Origin: Providencia rustigianii DSM 4541
GTDB taxonomy: Bacteria > Pseudomonadota > Gammaproteobacteria > Enterobacterales > Enterobacteriaceae
Length of the DNA: 64,000 nucleotides
Assembly: GCF_000156395.1 (NCBI RefSeq)
Contig: NZ_GG703819.1
Span: forward strand, 539,218-603,217
Direction of reading: 5' to 3'
Below are positions 1 through 64,000 of the stretch, one piece after another. Below the pieces are notes generated by a model. The model did not search any database. It was given only the letters and a program-made list of their open reading frames with translations, and had not been told where the DNA came from. The position numbers and the translations under genes are program-made. Position 1 is the stretch's first letter. The number at the start of each line of letters is the position of its first letter.

Positions 1-364
1 AGCCAACTAAAATACCACGGGCAACCCCACCGCCCACAAACCCTGCAATAATCACATGGGTCGGTACTGGTGCGACTAACAACTCCTCAATATTCTTTTG
101 GAATTTAGAACCAAAGAATGACGAGCAAACGTTAGAATAAGAGTTAGTGATCACCGCCATCATGATTAGGCCAGGAACAATAAACTGCATATAGTCTACG
201 CCACCCATCTCACCAATTCGCGAACCAATTAAATTCCCGAAAATCACAAAATAAAGTGACATGGTAATCACGGGTGGTAATAGTGTTTGTACCCAGATAC
301 GCCCAAAACGGGTTACTTCTTTAATCCAGATAGTTTTTAATGCAACCCAATACAGTGAAAACAT
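1..364 (-). CDS. yadH: ABC-2 type transporter permease YadH (partial, C-terminus outside window)
   Basis: Inner-membrane permease of the YadGH ABC-2 exporter. About 121 N-terminal residues are visible, beginning MFSLYWVALKTIW, with hydrophobic segments around a conserved VIFGNLIGSRIG stretch typical of YadH. The start ATG (364-362) overlaps the yadG stop by one base (TAATG), so the two are translationally coupled and the ATPase is made first. The substrate of YadGH is not established. The gene runs off the left edge. Confidence 0.9.
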   Translation of the reverse strand, partial: MFSLYWVALKTIWIKEVTRFGRIWVQTLLPPVITMSLYFVIFGNLIGSRIGEMGGVDYMQFIVPGLIMMAVITNSYSNVCSSFFGSKFQKNIEELLVAPVPTHVIIAGFVGGGVARGILVG

Positions 365-1302
365 TATTCGCCCCTCACTTGAGCTTCTTGGCTCTCTTTT
401 TTCACCAAGCTCACAAATAACTCTTCAAGGCGATTAGCTTTATTGCGCATACTCAAAATTTGGATCCCTTGGTCACTCAATTGACTAAATACCCCATTAA
501 GCCCCTGCTCTCGTTTCACATCCACTTCGAGGGTCGAGGTATCAACAAGCCGAGATGCATAGCCCACTAAATTTGGGAGCGGGCTTTTGGGCATAAGGTC
601 AAAGATAAAGGTCTCTGACTCTAATTGGCTTAATAAATGCTTCATACTGGTATTTTCCACCAGTTCACCATGCTGGATAATACCGATATTACGGCACAGC
701 ATTTCTGCCTCTTCCAAATAGTGAGTGGTTAAAATAATCGTTGTGCCTTGGGCATTTAGTTTCTGTAAGAACGTCCACATCGAACGACGTAATTCAATAT
801 CCACCCCTGCGGTAGGTTCATCAAGGATCAACAATTTTGGCTGGTGCATCAGCGCCCGAGCAATCATTAAGCGGCGTTTCATGCCGCCAGAAAGATTACG
901 AGCACGCTCATCGCGTTTTTCCCATAAATCTAACTGCGTGAGATATTGCTCAGCACGTTGGTTAGCAATATTTCTCGGCACACCGTAATAACCAGCTTGG
1001 TTTAAAACAATCTGCAATACCGTTTCAAACGGGTTAAAGTTAAATTCTTGTGGTACCAATCCCAGTTGTGTTTTAGCTTGTACCACTTGTTTATCTAGGT
1101 CATAGCCAAAGACTTTCACTGAGCCACTGGTTTTATTCACTAACGAGCTAATAATACCGATTGTGGTTGATTTGCCTGCGCCATTTGGACCCAGTAAGGC
1201 ATAAAAATCACCATCTTCAACGCTTAAATCAATTCCTCGCAAAGCTTTCACGCCACCCGCATAGGTTTTGGTCAGCTGCGATAACTCGAGTGCGTATGTC
1301 AT
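364..1302 (-). CDS. yadG: ABC transporter ATP-binding protein YadG
   Basis: Cytoplasmic ATPase subunit that would power the YadH permease. The 312-residue product has Walker A GPNGAGKST (about residues 38-46), ABC signature LSGGMKRR (about 137) and Walker B LLILDEPTAG, followed by the TTHYLEEAE switch histidine region. It is near full length for E. coli YadG (308 aa) and closely similar to it from memory. The Shine-Dalgarno sequence before the ATG is weak (AAGGT about 16 bases upstream). It is divergent from can, as in E. coli. Confidence 0.95.
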   Translation of the reverse strand: MTYALELSQLTKTYAGGVKALRGIDLSVEDGDFYALLGPNGAGKSTTIGIISSLVNKTSGSVKVFGYDLDKQVVQAKTQLGLVPQEFNFNPFETVLQIVLNQAGYYGVPRNIANQRAEQYLTQLDLWEKRDERARNLSGGMKRRLMIARALMHQPKLLILDEPTAGVDIELRRSMWTFLQKLNAQGTTIILTTHYLEEAEMLCRNIGIIQHGELVENTSMKHLLSQLESETFIFDLMPKSPLPNLVGYASRLVDTSTLEVDVKREQGLNGVFSQLSDQGIQILSMRNKANRLEELFVSLVKKESQEAQVRGE

Positions 1303-1556
1303 ATATTAAAAATACCTTTATTCTTGGGGCTGTTTGGGAGCAATATAGCCTAATGATGCCACTTTTTCCTGTCCGATGTTATGCAGAAAAGTGATAATAA
1401 TTTAATGTGAGATTATTTAACATCCTCTGAATTGAGGGTTGTCATGTTCAAATGAGTGGTTCATCATAGAAATGAAATTAGTATAACTAATTATTATTTA
1501 ATCAATAAATACTGTATAAGATTTTATCGCAAAGTCACACAATTAGGCTACAAGTC

Positions 1557-2210
1557 ATGATGAGAAAAATTGAAGAGCTGTTTGCTAATAACGAAGCATG
1601 GTCAGCGTCTGTAAAAGAAAAAGATCCTGAATTCTTTAAAGAATTATCAAAAGCTCAAAAACCAAGATTTCTATGGATAGGCTGCTCAGACAGTCGAGTG
1701 CCTGCTGAAAAACTGATCAACGCGGCGCCAGGTGATCTTTTCGTTCACCGTAACGTAGCAAACTTAGTCATTCACACTGACTTAAACTGTTTATCTGTTA
1801 TTCAATATGCGGTTGACGTGCTGGAAGTTGAACACATTATCATCTGCGGTCACTATGGATGTGGCGGTATTGAAGCGGCAGTGGATAACACTGAATTAGG
1901 CTTAATCAATAACTGGTTATTACATATCCGTGATATTTGGTATCGACACAGCTCAATGCTGGGTGAACTCAAACCTTGTGAACGTTTAGATCGCTTGTGT
2001 GAACTGAACGTAGTTGAACAAGTTTACAACTTGGGTCACTCAACCATTATGCAATCTGCATGGAAACGTGGTCAAAATATCATGATCCACGGCTGGGTAT
2101 ACGGAATTAACAATGGCCGTTTACATGACCTGCATATCACCGCAGATAGCCGTGAAAAATTAGAACTGTGTTACCGTGAATCTATCGCTAAATTAACCCA
2201 GAAAAAATAA
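1557..2210 (+). CDS. can: Beta-class carbonic anhydrase Can
   Basis: Interconverts CO2 and bicarbonate in the cytoplasm, supplying bicarbonate to carboxylation reactions. The beta-class zinc ligands are visible: Cys43 and Asp45 in GCSDSR, and His99 and Cys102 in CGHYGCGG. Length is 217 aa. The start is a double ATG (1557 or 1560); the second gives exactly the E. coli Can numbering (42, 44, 98, 101), so 1560 is equally possible. It is divergent from yadGH and convergent with hpt, the conserved enteric arrangement, and is closed by a strong hairpin at 2234. Confidence 0.96.
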
Positions 2211-2233
2211 TATTTTCTCTGTCGTTAGATAGC

Positions 2234-2260
2234 AAAAGAGCAGCCTTGGCTGCTCTTTTT
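2234..2260. terminator. Bidirectional rho-independent terminator between can and hpt
   Basis: A perfect 12-bp stem (AAAAGAGCAGCC / GGCTGCTCTTTT) with a TT loop, flanked by A and T runs, so it can work in both directions. It lies between the convergent can and hpt genes. Confidence 0.9.
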
Positions 2261-2279
2261 TATGGTTCAACAATGCCTA

Positions 2280-2816
2280 TTACTCTTCCAGCAAGGTCAC
2301 ATGTCCAATATATGGCAGGTGGCGATACTGTTGGGCGTAGTCGATACCGTAACCGACAACAAACTTATCTTCGATGGAATAACCAATCCACTCAACGGGA
2401 ACATCGACTTCACGACGAGAAGGTTTATCCAAAAGAGTACAAATTGCGACAGAGGCTGGACCGCGCAATTCAAAAATTTCACGAACTTTATTTAACGTGT
2501 TACCAGAGTCGATAATATCTTCCACGATCAGAACGTGTTTACCGCGAATATCTTCGTCTAAATCTTTAACGATTTTCACATCACGGCTGGACGTCATAGC
2601 ATTGCCGTAGCTGGATACCGTCATAAAATCGACTTCATGAGGAACGGTGATTTTACGGCATAAATCCGCCATAAAAATAAAGGAGCCTTTTAACAGACCA
2701 ACTAGCACTAACTCACCGTTAACATTCTGGTAGTGAGCACTAATGCTGTCCGCTAATTCACTAATTCGTTGAGCAATCTCTTCTTCAGAGATCATTACAT
2801 CAAGAGTATGTTTCAT
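2280..2816 (-). CDS. hpt: Hypoxanthine phosphoribosyltransferase
   Basis: Purine salvage enzyme converting hypoxanthine (and guanine weakly) plus PRPP to the nucleotide. The PRPP-binding loop [13 protein letters not shown] lies at about residues 95-107, and the C-terminal [16 protein letters not shown] matches enteric Hpt. I chose the ATG at 2816 (MKHTLDVM), giving 178 aa as in E. coli; a TTG two codons upstream would add Leu-Lys but has no homology support. Neither start has a strong ribosome binding site. In E. coli gcd lies between hpt and cueO; here it is absent. Confidence 0.96.
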
Positions 2817-2892
2817 CTTCAATTACGCATGTATGGGAATGGAAAGCGCGTAATTTTAACATAAGCCACACCAAGACGCGATGACAAAACAA

Positions 2893-2920
2893 GTTGCAGT
2901 GACATTGCAGCCACTGCAAC
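2893..2920 (-). terminator. Hairpin terminator of cueO
   Basis: A 9-bp perfect stem (GTTGCAGTG / CACTGCAAC) just past the cueO stop. On the minus strand it is followed by TTGTTTTG, a modest U-rich tail. Confidence 0.6.
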
Positions 2921-2928
2921 CATCACGA

Positions 2929-4575
2929 TTAACTCACAGTAAAGCCCATCATCATGCCAGTATCTTCGTGTTCCAACAGATGGCAGTGCGCCATATAAGG
3001 ATGTTGAGGCGTTGCTTTATGCTTAAACTCCACCAGCACTTCGCTCACCTGCCCTTCAACTCTAACAATATCTTTCCAGCCTTGGCGATGTGGCTCTACA
3101 GGACGCCCATTCTCTTTCAGAATTCTAAAGCGCGTACCGTGCACATGGAATGGGTGCAGCATCATGTCTCCACGACCCGAAATAACCCAAACCTCTTGCT
3201 GATTTAACGGCGTATCAAAGGCAGGATGCGTCATCGAGAAAACTTGCCCGTTGATAGTATTTGCATTGTGGATATCTAAATCACCAGTGCCGGTACCGCA
3301 ATGCCCCCCATTACCTTGCATTCCGCCCATCTTACCTTGGCTCATATTGCCGTGGTTCATGTTACCTTGGCTCATGTTTCCATTTCCCATATTGCTATGA
3401 TCCATACCGCCCATCATGCCACCATGGCCGCCCATGCCCCCCATAGCTTGAGCACCGTATTTTTCACGCAACATCATCATACCTTGCATATCCAAACGCA
3501 TATCCATCATCAAATGGAATTTACGACGGTTAAGCCCGGTCAATGAAGGGATAGCAGCAAGTGCAGCTAATTCTGTCGGTAATTTCCCATCACCTGCACT
3601 TAACGTCGTTTCGACACGCAATACAGGAAGTGGCTGGTCAAATGGCGCAATTGTCATGCCCATTTGCTTAACGGGTAGAGTCACAAGATCAAAAGCGCGA
3701 CCATCAGATACGTCAATGAGGACTTCAAAACGCTCGCCCATTAAGATTGGTAACTCGGTTAATGCAATAGGCTCTGCAAGTAAACCACCATCGCTTGCGA
3801 CGACATACATTTTGCGCCCATCACTGGTGGACACATTTAAACTACGGGCGTTACAACCATTGAGAAGTCTTAGGCGGATCCAACCTTTTGGTGCTACATG
3901 CTTAGGGTACACCGCACCATTGGTGAGCATCATATCCCCAAACCAACCCACAGCCGCACTCATTACATCCAGTTGATAATCGATTTGTCCATCATCTTTC
4001 AGGCGCTTATCTTGCAAAATAACCGGAATATCATCCACGCCCCATGTACTTGGCAACCCATATTTTGAGCTATTTTCATCTTTGATTACCACTAATCCCG
4101 CCAGCCCCATCGCCACTTGGTGGCCAGTTTTTCCGTGAGTATGAGGGTGGAACCAGCAAGTAGCTTCAGGCTGATCAACAGTAAAATTGACTTTTCGGCT
4201 AGCCCCAGGAGCAATAATCGCTTGAGGTCCACCATCCTGTTCACCCGAAATTTCTAGCCCATGCCAATGCACAGTAGTTTCTTCCGGTAGCTGATTAGTG
4301 ATGTTGATATTAACAGATTGACCATTTTTCAGGCTTAATGCAGGTCCAAGTAAATCGCCGTTATATCCCCACGTTGTTGTTTTCTTACCGGGGACAAATT
4401 GTGAAATGCCCTGCTTGATAGCAATTTGGATATTACCCTGCGCATCTGGCTCAACTAATGGTGGAATAGCGAGAGTTGGATAATTCCCTGCGGCGACAGC
4501 AACGCGGCTCCAAACAGGTAATGCGCTAGCAGCATATGCTATTGCACTCAGCTTGAGAAAATCACGACGTAACAT
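2929..4575 (-). CDS. cueO: Multicopper oxidase CueO
   Basis: Periplasmic laccase-like enzyme that oxidises Cu(I) to the less toxic Cu(II). It has a twin-arginine signal ([15 protein letters not shown]) for folded export by Tat. Copper ligands are visible in order: HWHG (about 103-106), HPHTHG (about 143-148), HPFHVHG near residue 480 and [14 protein letters not shown] near the C-terminus. A long Met/Gly/Asn/His-rich insert (about residues 355-430) corresponds to the methionine-rich Cu(I)-binding region of CueO but is unusually repetitive. The start is supported by AAGGAAGG. A CueR-type promoter lies about 100 bases upstream. Confidence 0.96.
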
Positions 4576-4675
4576 AGATAACCTTCCTTTTCTTTACCAG
4601 AATCAACAATCAGTGAGCACAGGATGACAAGGCAGAAATTGCCCTTTCCAAGCAAAACGTGTTTTAATGCTGATA

Positions 4676-4706
4676 ATGATAAAGCTTCCCCCTACAGGAA
4701 GGTCAA
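4676..4706 (-). promoter_or_regulatory. CueR-type copper-responsive promoter of cueO
   Basis: On the minus strand, -35 TTGACC (4706-4701) and -10 TATCAT (4681-4676) are separated by 19 bp, the over-long spacer typical of MerR-family activated promoters. The dyad ACCTTCC...GGGAAGCT lies across the spacer, matching known CueR boxes. It sits about 100 bases upstream of the cueO ATG, which supports copper induction of cueO. Confidence 0.85.
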
Positions 4707-4888
4707 TAAATCCACGATATTAATATGGGTTTATTACATAGCTTTAAGAAAGTTAGAATTGCCTAACAGTTCTATACATTAAATAATTAGACTTACATAA
4801 TTACCTTAAAAAAATAGGGTAACTTGATGTATCGTGGCTATGTTCTTATGCTAATGTAACTTGATATAAAAAACAGATAGAATAGCGA

Positions 4889-5236
4889 ATGCAAAAATTT
4901 ATATTAATATCCTACTTCATGATGCTGCTTGGTGTGACTCACTCAGCGAAAGCCCTTGCGCCGAACGAAGCCGAAGATCTCGCCGACCTCACCGCGGTTT
5001 TTATTTATTTAAAATATGATTGCGGGTATACCCAAATCCCTGATCGTGAAATTGAACGGGCGATTGTTTACTTTGCCAAAAGCAATAAATGGGACTTGAG
5101 CAACTATAACTCCAACAAAATGAGCAAATTGAACAAAGAAAGTTATGATGATCTGAAAGGGATCCCATTAGCTCAAGACTTCAAATGCCAATCTTTAGCG
5201 CGTGACTCTTTAGGGCTATTTGCTTACGTGAAGTAA
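4889..5236 (+). CDS. yacC: Small secreted protein, YacC family
   Basis: A 115-aa periplasmic protein of unknown function, the same length as E. coli YacC. The N-terminus (MQKFILISYFMMLLGVTHSAKA) is a Sec signal peptide. The mature part contains EAEDLADLTAVFIYLKYDCGY and ends ARDSLGLFAYVK, both closely matching YacC; YacC has been compared with pilotins. Two cysteines in the mature chain (CGY and FKCQ) could form a disulfide. It is divergent from cueO, the E. coli arrangement, but the speED genes expected next are missing, so synteny breaks after it. Confidence 0.88.
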   Translation: MQKFILISYFMMLLGVTHSAKALAPNEAEDLADLTAVFIYLKYDCGYTQIPDREIERAIVYFAKSNKWDLSNYNSNKMSKLNKESYDDLKGIPLAQDFKCQSLARDSLGLFAYVK

Positions 5237-5254
5237 GTTAAACGTTAAAGCTTC

Positions 5255-5292
5255 GGAAACATGTGACCTTACCCAACGTGTTTCCCTTTATT
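5255..5292 (+). terminator. Probable terminator of yacC
   Basis: Stem GGAAACA (5255-5261) / TGTTTCC (5279-5285) with a 17-base loop, followed by CTTTATT. It lies between the convergent yacC and the AbrB-family gene and overlaps the latter's last codons. Confidence 0.5.
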
Positions 5293-6328
5293 CTTTCCGC
5301 TTATTTTTTCTCTCCTGCAAAAATAACACTACCGATGGGATTGTTTGAATAATCACCATACGAATAATGTGATTCGACATCACAAATCCAGCATCTAAAT
5401 TCATGGTAATTGCGGCAAACGTCATGGCCTCCATACTGCCCGGCGCCCAAGCCAGCAATAACACCGCAATATCGTACCCCGTCAGCCATGAGGCAAAGAC
5501 CGTGATAAAAAACGTCAAGATGATATTAATAACTACCACTTGGGCAGAGGAATAAATATTTTTTATTAGGGCTGATAACGGAAAAACAATAAAGTGGTTA
5601 CCGATATTCATTCCAATCAGTACCATACTGAGTTCCGTTAGCATCAGCGGAAAACTAAGCTGAATATCAATCCAACCTTGAATGAATGTGGCTGCTGCCA
5701 ATGATGTCAGCATAAAAGGGGCTGGAACTCTTAAACGCTGTAAAACTAATCCAGCAATGAAGCCTGAAACCACTATGACCAATAGCCAGAAAGTTGACTC
5801 TAGCGTTAATGATGGTAACTCAAATAGAGGTTGAGAATCTCCCTCACTTCCCACCACAATTCCCGCCAGTAAAATAAGAATAATTAATCTAATCGTATGG
5901 GAAATAACAATTTTTTGAGGTGGCGTGTGGGTATGGTCAGTTAAAGCAAGGATCGCCGCCATTGCTCCTGGTACCGAACCGAGCATGGCTTCTTGCTTTG
6001 TCCAGCCAACTTTGCGATAAAACCAAAAGTAGCTAAATGAAAACTGCACCGCCAAACAGATAACCAAGGTCATCAAAAGCAGTAATAAATTATCTGCCTC
6101 TTTGAGAGAAACTTGATTAAACATCAAACCGACGGAGCTGCCCAACGTAACTTGAACAAAAGTGATGGTATGTTTGGGGATCGGAAATGAAAAACCCAAG
6201 CGATTAAAAATGATGATGGCGATGATCGGACCAAACATTAATGCTAATGGAATGCCAATATAGGTCAATACACCACCCACAACGGCACAGATAGCAATGC
6301 CCACTATCATTTTTATCAGCTTGATCAT
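5288..6328 (-). CDS. AbrB-family (COG3180) integral membrane protein
   Basis: A 346-aa very hydrophobic protein with about ten membrane segments in two similar halves, each carrying Gly/Pro-rich loops (GSVPGAMAAILAL in the first, WAPGSMEAMTFAA in the second). This matches the AbrB duplication family, often misnamed transcriptional regulator or ammonia monooxygenase; it is a putative transporter of unknown substrate. It is co-directional with the tetR gene upstream (195-bp gap) and may be read with it. The start ATG has a poor Shine-Dalgarno. Confidence 0.8.
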   Translation of the reverse strand: MIKLIKMIVGIAICAVVGGVLTYIGIPLALMFGPIIAIIIFNRLGFSFPIPKHTITFVQVTLGSSVGLMFNQVSLKEADNLLLLLMTLVICLAVQFSFSYFWFYRKVGWTKQEAMLGSVPGAMAAILALTDHTHTPPQKIVISHTIRLIILILLAGIVVGSEGDSQPLFELPSLTLESTFWLLVIVVSGFIAGLVLQRLRVPAPFMLTSLAAATFIQGWIDIQLSFPLMLTELSMVLIGMNIGNHFIVFPLSALIKNIYSSAQVVVINIILTFFITVFASWLTGYDIAVLLLAWAPGSMEAMTFAAITMNLDAGFVMSNHIIRMVIIQTIPSVVLFLQERKNKRKE

Positions 6329-6523
6329 CGCGCATTAACCATTGAGATTATGAGTAATTAAAATAATTTATATCACAATAATGCAAAAGGTTGAGGCTGA
6401 GTGTGCTGAATTACTTATCATAGGGATTATTGGCTGGGGTTTGACCTATTCTCAGATTTTGTACTTAAAATCGCCCTCAAATATAGACGAATATTTAAGT
6501 CTGTATTGGTCGTTCCCCACCCT

Positions 6524-7159
6524 TTATTTTTCGATTTGCTGCTTATCGGCAACGGCTTGGTTAATAATTGCTTTTGCCATCCATTGCGCTAATTCCGTCA
6601 CTTGTTCATTATCTAACTTCCAAATATCTTTCAATACCAGAAAAATTTCAGAACCATAAATAACAGAAAATGCCTTGATCACTTTATCGATCACTTCTTC
6701 GGGATATTCCGATTTCATCGGTGAAGTGACCATGGCCAAAATGTCTTTACGATTTCCACGTTCAAGACGTTTATCTCTTGGAGCCGGTGTGGGTGATGAA
6801 CGACCTAGCGCCCACTGCTGTAAAGAAGTCTGTAACGCAGCTCTCAATACGCCTTCGTGTTCAAACATTCGAGGAAAAGCATAACGCAGTAACTCATCAA
6901 TGCGCTCTTCCGTTTTTTCACTTTCAGGTTTCCACGTCAAAATAGGACCTAAGCTGACATTCACTGTCGCGGCGATTAAATCACTTTGAGTTGGGAAATA
7001 GCGATAGGCGGTAGCACGAGAAACACCCGCTTCAATGGCAAGTTCAGAAACTGATGGCATCGCCCCTTTTTCAAACAATTCGACCGCCGTCGACACTAAA
7101 AGGTTATAAGTGCGTTTGCGTGTTCCTTTATAATCAGGCACAAGATGACTTTGTGGCAT
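6524..7159 (-). CDS. TetR-family transcriptional regulator
   Basis: A 211-aa repressor-type protein with an N-terminal helix-turn-helix (about residues 38-62, VSELAIEAGVSRATAYRYFPTQ) and a helical ligand-binding remainder. The start is supported by AAGGA eight bases upstream. It is divergent from the Tm-1-like operon, whose upstream region carries two palindromes of the size a TetR dimer binds, so it most likely represses that operon; this is inference. The AbrB-family gene downstream on the same strand may belong to the same regulon. Confidence 0.88.
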   Translation of the reverse strand: MPQSHLVPDYKGTRKRTYNLLVSTAVELFEKGAMPSVSELAIEAGVSRATAYRYFPTQSDLIAATVNVSLGPILTWKPESEKTEERIDELLRYAFPRMFEHEGVLRAALQTSLQQWALGRSSPTPAPRDKRLERGNRKDILAMVTSPMKSEYPEEVIDKVIKAFSVIYGSEIFLVLKDIWKLDNEQVTELAQWMAKAIINQAVADKQQIEK

Positions 7160-7436
7160 ATCTTTATCCTTAAAATCCGCCGTTCAAATGAGTTTAGACA
7201 ATATCTTTAACAATACCTATTCGTCGATAAGCATTTTTACTCATTAATTACTTATTCAGCTGTGTTAGTTTATAAAATTAAGCTATAAATACAATGCAAT
7301 AAATTATTATATTAAAATATAAACTGATGAAAAACATTATTATAATTTATGTTTAATGCTTTTTTATATAATAATTATTATGTTTAATCAATAAGATACA
7401 GTTCACGCACCGATTATCCAAGTAAGAAAATAGCAT

Positions 7437-7456
7437 AATGAGACTACAGTCTCATT
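7437..7456. promoter_or_regulatory. Operator palindrome 1 upstream of the Tm-1-like operon
   Basis: TGAGACT-AC-AGTCTCA, extended by AA/TT on the outside to 9-bp arms: a perfect inverted repeat apart from the centre. It is a probable TetR-family binding site; its centre lies 34 bp from that of operator 2. Confidence 0.7.
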
Positions 7457-7472
7457 TTTAATTAATAAAAAA

Positions 7473-7488
7473 TGATACTTTAGTCTCA
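7473..7488. promoter_or_regulatory. Operator palindrome 2 upstream of the Tm-1-like operon
   Basis: TGATACT-TT-AGTCTCA, the same half-site as operator 1 with one mismatch in the left arm. It lies 47 bases before the chosen start codon, a position suited to repression. Confidence 0.65.
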
Positions 7489-7535
7489 ATGAGATGAAAA
7501 ATTCAACTAAACACCCTACACAAAAGGATTTTTCT

Positions 7536-8753
7536 ATGCCAAAACACCAGGGCTTTATTTATGTTGCAACCACCCTCGATACCAAAAGCGCTGAGCTATT
7601 TTATGTCAGTGAATTAATAAAAAAAGCAGGGCTTGCAGTACGTACTGTTGACTTAACGACCCAACCGACACAATTAGAAAAACAGGCTGATGTGACTTCA
7701 ACCGAAATCGCGAGTTTCCATCCTCAAGGGACTGATGCGGTATTTTGTGGTGATAGAGGTAGAGCTATTGAAGCAATGGCTCAGGCATTTAGCCTGTACC
7801 TTGCCGCTCAAACCGATGTTGCCGCCATTATCGGATTGGGAGGTTCAGGTGGAACTGCATTAATTACTCCAGCCATGCAAATATTATCCGTTGGCATCCC
7901 TAAGCTGATGGTTTCCACGATGGCATCAGGGGATATTTCAGGTTATATCGGCGCAAGTGATATCTCGATGATGTACTCCGTTACCGATGTCTCTGGCCTG
8001 AATGTCATTTCTCGAAAAGTCCTGAAAAATGCAGCTAATCAAATTGCAGGAGCCGTATGGTTTGATGATGGCGAAGACAGTGCCGTCGAGTCTAAACCTG
8101 CGATTGCCTTAACCATGTTCGGGGTTACAACCCCATGCGTCCAACAATTAACGGCAAAATTAGAGCACGACTATGATTGTTTAGTTTTCCATGCAACGGG
8201 CAGCGGTGGGAAAGCGATGGAAAAACTGATTGATAGTCGTTTATTGGATTCAGTTTTAGATATCACCACCACTGAAGTTTGTGACCATTTATTTGGCGGC
8301 GTTTTGGCTTGTGATGAAGACCGTTTTGGTGCCATTGCTCGAACACAAACACCGTGTGTGCTGTCATGTGGCGCATTGGACATGGTGAACTTTGGTCGCC
8401 CATCTTCCGTGCCAGAACAATATAAAAATAGGCAGTTTTATCACCACAATTCGCAAGTCACACTGATGCGAACCACGGTAGAAGAAAACCGCCAGATGGG
8501 GTATTGGATTGCAGAGAAACTGAATGCATGTGAGGGACAAATTCGTTTTATTATCCCTACGGCTGGCTTCTCTGCTTTAGATATTGATGGGGCTCCATTC
8601 TGGGATCCCAAAGCTGATAGCGCATTTATCGACGCATTAACTGAAAACCTAATAACAACAGAAAAACGTCAATTAATATTAAGTCCATATCACATTAATT
8701 CTGCTGAATTTTGTGAACAGGTCATTGAATTACACCAGGAAATTTGTCAATAA
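7536..8753 (+). CDS. Tm-1-like ATP-binding domain protein (UPF0261)
   Basis: Homologue of the N-terminal domain of the tomato Tm-1 protein, here a separate gene. The 405-aa product starts [17 protein letters not shown], with glycine-rich nucleotide-binding stretches [16 protein letters not shown] and [23 protein letters not shown] and a later [15 protein letters not shown]. The ATG at 7536 is preceded by AAAAGGA at ideal spacing; an in-frame ATG at 7494 lacks a Shine-Dalgarno and almost touches operator 2. The bacterial function is unknown. It forms an operon with the TIM-barrel gene 14 bp downstream, the partner fused to it in plants. Confidence 0.88.
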
Positions 8754-8767
8754 GTAGAGGTTGATAC

Positions 8768-9595
8768 ATGAAACATAATCGCGAAGATTTACTGAATAAA
8801 TTCAGAGCGATGGTAGCCCGTGGCGAGCCAATTATTGGCGGCGGTGCTGGAACGGGGCTTTCAGCTAAATGTGAAGAAGCTGGAGGCATTGACCTTATCG
8901 TTATCTATAACTCAGGTCGTTATCGCATGGCAGGACGCGGTTCTTTAGCAGGTCTGCTGGCCTATGGTAATGCCAACGAAATCGTCATGGATATGGCAAA
9001 AGAGGTGCTACCTGTCGTAAAACACACGCCTGTCCTTGCTGGCGTAAACGGTACCGATCCATTCTGCCAGTTTGATAAATTCCTCGATGACATCAAAGCG
9101 ACTGGCTTTGCGGGCGTCCAGAACTTTCCAACTGTCGGTCTAATCGATGGCAACTTCCGAGCTAACCTCGAAGAAACGGGAATGGGTTATGGCTTAGAAG
9201 TGGATATGATCCGCATGGCTCATCAAAAAGGGTTATTAACTACCCCCTATATCTTTAGCCGTGAAGATGCCATTGCCATGACAGAAGCGGGGGCCGATAT
9301 CATCGTGCCACATATGGGACTGACAACCGGTGGCAACATTGGTGCAGAAACCGCAGTTACACTGCAAGACTGTGTGGCGCTAATAAATGATTGGGCGACA
9401 GCAGCAAAATCTGTACGCGATGATGTCATCGTGCTGTGCCATGGTGGCCCTATTGCGACTCCTGAAGATGCTGAGTTTATTTTAGCAAATTGCCCAGACT
9501 GCCACGGCTTTTATGGCGCGAGTTCTATGGAACGTTTACCAACTGAAGTTGCATTAACAGAAACTACTCAAAAATTTAAATCAATTACTCGCTAG
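8768..9595 (+). CDS. Phosphoenolpyruvate hydrolase-family TIM-barrel protein (Tm-1 C-terminal domain-like)
   Basis: A 275-aa TIM-barrel protein of the PEP hydrolase/signal-transduction family, equivalent to the C-terminal half of plant Tm-1. Recognisable blocks are [35 protein letters not shown] near the N-terminus, [19 protein letters not shown] and [10 protein letters not shown], then [19 protein letters not shown] precedes the ATG at good spacing, and the gene is 14 bp from the UPF0261 gene, so the two are cotranscribed. Enzymatic activity and substrate are unknown. A strong terminator follows. Confidence 0.88.
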
Positions 9596-9630
9596 TTTTT
9601 TATTCTTTTTTATTTTTTGCCAACACCAGG

Positions 9631-9658
9631 GCGCCTACTTCGGTAGGCGCTTTTCTTT
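9631..9658 (+). terminator. Rho-independent terminator of the Tm-1-like operon
   Basis: Stem GCGCCTAC / GTAGGCGC closed by a TTCG tetraloop, followed by TTTTCTTT. Only the plus direction has a U tract. Confidence 0.9.
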
Positions 9659-9674
9659 GTCTGGATTCACGACT

Positions 9675-10433
9675 TTAATTTTCCAGTTCAACATCCAAAT
9701 GTTTTCGCTTATTCCGCCAATTTATCCAGCCAAACAGCGCAGGCAACACAACCGGTAAAGAGAAATAAAGGACACCAAAGGCAAAAGCAACATGCGGTTT
9801 TTCAGGAAATTCCCCACCCGAACCAATTGAGTTTAAATAATGGATAGATTCAAGATATTCAGGAGTAAGCCCACCATAAGGCACCAACCATGATAAAAAC
9901 ATCGTGAAAAAAATACTAAACATAAAATTCACGGCCATTAAGGCAGAATACAGCAAATTTTCTTGGCGCTCACTGTCGGTCCGGCTGGTTATCCCAAATA
10001 GCATGCGATTGATAACCGTCGCACTGTATAAATAAAGGATCACCGGAGAGTCCCCCAGCACAGCGGCATTAATCGCCAGAGCAAAGACACCGTAAAATAA
10101 TGCAAAGCCTAAAAGCACTTTGATATTTTGGAACACTGACATAAATACGCCAGAATGCACCAAAATAAATTCGAAGATGAGGATCAAAGTGAGGTTATAA
10201 ATAATTTCGACACTGTAGTTTTCAGGAAAAAACCAAACTGAAATAATAAAGCCCACATAAAATAGAGAAAAACCATAATTCATCAGTTTAGAAAAGGCAC
10301 GCAATAAACTAAATGAGTGGCGACTTTCTTGTCCTTTTTTTACCGCTTTATTCTTAGGGAAAAAACTCGCTGTCGCAGATTTATCACCTTTTTTCTTTTT
10401 TACTTTCGGTATATTTTTCTTTGGCGTCTCCAT
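9675..10433 (-). CDS. Uncharacterised multi-pass membrane protein with Lys-rich N-terminus
   Basis: I do not recognise a family. The 252-aa product has a strongly basic cytoplasmic-looking N-terminus (METPKKNIPKVKKKKGDK and further Lys clusters to about residue 40) followed by about six hydrophobic segments and a basic tail (NWRNKRKHL). The first 50 codons and the upstream region are duplicated 3.3 kb away, upstream of the lipase gene, where the copy is truncated. Before that duplication this gene probably sat directly downstream of ddh. Function unknown. Confidence 0.75.
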   Translation of the reverse strand: METPKKNIPKVKKKKGDKSATASFFPKNKAVKKGQESRHSFSLLRAFSKLMNYGFSLFYVGFIISVWFFPENYSVEIIYNLTLILIFEFILVHSGVFMSVFQNIKVLLGFALFYGVFALAINAAVLGDSPVILYLYSATVINRMLFGITSRTDSERQENLLYSALMAVNFMFSIFFTMFLSWLVPYGGLTPEYLESIHYLNSIGSGGEFPEKPHVAFAFGVLYFSLPVVLPALFGWINWRNKRKHLDVELEN

Positions 10434-10661
10434 CCATTCTTCTCCATTAATTAATACATTGTTCCCATCCTAAATCATGGCGTTATTCTGGGTTGTCATA
10501 ATTAAAAAAGTGGGAAAAGAAAATGGTACGAAATTTTACTTTCCGTACCATTAAGAAAGAACTTAAAATTAGACTAATTTTGCGATCAGTGAATCTAAAT
10601 CACCTTGCAAGAAGTTCACGGGTGGAATTTCAATCACTGTATAAGCTCCCGCGGGCTGCTT
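10284..10661. repeat. Direct repeat copy 1 (membrane gene 5' end + intergenic + ddh 3' end)
   Basis: Matches 13605-13982 at a constant offset of 3321 bases. By eye it is identical from 10284 to about 10620, then has four mismatches in the last 40 bases, inside the ddh-derived part. It contains codons 1-50 of the membrane-protein gene, its upstream region, the ddh terminator and the ddh 3' end. With copy 2 it brackets the lipase/Tli4 module. Confidence 0.95.
10522..10552 (-). terminator. ddh-type terminator, repeat copy 1
   Basis: Stem AATGGTACG / CGTACCATT with a 13-base loop; on the minus strand TTCTTTTC follows. It is the duplicate of the native ddh terminator at 13843 and now would end transcripts coming from the lipase module. 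Confidence 0.7.
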
Positions 10662-10690
10662 TTTCGCGACAGTATCAAGGCGATGTTTTC
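10569..10690 (-). pseudogene. ddh remnant: internally deleted 3' fragment of diaminopimelate dehydrogenase
   Basis: Reading leftward, the frame gives KHRLDTVAKK joined directly to QPAGAYTVIEIPPVNFL and the ddh C-terminus with its stop codon. In the intact gene these blocks (KHRLDSVAKK near residue 110 and KQPAGAYTVIEIPP near 270) are about 150 codons apart, so the fragment carries an in-frame internal deletion. Its differences from the intact gene (for example CTT GAT ACT for the residues LDS) suggest a related but distinct allele. It has no start codon of its own and should be inactive. Confidence 0.8.
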
Positions 10691-10758
10691 TTTTAGTGCC
10701 ATTTGCCTATCCGACCTTTCTACTTAAAAGGAACTTTTTTACATCGGAAGCTAAATTT

Positions 10759-11838
10759 TTAAAATGCATTCGGTTTATAACGTAATGAATTGACAATTCG
10801 ATCCCAAACTTCAACCAATTGCCACTGGCTATATTGGGTGTTTTTGTCTGCATTGTTTAACCCAATATATAGCAACGGTTTTTGTGAATCGGCGATCATT
10901 TCATTTGAATACAGAATAAATTCAAACATATTCGTATCTTCTTGCTTATTCTGTTTACCTATCATTAGCCATTCTAGAGATGGAATTCCGTTTGGTGAGA
11001 GTTTTTCTTTTTTAATGGTACTTTTCTTAGCTAATGACATAGCTTCATTGATTTGTGGGCTTCGATTAAACAACGTGTCATCAGAACCAACAGCCGTATT
11101 ATCGGATCTAAACCCTAAAATAAAATCATCATTCTCATAAGTAAATGAGATAATTTCTTTATGTTGATTTCCATCATCGGCAATAAATCCATTGGGAATG
11201 CAAACGCCTTTATCAACGGGAATATCTTCATTTTTTCGTCCCGATAATCGAGATATAAGTGATTGCATCGCAGCTAATTTAGTCGGTTTTTCATTAGTCT
11301 GAATTTCACTTAACCCTCTAGCCAAAAAATCAATTTTCTTCTTTTCATATTTTTTATCAGAAAAGTCTCTAATATTTGTTGTAATAACAAATGCAATCAT
11401 TTCAGTGTACACATGGGCCTCTAGTGTTCGATAAGAGTCATCAGAACCTGATTTATTCCTGTCGAAAATAACACCTTTGCCATCCGGTAATTGGATAATT
11501 TCTTTTAATACAGGCGCATTTTTTTCACTGGTTTTTCCATTGCGAAGTTCTTGCTCTCGCAATTCAATTCGTTGCTTAAATGCAGGAGGATAAATAAATT
11601 TACTTTCAATATGAAAATCATCGATAAACACTTGATTATCTTTCATATTGTTAAATGGAATGGGAATATCAATAGCAAATCGCCCAACACATTGAGGTTT
11701 TACGTTTTCAAAGAATGCATCTATCAAAATATAATCCTTTTCAGTTAAACGGCTTTCTTTGTCATAAACAACCAAGCCTAAAAAAATGAACGAAAAAAAA
11801 ACCAAACCAATCAGTAAGCCTAGATACTTATTAATCAT
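10759..11838 (-). CDS. Tli4-like probable T6SS immunity protein
   Basis: A 359-aa protein with an N-terminal hydrophobic anchor (YLGLLIGLVFFSFIFLGLVV), so it should face the periplasm. The body begins CVGRFAIDIPIPFN and contains repeated beta-rich stretches resembling the Tli4 N- and C-terminal domains, including EHVYTE-like and FTYENDDFILGF segments. Its start overlaps the lipase stop by 8 bases (ATGATTAA), the tight coupling expected for an immunity gene that neutralises the adjacent phospholipase effector in the periplasm. The assignment rests on family memory and pairing, not on a search. Confidence 0.7.
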   Translation of the reverse strand: MINKYLGLLIGLVFFSFIFLGLVVYDKESRLTEKDYILIDAFFENVKPQCVGRFAIDIPIPFNNMKDNQVFIDDFHIESKFIYPPAFKQRIELREQELRNGKTSEKNAPVLKEIIQLPDGKGVIFDRNKSGSDDSYRTLEAHVYTEMIAFVITTNIRDFSDKKYEKKKIDFLARGLSEIQTNEKPTKLAAMQSLISRLSGRKNEDIPVDKGVCIPNGFIADDGNQHKEIISFTYENDDFILGFRSDNTAVGSDDTLFNRSPQINEAMSLAKKSTIKKEKLSPNGIPSLEWLMIGKQNKQEDTNMFEFILYSNEMIADSQKPLLYIGLNNADKNTQYSQWQLVEVWDRIVNSLRYKPNAF

Positions 11839-13513
11839 TTAATGGCACATCCATAACCATTTTAATAATCGCTCTCAATGTAAATTGAATTGCCGGTCTG
11901 CTTTTTATATCGACTATATCATCGACCTTGTAAGCATCTTGATGATCAACATTTGTTGCTAAAATACTTTTGATTGACCGATGAGCGTAAATAGCCGAAA
12001 ACGACTCGATAGGTACAGTGCCATCACCAGCCGTTTTTGATGAATTTAATTTAAGCTCTTTCGCTAGTTGACCTTTTTCTCGTTTTTGTCTATTTGTTGG
12101 CGGTAAATGAGGTTCGCCTTGGGAGAATACATATGGACTTACAGTTAACTTCGTTGGTACCCAATCAAGATAGCCATCCGATTCAACTTGATTACCATAA
12201 AAAACATAAGTATTTGGGTGGTATAGTTTTTTTTCTTGGTGATACATAAATTGACGAACCGTATCATCCATAATGTCTTGATAAGCAAGCCAATTATTAT
12301 CTATTACCACAGAATCCTTATCTAGAATATCCGGCCTATAAAGCTTCCACCAAACATCATTTCTAAGATAGATATCTTTGAACGGATCAGGTTTTCCCGT
12401 TTCAGGATCGATTGTTTGAGGATAACTACCTTCTTCTGGGATAAATAACCACGGTGACTTATAGGAAGGGTAAGGAAGCAATTGCAAAGGCGCTGGAGAT
12501 TGCGCTAGGACTGGCATTAATTCTTTAGCAGACCACCCCAGAATGTGTCCCGCAGTATGACCTTCCTCACTCGCCCCCGTCCCCATTCGTCTATAGGCAG
12601 CAGGAGATCCTAAGTCAGGGATCACTCCATGAACAACGCCTAATACTTTATTCTGGCACCCATCAAACGTTGACTCAGGGGTAGGATTCATTGCATATCG
12701 AGCCACCAACCCTCCCATGGAATGAGTCACTAAAATAACTTTCTCCACTGCTAAACCATATCCATGACAACGATATAATTTAATAACGTTATCTATATAC
12801 TCCACAAGCTTAGATGCTGATTCAGCATTATCAGCAAGCCAATTATAGCCAAAAACATGTAATGGAAATAAAAAGCGATTAAAATGGTCAAGCTCTTTTT
12901 GGGTTAACGTTTGTTCATTTTCTTTTTCTTCCGTTCCAAGTGGTTTCTCGACAAATTCATTTAGAATACTCACATATGGTAATTTAATATCACCCTTACT
13001 TAGACGTTCGAAATTAAGAACATTACTCTGCCAGTCATTAATTAATGCCGCCTGAAAAACACTCAAGAAACGACCATAACTATAATTAAGTGCTTCTCCC
13101 CACCCTCTATCATGACGTTTGGGAAATAGATATCCATCATCAGAAAAGGGCGTATAGACTTCTTTATCAACTAAGCCTCTGTTATCAACGGTTGTTGTTT
13201 TAGGGTTTAATATGTTTTTTCTTTCATGGCCGGTTCTTTCTGCCCATTGTAAAAAAATTTCATACCCTGCATCCCCTCGCCACATTTCTTTTTTATCATC
13301 TCCTTTTGACATTAAATTCGTTCCCATGATCCCAGGAAGAAAAATAACAGGAATAACTTTTCTCGGAGGTAAAATACACTTCGCTTCGGCATTGAAGGAT
13401 TTGGGTTGAAGTTGAACATCATTCCAATGGCATGTTCCGTCTTCTTTCCATTTAGGGATATGATAAGAAACAAATTGGCATTCGCCGACTTCTGGAATAT
13501 TTCTATTTGACAT
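11831..13513 (-). CDS. Esterase/lipase-family protein, probable T6SS phospholipase effector (Tle4-like)
   Basis: A 560-aa alpha/beta hydrolase without a signal peptide. An oxyanion-type VIPVIFLPGIMGTNL lies at residues 53-67 and the nucleophile elbow THSMGG at 263-268 (Ser265), where the usual first Gly of GxSxG is Thr. DGTVPIES near residue 500 could supply the catalytic Asp, and NVDHQDAY the His. Pairing with a downstream Tli4-like gene argues for an antibacterial Tle4-type phospholipase delivered by a type VI system. No vgrG, PAAR or tss gene is nearby. AAGGA supports the start. A non-T6SS lipase cannot be excluded. Confidence 0.75.
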   Translation of the reverse strand: MSNRNIPEVGECQFVSYHIPKWKEDGTCHWNDVQLQPKSFNAEAKCILPPRKVIPVIFLPGIMGTNLMSKGDDKKEMWRGDAGYEIFLQWAERTGHERKNILNPKTTTVDNRGLVDKEVYTPFSDDGYLFPKRHDRGWGEALNYSYGRFLSVFQAALINDWQSNVLNFERLSKGDIKLPYVSILNEFVEKPLGTEEKENEQTLTQKELDHFNRFLFPLHVFGYNWLADNAESASKLVEYIDNVIKLYRCHGYGLAVEKVILVTHSMGGLVARYAMNPTPESTFDGCQNKVLGVVHGVIPDLGSPAAYRRMGTGASEEGHTAGHILGWSAKELMPVLAQSPAPLQLLPYPSYKSPWLFIPEEGSYPQTIDPETGKPDPFKDIYLRNDVWWKLYRPDILDKDSVVIDNNWLAYQDIMDDTVRQFMYHQEKKLYHPNTYVFYGNQVESDGYLDWVPTKLTVSPYVFSQGEPHLPPTNRQKREKGQLAKELKLNSSKTAGDGTVPIESFSAIYAHRSIKSILATNVDHQDAYKVDDIVDIKSRPAIQFTLRAIIKMVMDVPLND

Positions 13514-13598
13514 GACGAGGTTCCTTTCGTGTTTTCCTTAAGAAAAACAGAATAGCGTAATTTAGCTTAAAGTTCCTCTTGAAAGATCCAACTATCTG

Positions 13599-13754
13599 TC
13601 ACTCCAGTTTAGAAAAGGCACGCAATAAACTAAATGAGTGGCGACTTTCTTGTCCTTTTTTTACCGCTTTATTCTTAGGGAAAAAACTCGCTGTCGCAGA
13701 TTTATCACCTTTTTTCTTTTTTACTTTCGGTATATTTTTCTTTGGCGTCTCCAT
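13599..13754 (-). pseudogene. Truncated copy of the membrane-protein gene (first 50 codons)
   Basis: The frame from ATG 13754 is identical to residues 1-50 of the protein at 9675-10433, then leaves the repeat and stops after one more codon (SKLE-stop). All membrane segments are lost. It lies directly upstream of the lipase gene and retains the duplicated 5' region, whose promoter may now drive the lipase. Confidence 0.85.
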
Positions 13755-13982
13755 CCATTCTTCTCCATTAATTAATACATTGTTCCCATCCTAAATCATG
13801 GCGTTATTCTGGGTTGTCATAATTAAAAAAGTGGGAAAAGAAAATGGTACGAAATTTTACTTTCCGTACCATTAAGAAAGAACTTAAAATTAGACTAATT
13901 TTGCGATCAGTGAATCTAAATCACCTTGCAAGAAGTTCACGGGCGGGATTTCAATCACTGTATAAGCACCTGCGGGCTGCTT
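13605..13982. repeat. Direct repeat copy 2 (membrane gene 5' end + intergenic + ddh 3' end)
   Basis: Partner of 10284-10661. In this copy the ddh end is intact and continuous with the full ddh gene, whereas the membrane-gene end is truncated: the reverse of copy 1. Together the copies reconstruct a single ancestral ddh/membrane-gene junction. Confidence 0.95.
13843..13873 (-). terminator. Terminator of ddh
   Basis: Stem AATGGTACG / CGTACCATT with a 13-base loop and TTCTTTTC following on the minus strand, 17 bases past the ddh stop. Confidence 0.75.
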
Positions 13983-14786
13983 CATGGTGGCTCTTGCCGC
14001 GGAGACCATAAATTGTGACGTTAATGCGGGGTTATTAATGCGCATTGAGTATTCAAATAATTGATTATGTGTCGCACCAGAAACCCCTTTATGGGTCATC
14101 TGCACGCCATGTCCCACATCTTTTAACCCATCAATACTGTCAACTTGGCGAATATGGGTTTCATCAGACGAGAAATAACTATCTTGTTTAATACTACGCA
14201 CCACATCATCAAAGTTCGCGCCAGCGTCTAATTCTACATACACCATACGACGATGAATGCCCGTTCCCAGAGGAATGGTCACTGACAGCGCATCTTTTAC
14301 GCCTTCAACGGCTTTAGCCGCAACACTGTGCCCCATACTCATACCGGGACCAAAGTTGGTGTAGGTGACGCCTTTAGGTGCCATCGCTAACATTAAGGTA
14401 CGCATTATAGAATCAGAACCCGGATCCCAACCTGCCGAAACGATAGACACACTATTATATTTTTTCGCGACGCTATCGAGTCGGTGTTTCAACGCGACAA
14501 TATCAGAATGCACATCAAAACTATCAACGGTATTAATACCCAGACTGAGGATTTTCTCTGCTAAATCGCCGATAGCTCGAGTTGGAGAACACAGTAATGC
14601 CACATCCACTTTGCCTAATTTTTCAATATCATCAACCACAATATAATGAGATAACTCTGCCGGAATATCTTGGGTATTACGACGGACTATTCCGACTAAT
14701 TCAAAATCATCAGCGGCTTGAACAGCTTCTAGTGCGTAACGGCCTATATTTCCGTATCCCACTATTACTGTTTTAATTTTTGACAT
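13890..14786 (-). CDS. ddh: meso-Diaminopimelate D-dehydrogenase
   Basis: NADP-dependent enzyme interconverting meso-diaminopimelate and tetrahydrodipicolinate, a one-step branch to lysine and peptidoglycan precursors. The 298-aa product has a Rossmann motif VIVGYGNIGRYALEA (residues 8-22), CSPTRAIGD, the SAGWDPGSDSIMR block and FGPGMSMGHSVAAK, characteristic of DAP dehydrogenases. Its 3' end forms part of the direct repeats and a defective second fragment exists at 10569. It may alternatively act on D-amino acids, as some relatives do. Confidence 0.88.
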   Translation of the reverse strand: MSKIKTVIVGYGNIGRYALEAVQAADDFELVGIVRRNTQDIPAELSHYIVVDDIEKLGKVDVALLCSPTRAIGDLAEKILSLGINTVDSFDVHSDIVALKHRLDSVAKKYNSVSIVSAGWDPGSDSIMRTLMLAMAPKGVTYTNFGPGMSMGHSVAAKAVEGVKDALSVTIPLGTGIHRRMVYVELDAGANFDDVVRSIKQDSYFSSDETHIRQVDSIDGLKDVGHGVQMTHKGVSGATHNQLFEYSMRINNPALTSQFMVSAARATMKQPAGAYTVIEIPPVNFLQGDLDSLIAKLV

Positions 14787-14976
14787 TATTACTCCTCGGT
14801 CATTCTGATGTCATATTTTCAATACAAGATACATATCAATAACAAATTTAGATAAATTAAACAAAGCCTAATTATCTAAAAATATCCGGCTTTTATAACT
14901 AGGTTCACCCAGCAATTAGAGGTAGAATTCAGCCAATTAGTCTTTTTCCTCTATTTAACGCGTATAAAGGTTCTTA

Positions 14977-16323
14977 ATGCATCAGTCCGATGTCACTGAG
15001 AGGTCTCTCTATTCCCTCAGTTGGCCAATTTTTATTGATATTTTTCTTCATTTGGCCACCTTATTGATTAATACCTACATGGTTAGCCATGTATCCACAG
15101 CCTACCTCGCTGCAATGGGGGTGGGGAATCAGGTATTTGACCTATTTATTACTATTTTTAACTTTATTAGTGTCGGTTGTAGTGTTGTTATCGCTCAATA
15201 TTTAGGAGCCGGACGCCGTGATAAAGCGAGCCAAGCGATTCATATTTCTATCGCCTTTAACTTTATATTAGGTTTTTCCAGCGCCTTAATTGCCCTATTT
15301 TTTGGCTATAAAATTCTCGCGATTATGAATACCCCATCCCACCTGATGGATGATGGTTATACTTATCTGCATATTTTAGGTATCTGTTTAATTCCCGAAG
15401 CGATTACGATTATTCTCGCAGCGTGTTTACGTGTGTATGGTAAAGCACAACCTGCGATGTGGGTGACATTGATTGCCAACGTCATTACTGTCATTGGTAA
15501 TATGATCGTGTTATACGGCTTCTTTGGTTTACCAAAATATGGGTTGGAAGGCGTCGCATGGTCAACGGTTGTTGGGCGTATTGTCGCAGTAATTTTACTG
15601 TTCGGTCTGCTGTTCTATGGGTTAAGAATTAAATTTGTTCCAATGATGCTCATACGCTGGTCCCGTAAAATGCTGAACAAAATTCTGCATATCGGACTAC
15701 CCGCCGCAGGTGAAAACTTAGTGTGGATCCTACACTTTATGACCGCCTCTGCATTTATTGGTTTAATGGGAGAAACCGCCCTCGCCGCACAAACCCTTTA
15801 TTTCCAGTTATCACTGTTCATTATGCTGTTTGGGATTTCAATCAGTATTGGGAACGAAATTATGGTTGGGCACCTTGTAGGTGCAAAACGCTTTGAAGAT
15901 GCCTATCGACGAGCTTTCAAAAGCCTAAAATGGGGCTTCTATGTCACCATCGGTGTAGTTTTCGTCTTCTGGTTATTCCGTTCACCGATTTTAGACAGCC
16001 TCACAGATGACCAAGGCATTATTCAATTATTGCTGCCAATTTTCTTACTCTCTGTCTTTTTAGAACCGGGACGTACCATTAATATTGTAATGGTTAACGC
16101 CTTGCGTGCTTCGGGAGATGCCAAATTTCCGCTACTTACTGCCATTCTATTTATGTGGGGGATCGCTATTCCATTAGGCTATTTCCTCGGCATAAAAATG
16201 GAGATGGGGCTACTGGGTATTTGGATCGGTTTCTTTGCTGACGAGTGGGTTCGCGGGTTAACCAATGCTTGGCGTTGGCGCTCTCGTAAATGGCAAAGTA
16301 AACGCCTCGATCTGGAAAACTAA
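14977..16323 (+). CDS. MATE-family multidrug/Na+ antiporter
   Basis: A 448-aa inner-membrane protein with twelve predicted membrane segments in two MatE halves; the first starts LSWPIFIDIFLHLATLLINTYMVSHVS and includes GAGRRDKASQAIH, the second contains GLPAAGENLVWIL and GAKRFEDAYRRAF. Such pumps export cationic drugs or dyes in exchange for Na+ or H+; the substrate is unknown. AAAGG precedes the ATG. It is divergent from ddh and ends in its own terminator. Confidence 0.88.
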   Translation: MHQSDVTERSLYSLSWPIFIDIFLHLATLLINTYMVSHVSTAYLAAMGVGNQVFDLFITIFNFISVGCSVVIAQYLGAGRRDKASQAIHISIAFNFILGFSSALIALFFGYKILAIMNTPSHLMDDGYTYLHILGICLIPEAITIILAACLRVYGKAQPAMWVTLIANVITVIGNMIVLYGFFGLPKYGLEGVAWSTVVGRIVAVILLFGLLFYGLRIKFVPMMLIRWSRKMLNKILHIGLPAAGENLVWILHFMTASAFIGLMGETALAAQTLYFQLSLFIMLFGISISIGNEIMVGHLVGAKRFEDAYRRAFKSLKWGFYVTIGVVFVFWLFRSPILDSLTDDQGIIQLLLPIFLLSVFLEPGRTINIVMVNALRASGDAKFPLLTAILFMWGIAIPLGYFLGIKMEMGLLGIWIGFFADEWVRGLTNAWRWRSRKWQSKRLDLEN

Positions 16324-16342
16324 TTCATCATTTAATACACAG

Positions 16343-16372
16343 ATCCCACCTAGGGTTATAGGTGGGATTTTT
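16343..16372 (+). terminator. Rho-independent terminator of the MATE gene
   Basis: Perfect 10-bp stem ATCCCACCTA / TAGGTGGGAT, six-base loop, followed by TTTTTG. Confidence 0.9.
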
Positions 16373-16530
16373 GTGACGAGCATCATATTGAGAATTTTTT
16401 TACTCCATCATTAAATTTTAGAGATTAATTTTCTCCACCTCCACAATATCTCGTCAAACATTGTGAAGTTTTTCTCCCATCTCTTCTTTAAAATAATCCC
16501 ATCACCACATTACATTTAGGGACTTCAATC

Positions 16531-17856
16531 ATGGCGACTGAAACTCAATCATTACTTTGGCAATATTTTATTAATGCAGTTAAACAGGACGTTAAGCCTG
16601 CATTAGGCTGTACTGAACCAATTTCTCTCGCTTATGCTGCTGCAAAAGCCGCATCTTACCTACAAAACCCAATCACAAAAGTGGTCGCGTTTGTCTCTCC
16701 TAACCTAATGAAAAATGGGATGGGTGTAACTGTTCCAGGTACTGGCATGGTGGGATTACCGATTGCAGCTGCTCTGGGCGCTATTGGTGGTGATGGTGAG
16801 GCTGGATTGGAAGTGCTAAAAGCGGCTTCCCCTGAAGCAATTGCCCGCAGTAAAGGAATGCTCGCAGAAGGTTTGGTCACCGTGGATATTAAATCCCCTT
16901 GTGATGATGTTATTTATTCTGAAGCCACAGTTTATAGCGAAAATGACTCTGCAACCGTGGTGATTGCAGGTTCACATACCCATATTGTAAAAATAATCCA
17001 TGGTGACGACGTTCTTTTTGATATCACAGTTAGCGAGAGCCAACCCAGTGATCCCGTGGATTGTGGAACTGAAGTCAGCTTACCCAAAGTCACTGCTAAA
17101 GCGGTTTATCAATTTGCAACTGAAGCACCATTAGACGATATTCGTTTTATTCTAGAAGCTGCGCACTTGAACGATGCATTGTCCCAAGAAGGCTTACGCA
17201 ATAGCTATGGTTTGCATATTGGTAAAACGTTACAAACTCAACGTGACCGCGGGTTATTATCCAAAGACTTGTTATCTGACATCATGATCCGTACCTCTGC
17301 GGCATCAGATGCACGTATGGGCGGAGCTGTATTACCAGCAATGAGCAACTCAGGTTCAGGTAACCAAGGTATTGCAGCCACAATGCCTGTACTCGTGACC
17401 GCTGACTATCTACAGTCAACAGAAGAACAGCTGGCGCGTGCACTGATGCTATCTCATTTAATGGCAATTTATATTCATAACCAGCTGCCCGCATTATCCG
17501 CACTGTGTGCCGCAACGACCGCAGCAATGGGTGCGGCTGCTGGGATTGCGTGGTTACTCGAAGCGCGATATGAAGTCGTTGCGATGGCAATCTCTAGCAT
17601 GATTGGCGATGTTAGCGGCATGATCTGCGATGGCGCATCTAACAGTTGTGCAATGAAAGTATCGACAGGTGCGAGTGCTGCTTACAAAGCGGTATTGATG
17701 GCGCTTGATAACAGCTGTGTTAGAGGTTCCGATGGGATTGTGTCTGATGATGTGGATCAGTCGATAGCGAATTTGTGTTCGTTGGCGACCGGGTCAATGC
17801 GTTATACGGATATTCAAATCATCGAGATCATGTCCTCTAAAACTCTTCGTTCTTAA
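16531..17856 (+). CDS. cyuA: L-cysteine desulfidase-family protein (UPF0597, CyuA/YhaM-like)
   Basis: Cytoplasmic iron-sulfur lyase family that degrades L-cysteine to pyruvate, ammonia and sulfide. The 441-aa product has Cys27 in [13 protein letters not shown] and cysteines in [13 protein letters not shown] near residue 370, consistent with a [4Fe-4S] cluster, plus the glycine-rich [23 protein letters not shown] precedes the ATG. Unlike E. coli, no cysteine permease gene (cyuP) adjoins it; a repeat-like hairpin follows. Family membership is firm; the substrate is inferred. Confidence 0.85.
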
Positions 17857-17950
17857 CGCTGCTGGTGCGTTGACTTCTCTTAGCTACCCTAGTCACATAC
17901 TCTTGTATGCTCCTAGGGATAGCTGGCGTTTGTCGCCTTCCTTCAGCGCT
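17857..17950. repeat. Imperfect 94-bp palindromic element after cyuA
   Basis: A nested dyad: GCTGCTGG...GCGTTGAC outside, then TAGCTACCCTAG / CTAGGGATAGCT, then CATAC / GTATG around a TCTT loop. It can fold into one long hairpin on either strand and looks like an intergenic repeat unit or a terminator between the convergent cyuA and yjiA genes. Only one copy is in the window, so repeat status is inferred. Confidence 0.5.
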
Positions 17951-17989
17951 AATAACTTTGAGTTTAATTTTGATTTCTGATTTTTAATT

Positions 17990-18949
17990 TTAGGCTTCTA
18001 ACGCGGCGAATTTTTCGCGAATTTCAGCTTCGGGAAGATCGATGCCGATGAAAACGAGCACGCTGCTGCGCTTTTCGTCTTCCTCCCAATCTCTGTCCCA
18101 GTCTGCACTATATAGGCGCTGGACACCTTGGAATAACAGGCGTTTTGGTTCGTCGATGATGGACAAAATACCTTTATAACGTAATAAATTATCCGCAAAA
18201 CCGAGCAGTAAGTCTTCCATCACTTGGGACACCGCCATCAGCTCTACAGGGTAATCAAACTCCAACACAATAGAACCCACTTCATTTTGCTGCTTAGGTG
18301 CAAAACGGAACGTTGGCTGTTTAACATTTAATCTTGAATCCAGCAAAAAGCCTTCAATATCTAACAACAGATCCAGATTAATATCCCCGTGGATCACAGG
18401 ATAAATCGGCGCTCGAGCATTAATTCGTTGTAAGCGTTCAAGCAACGCATCGTTATTTGGCTCGATATCCGTTTTGGTCAGTAAAATACGATCAGCATAA
18501 CCAATCTGTGCTTGAGCGATAGCAAAATCATCCAACTGTTTATCAGCATGAACCGCATCGACTAACGTAATGATGCCATCCAATAAATAACGTTCGCACA
18601 GCACTTCGTGGGAAAAAAATGTTTGGGTAATCGGCCCTGGATCCGCCATTCCCGTACACTCAATCACAAGGCGCTCAAAATCTAATTTTCCACTGTCCAG
18701 CCCATCTAATAAATCCAACAGTGCATTTTCTAATTCATTGGAACGACTGCAACAAATACAGCCATTACTTAATGTGGTGATTTGCGTGGCACGATCGCCA
18801 ATCAACGCGTTATCGATAGGAACTTCACCGAATTCATTTTCAATCACTGCAATTTTATGCCCATGATCTGCATGCAGAATATGGCTTAATAGTGTCGTTT
18901 TCCCTGCCCCTAAAAAACCCGTTAAAATCGTTACATTGATTGGTTTCAT
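17990..18949 (-). CDS. yjiA: COG0523 G3E-family GTPase YjiA
   Basis: Metal-binding P-loop GTPase of unknown cellular client. Visible are the Walker A GFLGAGKTT near the N-terminus, the metal-binding GCICC motif, ECTGMADPGP and the TKTD base-recognition motif; the C-terminal domain ends FIGIDLPEAEIREKFAAL. I chose ATG 18949, preceded by GAGGG, giving 319 aa; a GTG five codons upstream adds no homology. It is last in a btsT-yjiX-yjiA set, the same order as in E. coli. Confidence 0.93.
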   Translation of the reverse strand: MKPINVTILTGFLGAGKTTLLSHILHADHGHKIAVIENEFGEVPIDNALIGDRATQITTLSNGCICCSRSNELENALLDLLDGLDSGKLDFERLVIECTGMADPGPITQTFFSHEVLCERYLLDGIITLVDAVHADKQLDDFAIAQAQIGYADRILLTKTDIEPNNDALLERLQRINARAPIYPVIHGDINLDLLLDIEGFLLDSRLNVKQPTFRFAPKQQNEVGSIVLEFDYPVELMAVSQVMEDLLLGFADNLLRYKGILSIIDEPKRLLFQGVQRLYSADWDRDWEEDEKRSSVLVFIGIDLPEAEIREKFAALEA

Positions 18950-18972
18950 TATTGCCCTCGTCACTTCATCAG

Positions 18973-19176
18973 TTAACAGCAGCGAAATCCGCCTTTACCA
19001 CTACCGCCGTAGCGAGCATCTTGTCTCTCACGAAAGAATTCTTTATAAGTCATCATCGGCTTATCGGGGTGGTTGTCCTTCATATGCTGTACATAGGTAT
19101 CATAGTCAGGGATCCCCACCAACATCCGAGCGGCCTGCCCGAGATATTTACCCGTCTTTCCCAGATTTCCAAACAT
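18973..19176 (-). CDS. yjiX: YbdD/YjiX-family small protein
   Basis: A 67-aa protein ([28 protein letters not shown]..., ending GGFRCC) nearly identical in length and sequence to E. coli YjiX. Relatives always accompany CstA-family pyruvate or peptide transporters and are thought to assist them; the exact role is unsettled. ATG 19176 has GGAG at correct spacing; a TTG four codons upstream would place that GGAG inside the gene. Confidence 0.92.
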
Positions 19177-19197
19177 AGCCTTCTCCAAAGGTAAAAT

Positions 19198-19229
19198 GCC
19201 CTACATTGTATTGCTACACAATGCAGGGC
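19198..19229 (-). terminator. Hairpin between btsT and yjiX (probable attenuator)
   Basis: On the minus strand, GCCCTGCATTGT pairs with ACAATGTAGGGC through one G-U wobble, loop 8 bases, followed by ATTTT. It lies inside the btsT-yjiX-yjiA transcription unit and could lower expression of the two downstream genes relative to the transporter or protect the btsT 3' end. Confidence 0.55.
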
Positions 19230-19277
19230 TTCCCTTATTGTTTCGAGTAATACAAACCTCGAATCATTTTTGATTCC

Positions 19278-21431
19278 TTAGTGTGAAGATGACACTTTCA
19301 CACCCTCTTTTGGAACCGGAACATAAGGGGTTTCTTTATCAGTACGATTTGGGTCTTTACTGGCTTTCATCGCAACACGGATACCAAAGAAGATAATACC
19401 GTAAACCACGACTAAGAACAGAATACTCAGACCCGCATTGGTGTAGTTATTAATAATAATGTGATTCATATTAGTAATTTCTTGTGCTGTTAAATCTGCA
19501 CCACCTGCGGCGATTTTCTCTTTGTAAGATTTCGCTAAGTACAGGAAACCTTCCAGTTGTGGATTATCGCTGAATAATTTCAGACCCAGAGCCCATGTAG
19601 TACAGATTAATAACCATACCGCAGGTAATACCGTTACAAGGATATATTTGCTGCGTTTCATTTTAATCAATACGACTGTACTCAGAACTAACGCCACTGC
19701 TGCCAGCATCTGGTTCGAGATACCGAACAGAGGCCACAAGCTCTTAACGCCGCCCAGTGGGTCAACAACACCTTGATACAGTAAGTAACCCCATAGACCC
19801 ACGCAACCCGCAGTACCAATCATACCGGCAAACAGTGAGTCAGTTTTTTTCAGGAACGGAACAAAGTTACCCAATAAATCTTGCAGCATAAAGCGGCCAG
19901 AACGCGTTCCCGCATCCAGCGCTGTTAAGATAAACAGTGCTTCAAACAGAATACCGAAGTGATACCAGAAGCCCATATTGGCAGCAGGCATAATTTCGTG
20001 GAAAACAAAGGCAATACCTACCGCCAGTGTTGGTGCACCACCCGCACGGTTAAGAATCGAAGGCTCACCGATATCTTTTGCGGTTTGCATGATTTGCTCA
20101 GGAGAAATAACGAAGCCCCATGAACTCACCGTTGCAGCCGCGTGGATAGAAACATCTTTCAATTGAGCCATGATAGCTGCGCCATCAGGTCCACCAAGTT
20201 CATGCAGATTAGGCATGGTGATACCTAAAGCCGCAGGCGGTGTATTCATCGCAAAATACAGACCTGGCTCGATGATAGAAGCTGCAACCAATGCCATGAT
20301 AGCAACGAAAGATTCCATTAACATCGCACCATAACCGATGTAACGAGCATCTTTTTCGTTAGCTAACAGTTTTGGTGTTGTACCCGAAGCAATTAATGCG
20401 TGGAAACCTGACACCGCACCACAAGCAATCGTGATGAACAAGAATGGGAATAGTGTCCCTTTCCAAACTGGACCAGTACCATCAACAAACTGAGTGACCG
20501 CAGGCATTTTCAGTTCTGGGTTAAGGATCACAATTCCTACAGCCAGACCGACAATAACACCGATTTTCAAGAAGGTAGCTAAGTAGTCACGAGGCGCAAG
20601 AATCAACCATACAGGCAGCAATGCCGAAACAAACGCATATCCCACCAGCGCATAGGTGATAGTTGTATCTTTGAATGTCAGTGCTGGACCCCAGTATGGG
20701 TCTTGAGAAATAACACCACCGAACCAAATAGAAGCAACTAATAATGCAATACCGATAACCGCGATTTCACCGACACGACCTGGTCGGATATATCGCATAT
20801 AAACCCCCATAAATAGGGCAATCGGAACGGTTGAGCAAACGGTGAATACCCCCCATGGGCTTTCAGCGAGTGCTTTAACTACGATCAATGCCAGTACCGC
20901 AAGGATGATGATCATAATCAGGAAGCAACCAAATAATGCCAGCGTACCCGGAATCGGTCCTAACTCTTCTTTTATGATTTCACCTAATGAGGCGCCATTA
21001 CGACGAGAAGAGATAAACAGTACCATAAAGTCCTGAACTGCCCCTGCAAGGACAACCCCTGCCAGCAACCATAATGTTCCCGGTAAGTAACCAACTTGGG
21101 CCGCAAGTACCGGACCAACTAATGGACCCGCACCCGCAATTGCCGCAAAGTGGTGACCAAACAGAACATTTTTGTTGGTTGGAACATAGTTCAAGCCGTC
21201 ATTATTAATGACCGCTGGTGTTGCCCGTGTTTCATCCAACTTCATCACTTTTTTCGCGATATATAAGCTGTAGTAACGATAGGCAATAAGATAAACCGCC
21301 ACAGAGGCGACCACTATCCATAGAGCACTGATATGCTCTCCACGTCTAAGCGCCACAACGCCCAAACAGACAGCACCGATGATCCCAAGGATCATCCAAG
21401 GAACGTGCTTTAAAATACCATTCTTGTTCAT
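19278..21431 (-). CDS. btsT: CstA-family pyruvate/H+ symporter BtsT
   Basis: High-affinity pyruvate uptake in the inner membrane. The 717-aa product has the CstA hallmarks GHHFAAIAGAGPLVGPVLAAQ, GAVQDFMVLFISSRRNGASLG and GCGAVSG-like repeats, with about sixteen membrane segments, and ends in the ETPYVPVP tail shared with E. coli BtsT (YjiY). I start it at ATG 21431 (MNKNGILKH), preceded by AAGGTG; the ten-codon upstream extension has no counterpart. A CRP-like site lies about 285 bp upstream; the E. coli gene is CRP-dependent. Confidence 0.94.
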   Translation of the reverse strand: MNKNGILKHVPWMILGIIGAVCLGVVALRRGEHISALWIVVASVAVYLIAYRYYSLYIAKKVMKLDETRATPAVINNDGLNYVPTNKNVLFGHHFAAIAGAGPLVGPVLAAQVGYLPGTLWLLAGVVLAGAVQDFMVLFISSRRNGASLGEIIKEELGPIPGTLALFGCFLIMIIILAVLALIVVKALAESPWGVFTVCSTVPIALFMGVYMRYIRPGRVGEIAVIGIALLVASIWFGGVISQDPYWGPALTFKDTTITYALVGYAFVSALLPVWLILAPRDYLATFLKIGVIVGLAVGIVILNPELKMPAVTQFVDGTGPVWKGTLFPFLFITIACGAVSGFHALIASGTTPKLLANEKDARYIGYGAMLMESFVAIMALVAASIIEPGLYFAMNTPPAALGITMPNLHELGGPDGAAIMAQLKDVSIHAAATVSSWGFVISPEQIMQTAKDIGEPSILNRAGGAPTLAVGIAFVFHEIMPAANMGFWYHFGILFEALFILTALDAGTRSGRFMLQDLLGNFVPFLKKTDSLFAGMIGTAGCVGLWGYLLYQGVVDPLGGVKSLWPLFGISNQMLAAVALVLSTVVLIKMKRSKYILVTVLPAVWLLICTTWALGLKLFSDNPQLEGFLYLAKSYKEKIAAGGADLTAQEITNMNHIIINNYTNAGLSILFLVVVYGIIFFGIRVAMKASKDPNRTDKETPYVPVPKEGVKVSSSH

Positions 21432-21713
21432 AGAACACCTTTCTGAGGTAAAAACGAACATGCCATTAATACTTAGTTACCATTTATTAAAAATTGAAAG
21501 CCCTGTCTTTGGTTGCTTTCGATAGACAATAAATGACTTTTTAATAGGCAGTGGTTGAGTTGTTTTGTTAGTCAATAATTGAGATCTGCCATAGTGGCTA
21601 TGGTAAGAAATTACGCTCAATAAAAGGAAAAGTTCTCTTAAGCGGTGACATACAGAATTAAGCGGTTACTTTTTTACGGTGAATGGTTTTGATGGGGTGA
21701 TAAAGTCTCTAAA

Positions 21714-21733
21714 AGTGTGCTTAGCATCACAAA
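21714..21733. promoter_or_regulatory. CRP-like binding site upstream of btsT
   Basis: TGTGC-TTAGCA-TCACA, one mismatch from the CRP core TGTGA-N6-TCACA, with flanking A/T. Distance to the btsT ATG is about 285 bp, so it could serve btsT or the divergent gene. Confidence 0.5.
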
Positions 21734-22012
21734 TAAAAGCCATTTCAATAAGTTAAGTAAATATTAAATTAAAACAAAAGATGTAATTATTGTTAAATAA
21801 TACAAAAATACACACAACAAATTACCAACTTTAGCGATTAAAGCTAACGTCACTAATCTTTAGATCCATCACTCCCTTTAAAAAGACTTAATAAAAATAA
21901 CATTAATTTATTAACAAAAATAAAGAGATAAATTAAATTCATAGTTACTTAATATTTCTCCTTAATAAACAATAACAATTAAATTATAAAAATAGTTTCT
22001 CTGGAAATTATT

Positions 22013-22028
22013 TTTGATTCAAATCACA
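22013..22028. promoter_or_regulatory. CRP-like binding site upstream of the GMC oxidoreductase
   Basis: TTTGA-TTCAAA-TCACA, one mismatch from the CRP core, about 100 bp before the start codon at 22124, a typical activator distance. Confidence 0.45.
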
Positions 22029-22123
22029 CTAATAAAATATTATTCATACATTAACAAACCAAAGGCGCTATTGTTAATAAAATGACTATTTATTGTTACT
22101 TTATTGAGTGAGAAAAGCGCTAT

Positions 22124-23731
22124 ATGAATGCTGAAAAATATGACTACATTATAGTCGGTGCAGGCTCCGCAGGGTGTGTTCTTGCCGCTCGCCTAATTAA
22201 AGAAACCCAATCTCGTGTTTTACTCCTCGAAGCGGGGGGAAGTGATAATCATCTATTTATCCGTATGCCTGCGGGTGTCGCTAAAATTATTGCGCAAAAA
22301 AGTTGGCCTTATGAAACTGACCCAGAACCTCACGCCAATAACCGTAAAATGCAAATTGCACAAGGTAAAGTTCTTGGAGGAAGTAGCTCAGTAAATGGCA
22401 TGATTTATATTCGTGGTCAAAAGCAGGATTACGACAATTGGGCTCAAAATTATGGTTGTGAAGGCTGGAGCTATAAAGATGTGCTGCCATGGTTTAAAAA
22501 AGCTGAACGAAATGAAAGTCTAACAGGTGAATACCATGGAACTGAAGGACCCCTTCCCGTTAGCGAGAACCGTTACCGACACCCATTATCCATGGCATTT
22601 ATTCGTGCGGCTCAAGAACATGGGCTTCCTTATATCAACGACCTCAATGGTGAAAGCCAGCAAGGTACCAGTTTTTACCAGACTACGACACTTAATGGCG
22701 AAAGAGCCAGCACCTCAAAAACTTATCTCAAATCCGTACGAAATAGCGACAAACTCACATTAAAACTGAATACCCAAGTTAATCGCATTATTATCCAAGA
22801 TGGGCGCGCGGTGGGTATCGCTTATCAAGGGAAAAATGGTCACGAAGTTGAAGCATTTGCTACAGATGAAGTCCTTATCTGTTCTGGTGCAATGGGCTCC
22901 GCAAAATTACTCATGCTCTCAGGTATTGGTCCTGAGGAGCACCTTTCAACCCTCGGTATTAATACGCTCGCTAACTTGCCTGTCGGTAAAAATTTCCACG
23001 ACCACTTGCATATGTCAATTAACGTGACAACCAAACAACCAGTGAGTTTATTTGGTGCAGATCAAGGATTGGCAGCCATAAAGCACGGGGTGGAATGGAT
23101 GGTATTCCGTAGCGGATTATTGGCCTATAACGTTCTGGAAGGTGCGGCATTTAAAGATAGTTGCGGTCAAGGCCGCCCTGATGTCCAGATTCATTTTCTA
23201 CCCATATTAGATAGCTGGGATGATGTTCCCGGGGAACCACTTCCTGCCACCCATGGTTTTTCACTAAAGGTAGGCTATCTTCAACCAAAATCTCGAGGGG
23301 AAATATTACTACGTAGCAAAGATCCCCTTGCACCGTTAAAAATCCATGCTAATTACTTAGCTTCACCCGAAGATATGGAAGGCTGCAAACGTGCCGTAAA
23401 ATTTGGGTTGGATGTGTTAAATTCCCCATCTTTACAAGCTGTCAGCCAAGACGTTTTAATGCCCCCAGAGCCAGTTCGATATGATGATACTGAGTTAGAA
23501 GAGTTTGTGCGTAATTTCTGTAAAACAGTTTATCACCCCGTGGGAACCTGCCGTATGGGAACTGACCCCAAAAATTCAGTCACCGATTTACGCTTACGAG
23601 TACATGGTATTGATAATTTACGTGTGGTGGATTGTTCAGTCATGCCTGAAATCCCAAGCGGCAATACTAATGCGCCAACAATCATGATTGCGGAACGCGC
23701 TGCCGCAATGATTATTGAAGATAGAACATAA
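22124..23731 (+). CDS. GMC-family FAD-dependent oxidoreductase (choline/alcohol dehydrogenase-like)
   Basis: A 535-aa flavoprotein with the N-terminal ADP-binding motif IIVGAGSAGCVLAARL (about residues 9-24), GMC signature GKVLGGSSSVNGMIYIRG (about 81-98), GAMGSAKLLMLSGIGP and the C-terminal catalytic block VYHPVGTCRMG followed by PSGNTNAPTIMIAERA. It resembles BetA and medium-chain alcohol dehydrogenases, but no betB, betI or choline transporter is nearby, so choline is not a safe substrate. It stands alone, with a CRP-like site upstream and a terminator downstream. Confidence 0.85.
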   Translation: MNAEKYDYIIVGAGSAGCVLAARLIKETQSRVLLLEAGGSDNHLFIRMPAGVAKIIAQKSWPYETDPEPHANNRKMQIAQGKVLGGSSSVNGMIYIRGQKQDYDNWAQNYGCEGWSYKDVLPWFKKAERNESLTGEYHGTEGPLPVSENRYRHPLSMAFIRAAQEHGLPYINDLNGESQQGTSFYQTTTLNGERASTSKTYLKSVRNSDKLTLKLNTQVNRIIIQDGRAVGIAYQGKNGHEVEAFATDEVLICSGAMGSAKLLMLSGIGPEEHLSTLGINTLANLPVGKNFHDHLHMSINVTTKQPVSLFGADQGLAAIKHGVEWMVFRSGLLAYNVLEGAAFKDSCGQGRPDVQIHFLPILDSWDDVPGEPLPATHGFSLKVGYLQPKSRGEILLRSKDPLAPLKIHANYLASPEDMEGCKRAVKFGLDVLNSPSLQAVSQDVLMPPEPVRYDDTELEEFVRNFCKTVYHPVGTCRMGTDPKNSVTDLRLRVHGIDNLRVVDCSVMPEIPSGNTNAPTIMIAERAAAMIIEDRT

Positions 23732-23748
23732 CTATTTTTACTCTAAAT

Positions 23749-23786
23749 AAATTCCCTGCAAAATAGCCAACTCCTGCAGGGAATTT
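23749..23786. terminator. Convergent terminator between the GMC gene and purT
   Basis: 12-bp perfect stem AAATTCCCTGCA / TGCAGGGAATTT with a 14-base loop, placed between convergent genes; A/T-rich ends on both sides let it work both ways. Confidence 0.75.
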
Positions 23787-23799
23787 ACTGAGGATGCAT

Positions 23800-24978
23800 T
23801 TAGCCTTTAACTTGTACGCGAGCAGCGGCTGTTTTTGCCATCGCTAACGCATGTTCAATATTATTCCCAATCGCCAAAGCCACACCTAAACGGCGGGTAC
23901 CCGCAATTTCCGGTTTACCAAATAAGCGCAGTTGGATATCTGAACTTAACGCCTCATTGAGCCCAGAAAAAACCACATTGTGGCTATGTAATTCTGGCAA
24001 AATTACCGCTGACGCACTCGCGCCATACTGGCGAATCGACCCAATCGGTAATCCTAAGAAAGCTCGAACATGTAGCGCAAATTCAGATAAATTTTGAGAA
24101 ATTAAAGTAACCATTCCGGTGTCATGGGGGCGAGGAGAAACTTCATTAAAAATGATGTCGTCACCACACACAAATAATTCCACCCCAAATAATCCATATC
24201 CCCCAAGTGCGGTCACTATTTTAGCCGCAACGTCTTGTGCCTTTTTCAGTGCGCTTTCGCTCATCACTTGAGGCTGCCAAGATTCACGATAATCGCCTTT
24301 TTCTTGACGATGTCCTACAGGAGCGCAGAAATGAATACCATCAACCGCACTCACCGTTAGCAAAGTGATCTCAAAATCAAAGTTCACCATTTTCTCGACA
24401 ATCACACGTCCTTGCCCTGCTCGCCCACCTTCTTGCGAATAACTCCATGCGGCTTGCAGCTGTTCATCCGAACGGATCACACTTTGCCCTTTGCCGGATG
24501 AGCTCATCACCGGTTTCACGATACATGGGAAACCAATTTCAGTTGCCGCAGCAATAAAATCATCCTGTGTTTCAACAAAGCGATATTCTGACGTCGGTAA
24601 CTGTAGCTCCTCTGCCGCTAATCGACGAATACCCTCACGATTCATTGTTAGGTATACCGCATTTGCCGAAGGTACCACTTTTTGCCCTTGCAGCTCTAAT
24701 TCCACCAATGTTTTCGTTGCAATGGCTTCAATTTCAGGAACAATAAAATCCGGTTTTTCTTGTTCAACTAATTGGCGGATAGCCTCACCATCCAGCATAT
24801 TAATGGTGTAACTTCGATGAGCAACATGCATGGCTGGCGCATTGTCATAGCGGTCAACGGCAATCACTTCAATTCCTAAACGCTGGCACTCAATGGCCAC
24901 TTCTTTTCCTAGCTCGCCAGATCCGAGAAGCATTACTTTTGTCGCTGAAGCACAAAGTGCCGTACCTAATTGGCTCAT
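23800..24978 (-). CDS. purT: Formate-dependent phosphoribosylglycinamide formyltransferase PurT
   Basis: Purine biosynthesis step three: uses formate and ATP to formylate glycinamide ribonucleotide without folate. The 392-aa ATP-grasp enzyme has [16 protein letters not shown], the loop [12 protein letters not shown] and the metal-binding [16 protein letters not shown] start it at ATG 24978 (MSQLGTAL), preceded by AAGGT and matching E. coli length; an in-frame TTG seven codons upstream is not supported. A PurR operator lies about 65 bases upstream. Confidence 0.96.
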
Positions 24979-25041
24979 GATAGTGACCTTATATCCCAAG
25001 AGGTGAATTTTGGTGTCGTGAAAATCTGGCTGAGATTATAT

Positions 25042-25057
25042 ACGCAATCGTTTGCCC
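25042..25057 (-). promoter_or_regulatory. PurR operator of purT
   Basis: ACGCAATCGTTTGCCC matches the PurR consensus ACGCAAACGTTTGCGT at 13 of 16 positions, just upstream of purT, a known PurR target in enterics. Confidence 0.75.
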
Positions 25058-25128
25058 TGACCATAATAGAAACATAAAATATGTCCCCTAGACTTTATAA
25101 ATTAAGGCTAATACATTTAAATTATTGA

Positions 25129-26055
25129 CTAAATTTTAGGAGGGTTATCTCGTCCAGTCACATAAGGTTGTCGCTCATGCCCTTTGGCATAACGCTTATG
25201 AATTAACGCTAAGATGCAGAATAATAAACCTATCCAAATCAGTGAAAAACTGACACCTTTCACCCAATCGAACAATTCATTAAATAGGAATACTGCCAGC
25301 AAAAATTGGATGGTCGGCTCGATATATTGGGCTAATCCAATGACAGTTAACGTTGTACGCTTAATAGCAGCCGTAAAAAATAAGAGTGGAATAATAGTGA
25401 CTGGCGCAGCCAACATATACAGAATTTTAGTTTGCCAATCACCATTCATAACTGCGCTCATATTATTCGCCGATAGCCACCACGTAATCCCGATCGCCAA
25501 TGGCAATAACCACAGCGCCTCGATAAATAATGACGTAATAACATCAAAACGGATAAATTTACGGATCAATCCATAAACCGCAAATGCACTGCCCATCACT
25601 AACGCTAGCGCAGGTAATTCGCCGTATTGAAAAATTTGATACATCACCCCGGCAAAAATAAACAGCACTGCCATTTTTTCTGAAAAAACTAAGCGCTCCC
25701 GTAAAAAAATCACGCCGAGTAAAATAGAAAAAAGTGGATTAATAAAATAACCAAGGCTAGCAGCCAGCACTTGACCGTGAGTCAATGCATAGGTAAATGC
25801 GGTCCAAGAGATCGCCATAATCGAGGAGCTAAATAAACATAATAGAATTGAACGTTTGTCAGCCCAAACCTGCTTCCATAGGGATTTATTTTTGATCGCT
25901 AATCGAATGATAAATAAGAAGGGAATAGACCAAATAAGCCGCTGAGCCAACAGCTCCATTGCTTGTGCATCAGGTAACAAACGATAAAATAGCGGGGTGA
26001 TCCCCCATAATATGTAAGAAAAGATAGCTAAAGCTACCCCTGAACGCAGCAACAT
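25129..26055 (-). CDS. rarD: EamA/DMT-superfamily transporter RarD
   Basis: A 308-aa inner-membrane protein with about ten membrane segments. The opening GVALAIFSYILWGITPLFYRLL and the LAASLGYFINPLFSILLGVIFLRERL block are typical of RarD, an EamA-family permease; its substrate is not established (chloramphenicol sensitivity is associated with the name). It is downstream of the cscR-like gene on the same strand with a 79-bp gap and may share its transcript. Confidence 0.87.
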   Translation of the reverse strand: MLLRSGVALAIFSYILWGITPLFYRLLPDAQAMELLAQRLIWSIPFLFIIRLAIKNKSLWKQVWADKRSILLCLFSSSIMAISWTAFTYALTHGQVLAASLGYFINPLFSILLGVIFLRERLVFSEKMAVLFIFAGVMYQIFQYGELPALALVMGSAFAVYGLIRKFIRFDVITSLFIEALWLLPLAIGITWWLSANNMSAVMNGDWQTKILYMLAAPVTIIPLLFFTAAIKRTTLTVIGLAQYIEPTIQFLLAVFLFNELFDWVKGVSFSLIWIGLLFCILALIHKRYAKGHERQPYVTGRDNPPKI

Positions 26056-26134
26056 AATTTATCCGTACAAAAGTATGATTAAACTCGTATCTATCATACC
26101 CCAATAAATGAAATATCCTAGGCTATCGTGCAAA

Positions 26135-27130
26135 CTATACAGAATCACGCTCCAGTAGATTACATGGAATATAATGGCATTCTACATCTTGTTTTTCTTC
26201 AATAATATGTAAGGCGGCCTGCTCCCCCAATTGATAATGAGGCAAATCGACCGTCGTTAATGGTGGATAGAATAAATCTCTCACCCCAATCATATTGTCA
26301 TACCCCAACACGGCGATATCCTCGGGGATCCGTAACCCCCTCCCTAATAAGACTTGATAAGCAAGAAAAGCAATTCGGTCATTACCGCAAATTACCACAT
26401 CAAAATCAGCACGTTCAGGGGAAAAATGTTGATTAATCAGCGCGACTACATCCCGATAATGTTCATCACCCCATTCAAGGTGATATTGCGTTAATGACTC
26501 TAGTGGTAATCCCGCTTGTTTCCATGCTTCTTCCACCGCTTCTCGACGTACTTTTCCCGCAATCGTTTGTTGAGGTAAATACAAGCATAAAGGGCGTCGG
26601 TATCCTTTCTCTATCAATCTAGAAACTGCGTGATATTGCCCATTAAAATCGTCAGGAATATATGTCGGAAATTTCCCGTCTTTCGCTACGCAGTTAGCAA
26701 GTACCACAGAATGGCTAAATAACGCGCTCGGAATATCCACTTCCCTTAATCCCATGGTGGTATAAATTATTCCATCAGGACGCTGTGATAATAATTGACG
26801 AACAGCTCGGTCATGATCAAGATTAGACGTCATGTTCACCACAAAACTGCTCCACCCATATTTTCTGGCGGTATCTTCAATTGACAGGATCATTTCAACT
26901 GAAAATGGTGTGGTGGCTGTATCCAGCGCTAAAACCCCTAAGGTAGAAACACGAGAATTTTTTCCGCGAATTTTTCGCGCAGAAAAATCGGGAATATAAT
27001 TAAGAGCTTCAATTGCCTGCTGAACCTGTTTCAATGTTTCAGGTTTTAGCAGCTCGGGATTGTTAATCGCTCTTGAGACCGTCATCAATGAAACATTAGC
27101 AAGTTGTGCTACATCTTTTAAAGAAGCCAT
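26135..27130 (-). CDS. LacI-family repressor, CscR-like
   Basis: A 331-aa LacI-type repressor: helix-turn-helix SLKDVAQLANVSLMTVSRAIN (residues 3-23), hinge region to about 60, then a periplasmic-binding-protein-like sensor. Long stretches (SARKIRGKNSRVSTLGVLALDTATTPFSVEM-like, RPDGIIYTTMGLR, FDVVICGNDRIAFLAYQVLLG) match the sucrose repressor CscR closely from memory. No sucrose hydrolase, permease or fructokinase gene is in the window, so it is an orphan or controls distant genes; its true effector may differ. Confidence 0.8.
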   Translation of the reverse strand: MASLKDVAQLANVSLMTVSRAINNPELLKPETLKQVQQAIEALNYIPDFSARKIRGKNSRVSTLGVLALDTATTPFSVEMILSIEDTARKYGWSSFVVNMTSNLDHDRAVRQLLSQRPDGIIYTTMGLREVDIPSALFSHSVVLANCVAKDGKFPTYIPDDFNGQYHAVSRLIEKGYRRPLCLYLPQQTIAGKVRREAVEEAWKQAGLPLESLTQYHLEWGDEHYRDVVALINQHFSPERADFDVVICGNDRIAFLAYQVLLGRGLRIPEDIAVLGYDNMIGVRDLFYPPLTTVDLPHYQLGEQAALHIIEEKQDVECHYIPCNLLERDSV

Positions 27131-27593
27131 TAAGTATATTCACTCACTATTAAGTATAAAATGGAATTTTACCATGATATTAATAAATTTCACGTCTCAT
27201 AAGCTGCAAACCAATCTAAATTTTTAATTAGGAAATATCATAAAATTACCAATATGGGCTTTTTATGATTACTCTTTTACGATATTATTACTTATCAAAA
27301 TAACATTTATTTTTATGTTATCGATACACATAATAATAGTGCAACAAGTTTAAATCTCTATCTTGTTACAAAACATTAATCAAATGTTACGTTTTGACAC
27401 AAACTTTAACCTTTGTTTCTTTTTTATATTAAAATCATGTCTAGGCAAATTTTAATATACTTTACGTTCAGCAATAAATTATAAAGAAGAAAGAACAATT
27501 GGAAATATGATTGCCATTTTGCTTGGTAATTATTTTCTAATCTTATTTCATTACGTTAATTTGCATGTCAAATCAGTTAACAGGAGTTTGGTG
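27131..27593. promoter_or_regulatory. AT-rich divergent intergenic region (cscR-like / response regulator)
   Basis: 463 bp without a supportable gene. An in-frame ATG at 27507 would extend the regulator downstream but has no ribosome binding site. No operator I can name is visible. Confidence 0.4.
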
Positions 27594-28223
27594 ATGAACA
27601 GCACCATTCACGTAATTATAGAAAATGATAATGTCTTTAAGAATAAACTGAAATTAAAGATGGAATCTTTTGATTTTATATTTAAATTTTATAATAACGA
27701 AGAGGTATTTATTAGTACTTATACCTATCCGTTAGAAGAAAATGCAACGGACTGTGTTTTGTTATTTTTAAATAATGATATTGCTCGTATTCATAAATTA
27801 AAAAATATTACTCATCTTCTAGGAGTTATACCTATTATTGCTATCTCAGAAGAGTCCTCTACGGTACTATGCAGAGACTGTTTTAAAGCAGGTGCATTCG
27901 ATTTTCACGTGGTCCCATTTAATGACCATGAATTATTGAGTGCAATACAAAGTGCTCATATCTACTTCTCTGAAGCACATGAAAATCATAAAAAATATGT
28001 ATTCCTTTCAGATAAATTCGACCGTTTATCGGCTAGAGAACGTGAAATCATGGACATGATTTTAGACGGTAATACCAGCAGAGAAACCGCGGAGAAATTA
28101 TCTTTATCACCGAGAACGGTAGAAGTACATCGCTCAAATATTTATACCAAACTAGGAATAAAATCATTACCGCAATTAATCCAAGAGTATGAATATATCA
28201 ATACCTATTCAGCTAACGCTTAA
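27594..28223 (+). CDS. LuxR/FixJ-type response regulator with degenerate receiver domain
   Basis: A 209-aa DNA-binding protein. The C-terminal LuxR helix-turn-helix (LSAREREIMDMILDGNTS, then RTVEVHRSNIYTKLG, about residues 143-190) is intact. The N-terminal receiver-like domain has lost its phosphorylation chemistry: at the acceptor Asp position the strand reads DCVLLFLNND (Phe58), and the conserved Lys before Pro-Phe is Val (HVVPF). It probably acts independently of phosphorylation. ATG 27594 is preceded by CAGGAG. No sensor kinase is adjacent. Confidence 0.82.
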   Translation: MNSTIHVIIENDNVFKNKLKLKMESFDFIFKFYNNEEVFISTYTYPLEENATDCVLLFLNNDIARIHKLKNITHLLGVIPIIAISEESSTVLCRDCFKAGAFDFHVVPFNDHELLSAIQSAHIYFSEAHENHKKYVFLSDKFDRLSAREREIMDMILDGNTSRETAEKLSLSPRTVEVHRSNIYTKLGIKSLPQLIQEYEYINTYSANA

Positions 28224-28248
28224 TACTTATTATCCCCTATCTCCACTT

Positions 28249-28278
28249 ATCGGATGGTTTAATTTTAAACCATCCGAT
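28249..28278. terminator. Hairpin after the response regulator gene
   Basis: Perfect 12-bp stem ATCGGATGGTTT / AAACCATCCGAT with a six-base loop. It lacks a clear U tract, so termination may be inefficient or rho-assisted. Confidence 0.5.
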
Positions 28279-28731
28279 TGTCATCTTAAATAAAATAGCC
28301 AAATAAACACATCAGTACAAAATATAGACTCCAATCTCATATTCAATATTAGCTTAAATATTCAACCTGAGCCAACCCTCATAATTTAGGTTATAGAACT
28401 CACATCTTAATTTCAAATCGAAAGTGGCAAGATAAATAATCCGTACTATGATTTTATAGGATGAAAATATTTTATACACGAAAACAACTAAACAAATCAC
28501 TTATTAGAAATGAATAAATTAATAAATTTACTTTAATTAAAAATATAAAACTATATAGATTCATAATTCGTGCTACTACTGCTGCGAGTAAAGGGCATTT
28601 CTAAAATAAAAATCTATAATAAAAATTAATAAGAAATTCTAAAAAATGAAGACCAAGATCAACATACTTATCTCTCTAAATAGACGATAATCCTATCTCT
28701 TTTCATTTTTTCTCTTTCGTATAATTCGCCA

Positions 28732-28858
28732 ATAGGCGTGACAAAGCCTTCCTCATTTATCTGAGGAGATAAGCTTAGTCCTTACCGCAAAGGTAGTGTG
28801 AATTGCTCGCTTCGAACTTTTTTACTTTTTACCAAAAAATAGTAGAAGCGATTTTTTT
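28732..28858 (+). ncRNA. Candidate small RNA or independent 3'-UTR transcript
   Basis: No open reading frame of note. A consensus -10 TATAAT (28720-28725; poor -35) is followed about 80 bases later by a rho-independent terminator: stem TCGCTTC (28807-28813) / GAAGCGA (28845-28851) with further U-A pairing inside, then seven Ts. An internal hairpin CCTCA/TGAGG lies near 28755. The rest of the 28224-28869 gap is AT-rich and featureless. It could also be the end of a long regulator transcript. Confidence 0.3.
28807..28858 (+). terminator. Rho-independent terminator in the intergenic region
   Basis: Stem TCGCTTC / GAAGCGA extended by CTTTTTT / AAAAAATAG pairing, immediately followed by TTTTTTT. 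The U tract is on the plus strand only, so it does not serve the converging gene at 28870. Confidence 0.65.
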
Positions 28859-28869
28859 ATCTAAGGGGT

Positions 28870-29502
28870 CTATAGTTTGTAATCTCGAATATCGATTTGA
28901 TACTGCTTCAACTTTCGCCATAATGTCGTTCGCCCCATGTTGAGGGCTTGGTGCATTTCCTGTATTTTTCCGCCAAACGCTAATGCGGCTTCAATGATCA
29001 GGGCCTTCTCTACATCATGAATATTCAAGTTATTGAACAACGTGTGTTCTTCAGATTTATCTGATAATTTCTGCCAATAAAAGTAACTCTTGAGCTTCTC
29101 ACTAATTTCCCGTCCCAAAGAACAGGTAAGTGCCAACAATAAATTGCTCTTGATCTGACTTGCCGTAATCATCACAACGGCTAACAAGCGACTTTCATCA
29201 TAAATAAGCGCCGAATAGTAAAACTCTCCCTGTAGCTCTATTGGTTGCAAAGATTGAGTACCTTGCCCCATTTTTGCTAAAAATAACTCTGAGGCCTTTT
29301 CGAGCATTCCTTGCTGATTATTGGACCATAAAACACACCCATAACTATTCAGTAATAACGCCCCAGCATTAAGATCACTGATCGGCTTTAAACCATCAAT
29401 GATAGTGGTGCTTGCAAGTTGAGTTAATAGATCGAGACTAATAGTGCATGAGGATTTTTCGGTAAGCGGTGCAAGCTTAGGGATAGTGAAGTCAATCGTC
29501 AT
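28870..29502 (-). CDS. Fis-type helix-turn-helix regulator with GAF-like N-terminus, no AAA+ domain
   Basis: A 210-aa protein. The C-terminal helices (DVEKALIIEAALAFGGKIQEMHQALNMGRTTLWRKLKQY) are the Fis-type DNA-binding domain found at the end of sigma-54 activators such as DhaR. The N-terminal part (about residues 20-140, including GALLLNSYGCVLWSNNQQ) resembles the sensory region of such activators. The central AAA+ ATPase with its GAFTGA loop is absent, so it cannot open sigma-54 promoters by itself. AAGG precedes the ATG. Targets are unknown. Confidence 0.75.
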   Translation of the reverse strand: MTIDFTIPKLAPLTEKSSCTISLDLLTQLASTTIIDGLKPISDLNAGALLLNSYGCVLWSNNQQGMLEKASELFLAKMGQGTQSLQPIELQGEFYYSALIYDESRLLAVVMITASQIKSNLLLALTCSLGREISEKLKSYFYWQKLSDKSEEHTLFNNLNIHDVEKALIIEAALAFGGKIQEMHQALNMGRTTLWRKLKQYQIDIRDYKL

Positions 29503-29661
29503 AACCAGCCTTATTCATCGATAAGTATTACCCCTGATTATGTCTATTTGATATTTAATTTTCATATTCTAGATCAAGTTATGATTTGATAGATATTCGC
29601 GGGATGATGTAGATCAAATTACCGAAATATAAAGAAATCAAAATATGATATTCCCATTTTT

Positions 29662-29692
29662 TAGCCTGCTAAAAAATAACGTTAGCAGGCTA
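29662..29692. repeat. Inverted repeat after rimO
   Basis: TAGCCTGCTAA / TTAGCAGGCTA, 11-bp arms with a nine-base loop, just past the rimO stop. There is no U tract outside the stem, though the outer A/T bases can also pair, so it may be a weak terminator. Confidence 0.45.
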
Positions 29693-29701
29693 AAAATCAC
29701 C

Positions 29702-31042
29702 TTAAAATGACTCAGGAACAAGGCTTCCCCATAAGTCATATTCATCAGCATGCTCGATAAGCACGTTGACAATATCCCCGGCTTTAACGTCAAATTCCCC
29801 GTTAAGGTACACCATACCATCGATTTCAGGAGCATCAGCCATACTGCGCCCTACCGCCCCCTCATCATCAACTTCATCAATGATGACCCATAATTTGCGC
29901 CCTACTTTTTCTTGTAATCTTTGCGTTGAGATTTCTTGCTGCAGCTGCATGAAGCGATGGTAACGCTCCTCTTTAATTTCTTCAGAGACTTGATCAGCTA
30001 ATTCATTCGCTTTTGCGCCTTCGACCGGGCTATATTTGAAACAACCCACCCGATCAAGTCTGGCTTCCTGTAAAAAATCGAGCAACATTTGGAAATCTTC
30101 TTCCGTTTCCCCCGGGAAACCGACAATAAATGTAGAACGTAAAGTCAGCTCAGGGCAAATCTCACGCCAACGTTTAATCCGCTCTAATGTTCTTTCTACT
30201 GCACCAGGACGCTTCATTAGCTTCAGAATTTTCGGGCTGGCATGTTGAAGTGGAATATCTAAATAGGGAAGGACTTTCCCTTCAGCCATCAACGGGATCA
30301 CCTCATCCACATGCGGATAAGGGTACACATAATGCAAGCGAACCCATACCCCCATAGAGGCGAGTTGTTCACATAACCCCACCATACTCGTTTTGACCGG
30401 TTTCCCCTCCCAAAAGCCCGTACGATGCTTAACATCCACACCATAAGCAGAAGTATCTTGAGAAATAACCAATAACTCTTTCACGCCTGATTCGACTAAA
30501 CGTTTAGCCTCATTGAGTACATCCCCAATTGGGCGGCTATCTAAATCACCCCGCATGGATGGAATAATACAAAATGTGCAACGGTGATTACAGCCTTCAG
30601 ATATTTTCAAATAGGCATAATGTTTTGGCGTCAACTTCACACCTTGTTCGGGGACTAAACTCAAGAACGGGTCATGTTCAGGTTTTGGTACATAGTGATG
30701 AACATGGTTCAGAACTTGTTCGTAACTATGTGGTCCGGTGATCTCTAACACTTTAGGATGAACTTCACGGATTTGGTTTTCTTTCGCTCCCAAGCATCCT
30801 GTCACAATCACTTTACCATTTTCGTTCAGAGCTTCACCGATGGCTTCTAACGATTCCTGTACTGCGCTATCAATAAAACCGCAGGTGTTCACAATCACCA
30901 AATCGGCATCATCGTAGCTTGGAACGACTTGATAACCATCAGTACGCAACTCGGTTAAGATGCGCTCTGAGTCAACGAGATTTTTGGGACAGCCGAGTGA
31001 AACGAAGCCAATTTTAGGCACCGAATTAGTATTTTGCGACAT
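29702..31042 (-). CDS. rimO: Ribosomal protein S12 methylthiotransferase RimO
   Basis: Radical-SAM enzyme adding a methylthio group to Asp of ribosomal protein S12. The 446-aa product has three N-terminal cluster cysteines (SLGCPKN, NTCGFID, GCLGAKE), the radical-SAM motif CNHRCTFC (Cys-x3-Cys-x2-Cys) after YLKISEG, and a C-terminal TRAM domain ending DYDLWGSLV. Length is near E. coli RimO (441 aa). It is a stand-alone gene with a GAAGTGAG ribosome binding site. Confidence 0.96.
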
Positions 31043-31192
31043 AACTCACTTCTTTTATTTTTTTAGAAAAATGGGCGAAATTTTACCTGAAGTATAATGG
31101 GAATTGTATAAATTTTTAGCGGTGTAAATAACATTTCGAGCGAGATCCTAAACATAATAATAACAGGACCTCGCCCAGATAAATTGCAGAGA

Positions 31193-32122
31193 TTATCGGT
31201 TAATTGAACGCGCGATGCGGGCGTAAGTGTGCCGCACTCCACGGATCACAATCCCGTAATTCAAAATATTCTCGGGGAGTGCTATGCCGTTGTAGCCTGA
31301 ATCACCGATATGATGTAAATCAGTACCTGCCATTTTACACATTAACGCAATTTGACGAATCGTTTGAGTATCCGCCCCCTCTTGAGACGTCCCTATGGCA
31401 GTCATCGTCATCACTCTTTGAGAGTGACAATAACTCACCATTCTCTGCACAAATTCTAATGTAATTCCCGGTACGGTTCCCGGTGCAGGCAATAAAATAA
31501 TGTCCGCGCCACTGCTAATAAAAGAACGAATATCGTCTTCGGTAATCAATTGCTCAGCAGAAGCATTTAACACGCCCGCTGCGTGCATTTTTCCCGTGAT
31601 TAAAACCATCTCCTCACCCACCACGGCTTTGAGTTCCTTTAAGCTTTGGTTGATCTCTTGGTTTGTGACACCATTACCGGGATTACCGGTTAGGACGATA
31701 ATATCGACCCCCATCTGTTTTAATTTCAGGGCATTTTTTACCGTCGCCAATCGACCTTCGGATATTTTCCATTGCTTATCTTGGTGCGGATTATTAAATC
31801 CAGCGGGAACGGGTTCTAAATTGACGCCAATGGCTCTACCCGTTAAATGCTTTAGCGTCCGAATAATCTCTTCTGGTAACGTCCCCTCCGGTAGCCCTTG
31901 TACCACTGGATTGTTCACATCAAAGACATTCAACAACAGGATATCGGCTCCCTGACTTGCCGCCAGTTCAGCATTGGTTACAGTCATTAATACTGGTTGA
32001 AGCGTTCCGATAGTTTCACTGACCAATAAGCGCCCTTCACTCGCCTTAATCGCTTCCAATAACCCTTTCTTATTTAATTGGGCGATTTCGGATGCAGAGC
32101 AATCCAGATAACGTTTTTGCAT
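31193..32122 (-). CDS. Uncharacterised TIM-barrel protein (PEP mutase/phosphate-binding barrel-like)
   Basis: I cannot assign a function. The 309-aa product has the alternating pattern of a TIM barrel, with strand-loop motifs GADILLLNVFDV, IGVNLEPVP, GVDIIVLTGNPGNG, MVLITGKMHAAGV, GADIILLPAPGTVPG and a C-terminal HHIGDSGYNG phosphate-loop-like segment. ATG 32122 has AAAGGGG at good spacing; a TTG two codons upstream is less likely. It is divergent from the Fur-controlled iron operon and has no operon partner. Confidence 0.7.
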   Translation of the reverse strand: MQKRYLDCSASEIAQLNKKGLLEAIKASEGRLLVSETIGTLQPVLMTVTNAELAASQGADILLLNVFDVNNPVVQGLPEGTLPEEIIRTLKHLTGRAIGVNLEPVPAGFNNPHQDKQWKISEGRLATVKNALKLKQMGVDIIVLTGNPGNGVTNQEINQSLKELKAVVGEEMVLITGKMHAAGVLNASAEQLITEDDIRSFISSGADIILLPAPGTVPGITLEFVQRMVSYCHSQRVMTMTAIGTSQEGADTQTIRQIALMCKMAGTDLHHIGDSGYNGIALPENILNYGIVIRGVRHTYARIARSINR

Positions 32123-32341
32123 TGGCAACCCCTTTACCTACAGTTAGAGAAAGACCGTCGATTTGTTATTTCAATATACCAGATAAATTTAAATGCTATC
32201 CCAGAGCAAAATCACCTTTCTTTAACTTATTTTTCAACTCTAAAAAAGAACCAATTAACATATTGATTAATATTAAATTTAAATGATTCATTCTTTAACA
32301 TTAATGAAGAAGGTAAAATATTCCCCTTGTCATTTATGAAT

Positions 32342-32360
32342 AGTAATGATTATCATTATG
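32342..32360. promoter_or_regulatory. Fur box of the iron operon
   Basis: AGTAATGATTATCATTATG matches the 19-bp Fur consensus GATAATGATAATCATTATC at 15 positions and lies 31 bases before the first gene. Iron-replete repression of the whole five-gene unit is expected. Confidence 0.85.
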
Positions 32361-32390
32361 CTTCTAACTTTATCAGGTAAGGATGTCACA

Positions 32391-32948
32391 ATGAAATTTG
32401 CGTATCAGGCTGCCGTTTCAGGTTTAGCTCTGTTCTCTATTTCCGCTTTTGCTCAAGAGTATCCTCTCGGTCACCCAGTCATTAAAAATGGGATGGAAAT
32501 CCAAGGTGTTTATTTACAACCTATCACCATGGACACAGAAGAAGGTCACCATGCAATGGCGCACCTGGCTGCGGATAAAGCAGATATTCACTTAGAAGCC
32601 GATATTCATGCAGTAGAAGAAAACCCAAATGGATTCGCTGAAGGCGATTGGATGCCTTACTTGACCGTTGAGTATTCCGTTACCAAATTAGGCGATAAGC
32701 CACAAACTCAAACGGGTACATTCATGCCAATGGTGGCAAGTGATGGTCCACACTATGGCGAAAATATTAAATTAGACGGTAATGGTAAATACCGTGTAAC
32801 GTATAAAATCTATCCGCCTTCCCATAATAAACAAGCCTCTTTTGGACGCCATATTGATAAAGAAACTGGCGTTGCTCCATGGTTTGAGCCGTTTGAAGTC
32901 TCTTGGGACTTTGACTATGCAGGCATAGGTCGCAAAGGCAGTTACTAA
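32391..32948 (+). CDS. Periplasmic iron-uptake protein, P19/FetP family
   Basis: A 185-aa periplasmic protein of the Tp34/P19 family that binds copper and iron and assists FTR1-type permeases. MKFAYQAAVSGLALFSISAFA is a Sec signal; the mature protein has the metal-site segments GMEIQGVYLQPITM, GHHAMAHLAADKADIHLEADIHA and MPYLTVEYSV with their His, Met and Glu ligands. ATG 32391 is preceded by AAGGA; the upstream in-frame extension would include the Fur box. It is first in the operon and followed by an internal terminator-like hairpin. Confidence 0.9.
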   Translation: MKFAYQAAVSGLALFSISAFAQEYPLGHPVIKNGMEIQGVYLQPITMDTEEGHHAMAHLAADKADIHLEADIHAVEENPNGFAEGDWMPYLTVEYSVTKLGDKPQTQTGTFMPMVASDGPHYGENIKLDGNGKYRVTYKIYPPSHNKQASFGRHIDKETGVAPWFEPFEVSWDFDYAGIGRKGSY

Positions 32949-32965
32949 TTTACATCCTATGCATT

Positions 32966-33005
32966 AAGGGCTTTCGTGGGGTTAAACTTCTACGTAAGCC
33001 CTTTT
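32966..33005 (+). terminator. Intra-operon terminator/attenuator after the P19 gene
   Basis: Stem AAGGGCTT (32966-32973) / AAGCCCTT (32996-33003) followed by TTTTT, in the 100-bp gap before the cupredoxin gene. It probably makes the periplasmic protein more abundant than the downstream products. Confidence 0.65.
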
Positions 33006-33048
33006 TCGCTCATAGGTCTTTACCAATTCTTTAAGATTTGAGCTAAAA

Positions 33049-33384
33049 ATGAAAACATTACTGAGCGCTTTACTGGTTTTTGTTTGTGCATTGCTCCCTC
33101 AATCGGCGCTTAGTGCTGAAAAATACACCGTAGAGTTAGAAATGAAAAATGGGGATTTAATTCCTCGCGTTCTCGAAGTCCCTGCCAAAACCATTATTCG
33201 AATCAAAATAACCAATACCGGCACTGAACCTGCAGAATTCGAAAGCATTCAATTAAGAAAAGAAAAAGTTTTAGCTCCGGGAGCTAGCTCGGTAGTGGTG
33301 ATTGCACCATTAAAACCAGGAACATATAGCTTTTTTGACGACTTCCACCTCTCTCACCCAAAAGGCGAGATCATTGCTAAATAG
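33049..33384 (+). CDS. Periplasmic cupredoxin-domain protein of the iron operon
   Basis: A 111-aa secreted protein: signal peptide MKTLLSALLVFVCALLPQSALSA, then a single beta-sandwich cupredoxin-like domain resembling the N-terminal domain of EfeO (ITNTGTEPAEFESIQLRKEKVLAPGAS, then PLKPGTYSFFDDFH). The blue-copper Cys ligand is not visible; conserved Glu, Asp and His (DDFHLSH) could bind metal as in EfeO. Here the domain is a separate gene, 11 bp before the FTR1 gene, so a split EfeO is likely. Confidence 0.82.
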   Translation: MKTLLSALLVFVCALLPQSALSAEKYTVELEMKNGDLIPRVLEVPAKTIIRIKITNTGTEPAEFESIQLRKEKVLAPGASSVVVIAPLKPGTYSFFDDFHLSHPKGEIIAK

Positions 33385-33395
33385 TAGGATTTAAT

Positions 33396-34253
33396 ATGGG
33401 GCAGGTTCTGTTTGTTGTTTGGCGTGAAAGCTTTGAAGCGCTATTAGTTATCGGCATCATCTATGCGTGGATAAAACGCCACCCCGATGCTAAAAATGGG
33501 ATGAAATATCTGTGGGGCGGTGTCGCTCTCGGTATCGTTACCTCTATTTTATTAGCACTGTTAATCTACGGTGTATTCAACGTCCTTGATGATACAGGGC
33601 AATCCATTTTCATGATCTTTATGGAGATCCTCGCCTGTATATTGATCGTCCAAATGGTGTATTGGATGAACAAAAACGGTCGATCCATGAAAACGGAAAT
33701 TGAATCGGGAATTAACCGTAACGCTCAGCACCATAGTTGGTGGGGAGCAACATTGATTATTGCGATTGCCATTGCTCGCGAAGGCAGCGAAATTGTGGTT
33801 TTCCTTTCAAGTTTCATCATGTCCCTGACCGCAGAAAATTCGAATGAATTTATCTTTGAAGTCGCGACGGGAATTGTGATTGCAGCTATGACCCTGTATG
33901 CATTTCTTCTCACAAACCGTATTATTTCATGGAATATCTTCTTCAAAGTTACTGGCGTGATTTTACTGTTCCTCGCACTCTCTTTGTTACTCAAAGGTGT
34001 TGAAGAAATTTCAAACTTGATGATCGAGTTTGATTACCCCATTCCTGAATTCTTAATTTATCCCGCTTGGGATACGACCGCATTTCTTGATGATTCTGGC
34101 GTAGCAGGCAATTTTATCTCGTCATTCTTTGCCTACCGCTCACAACCTATCTGGCTCAGCGTCATTACTTTTGTTGTCTATTGGGTTGTGGTTATCACGC
34201 TCTTTGCTTGGGGTAAACATCATGCAACTAAACAGCGTTTACAAAATGCGTAA
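33396..34253 (+). CDS. FTR1-family iron permease (EfeU-like)
   Basis: A 285-aa inner-membrane protein with seven membrane segments. Both RExxE iron-binding motifs are present: RESFE (residues 10-14) and REGSE (128-132). The family transports Fe(III) produced from Fe(II) oxidation. It is in the middle of the five-gene unit, and its last codons overlap the next gene. It corresponds to EfeU of E. coli EfeUOB and to the permease of P19-type systems. Confidence 0.92.
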   Translation: MGQVLFVVWRESFEALLVIGIIYAWIKRHPDAKNGMKYLWGGVALGIVTSILLALLIYGVFNVLDDTGQSIFMIFMEILACILIVQMVYWMNKNGRSMKTEIESGINRNAQHHSWWGATLIIAIAIAREGSEIVVFLSSFIMSLTAENSNEFIFEVATGIVIAAMTLYAFLLTNRIISWNIFFKVTGVILLFLALSLLLKGVEEISNLMIEFDYPIPEFLIYPAWDTTAFLDDSGVAGNFISSFFAYRSQPIWLSVITFVVYWVVVITLFAWGKHHATKQRLQNA

Positions 34254-35133
34254 TATGACCAAAATAACACTGAGTTTGTTTTTAGCGACATTCATCATAT
34301 CCACCGCTCATGGCAAAGCCTTAAGATCCCCTGTGCAAACAGGGGATGATATTGTCATTGCGAAAGGGGATATTCCTACCCCTGAAAAATACCAGCCCGC
34401 AATCCAAAATTATTTAGCCTTTGTCACGAATGAGCTGGGCGAAATGGTAGAGCAACTCGATATTCTCAATCAGTGTTTGAAAAAAGGTCACTTAGCGCAA
34501 GCTAAATCAGCGTATATTCAAGCCCACCAACACTATGAAACCGTTCGCCCTATCATTATGTTATTTGGGAATACCGATAGAACCATTAATCCTCGCGCTG
34601 ACTATTTTCTGGATAAAGAAAAAGATTATCGCTTTACCGGATTCCATTTGGTCGAATACCAATTATTTTCCCAACAAGATATTAAAGCCGCACTTCCTGC
34701 CGCTGATGAACTGTTATTGAAAGGGCGTGACCTGCATAAGCGAGTCTTGACTGAAACCATCGAAATACCCAAGTTGGTGCAAGCATCCGCTGATTTTATG
34801 GAAATGATCCTTGAGACAAAATTGTCGGGACAAGAGAATATTTATAGCCAATCAGACCTCACTGATATCGCCGCCAACGCGAAAGGTTCACAAGCGATTG
34901 TTGAAGTAATCAGCCCATTTGTTGAGATAAAAACCCTCGACCAAATAAAAGAAAATGACCAGAAAATTAATAAAATAGTGCAGTCATATCAATTAGCTAA
35001 AGGTCAATATGCGCCTTATAGCCAATTAAAACGACAAGATAAAATGACGCTCTATTCACTGTTAACTCAACAAGCGGAGCTATTGGCCACTTTACGCGCC
35101 CAACTCGATGTTGATGTTTACTACAAATATTAA
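34246..35133 (+). CDS. efeO: EfeO-like imelysin/peptidase M75 family periplasmic protein
   Basis: A 295-aa protein: signal peptide (MTKITLSLFLATFIISTAHG) followed by a helical M75 domain with the HxxE motif in GFHLVEYQLF. It lacks the N-terminal cupredoxin domain of E. coli EfeO, which is encoded separately upstream. It would deliver iron to the FTR1 permease. Starts at 34246 (overlapping the permease stop by 8 bases), 34255 or 34222 are all possible; the last has the best GGGG-like ribosome binding site but gives a long signal n-region. Confidence 0.85.
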   Translation: MRNMTKITLSLFLATFIISTAHGKALRSPVQTGDDIVIAKGDIPTPEKYQPAIQNYLAFVTNELGEMVEQLDILNQCLKKGHLAQAKSAYIQAHQHYETVRPIIMLFGNTDRTINPRADYFLDKEKDYRFTGFHLVEYQLFSQQDIKAALPAADELLLKGRDLHKRVLTETIEIPKLVQASADFMEMILETKLSGQENIYSQSDLTDIAANAKGSQAIVEVISPFVEIKTLDQIKENDQKINKIVQSYQLAKGQYAPYSQLKRQDKMTLYSLLTQQAELLATLRAQLDVDVYYKY

Positions 35134-35144
35134 GGCATGTTTTT

Positions 35145-36419
35145 ATGCAAAATAAACCAATAAGCGACGTACAACAGGTGAATTTATCTCGACGTAGTGC
35201 ATTGAAAACTCTCGCGATGGGCGGAGCAATTTTAGCTGCCCCAGCCCTCAGTGCTCAGGCATCTATCGCCGATTGTCAGCTAAATTATGATAAAGCTATC
35301 AACTATTTAGGCGAGCATCAACCTGGGGTACTCACGCCAGAACAGAAAAATGCCTCATTTATTGCTTTTCATATCACCACACAATCCATCGACGAGCTAC
35401 AAACGCTATTTACCATTCTCACCCAGCGCATTGCTCATCTAACCCAAGTACAGAAAACCACACCTAATCAGAATGATAAAATGCCCCCTGCGGAATCTGG
35501 GATTTTAGGATCACTGGCACAACCGGATTCACTCAGTGTAACCGTGTCTCTTGGTGATACCTTATTCGATTCACGCTTCGGCTTAGAAAAACTGAAACCA
35601 CGTTATCTTGTAGAGATGACCAGCTTCCCAAATGACCGTTTAGAAGATAAATGGTGTGGGGGTGATGTGGTATTACAAATCTGTGCCAACAGCCAAGAAA
35701 GTGTAATCTATGCGCTTCGAGATATCCTACGCCATACTTCACCATTTTGGTTTCCTCTGTGGAAAATCGACGGCTTCTTACCGTCACGGGATATTGATCG
35801 CCGCTCTACACCAATCAATCTGTTTGGGTTTAAAGATGGGTCAGGTAATGCGCCAACGGATGATAGCAAACTGATGAATGAGCTGATTTGGGTCACATCT
35901 GAAGCCAAAGAACCGGAGTGGTGTATTGGTGGAACATACCAAGCGGTACGCCTAATTCGCTTTAATCTAGAATTTTGGGATAGAACCCCATTGGAAGATC
36001 AAGAGAATGATTTTGGTCGCCATAAAGAAACCGGTGCTCCGATGGGAATGAAACATGAAATGGATGACCCCGCGTTTGAAAAAGATCCCCACGGAGATCG
36101 CGTGCTATTTGATTCCCACATGCGCCGTGCTGAACCAAGAAACCCAAGCCGCTATACGGCTAAACTCAGACGCCGTAGCTACAGTTACTCATTAGGATTA
36201 ACCGATAATGGGGCACTTGATATGGGATTGATTTTCGTCTCCTATCAAAAAAACTTGAAAACGGGGTTTATTGATACCCAAAAACGCCTTAATGGTGAAC
36301 CTCTTGAGCGTTATATCAAGCCATTTGGCGGTGGTTATTATTTTGTGCTACCCGGCATTCAATCTGAAAAAGACCAACTAGCGAAAGGGTTATTTGAGTC
36401 GTTAAAATCACAGAAATAA
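35145..36419 (+). CDS. efeB: Deferrochelatase/DyP-type haem peroxidase EfeB
   Basis: A 424-aa periplasmic haem protein exported by Tat (LSRRSALKTLAMGGA). The DyP signature FGFKDGSGN (distal Asp of GxxDG) and the proximal-His segment SHMRRAEPRNPSRY are clear, with FVLPGIQSEKDQLAKGLF near the end. In E. coli EfeB works with EfeUO in iron uptake and peroxidation. It is the last gene of the operon, 11 bp after efeO, and is followed by a terminator. Confidence 0.93.
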   Translation: MQNKPISDVQQVNLSRRSALKTLAMGGAILAAPALSAQASIADCQLNYDKAINYLGEHQPGVLTPEQKNASFIAFHITTQSIDELQTLFTILTQRIAHLTQVQKTTPNQNDKMPPAESGILGSLAQPDSLSVTVSLGDTLFDSRFGLEKLKPRYLVEMTSFPNDRLEDKWCGGDVVLQICANSQESVIYALRDILRHTSPFWFPLWKIDGFLPSRDIDRRSTPINLFGFKDGSGNAPTDDSKLMNELIWVTSEAKEPEWCIGGTYQAVRLIRFNLEFWDRTPLEDQENDFGRHKETGAPMGMKHEMDDPAFEKDPHGDRVLFDSHMRRAEPRNPSRYTAKLRRRSYSYSLGLTDNGALDMGLIFVSYQKNLKTGFIDTQKRLNGEPLERYIKPFGGGYYFVLPGIQSEKDQLAKGLFESLKSQK

Positions 36420-36430
36420 TGCTTATAAAA

Positions 36431-36456
36431 AAGCCCCAATATCACTATTGGGGCTT
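36431..36456. terminator. Terminator of the iron operon
   Basis: 10-bp stem AAGCCCCAAT / ATTGGGGCTT, six-base loop, with A-rich bases on the left that also suit the opposing gene. Confidence 0.7.
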
Positions 36457-36515
36457 CGATTACCGACCTTTATTGACTTGTTAAGTTAATAAAATATTCC
36501 TAGGTTTACATCTTA

Positions 36516-37250
36516 TTATTTTTTGCGATCCTTCGCGTCTTGCTCAACTTCCTGTTTCCATTCCTCTGATATTGGTGCGGCATTCTGTTTTGCTTCTACG
36601 GCTTTATTCACCGCTTTATAGGCTTTACCGTAACCGGTATCATCCTGAACATATCCGGTGGCGTTAGAACTTTTAATTCCGATATTATTCGCTTCTGAAA
36701 TCGCATCAATATTGGCGCCAAGGAAAATAAAGTCCCAATTGTCTTCCGTTTCGGCAGACTTAATCATCGATTTAATTTTTTCTTGGCTATATTCACGGCT
36801 GCTATTTTCCTCGCCATCAGTAATAATCACGAATAACACATTATTGTTCTTCGTGATTTTGCGATTCTCGCGCATTTTTACAATGCTATTCCCGATCGCA
36901 TCTAATAACGCTGTATTTCCACCGACTTGATAATCATCAAGCGTAATATTTTTAACTTTATCAATAGGTTCTCTATTATGTAGCAAGCTAGTTTTGTTAT
37001 TGAATAAAATGGTGGTGATAAATGTTTTGTTTGATTTATTTCTGTTTTCGGTTAATACGCTATTGTATCCACCAATGGTGTCTGATTCGAAGCCGGACAT
37101 TGATCCACTTTTATCCAAGATGAACACTAAATCTAAAACCTCAGAATCTTTCTTAGGTTCAACTATGGATTTACTGCTTGATACACTAGAAAAGAGTAAT
37201 AAAAAAGCGGTCGATATCACTGTCCAAAATGACGTCTTAGATAAACTCAT
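36516..37250 (-). CDS. Secreted von Willebrand factor A-domain protein
   Basis: A 244-aa protein with an N-terminal signal (TSFWTVISTAFLLLFSSVSSS) and a single VWA domain. The metal-ion-dependent adhesion site is complete: DKSGSMSG (DxSxS), Thr in GGNTALLDAI and Asp in ITDGEENSS. A Lys/Glu-rich tail follows. It probably binds a periplasmic or surface partner; which one is unknown. It is followed upstream by a lipoprotein gene on the same strand, 142 bp away, and converges on efeB. Confidence 0.78.
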   Translation of the reverse strand: MSLSKTSFWTVISTAFLLLFSSVSSSKSIVEPKKDSEVLDLVFILDKSGSMSGFESDTIGGYNSVLTENRNKSNKTFITTILFNNKTSLLHNREPIDKVKNITLDDYQVGGNTALLDAIGNSIVKMRENRKITKNNNVLFVIITDGEENSSREYSQEKIKSMIKSAETEDNWDFIFLGANIDAISEANNIGIKSSNATGYVQDDTGYGKAYKAVNKAVEAKQNAAPISEEWKQEVEQDAKDRKK

Positions 37251-37392
37251 CAGCTAGCCCCTTATGATAATATCTCGATGAAATTATCCTCTATCTTCCT
37301 TGTTTATGCGGGATATCAAATAAGATTACTCTGTTTGTTTTATAAGCAAATTCTTAAATTTATTCATACTGAAGGGGATTACATCAATAGAC

Positions 37393-38280
37393 CTACTTCA
37401 CCCAAACACCATAGTTACGAAGTTGATTTATCTCTTGAATAAACTCATTTAGCTTGATGTATTCAGTCGGTACGTTACTGGATGGACTTTCCGAATAGCT
37501 TTCCACTAAACTCACAATCAGCTGGTGATATTGTTTATTTAAATCCTGATGAATATCGACTTTATTTGACTGTTTCAATTGCTGAGTTAAATCAATAATA
37601 TTTTGAGCAATAGACTGAACTTGCGGATCTTCAAATTTCACATCAGGAATTTGGTAACTTAAATTAATATTTAGCGAATTATTGTTTTCATTAAACTCTG
37701 TTTTTGGAACTAAATTTTTATCGTATACATTTGCAAAATATTCAATTAATTCTGCCTGATCAAAACATTTAGATTTAATATCTTCTTGTTTATTTGGATT
37801 ATTTTTAGGCTCAGGGTATGGCTTTCCAATGGGATAAGTACATCTTAATATGTTGCCATCAATCACCGTGGCATTCGTGCTTTTAATGGGCAAATTTAAC
37901 TCATGACCATAGATGGTTACATCGCGGCTAGCAGGTTGATAACCTTTATTTTTTTCATCATTAGAATAGACTTCTGATAAGGCATAATAGACCCCATGAT
38001 GAGGGTTTAAAATCCCACCAGAATTATGTTCATATACCATAAATTGGGTGACATTACCGGATTCGTCTTCCAATCGATGTTCGCCACTCGTTAACGTTAT
38101 AGTCCCAAACTGGCGTGGCTCCACCTGATAATCTTTGCCATCTACTTTAAATGAAAAAGCCTGCTCTGTTGGATTACTATAATAAAATTTCCCTTTATTC
38201 CCGACAATATCGAAGCCATCACACGCGGTTAGCAACATCATTGCCGCCGTGAAGAAACTTATTTTCAATATAGTTTTCAT
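37393..38280 (-). CDS. Uncharacterised lipoprotein
   Basis: A 295-aa protein. MKTILKISFFTAAMMLLTAC is a lipoprotein signal peptide with lipobox LTAC (Cys20), then DGFDIVG; Asp at +2 could favour inner-membrane retention. The mature part begins with a beta-rich segment (GKFYYSNPTEQAFSFKVDGKDYQVEPRQFGTITL) and ends in helical Gln/Asn-rich sequence. ATG 38280 has GGGGG just upstream; an in-frame extension of 20 codons would bury the signal. No function recognised. Confidence 0.75.
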   Translation of the reverse strand: MKTILKISFFTAAMMLLTACDGFDIVGNKGKFYYSNPTEQAFSFKVDGKDYQVEPRQFGTITLTSGEHRLEDESGNVTQFMVYEHNSGGILNPHHGVYYALSEVYSNDEKNKGYQPASRDVTIYGHELNLPIKSTNATVIDGNILRCTYPIGKPYPEPKNNPNKQEDIKSKCFDQAELIEYFANVYDKNLVPKTEFNENNNSLNINLSYQIPDVKFEDPQVQSIAQNIIDLTQQLKQSNKVDIHQDLNKQYHQLIVSLVESYSESPSSNVPTEYIKLNEFIQEINQLRNYGVWVK

Positions 38281-38455
38281 TAATCCCCCCAACATCCCAT
38301 TAATTTTTTCAATAAAATAGATACAATAAGTCAAGGGCAATAATCTTATTCATTTTAATAAAATTATTTTTACTATAAGTGCTTTCAACTCTTTATCATT
38401 GTAAAACTAAATAATAATAGATAAATATGAAAACTAACTAATAAACTAGCTTAAT

Positions 38456-39391
38456 TTAAGGCTTATCCGTGTGATTACTGCGTAACACTTTTAATAATAA
38501 CTGAAACACAGATTCCATCATGGGTGTCAGTATCTGACTATTGCGCATTAATGATATTGATCGCGTTAATGCAGGCTGCTGCAACTGTAAAACGTTAAGG
38601 TCTGGATCCCGCAAATGTACCGTATATAACTGAGGTAAAATTCCGATAGCCAGTTTTGATCTCACTAATCCATACAAGGTTTCAATATAGTCGACTTGAT
38701 AGCGAATGCGAGTATTAAGCCGATTACTTTCAATGGTTGCCGTCACCAAACGGTTAATATTGCCTTTGGAAAATATCGCAATATCTCGATGATTTAAATG
38801 CTTCCAAGGTAGATGAAACTCATTCTCCGTCAGAATTTCATCTCGATGAGCGACCACAACAAATGGGTCATCTTGCAATGGATATAACGTTAACTCCGCA
38901 GGTACCGAACTATCCATAACGCCAATACCAAAATCGATTTCATTGTTAACTAACTTATTGATCAACGAGTCATTGGTTTGATCATAGAATTCCACATTGA
39001 GTCGAGGAAAATGCTGGCTAAGTTGCTGCGGAATTAACGGAAACAGCAGAGAACTCACGGAAGGAACTAGCCCAATACGTAATGTTCCATCTCCCCCCTC
39101 TTCGATAATTTTTTGGATATCACTAAACCCACGCTGAGACACACTTAAAATTCGCTCTGCGTGAGGCAAAATAGCCGCACCTAACTCAGTGAGCGTAACC
39201 GATGCGGCGGTTCGATTAATCAGCCTACCTCCAATGATGGTTTCAACTTGTCGCAATGCGCTACTTAGAGCCGGCTGACTGACCGCAAGACGGTTAGCTG
39301 TTTCCGTAAAATGACGCAAGTGAGCTAACGTCACAAAGTATTGGAGCTGCTTTAACGTAAGTGCAGGAAGACGCTGCCAAGGCTGACTCAT
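38456..39391 (-). CDS. LysR-family regulator, probable controller of the adenine genes
   Basis: A 311-aa LysR-type regulator: N-terminal winged helix (LTLKQLQYFVTLAHLRHFTETANRLAVSQPALSSALRQVE, about residues 10-50) and a substrate-binding domain. GGGGAT supports the ATG. It is divergent from the adenine deaminase/permease operon with a palindrome in between, so local control of purine use is likely; the effector is unknown. Confidence 0.85.
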   Translation of the reverse strand: MSQPWQRLPALTLKQLQYFVTLAHLRHFTETANRLAVSQPALSSALRQVETIIGGRLINRTAASVTLTELGAAILPHAERILSVSQRGFSDIQKIIEEGGDGTLRIGLVPSVSSLLFPLIPQQLSQHFPRLNVEFYDQTNDSLINKLVNNEIDFGIGVMDSSVPAELTLYPLQDDPFVVVAHRDEILTENEFHLPWKHLNHRDIAIFSKGNINRLVTATIESNRLNTRIRYQVDYIETLYGLVRSKLAIGILPQLYTVHLRDPDLNVLQLQQPALTRSISLMRNSQILTPMMESVFQLLLKVLRSNHTDKP

Positions 39392-39462
39392 ACTGATATC
39401 CCCATTGAATCTGTTTGTTTTTATTATGATGATGGAGCTTATTATAACCTCTCTTTATGATG

Positions 39463-39477
39463 TGATAAATTTTATCA
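39463..39477. promoter_or_regulatory. Palindrome in the lysR-ade intergenic region
   Basis: TGATAAA-T-TTTATCA, perfect 7-bp arms, starting with T and ending with A as LysR boxes do. It is a candidate site for the divergent LysR protein. Confidence 0.5.
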
Positions 39478-39480
39478 TCT

Positions 39481-39496
39481 TGGCAAACGTTTGCGC
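39481..39496. promoter_or_regulatory. PurR-like operator upstream of ade
   Basis: Contains the uninterrupted PurR core GCAAACGTTTGC (39483-39494) plus one flanking consensus G, 13 of 16 consensus positions. It lies 44 bases before the adenine deaminase start. Confidence 0.7.
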
Positions 39497-39539
39497 ACCC
39501 CATAAAGTAACCAACATTAATCCGCAGTGATGGTATTTT

Positions 39540-41348
39540 ATGAAGCTAACAACGCAAACTCGACGTCGTGCTATACAGGCAGCTAAAGGCGAAATTCCTT
39601 TTGACCTGTTACTCACTAAAGCCAATATTATTGACATGGTGACTGGGGAAATTCGTCCTGCTGATGTCGGTATTACCGATGGCCTTATTGCCAGTGTTCA
39701 CCCTACAGGTAGCCGCGATGATAGCCATGAAACCCATGATTTATCCGGCTTATATCTCTCGCCTGGCTTTATTGATACCCATGTTCACTTAGAAAGTTCT
39801 CATCTGCCCCCAGCTCGCTATGCCGAAATCGTGCTCACTCAAGGAACCACCGCCGTATTCTGGGATCCCCATGAATTGGCGAATGTGCTGGGCTTAGAGG
39901 GCGTTCGTTATGCCATTGATTCCAGTCGTAATCTCCCGTTAGACGTGATGGTTGCAGCTCCCTCTTCTGTTCCTTCAACTCCCGGATTAGAAATGTCGGG
40001 GGCAGACTTTGCCGGACAAGAGATGACCACCATGCTGAGTTGGCCGGAAGTTCGTGGGGTTGCAGAAGTCATGGACATGTTCGGTGTACTCAATGGTAGT
40101 GAACGCATGGAAGAGATCCTCGATGCTGGCTTAAGTTCCGGAAAAATCATTGAAGGTCATGCTAGGGGATTAAAAGGCGCAGATTTACAAGCTTATCTAG
40201 CTGCAGGCGTCACCTCCGATCACGAATTAACTTCGGCGGAAGATGCGCTTGAAAAACTCCGAGCTGGACTCACATTAGAGATCCGCGGTTCACACCCTTA
40301 TTTACTGCCAGATATTGTCGCCGCATTACAAACACTGCCTCATTTATCGTCGCAGATTACTGTCTGCACCGATGATGTTCCTCCTGATATTCTGATCGAG
40401 AAAGGAGGGATCATTGCACTGTTAAACTTGCTGATTGAGCATGGAATGAAAGCCACAGATGTTTTACGTTTTGCAACTCTAAATGGCGCTATTCGCTTAC
40501 AACGCAACGATCTTGGGTTAATTGCAGCAGGACGCCGTGCCAACTTAGTGGTACTCGATTCACTCAATACCTTAGAAGCTCACCGAGTCTATGTAGCCGG
40601 AAAAATGATCGCTCAAAAAGGGCAATTAATCGATCCTCTCGCCGTCCCTAGCGATGTCTTACCGCCACGAGATACTATGCATCTATCTCCAATTCGCACC
40701 CAAGATTGCCAATTACGGCTCACTGATATTAACAATGGTACCGCACGCCTACGCCATATTAGTGGCGCTCGATTTACTCAATGGGGAGAAGTTGACGTTC
40801 AAATTGAGAATGGCATCGTACAACTTCCTGATGAGTTCAGTTTAATTCGCGTTCAGCATCGTCATGGTCGCCATCAATCTGAGCCTCAAATGGCCTTACT
40901 CAAAGGTTGGGGAGAATTACGTGGTGCGATTGCCACCAGCTATTCTCATGATTCTCATAACCTTGTTGTACTAGGACGCGATCCCGAAGATATGGCAATC
41001 GCAGCCAACTTGCTTATCGAAAGTGGTGGCGGTATGGCTTTAGTGCAAAATGGCAAAATTCTAGCACATGTGGCTATGCCCATTGCAGGTATGCTATCCG
41101 ATTTACCTGCCCCAGAATTAGCGGCTCAATTTCGCCGGTTACGGGAATTAAGCCATCAAATTGCCGATTGGGAGCCACCTTATCGAGTCTTTAAAGCGAT
41201 TGAAGGCACTTGCCTTGCTTGTAATGCAGGTCCTCATTTAACCGATTTAGGACTAACATGCGGCACGACACGTCAAATTGTTGATGCCGTTTTACAACGT
41301 CACGAACAAACCCAAAATACCAATAATAATGATAGGAGCGCCAATTAA
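39540..41348 (+). CDS. ade: Adenine deaminase
   Basis: Converts adenine to hypoxanthine and ammonia. The 602-aa amidohydrolase has the metal-binding GFIDTHVHLESS (HxH), the EGHARGLKG and SDHELTS histidines and CTDDVPPD, in the spacing of bacterial Ade (YicP). It is followed, with a one-base TAATG overlap, by a purine permease, and its product hypoxanthine could be salvaged by the hpt gene near the window start. The Shine-Dalgarno is weak. PurR and LysR sites lie upstream. Confidence 0.94.
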   Translation: MKLTTQTRRRAIQAAKGEIPFDLLLTKANIIDMVTGEIRPADVGITDGLIASVHPTGSRDDSHETHDLSGLYLSPGFIDTHVHLESSHLPPARYAEIVLTQGTTAVFWDPHELANVLGLEGVRYAIDSSRNLPLDVMVAAPSSVPSTPGLEMSGADFAGQEMTTMLSWPEVRGVAEVMDMFGVLNGSERMEEILDAGLSSGKIIEGHARGLKGADLQAYLAAGVTSDHELTSAEDALEKLRAGLTLEIRGSHPYLLPDIVAALQTLPHLSSQITVCTDDVPPDILIEKGGIIALLNLLIEHGMKATDVLRFATLNGAIRLQRNDLGLIAAGRRANLVVLDSLNTLEAHRVYVAGKMIAQKGQLIDPLAVPSDVLPPRDTMHLSPIRTQDCQLRLTDINNGTARLRHISGARFTQWGEVDVQIENGIVQLPDEFSLIRVQHRHGRHQSEPQMALLKGWGELRGAIATSYSHDSHNLVVLGRDPEDMAIAANLLIESGGGMALVQNGKILAHVAMPIAGMLSDLPAPELAAQFRRLRELSHQIADWEPPYRVFKAIEGTCLACNAGPHLTDLGLTCGTTRQIVDAVLQRHEQTQNTNNNDRSAN

Positions 41349-42688
41349 TGGCTAATCATTCTCATCAGCCAACATCAGGGAGTTGGTTGGAAAAACGTTT
41401 TGCTTTACGTGAGCGTGGAAGTTCCGTGAAAACAGAATGTTTAGCAGGCATAACCGGCTTTCTTGCTGCCGCTTATTTGCTAGTCGTCATTCCGGGTTTA
41501 CTGGCAGTTGGTGGCATGGATAAAGGTGCGGCTACCACGGGAACCATCATTGTATTTGTTCTCGCTAGCCTACTCATGGCGTTCTATGCAAACTTACCTT
41601 TTATTGTCGGCCCCGGAATCGGCGGCTCCGTTTTGGTCGGGATCACCCTTGCGGGTAGCGAAGGAATTGATTGGCAAATTGGTTTAGGAATAGCATGTTG
41701 GTCAGGAATTCTATTTTTCTTGCTCACCAAATTTGGGCTGCGTGAGGTTGTCACTCGCTCTGTACCACAATCGATTAAACTTGGATTAACTGCATCGATT
41801 GGCTTATTTGTTGCCATTCTCGGTTTTCGTAATGCGGGTTTAGTATTAGCCAATCCGAAAACTAACGCATTAATGCTGGGAGATTTTATGTCTCCGGGAG
41901 CATTAGTCGCACTGTCTGGATTCTTTGTCGCCATCGCCTTACAAGCTCGTCGTATTCCGGGTAGCATTCTCTGGGCGATATTATTTGCCACTATTTTAGG
42001 TATCCCATTTGGCGTCACTAAATTACCCGAGAGCTTTATCGGGATCCCACATTCTGTGGCTCCGGTACTGGGGCAAGTCGATTTAATTGGCGCCTTAAAT
42101 ATTGCATTCCTACCGTTTTTATTTGTATTCTTTGCTGCGGAATTTTTCTCCACGATGGGTACGACATTAGCCGTTGGTGGTGAAGCCGGTCTATTAGATA
42201 AAGAAGGCAATATGCCAAATATCAACCGCCCGTTTATTGTTGATTCTATCGCAGCGGCACTGGGACCATTAGTGGGGATTCCTGCAGCAACTGCATTAAT
42301 TGAATCTTCAGCTGCGGCTGAAGCTGGCGGTAAAACAGGCATGACCGCCTTAGCGGCAGCGTTTATGTTCCTGTTAATGTTATTATTTACCCCAGTGGCA
42401 TTAATGATCCCAGCACAAGCAACTGCACCGGCCTTAATTCTTATCGGCTTAAATATGTTTAGCGGATTACGTAAAGTGGATTTAGGGAATTTCACTGACG
42501 GCTTGCCCGTTCTGATGATGGTGATGATTACGCTTATTGCCAATAGCTTTGGTACAGGGATCGCCGGCGGGTTACTGTTCTATATCTTAATTAAAGCCGT
42601 TGCAGGAAAATGGCGCGAAATCCCAATTAGCTTGTGGATCCTCGCCATCCCACTCGTGTATTACTTCTCGACGCTAGTGAAGCACTAG
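41348..42688 (+). CDS. NCS2-family purine permease (AdeP/AdeQ-like)
   Basis: A 446-aa inner-membrane transporter of the AzgA-like NCS2 branch, with about twelve membrane segments, N-terminal FALRERGSSVKTECLAGITGFLAAAYLLVVIPG and the conserved FFAAEFFSTMGTTLAVGGEAG and ATALIESSAAAEAGGKTG blocks typical of adenine permeases AdeP and AdeQ. Coupling to adenine deaminase supports adenine import. A terminator follows. A long antisense frame across it is a composition artefact. Confidence 0.92.
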   Translation: MANHSHQPTSGSWLEKRFALRERGSSVKTECLAGITGFLAAAYLLVVIPGLLAVGGMDKGAATTGTIIVFVLASLLMAFYANLPFIVGPGIGGSVLVGITLAGSEGIDWQIGLGIACWSGILFFLLTKFGLREVVTRSVPQSIKLGLTASIGLFVAILGFRNAGLVLANPKTNALMLGDFMSPGALVALSGFFVAIALQARRIPGSILWAILFATILGIPFGVTKLPESFIGIPHSVAPVLGQVDLIGALNIAFLPFLFVFFAAEFFSTMGTTLAVGGEAGLLDKEGNMPNINRPFIVDSIAAALGPLVGIPAATALIESSAAAEAGGKTGMTALAAAFMFLLMLLFTPVALMIPAQATAPALILIGLNMFSGLRKVDLGNFTDGLPVLMMVMITLIANSFGTGIAGGLLFYILIKAVAGKWREIPISLWILAIPLVYYFSTLVKH

Positions 42689-42706
42689 GCTTCCATTCAA
42701 AATAAG

Positions 42707-42745
42707 AAAACCCCTACGTAAGCTATTAACTAACCTAGGGGTTTT
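42707..42745 (+). terminator. Terminator of the ade operon
   Basis: AAAACCCCTA / TAGGGGTTTT, 10-bp stem with a 19-base loop and T-rich end; it may serve the opposing higA gene too. Confidence 0.75.
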
Positions 42746-42782
42746 ATAAAAAAGACTCAAAAGAAAGTCTACAAAGAAATAA

Positions 42783-43067
42783 TCAGCTAGTTGCTAATAT
42801 TTTAAATAAAGCTGGATTGTTTTTTATTGCAATTAAGACTTTAGCCGCCAGCCCTGTTGGATTTCGTCTTTTTAGTTCCCAACTTTTAATCGTATCAATA
42901 CTGGTTCCTAATGCATTCGCTAATTCACTTTGTGAAACATTAAGCTGTTCTCTAATCGCTTTAACATCAGCAACTTCATAATAGGTAATTTTTGATGCTG
43001 CTTTCTCACCATTTTTAATCTCAACGGCTTCTTCCAAAGATGTTTTTAGTTCATTAAAGAAACTCAT
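42783..43067 (-). CDS. HigA/XRE-type antitoxin
   Basis: A 94-aa helix-turn-helix protein (VKAIREQLNVSQSELANALGTSIDTIKSWELKRRNPTGLAAKVL) of the HigA type with a short N-terminal segment. Start ATG 43067 is preceded by GAGGTG; it follows the toxin stop by one base. It should neutralise the toxin and, with it, repress the pair through the palindromes at 43424. Toxin-first order is typical of higBA. Confidence 0.85.
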   Translation of the reverse strand: MSFFNELKTSLEEAVEIKNGEKAASKITYYEVADVKAIREQLNVSQSELANALGTSIDTIKSWELKRRNPTGLAAKVLIAIKNNPALFKILATS

Positions 43068-43068
43068 G

Positions 43069-43401
43069 TTACACCTCACCTTTTAGTATTTTTGTTACCT
43101 TTTTCAATGCGATTTTTTCTTCATCCGTTAAACTATCTTTCATATTCTTTGGATAAGCCATTATCAGGTAGATAATTTCCTTGGTAGCTAAAAAGTAAAT
43201 AACCCTAGCGCTGCCGCTTTTACCTTGGCTACCTATTGCCATCCTCATTTTTCTTATTCCACCAGTCCCTTGTATTATATCGCCTTTTTCAGGTCTACCT
43301 ATGAGTTCATTTTGTAATATCCTTAATTCCTCATCGGTAGCTATCTGCTTAATTTGTCGCGTAAAAATAGATGTTTCGATAAATTTTATTCCATGGCTCA
43401 C
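43069..43401 (-). CDS. RelE/HigB-type toxin
   Basis: A 110-aa protein of the RelE/ParE superfamily (HigB-like), with FIETSIFTRQIKQI, GDIIQGTGGIRKMRMAIGSQGKSGSARVIYFLATKEIIYLIMAYPKN: the basic beta-hairpin and final strand of mRNA-interferase-type toxins. GTG 43401 has GAGGG just upstream; an extension to 43452 would run through the operator. It should cleave mRNA at the ribosome and be held inactive by the downstream antitoxin. Confidence 0.83.
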   Translation of the reverse strand: MSHGIKFIETSIFTRQIKQIATDEELRILQNELIGRPEKGDIIQGTGGIRKMRMAIGSQGKSGSARVIYFLATKEIIYLIMAYPKNMKDSLTDEEKIALKKVTKILKGEV

Positions 43402-43423
43402 GATGTTCCCTCTGTGATGACCC

Positions 43424-43449
43424 GTACACAAAAAGTGTACACTGTACAC
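43424..43449. promoter_or_regulatory. Operator of the toxin-antitoxin pair
   Basis: Three GTACAC/GTGTAC half-sites: GTACAC-AAAAA-GTGTAC-ACT-GTACAC, forming two overlapping perfect palindromes 23 bases or more upstream of the toxin start. Confidence 0.7.
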
Positions 43450-43536
43450 CATCAGGCGTCAATGTGAGGCAAATACCATACCAGTCCTCCGGTAATTAGA
43501 TAATTACCGGGGGACTTTAGAATTTAGAGTCATGAA

Positions 43537-45168
43537 TCAAATCAATGGTGGAATTTGGGGTAAGATAGGCACTTCAATGACCGTAGGTCCTTGGCGCTTA
43601 TAAGCCTCTTTGCAAGCTTGCTGAACTTCCTCAACCGTCGTGGCTTTCACTGCGGTACAGCCATAACCTTTACCCAGCGCGACAATATCTAAGTTAGGAA
43701 TATCCAAACCCGGTACACCTGGCGTTTCTTCTAAAACAGCGAAAGATTTTAAAATCGCGTACTCGCTATTTCGCGGGATCACAAACACAATGGGTAAATT
43801 ATGTTGTGCTGCGCTCCATAAACCCTGAATGGAATATTGCATCGAACCATCGCCGATAATCGATAATACAGGGCGATTTCTACCGCTATCCCTTTCTGCT
43901 AATGCAATACCCACACTTGCAGGTAAATTCCAGCCTAATGAACCGCTGGCAAAGGTATAGAAAGAATCAGGATGTTCAATAGGCCATTCACGATGTAGCT
44001 CCCCTAAGTTGGATGGTGATTCCTCAACTAAAACCGTTTCTTTCGGAGAAACTTCTCGCAATGCACGGAATAATTGAGCCGCACTCAAGGTGGTTGCGTT
44101 ATTTACGGTCTCTGGCGCGGCTGGATATGGCGCCATACCATGTGGCTGTTTCACCACCTTAGCTTGAGAAGCCGCTCTCGCTGACACCAACTGAGTTAAC
44201 CCTTCAACAGCTAATACTGCGTCACTTAGCATGCTGTCCCCAACAGGCGCTCTTCCTACCTCTATTGGATCATCCGTAATATGCAACAGGCGCAGCCCGT
44301 CCGGTAAATATTCACCCGCGACATAAGGGTAATAACGGAAAACAGGCGCGCCAATAATGAGCGCTAAATCATGTCCTTTTAACTTATCTGCTAAAGGTTG
44401 GATCGCAAAAGGTAAGCCACCAGCATAGAGCGGATGTGTTTCTGGGAATGGAGGGCGCTCTGATGCGGGTGCCGCCCAAACAGGGATATTCAATTTTTCT
44501 GCCAGAGCAATACCGGCATCCCACCCCTGCCCCCTAGCAATAGCAGAACCGTAGATTAATACCGGATTCTTAGCCTGTGATAAGACATCAGCAAAGGATT
44601 TTAAACGGATAGGATCATACCCTATACGCTCAGAAACGGTACGAACAACAGCAGCGTCCTTCTCGGCAGGTTTATCCCAATCATCAAGAGGAATTGAAAG
44701 AAATACAGGCCCCGCAGGTGGCTGTAATGCCATCGCATAAGCACGCATAAATGCGGCAGGGACATCTTCAGCTCGTGCTGGTTGATAACTCCATTTGACC
44801 CATGGCTTGGGTAAATTTTCTGGCTCTATGTTGGTTAACCAAGGTTCCATAAGTAACATTTCACGGGTTTGGTTTCCTGCCGTAATAATTAAAGGCGTAC
44901 GGTTCATATATGCCGTTAAAATATTACTCATCCCATTACTTAATCCCGCCGAGGTGTGCAAATTGACCATTGCGACTTTGCGCATGCCTTGGGCGTAACC
45001 ATCCGCAGCAGCTACCGCTGAGGCTTCGTGTAATGTCTGAATATAACGAAAATCACTCGGAAAATCTTTTAAAAATGTCTCTTCCGTCGAGCCCGGGTTA
45101 CCAAAAATTGTCGTGATATCTAGCTCACGTAATAGGTCAAAGGTTACTTGGCGAATGGTTTTCTTCAT
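43537..45168 (-). CDS. mdlC: ThDP-dependent decarboxylase, benzoylformate decarboxylase-like
   Basis: A 543-aa thiamine-diphosphate enzyme. It keeps Ser27 (GNPGSTEE), Glu48 (HEASAV) and His71 (NLHTSAG), equivalent to Ser26, Glu47 and His70 of Pseudomonas benzoylformate decarboxylase, and the cofactor motif GDGSMQYS. The second catalytic His (His281 in RYHQY) is Tyr280 here (RYYPY), and the NNGTYG segment reads PRNSEYAIL, so the substrate may not be benzoylformate. It is single, with no mandelate genes nearby; divergent from gltS across 679 bp. AGGGT precedes the ATG. Confidence 0.82.
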   Translation of the reverse strand: MKKTIRQVTFDLLRELDITTIFGNPGSTEETFLKDFPSDFRYIQTLHEASAVAAADGYAQGMRKVAMVNLHTSAGLSNGMSNILTAYMNRTPLIITAGNQTREMLLMEPWLTNIEPENLPKPWVKWSYQPARAEDVPAAFMRAYAMALQPPAGPVFLSIPLDDWDKPAEKDAAVVRTVSERIGYDPIRLKSFADVLSQAKNPVLIYGSAIARGQGWDAGIALAEKLNIPVWAAPASERPPFPETHPLYAGGLPFAIQPLADKLKGHDLALIIGAPVFRYYPYVAGEYLPDGLRLLHITDDPIEVGRAPVGDSMLSDAVLAVEGLTQLVSARAASQAKVVKQPHGMAPYPAAPETVNNATTLSAAQLFRALREVSPKETVLVEESPSNLGELHREWPIEHPDSFYTFASGSLGWNLPASVGIALAERDSGRNRPVLSIIGDGSMQYSIQGLWSAAQHNLPIVFVIPRNSEYAILKSFAVLEETPGVPGLDIPNLDIVALGKGYGCTAVKATTVEEVQQACKEAYKRQGPTVIEVPILPQIPPLI

Positions 45169-45718
45169 ATAAAAATACCCTAATCAAGATAGGTGGATAA
45201 TGCCCTCATCATAACCAATCCCCTAAATGAAAAACATTTCGCCAACAATAGTGAAAAGCTCACCGAATAAATAATTATTCTTATTATTTATATATAAAAC
45301 AAATCATTAGAAATTCATCATGTTTCGATGATAGAAATAAAATGGGAAAAAACACCATGGATTAAGATTTAATCCATATAAATAGGCTGAGTTATCTCAT
45401 AATATTGGCATTTATGTTATTACCCTTCGTTATTAACGTAAAAAATAACAATATTGGCTATCTCCCCCAACCACATTTGTTAATAGAATATTTTATGAAT
45501 TAGTTACTCATCACATTTCTCGCAATTGACGCGACTCGATTTCCCAACGTGTTTATCTCGCTCAGAGATAATTTCTTATAAGCAATTCTCTTTTCGTGAT
45601 TTAAAAGTAAAAACATAAAAATCAAATAATTAAAACACCCCCTCCTAATACTTTGTTTAAATAACATTCAAAATCAAATTTAAATCTATCGATAAAACGT
45701 ATTTTTCTAAACCATTTA

Positions 45719-45737
45719 GTTAACTAAAAGTTATAGC
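45719..45737. promoter_or_regulatory. Shared motif, copy 1 (upstream of gltS)
   Basis: GTTAACTAAAAGTTATAGC. It shares GTTAA-N2-AAAAGTTA with copies at 45757 and 48108; it lies 111 bases before the gltS start. Candidate site for the LysR regulator at 47244. Confidence 0.5.
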
Positions 45738-45756
45738 ACCCCAAACAAAACTCATT

Positions 45757-45774
45757 GTTAAACAAAAGTTAAGC
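45757..45774. promoter_or_regulatory. Shared motif, copy 2 (upstream of gltS)
   Basis: GTTAAACAAAAGTTAAGC, 38 bases downstream of copy 1 and 74 bases before the gltS start, the two-site arrangement common for LysR activators. Confidence 0.5.
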
Positions 45775-45847
45775 AAAGTAATTTAATTTAAAACTAATGT
45801 TAAATCGCAAAAATGCACATTCTGGTAAACTAATGTGAGGTAAAATA

Positions 45848-47053
45848 ATGATTCTAGATGCCAGTTATACGCTATTATTTGCATGCTTAGCGCTGCTTAT
45901 TGGGATGATTTTTGTTAAATTCACCCCCTTTTTACAGAAAAATCATATTCCCGATGCAGTAGTCGGCGGTTTTATTGTTGCCATCGTATTGTTGATTGTT
46001 GATAAAACCGCGGGTTACAGTTTCTCATTTGATACCTCTCTACAGAGCACATTGATGATTGCATTCTTTTCATCAATTGGCTTGAGCTCAGATTTTGCTC
46101 GGCTGATAAAAGGCGGAAAACCGCTAGTTATTTTAACGTTAGCCGTCACTATTTTAATTGTTATTCAAAATGCCGTCGGTATGGGCATGGCTGTGATGCT
46201 CAATGAAAGTCCGTTTATTGGTCTGATTGCCGGCTCAATTACCTTAACTGGTGGTCATGGTAACGCTGGAGCATGGGGACCAATCTTGGCAGACAAATAT
46301 GGCGTAACTGGCGCTGTTGAACTTGCCATGGCATGTGCAACCATGGGGCTGGTATTAGGTGGTCTTGTCGGGGGACCAGTCGCCAGACACTTACTGAAAA
46401 AAGTCGCCATTCCAAAAGCGACAGAACAAGAAAAAGAGACAATTTTAGAAGCCTTTGAGCAGCCGAGCGTCAAGAGAAAGATCAATGCCAATAACATCAT
46501 TGAAACGATCTCTATGCTGATTATCTGTATCGTGGCAGGTAGCTATATCAGCGAATTAGTGAAAGACACACCACTTCACTTGCCGACTTTCGTTTGGTGT
46601 CTGTTTGTCGGTATTATTATCCGCAACGTACTGACACATATCTTTAAACACGAAGTTTTTGAACCAACCGTCGATGTCTTAGGCAGTGTGGCTTTATCAC
46701 TGTTCCTCGCTATCGCACTGATGTCTTTGAAATTTGGTCAATTAGCCAGTATGGCAGGCCCTGTTCTCATCATCATCGCGGTTCAGACTGTCGTCATGGT
46801 ATTGTTCGCTTGCTTTGTCACCTTTAAGATGATGGGGAGTGATTATGATGCCGTGGTCATCAGTGCGGGGCACTGTGGTTTTGGGATGGGGGCAACACCA
46901 ACCGCTATCGCTAACATGCAAACCATTACCCGAGCATTCAGCCCATCACATAAAGCATTCTTAGTCGTACCAATGGTTGGCGCATTCCTCGTCGATATTA
47001 CTAACAGTATCGTCATTAAATTATTTATCGAGCTGGGCGTCAGTATCGGATAA
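45848..47053 (+). CDS. gltS: Sodium/glutamate symporter GltS
   Basis: Na+-coupled glutamate uptake in the inner membrane. The 401-aa product shows the two inverted halves of GltS with GGHGNAGAWGP (about 136-146) and GHCGFGMGATPTAIANMQ (about 340-357), the conserved substrate-binding loops, and about ten membrane segments. GAGGT precedes the ATG. It is followed by its own terminator, then by a LysR gene and dadA-ridA, and it shares an upstream motif with dadA. Confidence 0.95.
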   Translation: MILDASYTLLFACLALLIGMIFVKFTPFLQKNHIPDAVVGGFIVAIVLLIVDKTAGYSFSFDTSLQSTLMIAFFSSIGLSSDFARLIKGGKPLVILTLAVTILIVIQNAVGMGMAVMLNESPFIGLIAGSITLTGGHGNAGAWGPILADKYGVTGAVELAMACATMGLVLGGLVGGPVARHLLKKVAIPKATEQEKETILEAFEQPSVKRKINANNIIETISMLIICIVAGSYISELVKDTPLHLPTFVWCLFVGIIIRNVLTHIFKHEVFEPTVDVLGSVALSLFLAIALMSLKFGQLASMAGPVLIIIAVQTVVMVLFACFVTFKMMGSDYDAVVISAGHCGFGMGATPTAIANMQTITRAFSPSHKAFLVVPMVGAFLVDITNSIVIKLFIELGVSIG

Positions 47054-47069
47054 ACCTCACTTACAAGAT

Positions 47070-47112
47070 ACTGGCTCATAACCAAAAGTATATGAGCCAG
47101 TGTTTTTATTTT
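47070..47112 (+). terminator. Terminator of gltS
   Basis: Stem ACTGGCTCATA / TATGAGCCAGT, 10-base loop, followed by GTTTTTATTTTT. Confidence 0.9.
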
Positions 47113-47243
47113 TGATATTTTTTCCTCATTATTTCCCCTTTAATCCCTATTTTCCTTATCTATAAGTGACCCCAATATCGGATTGATGACTTTTTTTCCG
47201 GTAAAATAGGAATAAATGCAAAGTACTGTTTAGGTTACTGATA

Positions 47244-48152
47244 ATGAAGTTAAGGCACCTTGATATTTTTTATGCCGTTATGACCTGTGGCTCACTCACT
47301 CGTGCTGCAGAGGTTTTACATATCTCCCAACCCGCAGCCAGCAAAGCATTAAAACATGCAGAACAACAACTCGGTTTAGTATTATTTCAGCGGATCCGAG
47401 GGAAATTAATCCCTACTGACGAAGCTAATTTATTATTTGAAGAGGCAAAAGAGGTTTATCAAAATCTAGATAGGCTCAGAATTTTGGCGCAAAATTTATC
47501 GCGTAATCCACAAGGTAAACTCGCGATTGGTTGTCTTCCTAGCCTAGGGTTAAACTTAGTCCCTGAAGTCACTGCGCTATTTATAAAAAAACATCCGAAT
47601 ATCAAACTGACCATTGGAACTCATCACACCACGGATATTCTGCAATTATTAACCCAACAAGATTTGGATATTGGAATTGCTTTCAATCTCGCGATTGAAG
47701 GCGGTATTACGGTGCTACCCGTTGCAGATATTCCGTTAGTGTATGTCGATAGCCAGCCCCCTACCCACTCCCCAGTTTCATTAATGGATATAGATCAAGA
47801 CCGTTGGATCCACCCCGGTTCAGACTCTCTATCTCAGCTATTACAGCAAGTTCATGAATTTGCAGAATCCAATATTAGTGTGCATACCTACCACATGGCA
47901 GCAGAATTTGTCCGAGCTGGCCTTGGATGCAGCATTACTGATATTTTTTCTGCCGAACATACGCTGCCAGAATCGATGATTTACCCACTCAAAGAAAATT
48001 TGCATCTGGCAGTATCAGTCTTTCATCGAGCAGACAGACCATTAACCAAAGCGGCACAAAATTATGTAAACACTTTGTCGTTAATACTAGAAAAACGCAA
48101 CGCAGTAGTTAACCAAAAGTTATACTCTAGTAATGAAAACTCAATTGTTTAG
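47244..48152 (+). CDS. LysR-family regulator between gltS and dadA
   Basis: A 302-aa LysR protein with winged helix RHLDIFYAVMTCGSLTRAAEVLHISQPAASKALKHAEQQLG (about residues 4-44). It resembles regulators of amino-acid catabolism such as DsdC or ArgP-type but I cannot name it. It lies between gltS and dadA on the same strand, and the motif GTTAA-N2-AAAAGTTA occurs upstream of both, which makes it the natural candidate controller. Copy 3 of that motif overlaps its last codons. Confidence 0.85.
   Translation: MKLRHLDIFYAVMTCGSLTRAAEVLHISQPAASKALKHAEQQLGLVLFQRIRGKLIPTDEANLLFEEAKEVYQNLDRLRILAQNLSRNPQGKLAIGCLPSLGLNLVPEVTALFIKKHPNIKLTIGTHHTTDILQLLTQQDLDIGIAFNLAIEGGITVLPVADIPLVYVDSQPPTHSPVSLMDIDQDRWIHPGSDSLSQLLQQVHEFAESNISVHTYHMAAEFVRAGLGCSITDIFSAEHTLPESMIYPLKENLHLAVSVFHRADRPLTKAAQNYVNTLSLILEKRNAVVNQKLYSSNENSIV
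48108..48127. promoter_or_regulatory. Shared motif, copy 3 (upstream of dadA)
   Basis: GTTAACCAAAAGTTATACTC, matching copy 1 in 14 of the first 15 bases and in nearly all flanking ones; 82 bases before the dadA start, inside the 3' end of the lysR gene. Confidence 0.5.
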
Positions 48153-48208
48153 TCTGACTATTCGCCGTTAAATGATAACTCCTTAGTTATTATTGGTTGC
48201 GGAATATT

Positions 48209-49450
48209 ATGGCTAAACATGTGGTGGTTATTGGTGCCGGTGTTATTGGATTAAGTACCGCCTATGCTTTAATAAAAGCGGGTCAGACAGTCACATTAAT
48301 TGAATCTGATTCAGATGTTGGCATGCAAACAAGTTTTGCCAATGGTGGACAGCTGAGCTATCGCTATGTTTCGCCTCTTGCCGATGCAGGTGTGCCATTA
48401 CAGGGTTTGCGTTGGATGGGGAAAAATGACTCTCCATTAAATTTGAGGATCAATTTTTCCCTTGAGCAACTGACTTGGCTGGCTCAATTTACCTTAGCTT
48501 GTACTCGCGCAACCAATAAAATCAATGGTGATCATTTATTGAGATTGTCCTTATTAAGCCAAAATATCATGAATACTTGGCGTACAAGTGGAGATATTGC
48601 TGATTTTGCTTGGGAGAAATCAGGAAAATTAATTATCCACCGCGAGCGGTCTAGCTTTAAAAAAGCCAGTGAAACCATTGATAAAGAATTCCAAAAAATA
48701 CTCACAACCCAAGAGATTATTGAATTAGAACCTGCTCTGGCAAATATCCAATCACAATTGGTTGGCGCAATCTATGCCCCAAGTGATGAAACCGCAGACT
48801 GTTATTTATTCTGCAAAAATATTTTGGCATATTTATCTACCCAACCCACCTTTAAGTTATGTTTAGAACACTCCGTGAAATCTTTTATTCAAGTGAATAA
48901 CCAAATTACGGCGGTTGAAACGACTCAAGGAACAATTCAAGCCGATGATGTGATTGTCTGTGCTGGAAATGGGAGCCGTGAATTACTGAAACCACTGGGT
49001 ATCGATGTACCAATTTTAGGGTTAAAAGGGTATAGCTTAAGCGTGGAATACCCTCAGGCTGAGCATATCGTTCCGAAAGTGAGTGTTACCGATTACGGTA
49101 ACAAAATCGTATATGCCAAGCTCAATGACCAATTACGGATTGCCGCAATGGTCGATATTGGCTACGACAAATTAGGGTTACGGGAAAATAGAGTATCTGC
49201 CTTAAAAAATATTATTAGAAAAACATTCCCGAACTTACCAAAAATTGATGAAGCAGAAGCATGGTGCGGTTTACGTCCGTCAACACCAAAGGGACCGCCA
49301 ATATTAGGCAAAACAACATACCGCAATTTATGGTTAAACGTGGGTCATGGCAGTTTAGGTTTTACATTAGCTGCAGGGAGCGCTGAAATATTAAGCCAAT
49401 TAATTACCCAGCAACAATCACCCATTTCTTTAGAAGGATTAACGAGGTAA
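48209..49450 (+). CDS. dadA: D-amino-acid dehydrogenase-like FAD oxidoreductase
   Basis: A 413-aa DAO-fold flavoprotein: VVVIGAGVIGLSTAYALIKAG (FAD site, about residues 5-25), FANGGQLSYRYVSPLADAG typical of DadA, WCGLRPSTPKGPPILG and the C-terminal LWLNVGHGSLGFTLAAGSAEIL. It oxidises D-amino acids to 2-imino/keto acids and passes electrons to the respiratory chain. ATG 48209 follows GCGGA; an upstream TTG is less likely. ridA follows at 3 bp spacing, expected to remove the imine product. No alr/dadX racemase is adjacent. Confidence 0.88.
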   Translation: MAKHVVVIGAGVIGLSTAYALIKAGQTVTLIESDSDVGMQTSFANGGQLSYRYVSPLADAGVPLQGLRWMGKNDSPLNLRINFSLEQLTWLAQFTLACTRATNKINGDHLLRLSLLSQNIMNTWRTSGDIADFAWEKSGKLIIHRERSSFKKASETIDKEFQKILTTQEIIELEPALANIQSQLVGAIYAPSDETADCYLFCKNILAYLSTQPTFKLCLEHSVKSFIQVNNQITAVETTQGTIQADDVIVCAGNGSRELLKPLGIDVPILGLKGYSLSVEYPQAEHIVPKVSVTDYGNKIVYAKLNDQLRIAAMVDIGYDKLGLRENRVSALKNIIRKTFPNLPKIDEAEAWCGLRPSTPKGPPILGKTTYRNLWLNVGHGSLGFTLAAGSAEILSQLITQQQSPISLEGLTR

Positions 49451-49453
49451 TTT

Positions 49454-49807
49454 ATGTCCATTAAACGTAACAACCCAAAACCGCGCTTAGCTGATAGCGT
49501 TGAATATGCTGGATTAGTTTATTTATCAGGGCAAGTGCCGACTAATTTATCGGGTGATATTACCGCTCAAACTCAAGAAGTCTTAGATAAAATTGATGCT
49601 TTATTAGCCGCAAGTCATAGCGATAAAACACGTATTTTATCGGCACAAGTCTGGATTAAAGATATGTCTCGTGACTTCGCACCATTTAATCACGTTTGGG
49701 AAGCTTGGATGCCTGCTGAATTCAGCCCCGCCCGTGCAGCAGTAGAAGCCAATATGGCAAGAGATCAGGTTCTTGTCGAAATTATGGTGATCGCTGCTCA
49801 GCGTTAA
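49454..49807 (+). CDS. RidA-family enamine/imine deaminase
   Basis: A 117-aa YjgF/YER057c/UK114 (RidA) protein with GLVYLSGQVPTN, RILSAQVWIKDMSRDFAPFNHVWEAWMP and the substrate-binding Arg in SPARAAVEANMA. It hydrolyses reactive enamine/imine intermediates released by amino-acid oxidases and lyases. The stop-to-start gap from dadA is 3 bp with AACGAGG upstream, so the two are cotranscribed and act in sequence. Confidence 0.9.
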   Translation: MSIKRNNPKPRLADSVEYAGLVYLSGQVPTNLSGDITAQTQEVLDKIDALLAASHSDKTRILSAQVWIKDMSRDFAPFNHVWEAWMPAEFSPARAAVEANMARDQVLVEIMVIAAQR

Positions 49808-49822
49808 TATTCACTTTCTCTT

Positions 49823-49870
49823 AATGGCATTTGTATATTTTAAATTAATGTTCCAATGCCATTTTTATTT
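49823..49870 (+). terminator. Probable terminator of dadA-ridA
   Basis: AATGGCATT / AATGCCATT with a 23-base loop, followed by TTTATTT. Confidence 0.6.
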
Positions 49871-50030
49871 AGCCATTTCTTTTTTCATTCCCCGATTAAT
49901 AAATTTAATTCTCCCCTTATCGTATATTTAACCTACTATTAATTCTATAAATATTAAAATAATAAACTAAAAAAACAAATTAAATCCGAATATACGTTGG
50001 TGAACATTGGTTTATGAACGGAGAGTAAAT

Positions 50031-51671
50031 ATGACTAAAACCGTCATTGAACATATTTTAACGCGATTACAAGACATAGGAATTACGGATATATTTGGTG
50101 TTGCGGGTGATTATGCCTTCCCCATCAATGATGCTATTTGTAAAAATAATACTCTGCGCTGGGTAGGAAACTGCAATGAGCTCAATGCCGCTTATGCTGC
50201 AGATGGCTACGCACGCATAAAAGACGTCGCTGCATTAGCCACGACATTTGCTGTTGGTGAGCTTAGCGCACTTAATGGGATTGCAGGGGCTTATGCTGAA
50301 CAACTACCTATTTTTCATTTAGTTGGCATGCCTGCGAGTCATATTCAGCATGGTAAATATCTCGTTCATCATACGCTAGGTAATGGTGATTTTGAGGTTT
50401 TTTACCGAATCGCTCAATCCCTATCCTGTGCCCATACCATTATTACCCCCGAAAATTGCATTGATGAAATAGAAAGATTAATCACCCATGCGTTATCTGA
50501 GCGTCGCCCAGTTTATATAGGGCTACCCGCAGATTACGCCAAGCAAACCATCGTTCCACAAAAAAAAGTCCCCATATCGCTTCCAGAAAGTTGCCCAAAT
50601 ACTCTGAGAAAAGTCATTAATTTAATCGCCAATAGGCTGACATGCAGTGAGTGTTCTTGCGCACTTATTGGTTCAATGGTTTCCCGCTTTGAATTAGTCA
50701 AAGATGTAGAAACTATTATCAAAGTTACCAATCTTCCTTATGCGACTATGTTTATGGATAAAGGTGTTTTGAATGAAACCAATAGCCAATATATCGGTGT
50801 TTATAATGGAAGATTGATGAACCTTGAGGTCGCTAATTTTGTTGAAAGCTGTGAGTGCGTTTTAAATATCGGTGCTTTAATGAGTGATGTTAATACGGGT
50901 TGCTTTACCGCAAATCTTTCTCCTGAAAATCACATTCAGATATTGGCAGATCACGTTATTATTGACTCAGTTATTTACCCACATATTTATATTTATGAAT
51001 TGCTTTCGGAACTCAAAGATATTCTGACATTTATTCCGAATAATGCTTTAAAAGCCTACGGGTTGGGTGTTCCTCAAGCGGATGAAACAGGGAAAATTAC
51101 CCGTTCCTATTTGTACCCTAGACTCGAAAAATTCTTCAAGCAAAACGACATTATTATTGCTGAAACAGGTACATTTTCCATGGGATTAGGCTTTGCGCTG
51201 TTACCTAAAGAAGTTTCTTTTCAAACTCAATCACTGTGGGGTTCCATTGGCTGGGCAACTCCCGCAGCTTTAGGTGCTGCAATTGCCGCTCCACATCGCA
51301 GGGTAATTTTAGCGACTGGTGACGGAGCACATCAGCTTACGGTGCAAGAAATCAGCCAGTTTGTGCGCTGGGGTTTAAAACCGATTATTTTTGTTCTCAA
51401 TAATGATGGCTATTTAATCGAGCGTCTATTTTGTAAAAATCCTGAGTATATTTATAACGATATCCCTCACTGGAATTATGCTCAACTTCCTGCTGCTTTT
51501 GGATGCCACGATTGGCTTTGTAAAAAAATCACGCTTTGTGAAGAACTTGAAATGGTACTAGAGGAAATAGAATCCAAAGATTGTGCTGCCTATATTGAAA
51601 TCATAACTCATCGCTATGAATCATCAGAACTTCTGCAAAAAATGGGTGAAATTATTCGAGCAGAGCAATAA
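50031..51671 (+). CDS. Indolepyruvate/2-keto-acid decarboxylase (copy 1)
   Basis: A 546-aa ThDP enzyme of the IpdC/pyruvate decarboxylase family: catalytic Glu in GNCNELNAAYAADGYAR, the His pair in VHHTLGNG, and the cofactor motif GDGAHQLT...NNDGYLIE. It turns 2-keto acids such as indolepyruvate or phenylpyruvate into aldehydes. ATG 50031 is preceded by GGAGA. It follows dadA-ridA, which makes keto acids, but a hairpin separates them. It is a clear paralogue of the gene at 52987. Confidence 0.85.
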   Translation: MTKTVIEHILTRLQDIGITDIFGVAGDYAFPINDAICKNNTLRWVGNCNELNAAYAADGYARIKDVAALATTFAVGELSALNGIAGAYAEQLPIFHLVGMPASHIQHGKYLVHHTLGNGDFEVFYRIAQSLSCAHTIITPENCIDEIERLITHALSERRPVYIGLPADYAKQTIVPQKKVPISLPESCPNTLRKVINLIANRLTCSECSCALIGSMVSRFELVKDVETIIKVTNLPYATMFMDKGVLNETNSQYIGVYNGRLMNLEVANFVESCECVLNIGALMSDVNTGCFTANLSPENHIQILADHVIIDSVIYPHIYIYELLSELKDILTFIPNNALKAYGLGVPQADETGKITRSYLYPRLEKFFKQNDIIIAETGTFSMGLGFALLPKEVSFQTQSLWGSIGWATPAALGAAIAAPHRRVILATGDGAHQLTVQEISQFVRWGLKPIIFVLNNDGYLIERLFCKNPEYIYNDIPHWNYAQLPAAFGCHDWLCKKITLCEELEMVLEEIESKDCAAYIEIITHRYESSELLQKMGEIIRAEQ

Positions 51672-51683
51672 AAACAGACCTAA

Positions 51684-51704
51684 GCCACCACGGATAATGG
51701 TGGC
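51684..51704. terminator. Hairpin between convergent ipdC-like and dedA-like genes
   Basis: GCCACCA / TGGTGGC with a seven-base loop; weak U tract only further along the minus strand. Confidence 0.4.
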
Positions 51705-51727
51705 TAATCCAACATTTAATATTCGAC

Positions 51728-52276
51728 TTAGCGACGCCATTTTTTGCGGATCAGAATGGCTAATCCCACAATAACAAGTCCAATGACCAGCCAAGATAAA
51801 TGAGGGTGAAATGGTAAAGCAAAGACTATCGAGCTGATAAAATAGCCTATTGAAACAATACTACATCCCCAAATAATCCCGCCGATCACATTGAGGATAA
51901 AAAATTTAATTGGATTGACTTTGCTGGCACCAATAATGATAGGCCCTATCGTCCTCATCCCATAAGCAAAGCGAATGCCGATTATAATCCAATTTTCATG
52001 GCTCTGGATCAACTGTTGTACCCGCTCTATTTTTGCTTGATGCTTTTGAAATCGCGGTAAAATTCGAGCGCCCGCGAAACGCCCAACAAAGAATAAAACG
52101 TTGTCACTGACAACCCCACCTAATGCTGCAAATAACATAGTAAGAGGATATGAGAGCCATTGTTTATGGGCTGCAATTCCCGATAAAAACGCAGCGGTTT
52201 CCCCTTCAATCATTGAGCCCAAAAATACCGCCCAGTAACCATACTCTATTAGCCAGCGGGTAAGTTCATCAGCCAT
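51728..52276 (-). CDS. DedA-family membrane protein
   Basis: A 182-aa inner-membrane protein with the DedA/SNARE-associated core: FLGSMIEGETAAFLSGIAAH, GRFAGARILPRFQKHQ and FGIRFAYGMRTIGPIIIGASK, plus four to five hydrophobic segments. DedA proteins act in lipid-carrier flipping and membrane homeostasis; which member this is cannot be told. The Shine-Dalgarno is weak. It is convergent with the upstream decarboxylase. Confidence 0.85.
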   Translation of the reverse strand: MADELTRWLIEYGYWAVFLGSMIEGETAAFLSGIAAHKQWLSYPLTMLFAALGGVVSDNVLFFVGRFAGARILPRFQKHQAKIERVQQLIQSHENWIIIGIRFAYGMRTIGPIIIGASKVNPIKFFILNVIGGIIWGCSIVSIGYFISSIVFALPFHPHLSWLVIGLVIVGLAILIRKKWRR

Positions 52277-52404
52277 AAATAAAATTTGCCTTCCACAATT
52301 TTAATTACCAATATCTTTCATTAAAATTTTAACATAGCTAAACACTATTTTTTGAAATGGTTTGGGATTTTATCAAAATAAGATGGGAGTCATGGGATGA
52401 AAAG

Positions 52405-52441
52405 TAAAAAAAACTGCACTTAGACCGGTCTTAAGTGCAGT
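52405..52441 (-). terminator. Terminator of the DUF1471 gene
   Basis: On the minus strand ACTGCACTTAAGACC pairs with GGTCTAAGTGCAGT (one bulged base), followed by TTTTTTT. Confidence 0.85.
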
Positions 52442-52471
52442 GGATCACAACGCATAAAATATAAATATAGA

Positions 52472-52741
52472 CTATTTATTGTATAAGCTAGCGGTTATTG
52501 CAATATCATTACCTTCACCTTCAGAAGTTACTGAAGTGATAATGAAATATTTCGCACCTGCCTCATCGGCTTTTTGAGATACCGCATTCGCATAATCCGT
52601 GGTTGTAGCTGCATTCATTACCACATTGATATTACTAACTAATTTCATATCCATGGATTGAACATAATTAATTTCTGTTGCACTCATCGCAAATGGACTT
52701 AAAAAAAACAAGGAAACCAATGCTATTTTTAATTTATTCAT
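52472..52741 (-). CDS. YhcN/BhsA-family (DUF1471) small periplasmic protein
   Basis: An 89-aa secreted protein: signal MNKLKIALVSLFFLSPFAMSA and a DUF1471 domain (KLVSNINVVMNAATTTDYANAVSQKADEAGAKYFIITSV). Such proteins are stress- and biofilm-related; individual roles vary. ATG 52741 is preceded by AGGTGAG; a GTG three codons upstream is unlikely. It is a single gene with a strong terminator and 245 bp of AT-rich sequence upstream. Confidence 0.86.
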   Translation of the reverse strand: MNKLKIALVSLFFLSPFAMSATEINYVQSMDMKLVSNINVVMNAATTTDYANAVSQKADEAGAKYFIITSVTSEGEGNDIAITASLYNK

Positions 52742-52986
52742 CAAACTCACCTTTTATTAAAATAACGCATCTCATTTAAATACATTCTTTTTTAGAGAAT
52801 GAAATTATGAGCATCATTAAATGAATATTACTTACCTGCTAATATAAGATTATATTTACCTATTAAAATAAAGAATGTAGCGATGAATATCAAATTTAAT
52901 ATCGTGCTAAACTTAGCAGAAATTGCTTTTATTGATGAGATTTCTAACGTTTTAAATCAACACTAAAAATAGGGCTCAGCATCATG

Positions 52987-54633
52987 TTAAAACGAATACA
53001 ACGATGCCACAGACTTACCTACTTTTTGTGCCAGATCTGAAGCAGCGTATCTATCCATGACTATCTCAATATAGGCTGCTGAATCTGTTACTTCAGCGTG
53101 TTTAATCGCAGCGTCTAACTCATCGCAAGTGGTGACTTTTTGGCAATACCAATCAGTACAACCTAATGCCGCTGGCAATTGTGCATAATTCCACTGTGGT
53201 AAATCGTTATAATAAGCTTCAGGCTCTTTACATAATAATCGCTCAATTAAGTAACCATCATTATTAAGCACAAAAACAATCGGTTTTAATCCAAAACGCG
53301 CAAACTGACTAATTTCTTGCGCCGTTAATTGATGTGAACCTTCCCCCGTCACTAAGATCACGCGCTTATTGGGTGCTGCAATTGCTGCGCCAAATGCCGC
53401 TGGCGTTGCCCAACCAATGGAACCCCACAGTGATTGAGTTTGAAAAGAAACCTCTTTAGGTAGTAAAGCAAAAACCAATCCCATTGATGCTGTCCCTGTT
53501 TCAGCAATCACAATATCGTGATCCATGAACATTTCTTCTAAGCGCGGATACAGATATTGTGCAGTAATTTGGCCATTATCTCCTTGTCGAGGTTCTCCCA
53601 ATCCTTGAGCTGCAATACCTTGATGTTTTAAAGAAGGTGCTAATATTTGCAGTTTGTCCAATACCTCTTTCATCATCACATTTGGGTAAACCGCAGAACC
53701 CACTTTCACATAATCTGCTAAAATATTAATGCCTTGCTCAGGGGAGATAGATGCCGTAAAACTGCCTGAGTTAAAATCAGTTAATACCGCACCAATACCT
53801 AAAATACAGTCGCAACTTTCAACAAACTCTTCTACTTGGGCATTCATTAATTTGCCATTATAAATTCCCATATACGTCGAGTTAGATTCACTCACGATGC
53901 TTTTATCCATAAACATCGTGGCATACGGTAGCCCTGTCTTATCAATAATTGCCTGCACATCATCCGAATACCCTAGCCGCGCAGCCAAGATCCCCGGAAT
54001 AATACAGGCTTTTTGGCTGGCATTAAGTTTATCTAAAATGGCATTCACTGCGGCATTGAGTGACTGTGGATCACTTTTCTGTTGTGCAACTTTTTTATGT
54101 TTCTCATTAGCAATGATGGGCATCACCGCGTAATCAGAGGGGAACCCCATATAGACAGGGCGACGCTCTTTTAGGGCGGCTGCAATTAATCGCTCAGTTT
54201 CATCAATGCAATTTTCTGGGGTCAATATTGTATGGGCACAGCTCAAATGCTGGCTCATTTGATAAAACACATCAAAATCACCGTTACCTAAAGTATGGTG
54301 AACAAGACGATGGTTTTCCTGGACACCACTCGCTGGCATTCCCACCAAATGGAAGATAGGTAAATGCTCAGCATAAGAACCCGCAAGACCATTTAACGCA
54401 CTGAGTTCACCCACACCAAATGTTGTCGAAAGTGCGGCAACACCTTTGATTCTTGCATAACCATCCGCGGCATAAGCAGCATTTAACTCATTACAATTAC
54501 CGATCCAACGCAATGTTTCACTTTCACAGACTGCATCTTCAATAGGGAAAGCGTAGTCCCCCGCAACCCCAAAAACTTCGTTGATACCCAGTGTTTGTAA
54601 ACGCTCAAGAACATATTCGATAACTGTTTTCAT
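52987..54633 (-). CDS. Indolepyruvate/2-keto-acid decarboxylase (copy 2)
   Basis: A 548-aa ThDP enzyme, collinear with and roughly two-thirds identical to the protein at 50031 in the N-terminal half by eye. Catalytic Glu (GNCNELNAAYAADGYAR) and VHHTLGNG are kept. The cofactor motif reads GEGSHQLTAQ rather than GDG, an Asp-to-Glu change at a metal ligand. A divergent LysR gene with an intergenic palindrome suggests its own regulation, unlike copy 1. The substrate is not predictable from sequence. Confidence 0.85.
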   Translation of the reverse strand: MKTVIEYVLERLQTLGINEVFGVAGDYAFPIEDAVCESETLRWIGNCNELNAAYAADGYARIKGVAALSTTFGVGELSALNGLAGSYAEHLPIFHLVGMPASGVQENHRLVHHTLGNGDFDVFYQMSQHLSCAHTILTPENCIDETERLIAAALKERRPVYMGFPSDYAVMPIIANEKHKKVAQQKSDPQSLNAAVNAILDKLNASQKACIIPGILAARLGYSDDVQAIIDKTGLPYATMFMDKSIVSESNSTYMGIYNGKLMNAQVEEFVESCDCILGIGAVLTDFNSGSFTASISPEQGINILADYVKVGSAVYPNVMMKEVLDKLQILAPSLKHQGIAAQGLGEPRQGDNGQITAQYLYPRLEEMFMDHDIVIAETGTASMGLVFALLPKEVSFQTQSLWGSIGWATPAAFGAAIAAPNKRVILVTGEGSHQLTAQEISQFARFGLKPIVFVLNNDGYLIERLLCKEPEAYYNDLPQWNYAQLPAALGCTDWYCQKVTTCDELDAAIKHAEVTDSAAYIEIVMDRYAASDLAQKVGKSVASLYSF

Positions 54634-54694
54634 AATGTAGCTCCAAATAATAATTTCGACTGATTATTCAGCCCGTTATTATTATTATCCCTAA

Positions 54695-54707
54695 TGTTAC
54701 ATTAACA
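54695..54707. promoter_or_regulatory. LysR-type box between ipdC-like copy 2 and lysR
   Basis: TGTTA-CAT-TAACA, a perfect T-N11-A inverted repeat 62 bases from the decarboxylase start and 51 from the lysR start. Confidence 0.55.
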
Positions 54708-54757
54708 GAAATCATTTATAATCATCGCAGCTATAACAAAATGTAATAGAGGTCACG

Positions 54758-55654
54758 ATGGATATTCGAGGATTACGCTACTTTGTCGAAGTAGTACAAC
54801 AAAATAACTTTAGCCGAGCGGCGGATAAATTATGCGTCACCCAACCAGCAATCAGCCGCAGCATTCAAAAATTAGAACAAGAGCTTGAAGCGACTTTACT
54901 GATCCGAGAAACCGATGGAGTGAAACTTACCGATGATGGTGATATTTTATTTCACCATGCTCAGCAAATTTTGGCACAATTCGACAATCTTAATAACGCA
55001 CTAAAAGACAAATCAGGTCCACTCACTGGGGTCTTGAAGGTCGGTTTACCGCCGGTTATCGCTTCGACCTATTTTGCTGATATCATCATGATATTTAGTC
55101 AGAAATATCCACAAGTCGAACTACAGATCATTGAATTAAGTTCAAACCATATGATGAATGCCATGCTCAAAGGAGATGTAGAAACGGCAGCGGTAATGTC
55201 TCCATTTGATGAACAACGATTTCATTTATACCAATTTGCTACCGACCGATTGATGCTATTAGTGAATGATCAACATCCATTAGCCACCCAAAATAGCGTT
55301 AAGTTTGCAGAACTTCTGAATGAGCCATTTATCTTCTTTCAAGATAGTTTCCGAATTAATGAATTAATTGTTAATGCTTGCGGGATTCATGGTAAAAAAC
55401 CGATTATCGCAGGACGTAGTGGGCATATAGATCTTGTGATGGCAATGGTACGCGCTGGAGTTGGTGTGACATTACTCCCTGAAGGTATGTGGAAAAAGAA
55501 CCATATTGGGGGGCTTTCCATTATTCCAATCACAGAGCCTATTCTGTCCTATGAGCTGGCACTGGCAACATTAAAAGGGTCCCATCCAAGCCGCCGAGCT
55601 ACAGCGTGGATCGAGTTAGCGTTAGAAATGCTGAATATGCCCTCATCATTATGA
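54758..55654 (+). CDS. LysR-family regulator divergent from ipdC-like copy 2
   Basis: A 298-aa LysR protein with winged helix RGLRYFVEVVQQNNFSRAADKLCVTQPAISRSIQKLEQEL (about 4-43) and a sensor domain ending in RAGVGVTLLPEGMW. AGAGGT supports the ATG. The divergent layout and T-N11-A box suggest it activates the keto-acid decarboxylase. Confidence 0.87.
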   Translation: MDIRGLRYFVEVVQQNNFSRAADKLCVTQPAISRSIQKLEQELEATLLIRETDGVKLTDDGDILFHHAQQILAQFDNLNNALKDKSGPLTGVLKVGLPPVIASTYFADIIMIFSQKYPQVELQIIELSSNHMMNAMLKGDVETAAVMSPFDEQRFHLYQFATDRLMLLVNDQHPLATQNSVKFAELLNEPFIFFQDSFRINELIVNACGIHGKKPIIAGRSGHIDLVMAMVRAGVGVTLLPEGMWKKNHIGGLSIIPITEPILSYELALATLKGSHPSRRATAWIELALEMLNMPSSL

Positions 55655-55786
55655 ACCATTATAATGAGTTACAACTGAATAGCCGCCGACTTGATAGGCA
55701 CCTTTAAGTTAGACAAGCTTGTTTTAGGAAGACATATTGAGAATAATGCAACATGCAGAAATTGAAAGGGAAATGCGAAGTTTTAT

Positions 55787-55812
55787 CGGTGCCAGTTAAA
55801 TAACCGGCACCG
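55787..55812 (-). terminator. Terminator of rlmF
   Basis: CGGTGCCaGTTA / TAACcGGCACCG: a 12-bp stem with one mismatch, G+C-rich like the gene, six bases past the rlmF stop; ATAAAACTT follows on the minus strand. Confidence 0.65.
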
Positions 55813-55818
55813 GGGAAA

Positions 55819-56829
55819 TTAACGCCAGCGTTCTGCCGCCCAGGCGACCTGCTGTTGTGCGTCGTGGAAAGTCCAGGCCACAAAGCGACTGATTTTTTGC
55901 CCCTGCGCCATTTCAATGGTACGGACTTCGGCCGCCCCTACCAGCTTCAACGCGTGATAAATCGAAGGCAGGGTCGTATTTTTAGAAATTAACGAGGTGA
56001 ACCACAGGCAGTTTTGCGCCAGGCTAACGCTCTCCTCTACCATTTTACGCACAAAGGCTTCTTCACCGCCTTCACACCATAGCTCTTTACTTTTGCCACC
56101 AAAGTTCTGTACCGGCGTGTCGGCTACCTCGCCTTTACCCAGCTTGTGCAGTTTGCGGCGAGTGCTGGCTTGCGCTTCCTGTTCAGAGCTGTGGAACGGT
56201 GGATTACACAGTGTGGCATCAAATTTCTCCGCCACGCCGATGATGCCGTTCAAAATAAATTCGGGTTGTTTTTGCAAACGCAGACGCACGCTGTTTCTCA
56301 GTGTTGGATTCATCTCCACGATCATTTTGGCCGTATTGATCGACACCGGATCAATCTCCGAACCAGTAAAACGCCAGCCGTATTCATTCAAGCCAATAAT
56401 CGGATAAATACAGTTGGCGCCAACGCCCACATCAAGGATAGCCACGCTTTTACCACGAGGGATCTCACCGCCGTTACTGGTCGCCAGCAGGTCAGCTAGA
56501 TGGTGTAAATAGTCGGCACGCCCGGGGATCGGCGGGCACAGATAACCGGCGGGAATGTCCCAGTGTTCGATGCCATAAAAATGTTGCAGCAACGCACGGT
56601 TGAGCATTTTAACCGCCGCAGGATCGGCAAAATCTACCGAGATGTCGCCCCAGGCGTTCGGTTTGACGAACGGCTCCAGTGCAGGGCAACTGGCGATCAG
56701 CGCCGGGAAATCATAGCGCGAGCGATGACGGTTACGCGGGTGCAAGCCGCTTTTCTGCTGCGGGAAGGTTTTCTTTTTTTCCACCGTGAAGGGCTCTCTT
56801 AAAGGTATTTCTGACGCGTACGATACCAT
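55819..56829 (-). CDS. rlmF: 23S rRNA (adenine-1618-N6)-methyltransferase RlmF
   Basis: SAM-dependent methylation of A1618 in 23S rRNA. The 336-aa product has the family opening SGLHPRNRHRSRYDF, SVDFADPAAVKMLNRALL, CPPIPGRADYLHHLADLL, the SAM motif ILDVGVGANCIYP, the catalytic NPPF (LCNPPFHSSEQEA) and NFGGKSKELWCEGGEEAF. Its base composition is much G+C-richer than its neighbours (60% in 56521-56580 against 35% in 57181-57240 by hand count), so it looks imported. The start at 56829 is weak; a GTG at 56784 (VEKKKTFPQQ) is also possible. Confidence 0.92.
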   Translation of the reverse strand: MVSYASEIPLREPFTVEKKKTFPQQKSGLHPRNRHRSRYDFPALIASCPALEPFVKPNAWGDISVDFADPAAVKMLNRALLQHFYGIEHWDIPAGYLCPPIPGRADYLHHLADLLATSNGGEIPRGKSVAILDVGVGANCIYPIIGLNEYGWRFTGSEIDPVSINTAKMIVEMNPTLRNSVRLRLQKQPEFILNGIIGVAEKFDATLCNPPFHSSEQEAQASTRRKLHKLGKGEVADTPVQNFGGKSKELWCEGGEEAFVRKMVEESVSLAQNCLWFTSLISKNTTLPSIYHALKLVGAAEVRTIEMAQGQKISRFVAWTFHDAQQQVAWAAERWR

Positions 56830-57113
56830 ATACCCTGCTTTTTATATTGCTTTTCTTCTTTTAGCTCAGTGACCGGGCATCGACTTAATTGGCATAACGG
56901 TTTCAACTCATGTAACTCAACTCACCACGCAATAACATTGCGAGGTAAATTCCCCGTTATTAGCAGTACAAGTTTACCCTTAACTGGGCTACTATTAGGG
57001 TCGCTAATGCCCTTTCAACTTTCCGCGAATTCACCCTAACAACAAGATAAAATAACGTTTACGCCGAAAGTCAAAAGCCCATAAATACATCAAATATTCA
57101 ACAAGTTAAAAAA

Positions 57114-59681
57114 ATGACAGAAAAACAAAATTTCGAATCCCACACACCAATGATGCAACAGTATTTAAAACTTAAAGCTCAACATCCGGATATTTTGCTG
57201 TTTTATCGTATGGGGGATTTCTACGAATTATTCTTTGATGATGCCAAAAAAGCCTCTCAATTATTGGATATTTCCCTCACTAAACGCGGTCAATCTGCTG
57301 GGCAACCCATTCCAATGGCGGGGGTTCCTCACCATGCGGCAGAAAACTATTTAGCGCGATTAGTGCAGATGGGCGAATCCGTCGCTATTTGTGAGCAAAT
57401 TGGCGATCCTGCCACCAGCAAAGGTCCCGTTGAACGTCAAGTTGTGCGAATTGTAACTCCGGGTACGATTACTGATGAAGCGTTATTAAATGAGCGCCAA
57501 GACAACCTATTAGCCGCTGTTTGGCAAGATGCTCAGGGCTACGGTTTTGCGACCTTAGATATCACTTCCGGGCGATTTATTATCAGTGAAATCGACGATG
57601 AAGAGTCATTAAAAGCAGAGCTTCAACGTACTCGACCTGCGGAATTACTCTATCCCGAAGATTTTGCCAGCATGCCATTAATTGAACACAGTAAAGGCTT
57701 ACGTCGTCGCCCACTCTGGGAGTTTGAATTAGACACAGCGAAACAGCAATTAGGCTTGCAATTTGGTACCAAAGATCTGATTGGCTTTGGTGTTGAAAAT
57801 GCCCATAAAGCCCTAAGAGCCGCAGGTTGTTTACTGCAATACGTTAAAGATACCCAACGTACTTCGCTCCCCCACATTCGTAGCATTATCATGGAAAAAC
57901 AGAATGATAATGTTATTTTAGATGCGGCAACACGTCGCAACTTAGAGCTAACTCAAAACCTCGCAGGCGGAACAGAGAACACGCTAGCGGCAATCCTAGA
58001 CCTGTGTGTGACCCCTATGGGTAGCCGAATGCTGAAACGCTGGTTACACACTCCACTACGCAATATTGATGTGCTTACTCATCGCCAACAAGCCATCGGG
58101 GCATTGCAAGAGTGTGGATTAGAATTGCAGCCATTTCTACGCCAAATTGGCGACCTTGAACGCGTTCTTGCACGTTTAGCATTACGCTCAGCTCGCCCCC
58201 GTGATCTCACTCACATGCGTCATGCATTCCAGCAATATCATGATATTCACCAAATCCTTGAACAGTCTGACTGTGGTTATTTACAAACACTACAAACACG
58301 CATTGGGCAATTTGATGAACTGCAAAGTCTGTTAGAGAAAGCGATTGTCGAAGCGCCGCCAGTGTTAGTTAGGGATGGTGGTGTGATTGCCCCTGGCTAT
58401 CATAGCGAACTCGACGAATGGCGCGCATTAGCCGATGGAGCAACCGACTATCTTGACCGCTTAGAAATTCGTGAGCGAGAAAAACTGGGAATCGATACAT
58501 TAAAAGTCGGCTATAACGCGGTACATGGCTACTATATCCAAGTGAGTCGCGGTCAGAGCCATTTAACACCGATCCACTATGTTCGTCGCCAAACGCTGAA
58601 AAATGCCGAGCGCTACATTATTCCTGAACTGAAAGAATATGAAGACAAAGTTCTGACGTCAAAAGGAAAAGCTCTCGCCATCGAAAAAGCGCTCTATGAT
58701 GAGTTGTTCGATATGCTGCTGCCACATTTGGCGGCACTGCAAACTAGCGCAGAAGCGCTTGCTGAATTAGATGTACTGGCTAACCTAGCCGAGCGAGCCG
58801 AAACATTAGGTTATGCATGCCCTCAACTCACGGACAAACCGGGAATTCAGATCACAGAAGGTCGTCATCCCGTTGTAGAGCGCGTTCTGAGTGAACCGTT
58901 TATCTCTAACCCATTATCCCTTTCTCCACAGCGCCGTTTGTTGATTATTACGGGGCCCAATATGGGTGGTAAAAGTACCTATATGCGCCAAACTGCGCTG
59001 ATTACATTGCTCGCCTATATTGGGAGTTTTGTCCCTGCCAGCAAAGCCGTAATTGGTCCCGTTGACCGTATTTTTACTCGTGTTGGCGCATCTGATGACC
59101 TCGCTTCTGGGCGCTCAACCTTTATGGTGGAGATGACGGAAACTGCTAATATTTTGCATAACGCAACGGAACACAGTTTAGTCTTGATGGATGAAATTGG
59201 CCGCGGAACCTCAACCTATGATGGTTTATCACTCGCTTGGGCTTGTGCGGAGAACTTAGTTAATCGCATCAAAGCGATGACCCTATTTGCCACTCACTAT
59301 TTTGAGCTCACTACATTGCCTGAAAAGCTTGAAGGGGCTGTAAATATTCATCTCGATGCCATTGAACATGGTGATACCATCGCCTTTATGCACAATGTTC
59401 AAGAAGGAGCAGCGAGTAAAAGTTATGGTCTTGCGGTAGCTTCCCTCGCTGGTGTGCCTAAAGAGGTGATCAAGCGCGCAAAACAGAAGCTTAAAGAGCT
59501 TGAGGTTATTTCAAATAATGCGAATACCAGCCATGTGGATAGCGCTCAATTAAACTTCCTTGACATTGTCGAAGAGGAACCGTCCCCCGTATTAGTGGCG
59601 TTAAATGAAATCGACCCTGATAAGTTAACTCCACGCCAAGCCCTTGAATGGTTATATCGCTTGAAGGAAATGGATAAATAA
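57114..59681 (+). CDS. mutS: DNA mismatch repair protein MutS
   Basis: Recognises mispairs and starts methyl-directed repair with MutL and MutH. The 855-aa product has the mismatch-reading Phe-x-Glu at 36-38 (GDFYELFF), connector, clamp and lever regions, Walker [10 protein letters not shown] near 616, the [17 protein letters not shown] block and THYFELT, and a C-terminal helical tail. Length matches E. coli (853). It is followed one base later by miaE. Its left neighbour is the foreign-looking rlmF rather than fhlA-type genes. Confidence 0.98.
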
Positions 59682-59682
59682 T

Positions 59683-60444
59683 ATGGATGAGTACGCAGAA
59701 CTTTTGGCACCGATTAAGCAATTTTTGCATTGTGAAACCCCGAATGCGTGGATCCACAAAGCAAGTCAGCCTGAAAATCTGCCCATTATCTTAAAAGACC
59801 ATCTACTGTGCGAATTAAAAGCTGCGCAAAGTGCCATGTTTTTGATCCGTAAATATGCCGTAGATAAAGAAAGTGCCGCCATTCTTTTAGAATGGTTTAA
59901 GCCTTATGAGTCTTTTGCTTATGATCGAATTGGTGATGTTCACACGCTAAAAAATAAAAATCAGGTTTCCAAACATATTTTGGCGAAGAAAAATTCCCCC
60001 TATAGCCAAGATTTAATTGATAAAATGGTGCTATTGATTAAAGAAGAATTGCACCATTTCTACCAAGTATTGGAAATTATGCATGAACGAAATATTCCTT
60101 ACGATGGGATCAGCGCAGGTCGCTATGCTAAGGGGCTATTCAGCCATTTAGATCCTCGTGACCCTAAAACTCTCGTCGATAAGCTGATTATTGGTGCCTA
60201 TATTGAGGCGCGTTCGTGTGAACGTTTTGCAAAATTAGCGCCTCATTTAGATGAACAGTTAGCGAGTTTTTATACCTCTCTATTACGTTCTGAAGCCCGT
60301 CATTATCAAGATTATCTTCAGCTAGCTCAATTAGTTAGCAAAACAGATATCTCAGAACGAGTCAAATTCTACGGAGAAATCGAAGCGCAATTAATCTTAG
60401 CCCCTGATGATGATTTCAAGTTTCACAGTGGTGTACCCGTTTAA
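59683..60444 (+). CDS. miaE: tRNA 2-methylthio-N6-isopentenyl-adenosine-37 hydroxylase MiaE
   Basis: Non-haem di-iron monooxygenase that hydroxylates the isopentenyl side chain at tRNA position 37. The 253-aa product has the ferritin-like carboxylate/His ligands in LLCELKAAQSA, IKEELHHFYQVLEIM, AYIEARSCERF and SEARHYQDYL. It begins one base after the mutS stop and is probably read from the same transcript. E. coli K-12 lacks miaE; Salmonella and many other enterics have it. Confidence 0.93.
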   Translation: MDEYAELLAPIKQFLHCETPNAWIHKASQPENLPIILKDHLLCELKAAQSAMFLIRKYAVDKESAAILLEWFKPYESFAYDRIGDVHTLKNKNQVSKHILAKKNSPYSQDLIDKMVLLIKEELHHFYQVLEIMHERNIPYDGISAGRYAKGLFSHLDPRDPKTLVDKLIIGAYIEARSCERFAKLAPHLDEQLASFYTSLLRSEARHYQDYLQLAQLVSKTDISERVKFYGEIEAQLILAPDDDFKFHSGVPV

Positions 60445-60466
60445 TTGATTCACACATTATAATAGA

Positions 60467-60499
60467 AAAACCCCTGTTATCGATGATAACAGGGGTTTT
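60467..60499. terminator. Bidirectional terminator between miaE and rpoS
   Basis: 15-bp perfect stem AAAACCCCTGTTATC / GATAACAGGGGTTTT with a GAT loop, between convergent genes. Confidence 0.92.
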
Positions 60500-60518
60500 A
60501 GATTCAAACACAGCAGTT

Positions 60519-61505
60519 CTACATATTGAATAACGCTTCCAGCGTTAATTCCTCACCTTGTAAAATATCTTTAAGACGTCTTAAACCTTCGACCTGAATT
60601 TGACGAACTCTTTCACGTGTGAGCCCAATTTCGCGCCCAACTTCTTCCAGAGTCTCCGCTTCATAGCCTAATAATCCAAACCGACGCGCTAAAACTTCCC
60701 GCTGTTTCGGATTTAATTCATATAACCACTTAACAATATTTTCTTTTAAGTCGTTATCTTGGATCGTGTTCTCAGGTCCTGAATCATTATCATCAGATAA
60801 TACTTCAAGCAATGACTTCTCTGAATCCCCTGCAATCGGCGTATCAACGGAAGTAATACGCTCATTTAGGCGCAACATTCGGCTGACATCTTCAACAGGT
60901 TTATCTAATTGCTCAGCTATCTCTTCTGGGCTTGGTTCATGATCCAGCTTTTGGGCTAATTCACGTGCCGTACGAAGGTAGATATTGAGTTCTTTAACGA
61001 TATGAATCGGAAGGCGAATAGTACGGGTTTGGTTCATTATGGCGCGTTCAATAGTTTGACGGATCCACCATGTTGCGTAAGTTGAAAAACGGAATCCCTT
61101 CTCGGGATCAAATTTTTCTACTGCACGAATCAAACCTAGATTTCCTTCCTCTATCAGATCGAGTAAGGCTAGTCCTCGATTATTATAACGACGAGAAATT
61201 TTTACGACTAAACGAAGGTTGCTTTCTATCATACGCTGACGCGATGCGATATCACCACGAAGCGCTCGACGAGCATAGAAAACTTCTTCCTCTGCTGTGA
61301 GGAGCGGAGAGAATCCAATTTCACTGAGATAAATTTGGGTTGCGTCCAAAACACGTTGACTCGTGCTTTGGAGTAAGTCCGTTTCTTCATCCTGCTCGGA
61401 AACTAGATCCTCTTCTTTAAATTGACTCTCATCAAATGCGTCATCCATCGCATTTTCATCGAGGTCATTATACAACTCGTTAACTTTCAGCGAACTTTGG
61501 CTCAT
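60519..61505 (-). CDS. rpoS: RNA polymerase sigma factor RpoS
   Basis: General stress and stationary-phase sigma factor. The 328-aa product has region 1.2 with [21 protein letters not shown], region 2 [33 protein letters not shown]...[11 protein letters not shown] (about 110-165) and region 4 [17 protein letters not shown] (about 295-312). GGAG precedes the ATG. It lies 54 bp downstream of nlpD, where the main rpoS promoter resides in enterics; I cannot place that promoter here. Confidence 0.98.
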
Positions 61506-61559
61506 CAGTCACTCCGACCCAAGATAATGAGGACGGAATGTGAAAGCACTCCGCCCAGT

Positions 61560-62621
61560 TTATCGCTGCGGTAAGTAGCGCAACGGGTTTACTGATTTTC
61601 CCTTGTAACGAATTTCAAAATGTAAGCGAACCGAACTTGTACCGGTGCTACCCATCGTGGCTATTTTTTGACCTTCAGCAACATCCTGTTGGTCGCGCAC
61701 AAGCAATGTATCATTGTGTGCATAAGCACTTAAGTAGTCATCGTTATGTTTTATTATTATAAGATTTCCATATCCACGCAGTGCGTTGCCTGCGTATACA
61801 ACTTTACCTGGAGCAGACGCTATGACCGACTGGCCACGAGTACCTGCGATATCAACACCTTTGTTCCCGCCTTGTGAATCAGAGAAGCCTTCAATCATCT
61901 TCCCATCAGCAGGCCAACGCCATTTTATCGACGAGTTATTGGTGCTACTTCCAGTTGCTGCGGTTGTTGTAGTCGTAGTTGGGCTAGTTGTTGTCGTAGA
62001 AACCGTTGATACTGGTTTCTTATTATTTGGCAACATCTTACCTGAACTTTGCCCACTACTATTTTCAGGATACCCACTAGTTGGTTGAAGATCAACCGCT
62101 CTCTGCTGACTATTTGATGCCAATTGCGTGTTCGAGTTCACATTTGTGTTACCAATATTTATCACCTGACCAACATTTAAGCTATAAGGCTCCGAAATAT
62201 TGTTTTTCGATGCTAACTCACGGAAATCATTACCCGTTAGATAGGCGATATAAAATAATGTGTCTCCACGCTGAACGGTATAGGTATTCCCGTTATAGCT
62301 ACCTTTCGGAATACTTCCATAATCACGATTATAAACAATACGACCTTCACCGTTAGTCGACACAGTGCGGGAAGCTGAATTCCCCATCGAGCCATTAGAG
62401 GACAAATTAGGTCTGTCTGAAGGCATCGCCGTACTCATTCCGTTATTAGACGGAGAATTAGGTACAGTTCTTGATGCTGATTGTTGGCTAGAACCACCAT
62501 CATTCACACTCGAAATCGGTGCTGCTGGATGATATGGCGTAGAACATCCCGCTAATAAAGCACCGCTAAATGAAAAGATAACCGCCCATCGAATTTTACT
62601 TATAGGGCTAACAATTTTCAT
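61560..62621 (-). CDS. nlpD: Murein hydrolase activator NlpD
   Basis: Outer-membrane lipoprotein that activates AmiC in septal cell separation. The 353-aa product has a lipobox LLAGC (Cys26), a low-complexity Ser/Thr/Asn linker including a run of threonines, a LysM domain (YTVQRGDTLFYIAYLTG, about 113-156) and a C-terminal LytM domain. In the LytM domain the usual metal-binding His is Asn (GNKGVDIAG), the degenerate form of NlpD. GGGAGAAG precedes the ATG. Confidence 0.97.
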   Translation of the reverse strand: MKIVSPISKIRWAVIFSFSGALLAGCSTPYHPAAPISSVNDGGSSQQSASRTVPNSPSNNGMSTAMPSDRPNLSSNGSMGNSASRTVSTNGEGRIVYNRDYGSIPKGSYNGNTYTVQRGDTLFYIAYLTGNDFRELASKNNISEPYSLNVGQVINIGNTNVNSNTQLASNSQQRAVDLQPTSGYPENSSGQSSGKMLPNNKKPVSTVSTTTTSPTTTTTTAATGSSTNNSSIKWRWPADGKMIEGFSDSQGGNKGVDIAGTRGQSVIASAPGKVVYAGNALRGYGNLIIIKHNDDYLSAYAHNDTLLVRDQQDVAEGQKIATMGSTGTSSVRLHFEIRYKGKSVNPLRYLPQR

Positions 62622-62949
62622 ATTTCTTCTCCCGTGAAGAAAAGTCTGACCTGAAGCTAAAGGACTAAATGCAAATAATGCCTAATAGATATAGGTATCT
62701 TAAAATATTTCGCTTATTAAAGCAGAAATATAAAATAATGGACAAGTTAAATGTATCAAAAATATAACAAATTGAGATTATCACTTAACCATGTGAGCGA
62801 AATCATCCCATTTAAATAGGTAAAATATCATATTAAGAGTAATTCAAATATCATTAGGCTAGATAAACTCATCAATAAACGGCTATTGGTGACGTTTATT
62901 TTCAAGGTGACTCTAGCCTGTTAGACATCAGATTTGAATTAATGATTTA
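62622..62949. promoter_or_regulatory. 328-bp AT-rich gap upstream of nlpD
   Basis: No gene visible between pcm and nlpD. It is AT-rich; probably contains the nlpD promoter, but I cannot identify boxes. In E. coli the gap is shorter. Confidence 0.4.
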
Positions 62950-63576
62950 TCAGCTTAGATCGCCGGCAATCAGGGGAACAAAACGGACTTTTTCGATGAC
63001 ATTAGTGTGATAATCGTTACCGCGACGAGTAATCAATTTCAGCGCCTGATCTTTATCACCTACAGGTAATACTAACCGCCCACCGTCTTTCAATTGGCTC
63101 AACAGTAATGAAGGAATTTCGCTAGGTGCGGCTGTCACAATGATGCCATCAAAAGGACCTTTTGACAGCCAGCCTTCCCAGCCATCACCGTGACGAGTTG
63201 AAATGTTGTGTAAATCGAGCAACTTAAAGCGACGCTTAGCTGTCCACTGTAAGCTTTTCACCCTTTCGACTGAATAAACATGCTCTGCAAGGTGAGCAAG
63301 CACCGCCGTTTGGTATCCCGACCCTGTCCCGATTTCCAGAATATGATCTGTTGGTTTAACTGAGAGTAAGGCGGTCATTTTGGCAACAATATAAGGTTGT
63401 GAAATGGTTTGCCCATGACCAATCGGTAATGGGATATTATCATAGGCTTTATGAGATAGCGCTTCATCAACGAATCGTTCACGTGGAACGAGCGCGAGAG
63501 CGTCTAATAGGCGCTCATCGTGAATTCCCTGTTGGCGAAGTTGTACCAGCAGTTCTTTCATGAGCCCAATTTTCAT
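62950..63576 (-). CDS. pcm: Protein-L-isoaspartate O-methyltransferase
   Basis: Repairs isoaspartyl damage in aged proteins using SAM. The 208-aa product has [34 protein letters not shown] and the SAM-binding [18 protein letters not shown] (about 80-97), then [10 protein letters not shown] and [11 protein letters not shown]. Its ATG overlaps the surE stop by four bases (ATGA), the conserved surE-pcm coupling. Confidence 0.96.
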
Positions 63577-64000
63577 TTTACCTTCACTCCTGACTTATCT
63601 AACCACTCTTCCACTACAGACTGAGCCTTATAGGATGTCAGGTCTACCTGCAATGGGGTAATTGATACATAACCATTTTGTACCGCTTCAAAGTCTGTTC
63701 CCGGTCCCGCGTCACGAATTTCACCTACAGGTCCCAACCAATACAGCATGTTTCCACGAGGATCTTCGAGATTATAAACCTCTGATGCGGCATGACGGCT
63801 ACCACAGCGGGTCACTCTGATGCCTTTAATTTCATCATAAGGAATATCCGGTACATTGATATTCAAGATATTTCCTGCTCGTAGTGGATTTTTTTGCAGC
63901 ATTTTCAGAACATCGCTAGTGACCTTAGCTGCCGTTTCATAATGCACATCACCATCTAAAGAAACCGCAATCGAAGGCAAGCCTAAATGACGTCCTTCTG
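63573..64000 (-). CDS. surE: 5'/3'-nucleotidase SurE (partial, N-terminus outside window)
   Basis: Stationary-phase survival nucleotidase. About 142 C-terminal residues are visible: [63 protein letters not shown]. The metal-binding N-terminal DDG region lies beyond the right edge. The stop overlaps the pcm start. Confidence 0.95.

Follow-up and report, generated by a model that had tools for sequence, protein, structure and literature searches.

Two described systems come closest to the locus reported here. The first is dguRABC, reportedly described by He and colleagues in 2014 as the locus for D-glutamate and D-glutamine utilisation in Pseudomonas aeruginosa; we take its gene content to include a LysR regulator, a D-amino acid dehydrogenase and a Rid protein, and PA5083 to be its DguB. 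The second is AdmX from Serratia plymuthica (PDB 7qej/7qek), a LysR regulator that responds to auxin and controls the andrimid cluster; it is described as binding and activating a promoter that overlaps the 3' end of admX itself (PMC6265452, PMC9973260). Auxin binding by AdmX was reported to be abolished by the exchange C215Y and to be 3.4- to 4.9-fold weaker with C100S, and the Klebsiella homologue AdmX_Kleb, whose ligand domain shares 79.3% identity with that of AdmX, was reported to bind neither auxin and to yield no ligand in a thermal-shift screen of Biolog plates PM1, PM2A, PM3B, PM4A and PM5 (PMC9973260). The operator described below hints at what the AdmX family normally controls.

We analyzed a window of 64,000 nucleotides (C33:539218-603217 of the Providencia-type genome G000). 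A first-pass annotation made from its letters had proposed that a 15-bp repeat is an operator uniting glutamate uptake (gltS) with D-amino-acid oxidation (dadA) under the LysR protein encoded between them.

Results

All genes of the locus are encoded on the plus strand. The gltS gene (45848-47053) encodes a 401-aa member of the sodium/glutamate symporter family (TIGR00210, 517.3 bits at a cutoff of 310.75; PF03616). It is followed by lysR (47244-48152), encoding an AdmX-like regulator of 302 aa with HTH and substrate-binding domains (PF00126, 69.6 bits; PF03466, 92.2 bits), whose closest solved homologue is AdmX (E=4e-48 over residues 69-294). Downstream are the genes for a DadA-like FAD-dependent D-amino acid dehydrogenase (48209-49450; NF001933, 408.8 bits, cutoff 383) and a Rid2-like imine deaminase of the Rid family (ridA, 49454-49807; PF01042) with PSPTO_0102 and PA5083 as best solved matches, and an IpdC-like (indolepyruvate-decarboxylase-like) gene at 50031 is adjacent to the locus. 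A second DadA encoded elsewhere in the genome scores 717.3 bits against NF001933 and was taken as the canonical copy. Two further GltS proteins are 53% and 36% identical to that of the locus, and in the three Providencia genomes without the LysR the nearest GltS is no closer than 53%. Since the genome encodes another DadA and two other GltS, the gltS and dadA genes of the locus form a dedicated paralogue set. The glutamate uptake proposed in the annotation may mean uptake of D-glutamate. The locus shares with dgu the joint presence of genes for a LysR regulator, a dehydrogenase of D-amino acids and a Rid protein, the last being among those closest to PA5083; it differs from dgu in having a GltS paralogue as well and, among the genes examined, in lacking a porin gene.

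The repeats are present on the plus strand at 45719-45733 (site 1), 45757-45771 (site 2) and 48108-48122 (site 3). Their distances had been given slightly too short: sites 1 and 2 lie 114 and 76 bp before the ATG of gltS at 45848 (instead of 111 and 74), and site 3 lies 86 bp before the ATG of dadA at 48209 (instead of 82). Site 3 is not intergenic but lies in frame inside lysR, where GTT AAC CAA AAG TTA encodes VNQKL. Exact matches to GTTAAMNAAAAGTTA in the 3.98 Mb genome are confined to the three sites; with one mismatch allowed, 10 matches were found (the 3 exact ones included) compared to 19 for a reversed control pattern, and GTTAACYAAAAGTTA has at least one match in 127 of 198 family genomes. 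The 15-mer alone is non-specific by these numbers and was dropped as a regulon finder.

The part that exceeds chance is what the annotation had called similar flanks, a longer common element at sites 1 and 3. When both are aligned, GTTATA is followed by G or C, ten free bases and then AAAACTCA, with identical spacing, and both match the composite element TAAC-N5-GTTATA-S-N10-AAAASTCA with 0 mismatches. The composite operator predicted at gltS (45719-45754) comprises site 1, GTTAACTAAAAGTTA at 45719-45733, and TAG-N10-AAAACTCA; the one predicted for the dadA promoter, which also draws on the comparative data below, lies inside the 3' end of lysR (48108-48143). High frequency at random had been named as a ground for refutation; the 15-mer is indeed commonplace, whereas the composite element is confined to sites 1 and 3 in this genome. 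The remainder of the window genome contains no copy with at most one mismatch, hence no extra regulon members were found, and the sole two-mismatch match, at C35:952497, was discounted as a member because it is within the range of the reversed control (3 matches in the same genome at two mismatches). Site 2 (GTTAAACAAAAGTTA) follows 38 bp after site 1 and, lacking the flank, is only a partial copy. As read from the sequence it overlaps the putative -35 and spacer, and its conservation is partial, with middle positions that differ in relatives, e.g., GTTAAATATTAGTTA in locus L019. Two operator copies had been proposed before gltS: site 1 is a full element, but site 2 is a weaker and different site.

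Putative core promoters could be placed downstream of both elements on the plus strand. At gltS (45755-45784) TTGTTA (45755-45760) and TAATTT (45779-45784) are separated by 18 bp, at dadA (48145-48173) TTGTTT (48145-48150) and TTAAAT (48168-48173) are separated by 17 bp. LysR activators have a recognition box near -65. The T-N11-A dyad is present as TAAC-N5-GTTA at sites 1 and 3, while site 2 fits T-N11-A and begins with TAAA, not TAAC. If the hexamers named are those of the core promoters, the centre of TAAC-N5-GTTA would be located at about -65 at both.

Co-occurrence of regulator and element was determined in 24 Providencia genomes and in a draw of 392 genomes of the family, two samples that overlap in five Providencia genomes. 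The LysR is encoded in 21 of the 24 Providencia genomes (the window genome, G216 with LysR in two pieces and G210 with an in-frame stop all included). Exactly these 21 contain two composite elements each (at most one mismatch), and the other three contain none. The comparison of both promoters that had been suggested showed that in every one of the 21 genomes one element of the pair precedes gltS and the other precedes dadA; the distance to the start is in most cases about 93 bp for gltS (203 bp in G211) and 65 bp for dadA (165 bp in G208). The other 15 matches listed in Providencia all have two mismatches, a limit at which the reversed control gave 41. In the family draw, LysR was found in 15 genomes (E<=1e-50) and the element in 18, with exactly two elements in each of the 15; the reversed control gave 6 matches in 6 genomes, the window genome among them. 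Of the genomes with a single element, G074 has lost the 5' portions of both lysR and a divergent transporter gene but retains dadA-ridA and what remains of LysR, and is, judging from what is left, a decayed copy (deletion remnant) of the locus; the single one-mismatch matches in G003 and G170 look like chance. Outside the family, LysR was detected at E<=1e-55 in only 1 of 369 class genomes, namely the window's own.

A different regulator encoded elsewhere could in principle use the element. However, the element pair is restricted to genomes with the LysR and to the LysR locus in the genomes searched, 3 of 3 Providencia genomes without LysR have neither site, and AdmX is described as binding a region that includes the same kind of place. 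We regard another regulator as very unlikely.

Since site 3 lies inside a reading frame, its conservation could be due to the protein, and synonymous diversity was compared between the operator codons and windows of the same shape along lysR, counting among rows that keep the commonest residue. From 22 genes (20 Providencia loci and 2 of Xenorhabdus) 21 full-length unique sequences were used; the 290-aa gene L075 was excluded, and the broken gene of G216 is absent from the set. In the 11 operator codons synonymous diversity is 0, the lowest of 284 windows (rank 1), whereas the mean over the gene is 0.445; three of the 11 codons show one amino-acid change each. The test thus ruled out that site 3 is conserved because of constraint on the protein. 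In 11 genes of a second lineage (see below) the value is 0.091 compared to 0.405, again rank 1 of 284, with the variation confined to the N5 spacer and the last codon. In G210 (L075) a CAA to TAA change inside the operator cuts LysR to 290 aa, and the TAACTAAAAGTTATAC element is retained. The gene comparison thus shows DNA-level selection at the operator inside lysR in two lineages; a promoter inside the regulator gene would account for selection at synonymous sites.

These data also bear on the possibility that the repeats are functionless, arising by chance or as recent duplicates in AT-rich DNA. One-mismatch copies of the 15-mer are indeed common, but the composite element with its fixed spacing co-occurs perfectly with the regulator, and synonymous variation of lysR is lowest precisely at the operator in both lineages, which makes this explanation extremely improbable. 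Taken together, as far as genome comparison goes, the operator pair is real and conserved and of the kind found in a classical LysR regulon. The proposal that an operator unites gltS and dadA under the LysR at 47244 is borne out by the pairing of LysR and element (21 of 24 Providencia genomes, 15 of 15 in the family) and by the synonymous-site selection, and the LysR encoded between gltS and dadA very probably binds the element in front of each.

The second lineage comprises ten non-Providencia genomes from four Klebsiella-type genera, in which LysR is 47-50% identical to that of the window; between the window and Klebsiella proteins 51 identities fall within the first 65 residues. These loci share with the window the regulator family, the same two enzymes (dadA and ridA follow lysR in 10 of 10) and two copies of the composite operator, one 63-68 bp before dadA and one 193-236 bp before a transporter gene, with unchanged internal spacing in 10 of 10. 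They differ in the transporter, which is encoded divergently from lysR and lacks detectable similarity to GltS (E 0.71); no GltS was found in the 8.7-10 kb of sequence around the ten loci. In Klebsiella pneumoniae CP125156.1, whose incomplete gene table lacks dadA, the order is btuC, transporter, lysR, (dadA), ridA, ihfA, and both elements are present. The transporter is 477 aa long and annotated there as a gluconate:proton symporter. It matches no Pfam or NCBIfam family at E<=0.001, with weak DctM and GntP matches at a loose limit only, and has no meaningful match among solved structures. One operator has thus been kept before two transporters without detectable similarity. The AATTTAAT block before the transporter is one base off its window-gltS position in row L086, and no -10 could be placed at the lineage-2 dadA promoter by sequence reading.

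Discussion

The regulator of the window belongs to the same LysR subfamily as AdmX, and the promoter that AdmX is reported to activate overlaps the 3' end of admX, the kind of place where the conserved operator sits here. In contrast, AdmX runs antibiotic synthesis and binds auxin via Cys100 and Cys215, and the accessible text on AdmX describes eight putative LysR boxes with no mention of a composite operator. With AdmX as the best solved homologue and the IpdC-like gene at 50031, LysR could be an auxin or indole-pyruvate sensor that ties the locus to this adjacent gene. However, the positions of the two auxin-binding cysteines are occupied by Ser100 and Tyr216 in the window LysR, so that auxin sensing is not expected, and no IpdC-like neighbour was detected in L013, L014, L017, L018 and the stretches of eight lineage-2 loci (L091-L098). 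Auxin or indole-pyruvate sensing is highly improbable and was rejected on these residues.

The signal and substrate may instead be D-glutamate or a near relative, for which we put the odds slightly better than even. The transporter of the GltS family is found together with a dehydrogenase and with a Rid protein whose best solved matches, PSPTO_0102 and PA5083, are both assigned to Rid2 (PMC5619798). The Rid protein of Klebsiella shares 62.3% identity with a PA5083 query; among the best 25 of 610 plasmid records nothing exceeded 62.3% identity to a P. aeruginosa-like dguB, with no band above 60-80%, and the same query found 0 of 369 class genomes at E<=1e-30, a result that is by itself uninformative. 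For Raoultella, growth on D-glutamate is described as superior to that on L-glutamate and as accompanied by increased expression of dadA, the dadA in question possibly being another gene (PMC6131576).

Another D-amino acid or a cell-wall-derived compound could be inducer and substrate with the operator unchanged, and we hold this somewhat less probable than an even chance. The enzyme family is broad. Biolog PM3B includes D-glutamate, and the AdmX_Kleb screen without a ligand therefore speaks against strong binding of D-glutamate by that isolated domain. In what we take to be a pore loop, the GltS of the locus reads GGHGNAGAW, compared to GGHGTGAAW in E. coli GltS and in the second Providencia GltS. 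Furthermore, codons 163 and 355 of GltS are described as changed in a D-glutamate-importing E. coli strain (PMC12502697), and in an alignment the locus GltS has the wild-type Ala at both positions. One of the two Xenorhabdus loci (L017) showed no Rid gene in the stretch examined, and a literature search by title found no locus combining D-glutamate, D-amino acid dehydrogenase, LysR and RidA.

Our preferred reading is that LysR is an AdmX-family activator of gltS and dadA-ridA that acts via the composite operator (probability about 0.8), with an inducer that may be of the D-glutamate type. We infer LysR binding, the positions of the promoters, activation and D-glutamate, and the system would work as follows. 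LysR (47244-48152) would activate two transcription units, gltS and dadA-ridA, from operators consisting of a TAAC-N5-GTTA box (T-N11-A) at about -65 and, at fixed spacing, AAAACTCA or AAAAGTCA adjoining the -35. Site 2 at gltS, a partial second box over the core promoter, would probably be a secondary contact, and the dadA operator would be embedded in the last lysR codons. With the inducing amino acid present, for which D-glutamate or a near relative is the likeliest candidate, the GltS importer, the dehydrogenase and the Rid protein would be made, and the Rid deaminase would clear the imine to give 2-oxoacid and ammonia. Tying operator, dehydrogenase, Rid protein and transporter together in this way leads to a short list of ligands and to two candidate promoters.

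The locus is of interest for the ligand of the AdmX family, for a transporter that appears exchanged and for a promoter that probably lies inside a regulator gene. Tentatively, and at somewhat less than even odds, the AdmX family could ancestrally regulate scavenging of the D-glutamate type, with the transporter exchanged between lineages, a GltS paralogue serving Providencia and Xenorhabdus and an unrelated protein serving Klebsiella and its relatives; the Serratia andrimid cluster would then have taken over the promoter at the 3' end of the regulator gene, and the ligand pocket would have turned to auxin.

Part of the locus is also found on mobile DNA. Loci L021-L028 contain the gltS of the locus, its operators and the first 40 or 41 lysR codons. 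On plasmid R100, a classical Tn10 carrier, tetC, tet(B), tetR and a locus-type gltS are located between two transposase genes of the ISVsa5 family (ISVsa5 being, we assume, a synonym of IS10). Between the R100 interior (L175, 1335-7823) and the P. stuartii NCTC11800 chromosome, identity is 99.7%. To the right of the matching stretch this chromosome continues into the rest of lysR-dadA-ridA; on the left side it goes on into sequence for a GyrI-like domain, which extends the AraC-type gene. The R100 copies end at about lysR codon 41, with TGCTGAGCA, presumably the IS10 target consensus, beside the IS end, and at TetD residue 138; the target consensus was not found at the left R100 junction. Together with the P. 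vermicola data below, the comparison argues that the passenger DNA of Tn10 is a piece of Providencia chromosome flanked by IS copies on either side. No statement of such an origin was found in literature titles and abstracts, which is not proof of novelty.

The same stretch is present in P. vermicola P8538 (G218), about 81% identical in the R100-aligned blocks and collinear with P. stuartii on both sides. An MdlC-like gene separates tetC from the efflux gene there, and the gene of which TetD is a truncated version is intact, with a product of 310 aa; in NCTC11800 the TetD-like gene is itself interrupted. If the tentative reading of the AdmX family given above is true, Klebsiella cells that harbour Tn10 would have a regulator of their own that could act on the gltS operators of Tn10. 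The gltS operator of R100 has one mismatch to the composite pattern.

Relationship between Tn10 and the Providencia chromosome

The entire passenger DNA of the Tn10-type element on plasmid R100 (locus L175, 1335-7823) matches a contiguous chromosomal stretch of P. stuartii NCTC11800 with 99.7% identity, covered by the loci L020 (1-6122), L176 (10946-14001) and L099 (1-3436). Its counterpart in the window is located at 45720-47365. A truncated gene is present at each end of the R100 passenger DNA, TetD at one end and lysR, cut near codon 41, at the other. A collinear copy is found in the sister species P. vermicola P8538 with about 81% identity, flanks included. Tn10 thus looks like a segment that was captured from a Providencia chromosome. 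A further Rid-family gene lies immediately left of the P. stuartii tet region (L176, 9938-10342).

In E. coli, 5,426 complete genomes were searched with L020 4300-6150, which comprises the Tn10-type gltS region with its operators and the lysR start. A match was found in 409 genomes, and at least 80% of the query was covered in 357 of these. The LysR regulator in the matching regions is only a stub of approximately 41 codons.

Variation of the locus in Providencia and relatives

In the Providencia genome G210, codon 291 of lysR, located within the dadA operator, carries an in-frame CAA to TAA change; LysR thereby loses 12 residues and the operator consensus is retained. In the P. stuartii NCTC11800 assembly (L099 and L020) both lysR and dadA look frameshifted, since each matches in two overlapping pieces. 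In G074 (L177, 2634-5700) the 5' parts of lysR and of the divergent transporter gene are absent, and dadA, ridA and their operator are still present.

The GltS protein encoded at the locus (45848-47053) contains the sequence GGHGNAGAW at residues ~135-143, whereas GltS of E. coli and the second GltS of Providencia have GGHGTGAAW, a difference that could possibly reflect an altered specificity.

The locus is flanked by genes for two ThDP-dependent decarboxylases, one benzoylformate-decarboxylase-like (43537-45168, minus strand) and, on the other side, one indolepyruvate-decarboxylase-like (50031-51671, plus strand); each is absent beside the locus in several relatives.
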